A stretch of DNA of 8,833 nucleotides, taken from assembly GCA_003165615.1 (NCBI GenBank), contig PLWR01000327.1, positions 3,395 to 12,227 of the forward strand. Direction: 5' to 3'. Made by a program: the position numbers and the translations under genes. Positions 1-8,833 of this stretch are shown here, piece after piece; position 1 is the stretch's first letter; each line of letters starts with the position of its first letter. The notes below the pieces were generated by a model. The model saw only the letters and a list, made by a program, of their open reading frames with translations, did no database searches and was not told the DNA's origin. This DNA is from Acidobacteriota bacterium. Its GTDB lineage: Bacteria; Acidobacteriota; Terriglobia; UBA7540.

Positions 1-473
1 AAGTAAGTGAACTGGGTAATCTCCAAGCCGTCGAGCATGACCTGCCAGCCGATTCCCCAGGCGCCCAGGGTGGGAGATTCCCAGTTGTCTTCCTCAAAGC
101 GGATGTCGTGGAGGCGAATGTCGATGCCGATGGCCCCCAGGCTTTCGAGGTAGATGTCCTGGATATTCCCGGGCGGGGGCTTCAGGATCACCTGCATCTG
201 GGTGTGCTTGAGCAGCCGGTTGGGATTCTCACCGTAGCGGCCGTCGGCTGGGCGGCGGGAGGGCTGCGGGTATGCCACGCGCCAGGGCTGCGGCCCCAGG
301 ACGCGCAGAAAGGTCTCCGGACACATGGTGCCCGCCCCCACTTCCACGTCGTAGGGCAAGGCAATCACGCACCCCTGCTCCGCCCAAAAGCTGCTGAGGC
401 AGAAGAGCATGTCTTGAAAGGACAGGGGAGCGGCCTCCCTTGCCGATTTTTTTTTAGCTTTGGTCAATGGCAC
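1..473 (-). CDS. glyQ: Glycyl-tRNA synthetase alpha subunit, 5' part only (runs off the left edge)
   Basis: Class II glycyl-tRNA synthetase alpha chain of the bacterial alpha2-beta2 type, which activates glycine and charges tRNA-Gly in the cytoplasm. Only the first 157 codons lie in the window, roughly half of a typical chain. Recognisable GlyQ blocks are SFQDMLF near the N-terminus, [53 protein letters not shown] and the edge-truncated ITQFTY. I chose the GTG at 473-471 because an in-frame TAA lies four codons upstream and AAAGGA sits 8 bases before it. The first ATG (410-408) would begin inside the conserved SFQ block. The chosen start adds a short Lys-rich lead ([17 protein letters not shown]) encoded partly by nine A's in a row. 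A CTG at 425-423 preceded by AAGGGAGG is an alternative start. The gene lies downstream of recO, as in the conserved era-recO-glyQ-glyS order of many bacteria; glyS would be expected beyond the left edge. Confidence 0.93.
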
Positions 474-478
474 TGGAA

Positions 479-621
479 TTGTCCTTTATCCGTTGTCAGT
501 TGTCCGTGGTCCGTTGCCTATCCCCCATTCCAGAGATTGAGTGAAATGGGGTCCCTCTGGGGGAGCAGAGGAGTTACAGGGCAGTTGCACTGGCCACGGA
601 CAACGGACCACGGACAGCCTT
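479..621. repeat. Heptamer-array inverted repeat between recO and glyQ
   Basis: The left half reads as degenerate tandem heptamers from 479 to 520 (TTGTCCT, TTATCCG, TTGTCAG, TTGTCCG, TGGTCCG, TTGCCTA). The right half, 594-614, has the complementary type (CCACGGA, CAACGGA, CCACGGA), followed by CAGCCTT. The arms 501-516 and 601-616 are perfectly complementary over 16 bp with an 84-base loop. The loop holds two smaller hairpins: CCCCATT/AATGGGG (523-529/545-551) and CCTCTG/CAGAGG (554-559/566-571). The element fills the whole spacer, stopping one base before the recO stop codon and overlapping the glyQ ribosome binding site. It has no T-run typical of a terminator on the transcribed strand. 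Confidence 0.8.
482..487 (-). promoter_or_regulatory. Ribosome binding site supporting the GTG start of glyQ
   Basis: AAAGGA on the minus strand lies 8 bases upstream of the GTG at 473-471. It supports this start over the internal ATG at 410-408, which has no purine-rich sequence at a useful distance. It falls inside the left heptamer array (479-520), so folding of that repeat could mask it; that last point is inference. Confidence 0.5.
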
Positions 622-1365
622 TCAGACTTCTTCTTCCATCATCTGCCTTGTCACCAGCTTCCGCTCCGTGTGGCTCTCGATGACCTCTTCGAAGAAGTGG
701 CGCGCCTCTCGGCAGCCTGGGGGAGCCTTTTCCTGCGCCAGCCACTTTTCCAGAGGCACGTGGCAGGCGGTTTTGACCATAGCCAGGATGGCAGCCGAGA
801 CCCGCTGGCCGCCCGGGTGCCTGCAATCGCGGCAGAGCAGCGATTCTGAGCCACGGGCGTAGTAGCCACCCTCTTCCCCGAAGGCGCGGCCACAGGAGGC
901 GCAATTCTCAAAATCCGGCAGAAAGCCGCCCAGCCGCACCATCCAGTAGTCGAAATAGAGCAGGGGGCGATTGACTTCCCCGGAAGTCTTGAGCGCCCGC
1001 AAGACGGCCAGCAGCAGGCGGAAAGTGCGCTCATTCACCTCGCGTTCGGGCAGCAGCCGCTCCCCCACCTCAGCGAGGTATTGCGCCGCCAACTGCACGC
1101 GGTAGTCCGCCTGCATGTTGAAGAACGACTCCATGAGCTCGACGGAATTCAGGTGCAGCAGGTCGCGGTTTTCGCGCTCGAAGATCTGAATCCGCACATA
1201 GCTCAGGGGTTCAAGCGTGCCGCCATAGCGGCTCTTGGGGCGCAGGGCGCCGCGGGCCACAGCCCGCAAGCGGCCCAGTTGCCGCGTAAAAAGCGAAGCA
1301 ATCTTGTCAGCTTCACCCAGGCGGTAAGTACGAAGAACGATGGCTTCCGTTTCGCGCAGAGGCAT
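622..1365 (-). CDS. recO: DNA repair protein RecO
   Basis: RecO mediator of the RecFOR pathway. It binds single-stranded DNA and SSB and, with RecR, loads RecA at gaps during recombinational repair. The 247-residue length matches the family (about 240-250). The N-terminus has the RecO OB-fold signature (ETEAIVLRTYRLGEADKI, then FTRQLGRLRAVARGA and KSRYGGTLEPLS). A helical C-terminal half follows, containing a zinc-finger-like pair CASC...CRDC around residues 156-181, as in several non-enterobacterial RecO proteins. The ATG at 1365-1363 places MPLRETEAIVLRTYRLGE at the expected N-terminus. The frame stays open upstream to 1590, but that extension is low-complexity and not RecO-like. No good Shine-Dalgarno sequence precedes the ATG; a GTG 15 codons upstream is an alternative. 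It is probably co-transcribed with glyQ, which starts 148 bases downstream. Confidence 0.95.
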   Translation of the reverse strand: MPLRETEAIVLRTYRLGEADKIASLFTRQLGRLRAVARGALRPKSRYGGTLEPLSYVRIQIFERENRDLLHLNSVELMESFFNMQADYRVQLAAQYLAEVGERLLPEREVNERTFRLLLAVLRALKTSGEVNRPLLYFDYWMVRLGGFLPDFENCASCGRAFGEEGGYYARGSESLLCRDCRHPGGQRVSAAILAMVKTACHVPLEKWLAQEKAPPGCREARHFFEEVIESHTERKLVTRQMMEEEV

Positions 1366-1472
1366 TCGATGGCCAATGTCGACGCGCCGACAAAGAAAAA
1401 AGGTTAGCACACGCGGCCGCCGGCGGGAAGAAAAAAAGCAGCCCCTGCTTCCTTCACCGCCGGGGCGCGAAA

Positions 1473-1517
1473 GCGCTGAGGTCCGAATACCCAAAACCTT
1501 TCTCTGCTCCTCAGCGC
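1473..1517. repeat. Small inverted repeat upstream of recO
   Basis: GCGCTGAGG (1473-1481) and CCTCAGCGC (1509-1517) are perfect 9-bp complements separated by 27 bases. The right arm lies in a run that can be read as degenerate octamers from 1501 (TCTCTGCT, CCTCAGCG, CCCCTGCG). It may be a weaker member of the same class of repeat-built hairpins found between other genes in the window. It would lie in the untranslated leader if recO is transcribed from further right. Confidence 0.5.
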
Positions 1518-1605
1518 CCCTGCGGTGCAGGGTGGGAGGGATTTTTCGGGCGGTGTCGCCAGGAACCCTCCATCTCGCTTCCGGTACCAAGGAGTAGCAG
1601 ATCCA

Positions 1606-1790
1606 TTGATAATGTCCTAAGCAATATCCTCAGTATAGAAAAACCATTGGCGTGTATTTTCAATGATTTATAAACCAAAAAAATCTAAAACCTTAAGACC
1701 TGTGGAAATCTTTGGGGATTTTGTGGATAACATATTATGTTAACTAGAATGCCCCAGCTATAAACATTATCAGACGTGGCTGTGCATAAG
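1606..1790. promoter_or_regulatory. AT-rich segment with DnaA-box matches (possible replication origin or DnaA-controlled site)
   Basis: TGTGGATAA at 1722-1730 is the exact reverse complement of the DnaA box TTATCCACA. TGTGCATAA at 1782-1790 matches the relaxed box TTATNCACA. TGTGGAAAT at 1701-1709 matches 7 of 9 positions. All three have the same orientation. An AT-rich stretch (about 1606-1700), unusual for this GC-rich window, lies immediately to the left and could serve as an unwinding element. Genes diverge from the region on both sides. Against an origin are the small number of boxes and the absence of dnaA, dnaN or mnmG nearby. The matches themselves are clear; the function is inference. 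Confidence 0.4.
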
Positions 1791-1923
1791 CCGACTTTTC
1801 AGCACTCCACACCTTCCGCGTCCAGAAATTGCCCGCTATCCCGAATGTCGTCGCGTCGACTTTCCCCTTATGAACGGTCAGGCCGTTTTGGATCTGTTTT
1901 AATCTTTTTTGGGTTGTCTGTTT

Positions 1924-1952
1924 TTGATTGGCCGCACAGCTTAAAGTATGCT
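1924..1952 (+). promoter_or_regulatory. Sigma-70-type promoter for the 501-residue protein gene
   Basis: A -35-like TTGATT (1924-1929) and a -10-like TATGCT (1947-1952) are separated by exactly 17 bases. Each matches its consensus at four of six positions. Transcription would begin near 1959, giving a leader of about 70 bases before the ATG at 2032. That ATG has a strong ribosome binding site. Confidence 0.5.
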
Positions 1953-2020
1953 ACCCTCTGCGCCAAATCCGCGGCTACGGTTGCAGACGGTGTTTGGTCA
2001 AGATGGTGCAAACTGCCAAA

Positions 2021-2026
2021 AAGGAG
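2021..2026 (+). promoter_or_regulatory. Strong ribosome binding site fixing the start at 2032
   Basis: AAGGAG, within a longer purine run, is 5 bases upstream of the ATG at 2032. The same frame is open from an ATG at 1948, but that codon overlaps the -10 element and has no ribosome binding site, so 2032 is the better start. Confidence 0.75.
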
Positions 2027-2031
2027 ACGTC

Positions 2032-3537
2032 ATGACCACCCAAGAAATGAAGCAAGCCATCACCATCAGTTACGACGAATGGATGAAGCACACGGCCCTG
2101 GGGCCGTTTTCCCGGCGGAGCGAGACGATGCGTGGGATCGATCAGGCCTTGCAGCGGTTCCACCAGAATCCGTCCGATAAATCGTTCGTCGAACTGAGGA
2201 GGATTTTTACCGACTGGACTACTCGCATGAAGGAGGACATTGCATCTCGCAACAAGATTTCCAGCGGGTACCCGAAGGGTATTATCACCGAGTTACAAGA
2301 TCAGATCGCGCGGGTGGACGCCTCCCTCACCCGCGAACTGATGGCAGACCCCAAGAAGTGGGAGGCAATCCAGGCGTTTAGGAAAGCCGAGGGGGAAGCC
2401 CTGAAGAACATCTTTCAGAACCGGTCCCTGGAATTTAAGGACAAGATGTGGAAGCCCAACCTCGTCGCGAGCGTGAACACATGCATGTTGCCTGCCGCGT
2501 TTGGCGGGCTGGCGGCCAAGAAACTGGCAACTGGGGTCGACCTCCACACGGGTGAGGTCTCTGCTGCCGTGAAGAATCTCCTCGGTAACCAGAGTCCCTC
2601 TGCCCTGTTTAAACACCTGGGCGCCGGTTTTCTTGACAAGTTCGTGCACGCGTCGGGAAACATCGTCAGCGCGGCGTTCGCCCCAGGCCTGTTCCTCGCC
2701 GGCATCCTCTCGGCGGCATCACAAATCAATGACCGTTTGAAGATGAACCGCGAGCGGTTGATGTTCAGCCCCGGCCAGGCGGACGCGGCGCTGAACTGCA
2801 TCATCCGCCTGATCGACCGCGACCTGGTTGTGACCGGCATCAGCCTGGGTGAGAAAGTTGCTCAAATGGTCGCCGGTGGCTTCGGGGCAGTACCTATTTC
2901 GGGCGCCGTTAACGCGGTCGTGGACTTTATGGTGAATTTGCGCCTCTACGCCACCATGGCCCAGGAGATGGAGGACGGAAATATGCTGCTGCGTTCAGGC
3001 CGCCACAACCTCGACCTGTTCAATGCATCACCCCTGCTCGGCTGCTATTTCATCGTCATGGCCGACGTCGGTGTCTGGCTTAACTATGACGTGGGGGATT
3101 GGGGCGTAGAGGGCTTTATGGACACCATGGCGGAGATGTACGAGCGGGCTCTCCCGGTGAGGGAGAAGGCGCGGAAACTCATCCGGATGTCCAAGTACGC
3201 CGTATCGGGGACCGAGTATCTGGGATGGGAACCCAATTGGGCGAACCAGAAGGGCGAGTACTTGATGAGACTCATCAACACACGCCCCGACCAGCTCGGG
3301 GGCGCCGACTGGATCGCCAAAAATCTGCAAGTATTTAAACCACGCCCCAGAGACAGCGATGAATTTGGGATTGAAATGGCGACTTTCGCCACACATTCGA
3401 GCTACGTGAAGCCGCCGCGGCTGGGAATCCACGGGTCACAGATTCCACGGCCGCCTGCCTTGCAACGACCAGGCGGCGCGGGGATGATTGAAACCCCCTT
3501 GGGGACTTTCCCCCAACGACCATCCAAACCCAAGTGA
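2032..3537 (+). CDS. Unrecognised 501-residue protein with Gly/Ala-rich hydrophobic segments
   Basis: I do not recognise a named family. The first 130 residues are charged and helical, with a Trp/Arg-rich pattern (YDEWMKH at 14-20, FTDWTTRMKEDIASRNK at 59-75, GIITELQDQI at 83-92). This vaguely recalls N-terminal helical modules of some large bacterial secreted or effector-like proteins, a low-certainty impression. The centre has hydrophobic, small-residue-rich stretches around 211-229, 276-303 and 334-350 that could insert into or associate with a membrane. No signal peptide is visible. Residues 360-440 are again charged and helical, and the tail from about 461 is Pro-rich (PPRLG, PRPPALQRPGG, PQRPSKPK). 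It has its own promoter and a strong ribosome binding site. The Ser/Thr kinase gene begins 119 bases downstream on the same strand, so a functional link is possible but unproven. Base composition resembles the neighbours. Confidence 0.8.
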   Translation: MTTQEMKQAITISYDEWMKHTALGPFSRRSETMRGIDQALQRFHQNPSDKSFVELRRIFTDWTTRMKEDIASRNKISSGYPKGIITELQDQIARVDASLTRELMADPKKWEAIQAFRKAEGEALKNIFQNRSLEFKDKMWKPNLVASVNTCMLPAAFGGLAAKKLATGVDLHTGEVSAAVKNLLGNQSPSALFKHLGAGFLDKFVHASGNIVSAAFAPGLFLAGILSAASQINDRLKMNRERLMFSPGQADAALNCIIRLIDRDLVVTGISLGEKVAQMVAGGFGAVPISGAVNAVVDFMVNLRLYATMAQEMEDGNMLLRSGRHNLDLFNASPLLGCYFIVMADVGVWLNYDVGDWGVEGFMDTMAEMYERALPVREKARKLIRMSKYAVSGTEYLGWEPNWANQKGEYLMRLINTRPDQLGGADWIAKNLQVFKPRPRDSDEFGIEMATFATHSSYVKPPRLGIHGSQIPRPPALQRPGGAGMIETPLGTFPQRPSKPK

Positions 3538-3588
3538 GGGAGCCGCGCCGGGCAAGCCACGAGCAGGAGACGGAGCGGAAATCTGCTT

Positions 3589-3594
3589 TATAAT
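3589..3594 (+). promoter_or_regulatory. Candidate -10 element for the kinase gene
   Basis: A perfect TATAAT stands out in a GC-rich spacer, 62 bases upstream of the kinase ATG. No good -35 hexamer lies 16-18 bases further up, so activity may be weak or need an activator. The spacer 3538-3656 shows no obvious terminator for the preceding gene. Confidence 0.35.
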
Positions 3595-3656
3595 CACTCC
3601 CTGGGAACTGGCCACACAGGGACTGCCAACGGACAAAGGGAGGCGGAAGCACCACG

Positions 3657-4559
3657 ATGCCTGAGCAAATTTCCAGCTATCGACTGGAAGCGGAGATCGC
3701 GCGGGGCGGCATGGGAATTGTTTACCGTGGCGTGCACATGGTATTCGAGGAAGTCGTCGCCATTAAAGCCATCTATCCCGAGCTGATGCTCAGTCAGGAC
3801 CTCCGCCATCGGTTTCTGAATGAAGCCCGCATTCAGCGCCGATTGCAGCACCCCAACATCGTCCAAATCCGCGAATTCCTGACCGAGCAGGACAGGTTCT
3901 ACATCGTCATGGAACTCATCCAGGGGGAAACGCTGGCTGAGCACCTTCGGCAACTGGGTCGGCCGATGACCGTGCGTGAGGCCGCCGGCATCTTTCGCCA
4001 GACACTCGAAGGCCTGGGATTTGCGCACGCGCAGGGGGTGATTCATCGTGACATCAAGCCCTCGAACATCATGCTGACGCGCGACGGTGTGGCCAAGCTC
4101 ACTGACTTTGGCATCGCGCGTGGGGTAGATACGGCCAAGCTGACCCGCACCGGGTTGGCGCTCGGCACTGCCGCGTATATGTCGCCGGAGCAGATCCAAG
4201 GAGCGAAGATCGACCACCGGGCAGACATCTATTCGCTGGGAATTACCCTCTACGAAATGCTGACGGGCCGCGTGCCCTTTGGACGCCCGAAAGATTCGGA
4301 CAGCGATTTTCCCATTCTCACCGCGCACACCACTCAGCCACCTCCACCGCCGCGGCAATTCGCACCCAACATACCCGTACCCATTGAAGCCGCCATCCTG
4401 CAAGGCGCTGGCCAAGCAGCCGGAAGGGCGATTTCAAACTTGCCGGGAGTTCCAGGCGGCGCTGGGTTTAGAGTCCGGACCGACTCCCGATGTAATGTAT
4501 GCGCTGCGAGCGAAGCCGATAGGGCCGGTCCAACCTCTGCCTGGCCTGCCCGCCGATAG
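3657..4559 (+). CDS. PknB-type Ser/Thr protein kinase, N-terminal part of a frameshifted gene
   Basis: Hanks-type kinase domain that would transfer phosphate from ATP to Ser/Thr of cytoplasmic targets. Motifs in order: glycine-rich loop ARGGMGIVY (15-23), ATP-binding Lys37 in VAIKAI, Glu56 of helix C, catalytic HRDIKPSN (130-137) with Asp132, DFG at 150-152, an activation segment rich in Thr, MSPEQ at 175-179 in place of APE, and DIYSLGITLYEMLTG (190-204). The domain is intact up to Ile247-Leu248. From codon 249 (4401) this frame loses homology and ends with about 52 non-kinase residues. The expected end of the kinase fold (KALAKQPEGRFQTCREFQAAL) continues in the next frame from 4402. The start at 3657 is preceded by AAAGGGAGG at 13 bases and GGAAG at 7. 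As written, the product would lack the final C-lobe helices, the membrane anchor and the sensor propeller, so it may be unstable. Confidence 0.85.
   Translation: MPEQISSYRLEAEIARGGMGIVYRGVHMVFEEVVAIKAIYPELMLSQDLRHRFLNEARIQRRLQHPNIVQIREFLTEQDRFYIVMELIQGETLAEHLRQLGRPMTVREAAGIFRQTLEGLGFAHAQGVIHRDIKPSNIMLTRDGVAKLTDFGIARGVDTAKLTRTGLALGTAAYMSPEQIQGAKIDHRADIYSLGITLYEMLTGRVPFGRPKDSDSDFPILTAHTTQPPPPPRQFAPNIPVPIEAAILQGAGQAAGRAISNLPGVPGGAGFRVRTDSRCNVCAASEADRAGPTSAWPARR
4399..4404 (+). other. Frameshift site joining the kinase and WD40 frames
   Basis: Reading frame 3657 is kinase-like through ATC CTG (to 4400). Skipping one base, the C at 4401, makes the next codons AAG GCG CTG GCC AAG (KALAK), exactly the block expected after EAAIL in PknB-type kinases. 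A single-base difference therefore restores one continuous 664-residue protein from 3657 to 5652. There is no homopolymer at the site, and it does not resemble the known prfB-type +1 recoding signal. Confidence 0.8.
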
Positions 4560-5652
4560 GGTGGAGACCGATCCAGCCACTCCCAAGCCCCGCTCACCTT
4601 CCCCGCCGCGGCCCGCTTCCCGGCCCCCCGAACTGCAACCGCGCATGGCGAAGCTGGCCAGGAGGGAGGAGCCGCGGAGAGTTTGGCCATGGGTCGTTGC
4701 CGTAGCGTTGCTCGTATTGGCATTAGCGGGAGGCGTGGGGTGGTGGTTCCAGGCAAAGCAGGGAGATTACGGGCTGATGCACACTTTGACCGGCCACCAG
4801 GGTGACGTAACGTCGGTCGCTTTCAGCCCCGACTTACAACTGCTCGCGTCGGGCAGCGTGGACCGAACCATTAAACTATGGGACGTGCCAACCTGGCAAC
4901 TGAAGCGGACCCTGACCGGGCACGAGAACTATGTGGAGTCCGTTGACTTCAGCCCGGATGGGCATCTACTGGCATCGGGGAGTGCCGATAGCACTATAAA
5001 GATCTGGGAGGTTGCAACCGGAAATCTAAAGCAGACCTTGAAGTGGAATGGCAACTCCGTTCTCTCGGTCGCCTTCGGTACCGAGGCGCATCTGTTGGCC
5101 TCGGGAAGCTGGGACAAGACCATTGGGATTTGGGACGTTGCCAGCGGGACGCTCCAGCAAACCTTGACGGGACACCAAGGCCCGGTGAACTCGGTGGTCT
5201 TCAGTCCGGATGGCCGCCTTCTAGCCTCGGGGAGCGATGACAAAACCATCAAGCTCTGGGATGTGGCGAGGGGAGAGGTGGTGAAGACCCTGAGCGGGCA
5301 TGAAGACAAGGTAACGTGCGTCGACTTCAACCCGGACGGCCGGCGGCTGGCCTCGGGGAGCGGCGATGCCACGGTCCGCATTTGGGATGTGGCCAGCGGG
5401 AGATTGGAGCAGACTTTGACCGAGCACAAGCTCTACGTTCGATCCGTAGCCTTCAGCCCGGATGGCCGCTCGCTGGCATCGGGAAGCAACGACAATACTA
5501 TTAAGGTCTGGGACCTGGCGAGTGGAAAAGTAAAACAGGAACTGAACGGTCACCTCTACGACGTGGAATCTGTCGCCTTTAGCCGCGACGGGCAGTGGAT
5601 CGCGTCCGGAAGCGGAGATCATACCATCAAGCTCTGGGGGCGGTTCCAATAA
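4402..5652 (+). CDS. C-terminal part of the frameshifted kinase gene: kinase tail, membrane segment and seven-bladed WD40 propeller
   Basis: This frame is open from 4279, but recognisable protein begins at 4402 with the last kinase-domain helices (KALAKQPEGRF). A Pro/Arg-rich linker follows, with one hydrophobic transmembrane segment (WPWVVAVALLVLALAGGVGWW, about 4684-4746). Then come seven consecutive WD40 repeats of 42 residues, each with a GH-like start (blades 3 and 6 deviate), SVAFSPDG-like strand and LASGS.D.TIKLWDV-like end. In the rejoined protein the kinase is cytoplasmic and the propeller lies outside the membrane, probably as a sensing or protein-binding domain. Such kinase-WD40 receptors are known from several large-genome bacterial phyla. 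Possible independent starts are TTG 4279, ATG 4495 and ATG 4645, none with a clear ribosome binding site. An ATG 4645 start would still make a membrane-anchored propeller without the kinase. Confidence 0.85.
   Translation, partial: KALAKQPEGRFQTCREFQAALGLESGPTPDVMYALRAKPIGPVQPLPGLPADRVETDPATPKPRSPSPPRPASRPPELQPRMAKLARREEPRRVWPWVVAVALLVLALAGGVGWWFQAKQGDYGLMHTLTGHQGDVTSVAFSPDLQLLASGSVDRTIKLWDVPTWQLKRTLTGHENYVESVDFSPDGHLLASGSADSTIKIWEVATGNLKQTLKWNGNSVLSVAFGTEAHLLASGSWDKTIGIWDVASGTLQQTLTGHQGPVNSVVFSPDGRLLASGSDDKTIKLWDVARGEVVKTLSGHEDKVTCVDFNPDGRRLASGSGDATVRIWDVASGRLEQTLTEHKLYVRSVAFSPDGRSLASGSNDNTIKVWDLASGKVKQELNGHLYDVESVAFSRDGQWIASGSGDHTIKLWGRFQ
4780..5652 (+). repeat. Seven WD40 repeat units of 126 bases
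   Basis: Units start at 4780, 4906, 5032, 5158, 5284, 5410 and 5536, each exactly 42 codons except the last, which ends at the stop. No unit contains an insertion or deletion. Blade 3 is the most diverged: KWNGNS replaces the usual GH motif, and GTEAH replaces SPDG. This is a protein-level repeat; the DNA copies have diverged, although the LASGS-coding segments remain similar. Confidence 0.9.
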
Positions 5653-5885
5653 AACCCTCCTGCGAAGCCTCGAATTTGGCTGGACCCCTGGTGGTTTCTG
5701 CTGATACCATGAGCGCCTTTGTAATGGAGTCGCGGATCGGTCAAGAATAAAGCGCCAGTGCCCCGTCTCCTGGATTCAAAGGCGGCTCGTCCAATCCCTT
5801 TGGCCAAATCTCTATGGATGAGAACCCTGGAATCAGGTTGCCATGGGCGTTTGCAAATCGAACCGGTCAGGCGAGGAGTAAAAAC
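5653..5885 (+). other. Spacer before the sugar cassette
   Basis: These 233 bases separate the WD40 stop from the isomerase start. I see no clear terminator, no consensus promoter pair and none of the heptamer palindromes found in the spacers inside the sugar cassette. Transcription of the cassette probably starts here, but I cannot place the promoter. The frame of the isomerase is open from 5814, upstream of the AGGAG (5874-5878), and that part is not conserved-looking. Confidence 0.5.
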
Positions 5886-6581
5886 ATGAAACGCTCGGAA
5901 GTAAATGCCATTATGCGCGACGCCGACCAATTCATCCGCCAAAGCGGGTTCTATCTGCCCCCTTTCGCCTATTGGACTCCGGCTGACTGGCAGACCAAGG
6001 GTGAGGAAGTCAGAGAAATCGTGGAGAACCAGCTTGGGTGGGACATCACCGATTTCGGGCTTGGCAGGTATGACTCTGACGGGTTGTTCCTGTTCACGGT
6101 CCGAAATGGCAGCCAGGCGGATATGCGCGCCAAGCGTGGCCGGCTCTACTGCGAAAAGTTGATGGTGGTGGGCGTGGACCAGGTAACCCCCATGCACTGC
6201 CATTGGAACAAAATTGAGGACATCATCAATCGCGGCGGGGGAAAGCTGCTCATCCAGGTGTACAACGCCACCGACCAGGATGGCTTGGCAGACACCCCGG
6301 TCGTCGCCAATCTCGACGGTATAACGCGCCAGTTCAAGGCGGGGGACATCGTGAGCCTGGCCCCCGGGGAAAGCATCACCTTTCCACCGCGCCTCTATCA
6401 CAAGTTCTGGGGGGCGGAGAATCGCGTCCTGGTGGGAGAGGTGTCGCTGGTCAATGACGACTACCACGACAACTGTTTCTACGAACGTGTGGGCCGCTTC
6501 CCGGCAATTGAAGAGGATGTGGAACCCCTCCACCTGTTAACCACTGATTATGCCAAGTACTGGAAGGTTAAAGAACAGTGA
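5886..6581 (+). CDS. D-lyxose isomerase-family sugar isomerase (cupin fold)
   Basis: Metal-dependent aldose-ketose isomerase of the D-lyxose ketol-isomerase family (EC 5.3.1.15 type), which interconverts D-lyxose and D-xylulose and often D-mannose and D-fructose. The 231 residues match the family length. Characteristic blocks are MKRSEVNAIM at the start, LPPFAYWTPADW (24-35), LGWDITDFG (50-58), VTPMHCHWNKIEDIINRGGG (100-119), PGESITFPPRLYHKFWG (160-176) and GRFPAIEED (203-211). By comparison with characterised members, the likely metal ligands are His104, His106, Glu111 and His172, all present. The ATG at 5886 has AGGAG seven bases upstream and begins at the conserved MKRSE. It is first in a cassette followed by a sugar kinase and an aldolase, so a catabolic role is likely. 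The exact sugar cannot be read from sequence. Confidence 0.9.
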   Translation: MKRSEVNAIMRDADQFIRQSGFYLPPFAYWTPADWQTKGEEVREIVENQLGWDITDFGLGRYDSDGLFLFTVRNGSQADMRAKRGRLYCEKLMVVGVDQVTPMHCHWNKIEDIINRGGGKLLIQVYNATDQDGLADTPVVANLDGITRQFKAGDIVSLAPGESITFPPRLYHKFWGAENRVLVGEVSLVNDDYHDNCFYERVGRFPAIEEDVEPLHLLTTDYAKYWKVKEQ

Positions 6582-6595
6582 AGAGTGACGAGCAA

Positions 6596-6673
6596 GCGAA
6601 AGACGAAAATCGAAACTAGAAACTGGAAAATTGCAGCTAGTTTCTAGTTTCGATTTTCGATTTTCGCCTTTCC
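6596..6673. repeat. Heptamer-array inverted repeat between isomerase and sugar kinase genes
   Basis: The left half is tandem heptamers from 6604 (CGAAAAT, CGAAACT, AGAAACT, GGAAAAT). The right half from 6639 is their complement type (AGTTTCT, AGTTTCG, ATTTTCG, ATTTTCG). The arms 6604-6624 and 6639-6659 are perfectly complementary over 21 bp with a 14-base loop. After a two-base mismatch, GCGAAA (6596-6601) pairs with TTTCGC (6662-6667), giving 29-base arms. The structure lies 14 bases after the isomerase stop and 26 bases before the next ATG. It could act as an mRNA stabiliser, processing site or attenuator. No run of T's immediately follows the stem. Confidence 0.9.
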
Positions 6674-6699
6674 GTTGTTCTTAACTATGGGGGCTCTCT

Positions 6700-7731
6700 A
6701 TGACTGTGGATCATCGCCAAGGAATTGCCTGTGGCGGCCTTTGGGTGGTGGATACGGTCAAAGTCATTGACCACTATCCGCAGGAGAACAGCATCGCTTA
6801 CATCTCCGAGGTGTCTCGCGGGGGGGGCGGCTTAGGCCACAATGTGGTGATTGACCTGGCGAAGTTTGACCCGAACTTGCCGCTCCATGCCCTGGGACTC
6901 ATCGGCATCGACCCAAACGGCGACTATCTGGTGGAGCAATGCCGCCAATTCCCCAATATCAACCTTGGTCAATTGCGCCGCACCGACCTTGACGCCACGT
7001 CCTATACCGACGTTTTCAGCATCAAGGCAAGTGGACGCCGAACCTACTTTCACTACCCGGGAACCAACCGTCTTTTCGCACCCGTCCACGTCGATCTCGA
7101 CAGCCTGCCGGTAAGGATGTTCCACCTGGGCTACCTGCTCTTGCTGGACTCGATGGACCAGCCCGACGCAGAGTTTGGGACCGTGGCGGCTCGCTTCCTG
7201 GCGCAACTGCAATTGCGGAACATCCGAACCTCGATCGACCTGGTGTCGGAGGATAGCACCCGGTTCAGCCATATTGTGCCACCCGCGCTAAAGTACACCG
7301 ATTATTGCATTATCAATGATTGGGAAGCGGAGAAGCTGACGGGCATCCCCCTGCGGTCGGGAGGCAAGCTGCTTCCCCATAACCTGGGAAAGATTGGAGC
7401 GGCGATTCTTGCGTTTGGGGTTAAGGATCTGGTGGTCATTCACTTCCCCGAAGGCGGTTATCTGCTCTCAAAAGACGGGGTGGAACTGCTGCAACCTTCG
7501 CTGGAGCTAACCAATGACTTCATCGTGGGTAGTACTGGCGCCGGCGATGCCTTCTGCGCAGGCATTCTCTATGGGCTTTACCAGGGATGGAAGCATGATA
7601 AGACGCTGCGCTTCGCCACCTGCGCGGGCGGAATGAATTTGAACGACCTGACCACCACGGGTGGAAGCAAGTCATGGCAGGAAGTTTTTCAAATGGAGGA
7701 GAGGTTCCCTTATCGGAAGAGTGTCCAATAG
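6700..7731 (+). CDS. PfkB (ribokinase)-family carbohydrate kinase
   Basis: ATP-dependent sugar kinase of the ribokinase/PfkB superfamily; the likely reaction is phosphorylation of the ketose made by the upstream isomerase. The 343 residues are a usual length. The N-terminal substrate-binding region has CGGLWVVDTVKVIDHYP (11-27) and the GGGGLGHNVVIDLAKF block (41-56), replacing the common GG-x-x-x-N motif. The C-terminal PfkB signature is GSTGAGDAFCAGILYG (277-292), where Asp283 is the expected catalytic base and the preceding Gly-Ala-Gly forms the anion hole. The ATG at 6700 has a weak G-rich element (GGGGG) about seven bases upstream, so translation may depend on coupling or on the upstream hairpin. 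Members phosphorylate many sugars and nucleosides; subfamily and substrate are not assigned here. Confidence 0.9.
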   Translation: MTVDHRQGIACGGLWVVDTVKVIDHYPQENSIAYISEVSRGGGGLGHNVVIDLAKFDPNLPLHALGLIGIDPNGDYLVEQCRQFPNINLGQLRRTDLDATSYTDVFSIKASGRRTYFHYPGTNRLFAPVHVDLDSLPVRMFHLGYLLLLDSMDQPDAEFGTVAARFLAQLQLRNIRTSIDLVSEDSTRFSHIVPPALKYTDYCIINDWEAEKLTGIPLRSGGKLLPHNLGKIGAAILAFGVKDLVVIHFPEGGYLLSKDGVELLQPSLELTNDFIVGSTGAGDAFCAGILYGLYQGWKHDKTLRFATCAGGMNLNDLTTTGGSKSWQEVFQMEERFPYRKSVQ

Positions 7732-7867
7732 GTATCGGGTGCCAGGTATCAGGTGTCAGTCGTCTGCTTCCAACCCTTTGGCGCCAGATGATAATAGAGT
7801 GGGCGCTGAGGACAGGGTATTGCGAATTTTTCCCTGACACCTGGCACCTGATACCTGACACCATATC
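7730..7867. repeat. Heptamer-array inverted repeat between sugar kinase and aldolase genes
   Basis: Left heptamers start at 7730 (AGGTATC, GGGTGCC, AGGTATC, AGGTGTC, AGTCGTC). Right heptamers start at 7833 (CCTGACA, CCTGGCA, CCTGATA, CCTGACA, CCATATC). The best pairing is 7731-7752 with 7834-7855: 20 of 22 positions complementary, and the two others could pair as G-U in one transcript strand. Because the units are near-identical, other registers shifted by seven are possible. The loop is about 80 bases. The left array overlaps the kinase stop codon, and the right array ends 4 bases before the AAGGAG of the aldolase gene. Confidence 0.88.
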
Positions 7868-7871
7868 TTAC

Positions 7872-7877
7872 AAGGAG
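7872..7877 (+). promoter_or_regulatory. Ribosome binding site supporting the GTG start of the aldolase
   Basis: AAGGAG lies 8 bases upstream of GTG 7886. There is no ATG in frame near the conserved N-terminus, so this site decides the start. It directly follows the right arm of the palindrome. Confidence 0.75.
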
Positions 7878-7885
7878 TTAACCGA

Positions 7886-8722
7886 GTGTCCATAAATCCC
7901 AGGTTCAACAGGTTATTTACCCATGACGGAAAGTGTCTGCAGGTGGCGCTGGATCACGGAGGGGTGAACGTGCCCAGTCTTATTCCCGGCCTCGAGAGCA
8001 TGAAGCAAGTCATTGAGACCGTAGCCGCAGCCAATCCCGACGCCATCCTTGTCACCGCCGGGCAGGCCCATTGGCTTCAGGATCTGAGGCAGAAACCCAA
8101 GCCGGCGTTGGTGCTTCGAGCCGATTCCCCCAACATCTATTGCACCCCGAAGACTGACACACCTTTCAACCTGCTGATTGGCGACGCGGTGGAACAAGCG
8201 GTGGTCATGGACGCGGCGGCGATCGTCCTCAACCTGTTTTGGGCGCCGGACCAGCAGGAACTGTACCGCCAATGTATGGAAAACGTCCTCACCATCAAAC
8301 CGCGTTGCGAGCGCTATGGCATGCCGCTGATGGTGGAACCCATGATCCTGATCATGGATGACAAGGGCGGGTACAAATTCAATACCGACATCCAACAAAC
8401 CGTGGCGTTGGCGCGGCAGGCGGTGGAGTTAGGCGCCGACATCGTCAAAGCTGATGTCGCTGAGAATCTCGAGGAATATCACCTGGTGGTGGAAGCGTCT
8501 GCTCCCTGCCCACTGCTTCCGCGCGGAGGCGCAAGGGTATCTGACCAGGAAATCCTCACTCGCACCTATACGATGATTCAGCAAGGTGCGTCCGGAATTA
8601 TCTACGGGCGGAATATTTACCAGCACCCCCACCCAGCGCGGATGATCCGCGCCTGCCAGGCCGTTGTTCATGAAGGCGCCACCGTTGCGCAGGCCATGGC
8701 GATGCTTGAAAATATCGGGTGA
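7886..8722 (+). CDS. Class I aldolase of the DeoC/FbaB/LacD type
   Basis: Schiff-base-forming aldolase related to FbaB-type fructose-bisphosphate aldolase, LsrF-like and LacD-like enzymes; cytoplasmic. The 278 residues fit the family. Family marks are VALDHG (20-25) at the first barrel strand, MVEPM (149-153), GADIVKADV (183-191) with Lys188 as the expected Schiff-base lysine, the RGG loop (213-215), and GIIYGRNIYQHPHP (237-250), the phosphate-binding loop and following helix. The last part, VVHEGATVAQAMAML, is typical of this family's C-terminus. Placed third after an isomerase and a PfkB kinase, it most likely cleaves the resulting ketose phosphate to a triose phosphate (DHAP) and an aldehyde; this step is inferred. 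A role in another aldol reaction cannot be excluded. Confidence 0.88.
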   Translation: MSINPRFNRLFTHDGKCLQVALDHGGVNVPSLIPGLESMKQVIETVAAANPDAILVTAGQAHWLQDLRQKPKPALVLRADSPNIYCTPKTDTPFNLLIGDAVEQAVVMDAAAIVLNLFWAPDQQELYRQCMENVLTIKPRCERYGMPLMVEPMILIMDDKGGYKFNTDIQQTVALARQAVELGADIVKADVAENLEEYHLVVEASAPCPLLPRGGARVSDQEILTRTYTMIQQGASGIIYGRNIYQHPHPARMIRACQAVVHEGATVAQAMAMLENIG

Positions 8723-8751
8723 TTGGGTGATTTAGCGATTTAGTGATTTGA
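8720..8751. repeat. Tandem octamer array after the aldolase gene
   Basis: Four consecutive 8-base units begin at the aldolase stop codon: TGATTGGG, TGATTTAG, CGATTTAG, TGATTTGA. This resembles the left halves of the heptamer arrays in the other spacers, but with an 8-base period. No complementary right half appears in the remaining 82 bases. Confidence 0.65.
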
Positions 8752-8797
8752 TGGTTCTTTCCCCGGCTTTGGGATTTCGACGTAACGGCAGCTTTAC

Positions 8798-8833
8798 CAG
8801 GCTGCTGAAAAACGCTTAAATGCTGTCATCCTG
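8798..8833. repeat. Possible edge of dispersed intergenic repeats
   Basis: CAGGCTGCTGAAAAACGC (8798-8815) and TGTCATCCTG (8824-8833, cut by the window end) resemble short sequences I recall recurring in intergenic regions of acidobacterial and other environmental genomes, the second usually continuing with GAGCG. This is recognition from memory, and only one copy of each is in the window. Confidence 0.35.

Follow-up and report, generated by a model that had tools for sequence, protein, structure and literature searches.

Palindromes of degenerate heptamers nearly fill three intergenic spacers

The window analysed here, an 8,833 nt stretch of contig PLWR01000327.1 from an Acidobacteriota bacterium, carries glyQ and recO and, further along, three genes for a D-lyxose isomerase family protein, a PfkB-family sugar kinase and a DeoC/LacD-family aldolase (Table 1). 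Gene calls for the placement of arrays came from a codon-hexamer model, which called one false gene in the window (3594–4217). The recO–glyQ, isomerase–PfkB and PfkB–aldolase spacers each hold a palindrome with arms of tandem 7-base units. The elements span nearly the whole stop-to-start interval, and the stop codon of the PfkB gene contains the first bases of the left array of element 3.

Table 1. Genes and heptamer elements of the window.
Feature	Position	Strand	Description
glyQ, glycyl-tRNA synthetase alpha	3–473	-	PF02091; truncated by the window edge
recO–glyQ spacer	474–621	-	148 nt, recO stop to glyQ start; almost filled by element 1
Element 1, left arm	479–516	.	Degenerate tandem heptamers, TTGTCCG type; Tandem Repeats Finder period 7, 5.4 copies
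Element 1, right arm	588–616	.	Inverted heptamers, ACGGACA type
recO	622–1365	-	PF02565, PF11967
D-lyxose isomerase family gene	5886–6581	+	PF07385
Element 2, left arm	6584–6634	.	51 nt; heptamer array at 6597–6629
Element 2, right arm	6636–6686	.	Inverted copy; array at 6637–6672; CGAAAAT/CGAAACT type
PfkB-family sugar kinase	6700–7731	+	PF00294
Element 3, left arm	7730–7759	.	AGGTATC/GGGTGCC/AGGTATC/AGGTGTC
Element 3, right arm	7833–7862	.	Inverted AGGTGTC/AGGTATC/AGGTGCC/AGGTGTC
DeoC/LacD-family aldolase	7886–8722	+	PF01791

Positions 501–516 and 601–616 of element 1 are complementary at 16 of 16 bases. In element 2, arm complementarity is 78% across 51 nt and 93% in the best 29 nt; the left arm consists of outer words GAGTGAC and GAGCAAG and inner words CGAAAGA, CGAAAAT, CGAAACT and AGAAACT. 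The best inverted-repeat scores in the spacers of elements 1, 2 and 3 were 16, 24 and 19, against a maximum of 12.5 in 20 dinucleotide-shuffled windows, and period-7 arrays with a score of at least 12 numbered four in the window and one in the 20 shuffled windows combined. The z-scores of RNA folding were −5.27 (region 479–621, mRNA strand), −8.47 and −5.72 respectively, with no equally stable sequence among 200 shuffles of each. The palindromic architecture that the first-pass annotation had reported in these three spacers is thus real and lies where it was placed. A scan of the window against Rfam at the gathering threshold matched no family, and a distant blastn search of element 1 against phage records gave no match. 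None of the five terminator-like sites of the window (GC-rich stem and T-run) falls on the three stems.

Period-7 arrays form a dispersed intergenic class in related genomes

We then scanned samples of the DNA of related genomes, the nearest of which, G001, is an Acidobacteriota MAG found through PfkB homologues; closer PfkB relatives, at 90–99% identity, occur on metagenome contigs (P0001 and P0002). In 647 kb of G001, 47 tandem arrays had a period of 7 and no period that is not a multiple of 7 gave more than three; five shuffles of G001 yielded one array in total. In G007, 20 arrays had period 7, against at most five at any period that is not a multiple of 7. These counts, like those for the window, were made without the positions that read N (2,868 of 649,893 bases in the G001 sample). 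The G001 sample contains 55 arrays in 650 kb, and 49 of the 51 that could be placed lie outside predicted genes, although the coding share is 80%. The elements therefore recur, as had been proposed, far above the level of shuffled sequence in the relatives' samples.

An inverted partner within 300 bp (score at least 12.5) was present for 10 of 32 arrays, compared with 0 of 32 for reversed, 1 of 32 for complemented and 1 of 32 for other-locus controls. It is true that the three elements of the window lie between co-directional genes, but most spacers do likewise: neighbouring genes in G001 were co-directional in 32 of 49 array contexts and at 245 of the 357 spacers that measure 40 bp or more, with no clear orientation preference of the arrays' neighbours relative to this background.

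The words belong to a shared repertoire

The units are degenerate, with tens of words in the G001 sample rather than a few near-perfect ones, and words differ between loci, with no conserved palindrome common to the copies. Nevertheless, 51 pairs of identical words occurred among 82 elements (null mean 3.8), and the words of the three window elements found matches in 20–33 of 61 relatives. The first-pass view that each locus has its own heptamer must consequently be given up in favour of a repertoire common to other loci and genomes. Among the matches listed, arrays identical or nearly identical to those of element 3 occur in other genomes, and matches lie on the arms, reaching at most ∼15 bases into the loop; the exceptions among them are one G007 match (C653, 71%), which crosses the loop, and the inverted match of the query to itself. 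This bears out the related view that a single alignable transposed element is not involved, since words vary by locus and like-word matches are as a rule confined to the arms.

Deviations from the word cluster at certain of its positions (combined by Fisher's method, P = 1.3e-5), although P < 0.05 was reached in only 9 of 41 arrays. In a G055 array (L338, 16895–17008) all 16 deviations among 16 units fall on two of the seven positions (TCAGCNN). Slippage alone does not account for such clustering.

The recO–glyQ element persists while its words change

RecO matches were present in 52 genomes, and the loci were fetched for 31, making 32 spacers with that of the window. We analysed 28 spacers, omitting duplicates (L131, L133 and L136), those shorter than 40 nt (L153, L158 and L167) and one longer than 400 nt (L165), although an AGAAGGC palindrome is visible by eye in this last one. 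Each spacer was taken to run up to the first glyQ residue in the alignment, so that it contains as many as 16 glyQ codons in some species.

Of the 12 spacers with RecO identity of at least 67%, the window counted, 11 had period 7 at P ≤ 0.03, though in one of these 11 (G003) period 6 was stronger; none of the 16 more distant spacers showed period 7 at P ≤ 0.05. Close relatives thus keep a heptamer element at this junction in 10–11 of 12 cases with the word differing. As assigned by eye, the word is of the TTGTCCG type in the window, G005 and G007, TCAGCNN in G001, G006 and G024, TCAGTNN in G004 and GTCGAAG in G017. In the tree the window groups with G001 (97/93) and then with G007 (96/89), so that words are interleaved across the species.

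The fold z-score was −2.7 or lower in 8 of the 12 close relatives. Spacer halves pair better with the other half from the same species than with halves from other species (permutation P = 1e-5; P = 3.6e-4 without two spacers that hold another palindrome), but in 3 of 12 (G010, G002 and G024) pairing within the species is no better than the average with the others, in G024 probably owing to the mid-point split, which cuts its hairpin. In 10 of the 12 close relatives (G002 and G003 left out) we compared the arms with 51 random elements of G001 and G007: the recO–glyQ arms were more alike across species in 10 of 10 (Wilcoxon P = 0.002), which favours descent in situ.

Other junctions are filled in some relatives and empty in others. 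The rapZ–rok spacer measures 145 nt in G001 and 109 nt in G006, where it carries another word, against 19 nt in G010 and 16 nt in G003 (RapZ identity 86% and 84%); 3 of 10 scored loci reached a period-7 P of 0.016 (of 30 loci, 4 short ones and 16 without adjacent rok were dropped). The yicC–gmk spacer is reduced to 2 nt in G006 and 17 nt in G004, and here 4 of 22 scored loci reached 0.016 (of 30, 6 spacers < 30 nt and 2 without the adjacent gene were dropped). The orthologous PfkB–aldolase spacer of G001 has no clear array.

The arms resemble inverted copies of each other

Among 23 hairpins hand-picked for a visible inverted partner, 19 were tested for agreement in unit order between the arms (four left out). 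Agreement reached P < 0.05 in seven, and overall (Fisher's method) P = 1.2e-6; the remaining 12, where units are few and power is low, include elements 1 and 3 of the window (P = 0.45 and 0.26), while element 2 gave P = 0.02. A 16-unit array in G055 agreed with its inverted partner at P = 0.010. At L083 4340–4610 the 50-nt arms are 94% alike, and a heterogeneous array has been copied together with its word-to-word change. Words may also be nested: element 2 has the outer GAGTGAC/GAGCAAG on the left, as in the orthologous G001 spacer, and inner CGAAAAT, and G007 L332 3060–3210 shows the same kind of nesting. It had been suggested that a process expands a short seed and then inverts it. The inversion half of this fares well, in that the arms look like inverted copies and fit template switching, the creation and mending of hairpins by which is described in PMC8794818; the sequence of seed expansion followed by inversion fails where arms copy a heterogeneous array across a word change, as at L083.

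Relation to known repeats

The STRR heptamers of heterocystous cyanobacteria are tandem heptamers in spacers, arranged as direct repeats, and repeats of the STRR/LSSR kind comprise few words per genome in near-perfect units. Tandem 7-base units at many, mostly intergenic loci are likewise found in the G001 sample, but the arms here are paired and inverted. REP/REPIN–RAYT systems consist of intergenic palindromes in inverted pairs with a conserved REP sequence and a GTAG or CGTC end tag, and have a Y1 partner transposase gene flanked by palindromes; ours are also intergenic inverted pairs, but with 7-periodic arms and many words. MITEs have terminal inverted repeats, a target-site duplication and a conserved interior; interiors here are as a rule not common to copies, among the matches listed.

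The P6b stem–loop of the Nostoc tRNA-Leu(UAA) intron, with its Class I TDNGATT and Class II NNTGAGT repeats, is alike in structure: 7-base units pair with complementary units, as in the window elements, some positions are fixed and others variable, and the word class has been replaced repeatedly while the stem stays (PMC4476775). That system is a single group I intron locus with two word classes (PMC4476775), whereas we see many intergenic loci and tens of words and, with no Rfam family in the window, no group I intron location. The GGGAATC repeats of Xanthomonas and GGGGA(T/C)T repeats of Nostoc are dispersed, degenerate heptamer arrays, 89–93% intergenic in Xanthomonas, with two arrays in convergent orientation in 70 and 75 cases; most are flanked by the same genes in two species and vary extensively in length and sequence (PMC4692102). 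Our elements share the dispersal, degeneracy, mostly intergenic placement and convergent pairs, but there one word per genome was studied, as a G-quadruplex former, and inverted pairs were few in Nostoc; in the accessible part of that study we found neither a word repertoire nor word change in both arms described (PMC4692102). The same report mentions three STRR in Calothrix (PMC4692102).

Geobacter metallireducens has tandem units in paired repeat sites, octamer-like in classes 1 and 2, which are paired on opposite strands at variable distance, and heptameric in class 3, as well as GGGACCG heptamer elements, a set termed regulatory RNA elements; each class, unlike ours, has a single consensus word, and the sites were suggested to bind IHF/HU (PMC2700814). 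The TAACTGA repeats of Beggiatoaceae, cyanobacteria and Bacteroidetes, whose function is unknown, also form intergenic heptamer arrays at many loci, but of one word, direct (one indirect) and mostly right upstream of start codons (PMC4679880). Searches of the open-access literature listed no description of such elements in Acidobacteriota, nor did a search for the words ‘heptamer’ and ‘intergenic’ in two Acidobacteriota genome papers (PMC3174227 and PMC11778308) give one; tandem and inverted repeat finders were run in the former. The elements belong among the known heptameric repeats. They bring scattered reports of such repeats together as one comparable phenomenon, in which the element stays at an orthologous junction and the words of both arms change.

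Origin of the elements

We favour, with a probability of roughly 0.55 for the whole, the reading that these palindromes are a dispersed class of Acidobacteriota (Terriglobia-like genomes) formed in situ by slippage of heptamers and by the copying of one arm, inverted, into the other, and that words spread from locus to locus. A spacer would gain a degenerate array of 7-base words, the length of which would shift in 7-base steps, probably through slippage. The second arm would arise when the first is copied inverted inside the hairpin (DNA template switching or quasipalindrome correction), and such copying would also keep it similar to the first. The element would persist for long at its junction while drift or overwriting changes the words of both arms; words common to different loci would be explained most simply by template switching or recombination between dispersed arrays. 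Where transcribed, the elements would fold as long intergenic hairpins in mRNA. Slippage, copying by template switching and word exchange between loci are what we infer from comparison between species, the closest pairs being ∼80–87% alike in the proteins compared. The elements would offer a natural system for measuring inverted copying between hairpin arms in bacteria, and may make it possible to follow the making and repair of mirror-image copies in bacterial DNA.

A tentative alternative is that the elements are selected RNA hairpins in the mRNA of co-transcribed genes, serving stability, processing or insulation, with selection keeping the arms complementary whatever the word. Within-species pairing of spacer halves would follow equally from such selection; the retention of the recO–glyQ element with different words, the low fold z-scores there and in the window (−5.3 to −8.5) and the near stop-to-start extent of the elements are all consistent with it. 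Less easily accommodated are the close relatives that lack the element at yicC–gmk (G006 and G004) and rapZ–rok (G010 and G003), the neighbour orientation matching that of all spacers, the 22 of 32 arrays without an inverted partner (score 12.5, 300 bp) and the lack of a T-run terminator at the three window stems. The elements could help to tell whether stems are maintained by mutation or by selection on RNA structure, and would allow one to ask why a 7-base step is preferred; they also warn that the halves of a stem may covary without the RNA having a function.

It seems unlikely that a transposase such as TnpA-REP (Y1/HUH) spreads the elements as mobile palindromes, in the manner of REP/REPINs or MITEs. 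Words do recur at many loci and in many genomes, junctions may be filled or empty, and 13 of 16 genomes have a Y1 transposase domain, the copies of which are more numerous in the eight genomes rich in matches to the three window elements than in the eight poor in them (Mann–Whitney P = 0.0096). However, Y1 copy number also tracks genome size (rho = 0.64), which confounds the link; G021 has eight copies and no match, G024 one copy and many matches, and a heptamer array lay near only one of four Y1 loci inspected. Transposition of whole hairpins is disfavoured, as matches generally stop near the loop and whole elements are as a rule not shared, among the matches listed. The dedicated mobile hairpin system raised in the first-pass annotation thus gains no clear positive support.

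We think it improbable that dedicated machinery writes and rewrites the arrays, although this would suit the 7-base steps, the fixed core with free positions, the use of both orientations and the limited word repertoire across species; candidates would be an enzyme that uses an RNA template or acts on single-strand DNA, or several proteins that each recognise the core of one word. The TCAGCNN array of G055 (L338) is an example of a fixed core with free positions. Least probable are plain heptameric repeats made by polymerase slippage with the inverted layout a chance by-product: heptameric repeats are reported to be over-represented in many bacteria and have been tied to a polymerase footprint (PMC4692102 and PMC4679880), but inverted partners exceed their controls (10 of 32 against 0–1 of 32) and unit order agrees between arms overall.

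Heptamer palindromes form a genome-wide class

Degenerate tandem heptamers form inverted-repeat arms in each of three intergenic spacers of the window, as a first-pass annotation had proposed: top inverted-repeat scores were 16, 24 and 19 for elements 1, 2 and 3 respectively, against a maximum of 12.5 in 20 shuffled windows. Predicted folding energies of the coding-strand RNAs are −65, −51 and −64 kcal/mol (z −5.3, −8.5 and −5.7), and the T-run of an intrinsic terminator is absent from all three hairpins.

The heptamer-palindrome class is real. In 647,025 readable bases (about a tenth) of the relative's genome G001, 47 tandem arrays scored at least 12 at period 7, echoed at periods 14 and 21 (29 and 12 arrays); the remaining periods between 4 and 20 gave 0–3 each, and five shuffles together gave one period-7 array. 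A 146,667-base sample of a second relative, G007, contained 20 arrays at period 7, 13 at 14, 5 at 8 and 0–2 at each of the others, period 8 ranking next after 7 and its multiple 14. Array density, in samples that were small and uneven, was 7.2 per 100 kb in G001, 4.6 in G002–G005, 1.3 in G006–G025, 0.95 in Verrucomicrobiota loci and 0 in Firmicutes loci. It does not simply drop with distance, because at a score of at least 11 two 20-kb stretches of the farther relative G055 hold 3 and 14 arrays, and 15 kb of G049 holds 5. The window, picked for this very feature, has 45 per 100 kb. The 14 arrays of G055 lie in the first 20 kb of its contig 2 (L339) and have mainly AAGTTCA and TAGGTNA words.

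Although 80% of the G001 sample is coding, 49 of its 55 arrays scoring at least 11 lay between genes, with 2 in predicted genes and 4 at contig edges. The co-directional setting noted at first pass is indeed the commonest (32 of the 49, with 8 convergent and 9 divergent), but it is nothing special, because all spacers of at least 40 bp in the sample divide as 245, 53 and 59.

Features, with coordinates within the window or the named stretch. Words in recO–glyQ spacers were assigned by eye; G numbers are relatives' genomes and L numbers stretches fetched from such genomes
Feature	Place	Genome or stretch	Coordinates
Element 1, TTGTCCG word	recO–glyQ spacer	window	479–616
TTGTCCG word	recO–glyQ spacer	G005, G007	
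TCAGCNN word	recO–glyQ spacer	G001, G006, G024	
TCAGTNN word	recO–glyQ spacer	G004	
GTCGAAG word	recO–glyQ spacer	G017	
TTGTNNN/GTTCGTG words	recO–glyQ spacer	G012	
Degenerate words	recO–glyQ spacer	G010	
Element 2	isomerase–PfkB spacer	window	6584–6686
CGAAACT nested within GTGACAA		G007, L332	3060–3210
Element 3	PfkB–aldolase spacer	window	7730–7862
Period-8 array	directly 3′ of aldolase gene	window	8717–8749
AAGGTGA-type heptamer palindrome	place matching the period-8 array	L001	12010–12300
Hairpin with word switch		L083	4340–4610
16-unit array		L338	16895–17008
AT-rich stretch	upstream of unknown gene	window	1500–1950
DnaA-box-like sites	AT-rich stretch	window	1722–1730, 1781–1789
501-aa open frame		window	2032–3537
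Ser/Thr kinase ORF		window	3657–4559
WD40 ORF		window	4279–5652
Out-of-frame overlap	kinase and WD40 ORFs	window	4279–4559

The two arms agree in unit order in some hairpins

The inverted layout is common, not universal, since in the first G001 sample 10 arrays out of 32 had a reverse-complement partner within 300 bp (score at least 12.5; both arms of a single hairpin may be counted), against 0 of 32 for reversed, 1 of 32 for complement and 1 of 32 for other-locus controls. We compared the order of variant units in one arm with that in the other, against permuted units, in 19 hairpins picked by hand; it matched at P < 0.05 in 7 and did not in 12 (Fisher 1.2e-6). The clearest, in L083, has 50-nt arms that are 94% alike, both crossing a switch from AAGGATG to AAATGGT. 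Across 23 hairpins, a set that includes one non-heptameric palindrome (L135), arm identity at the best register was 0.74–0.94 and was reduced at shifts of 7 either way, with the exception of L134, where a shift of 14 equals it; mean identity was 0.17–0.36 at registers other than multiples of 7, and only this last contrast is informative, because the best register was chosen. A 16-unit TCAGCNN array of G055 agrees in free-position order with its partner ∼420 bp off (P 0.010).

Orthologous junctions

recO–glyQ spacers were obtained from 32 genomes, the window included, and 28 were scored. Where RecO identity was at least 67% (n = 12), period 7 was detected at P ≤ 0.03 in 11, G002 being negative; we count 10 as clear, because period 6 is stronger in G003. 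None of the 16 more distant spacers had period 7 at P 0.05. Eight of the 12 had a predicted fold z of at most −2.7. The words alternate across species, because the RecO+GlyQ tree joins the window to G001 (97/93), then G007 (96/89), with G006 outside (97/95). Left and right spacer halves are predicted to pair better within a species than across species (mean −46.5 versus −34.3 kcal/mol; permutation P 1e-5, or 3.6e-4 minus two spacers with another palindrome), 3 of the 12 species lacking this advantage. Yet in all 10 cases tested the arms are closer to one another across species than to 51 random elements (P 0.002). From these sequences we read the junction as one inherited element, whose words would drift or be overwritten in both arms. 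The G004 spacer (L135) holds a further ATTCCCGCGAAAGCGGGAAT-type palindrome, in two inverted copies between the heptamer arms, which looks as if it had been inserted into the loop.

At yicC–gmk, heptamer signal was present in 4 of 22 scored spacers: G001 and G007 have one same GTGACRA hairpin, G008 an ACTGAAA array and distant G049 a TGTAGCC hairpin, but the G006 and G004 spacers measure 2 and 17 nt. At rapZ–rok (3 of 10 scored spacers), an AATTAAG hairpin in G001, an AGGTGCT hairpin in G006 and a weaker signal in G022 stand beside the short spacers of G010 (19 nt) and G003 (16 nt). Because both junctions are filled in some genomes and empty in others, elements have been gained and lost. Selection for an mRNA hairpin could likewise yield the within-species pairing of halves at recO–glyQ; against it, close relatives have empty sites at yicC–gmk and rapZ–rok, so the element is not essential there.

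The G001 isomerase–PfkB spacer holds a GTGACAA palindrome; in element 2, GAGTGAC GAGCAAG persists at the outer left edge and CGAAAAT words lie within, a layout recurring in L332 of G007. No clear array was found in the G001 PfkB–aldolase spacer. The class is more interesting through such behaviour at orthologous junctions than as three odd spacers. The array 3′ of the aldolase gene, GGGTGATT / GATTTAGC, is degenerate and has no inverted partner listed; L001 has a heptamer palindrome instead.

Words are shared among loci

That each locus has a different heptamer was an impression gained because just three loci had been seen. Among 82 elements, 51 pairs share a consensus word when rotation and strand are disregarded, against a mean of 3.8 and a maximum of 8 in 60 letter permutations. 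Of 61 genomes searched, 33 matched the GTGACRA-word element of L076, 22 element 3 and 20 element 1, many carrying 10 to 44 matches each to the queried elements; stretches of 28 to 33 bases in G007 and G001 match the element 3 array at 100%. Alignments among the matches listed lay on arms, and some extended as far as ∼15 bases into the loop; those spanning it were G007:C653 (71%) and the query's inverted match to itself. Such sharing of arms, with loops mostly unshared, suggests that words may spread among loci by recombination or array-to-array template switching. Spread of elements by a REP-like transposase, which a confounded correlation favours, seems to us improbable.

Deviations fell unevenly within words at P < 0.05 in 9 of the 41 arrays with at least four units and four deviations (Fisher 1.3e-5), the two most variable positions taking 69% of deviations against 59% expected; the bias was non-significant in most single arrays, those of the window among them. 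At the extreme, in L338, 16/16 deviations were confined to 2 of 7 positions. Words likewise fixed-plus-free have been described in Nostoc (TDNGATT, NNTGAGT; PMC4476775) and Xanthomonas (GGGANTN; PMC4692102). The window elements belong with known heptameric repeats, as a variant that seems to be new.

Arrays would presumably grow in 7-base steps by slippage, a step for which the literature offers a polymerase footprint as a guess (PMC4679880; PMC4692102). The match of unit order between arms, and the similar words they carry, suggest that the inverted arm may arise by template switching with arm-to-arm correction, processes that have been described before (PMC8794818).

Genes of the window

Besides glyQ and recO, the window has an unknown gene, genes for a Ser/Thr kinase with WD40 repeats, a PfkB kinase and a DeoC/LacD aldolase, and a gene of the D-lyxose isomerase family. 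The PfkB protein shares 99% identity with JGI metagenome protein P0001; organism-named relatives among the matches listed were mostly Terriglobia MAGs, plus one Blastocatellia (68%). G001, which includes L001 (Acidobacteria bacterium bog_367, PLSX01000072.1), is the nearest genome compared (RecO 85%, PfkB 83%, aldolase 79% and isomerase 78% identical), with these four genes on a single contig in the window's order. The 501-aa open frame had no Pfam match at E 0.001. The AT-rich stretch (GC 0.42–0.44) has two DnaA-box-like sites, and as many occurred in 9 of 200 shuffles. A kinase-like tail appears to run on in the frame of the WD40 ORF, possibly through a frameshift or sequencing error in one kinase–WD40 gene.
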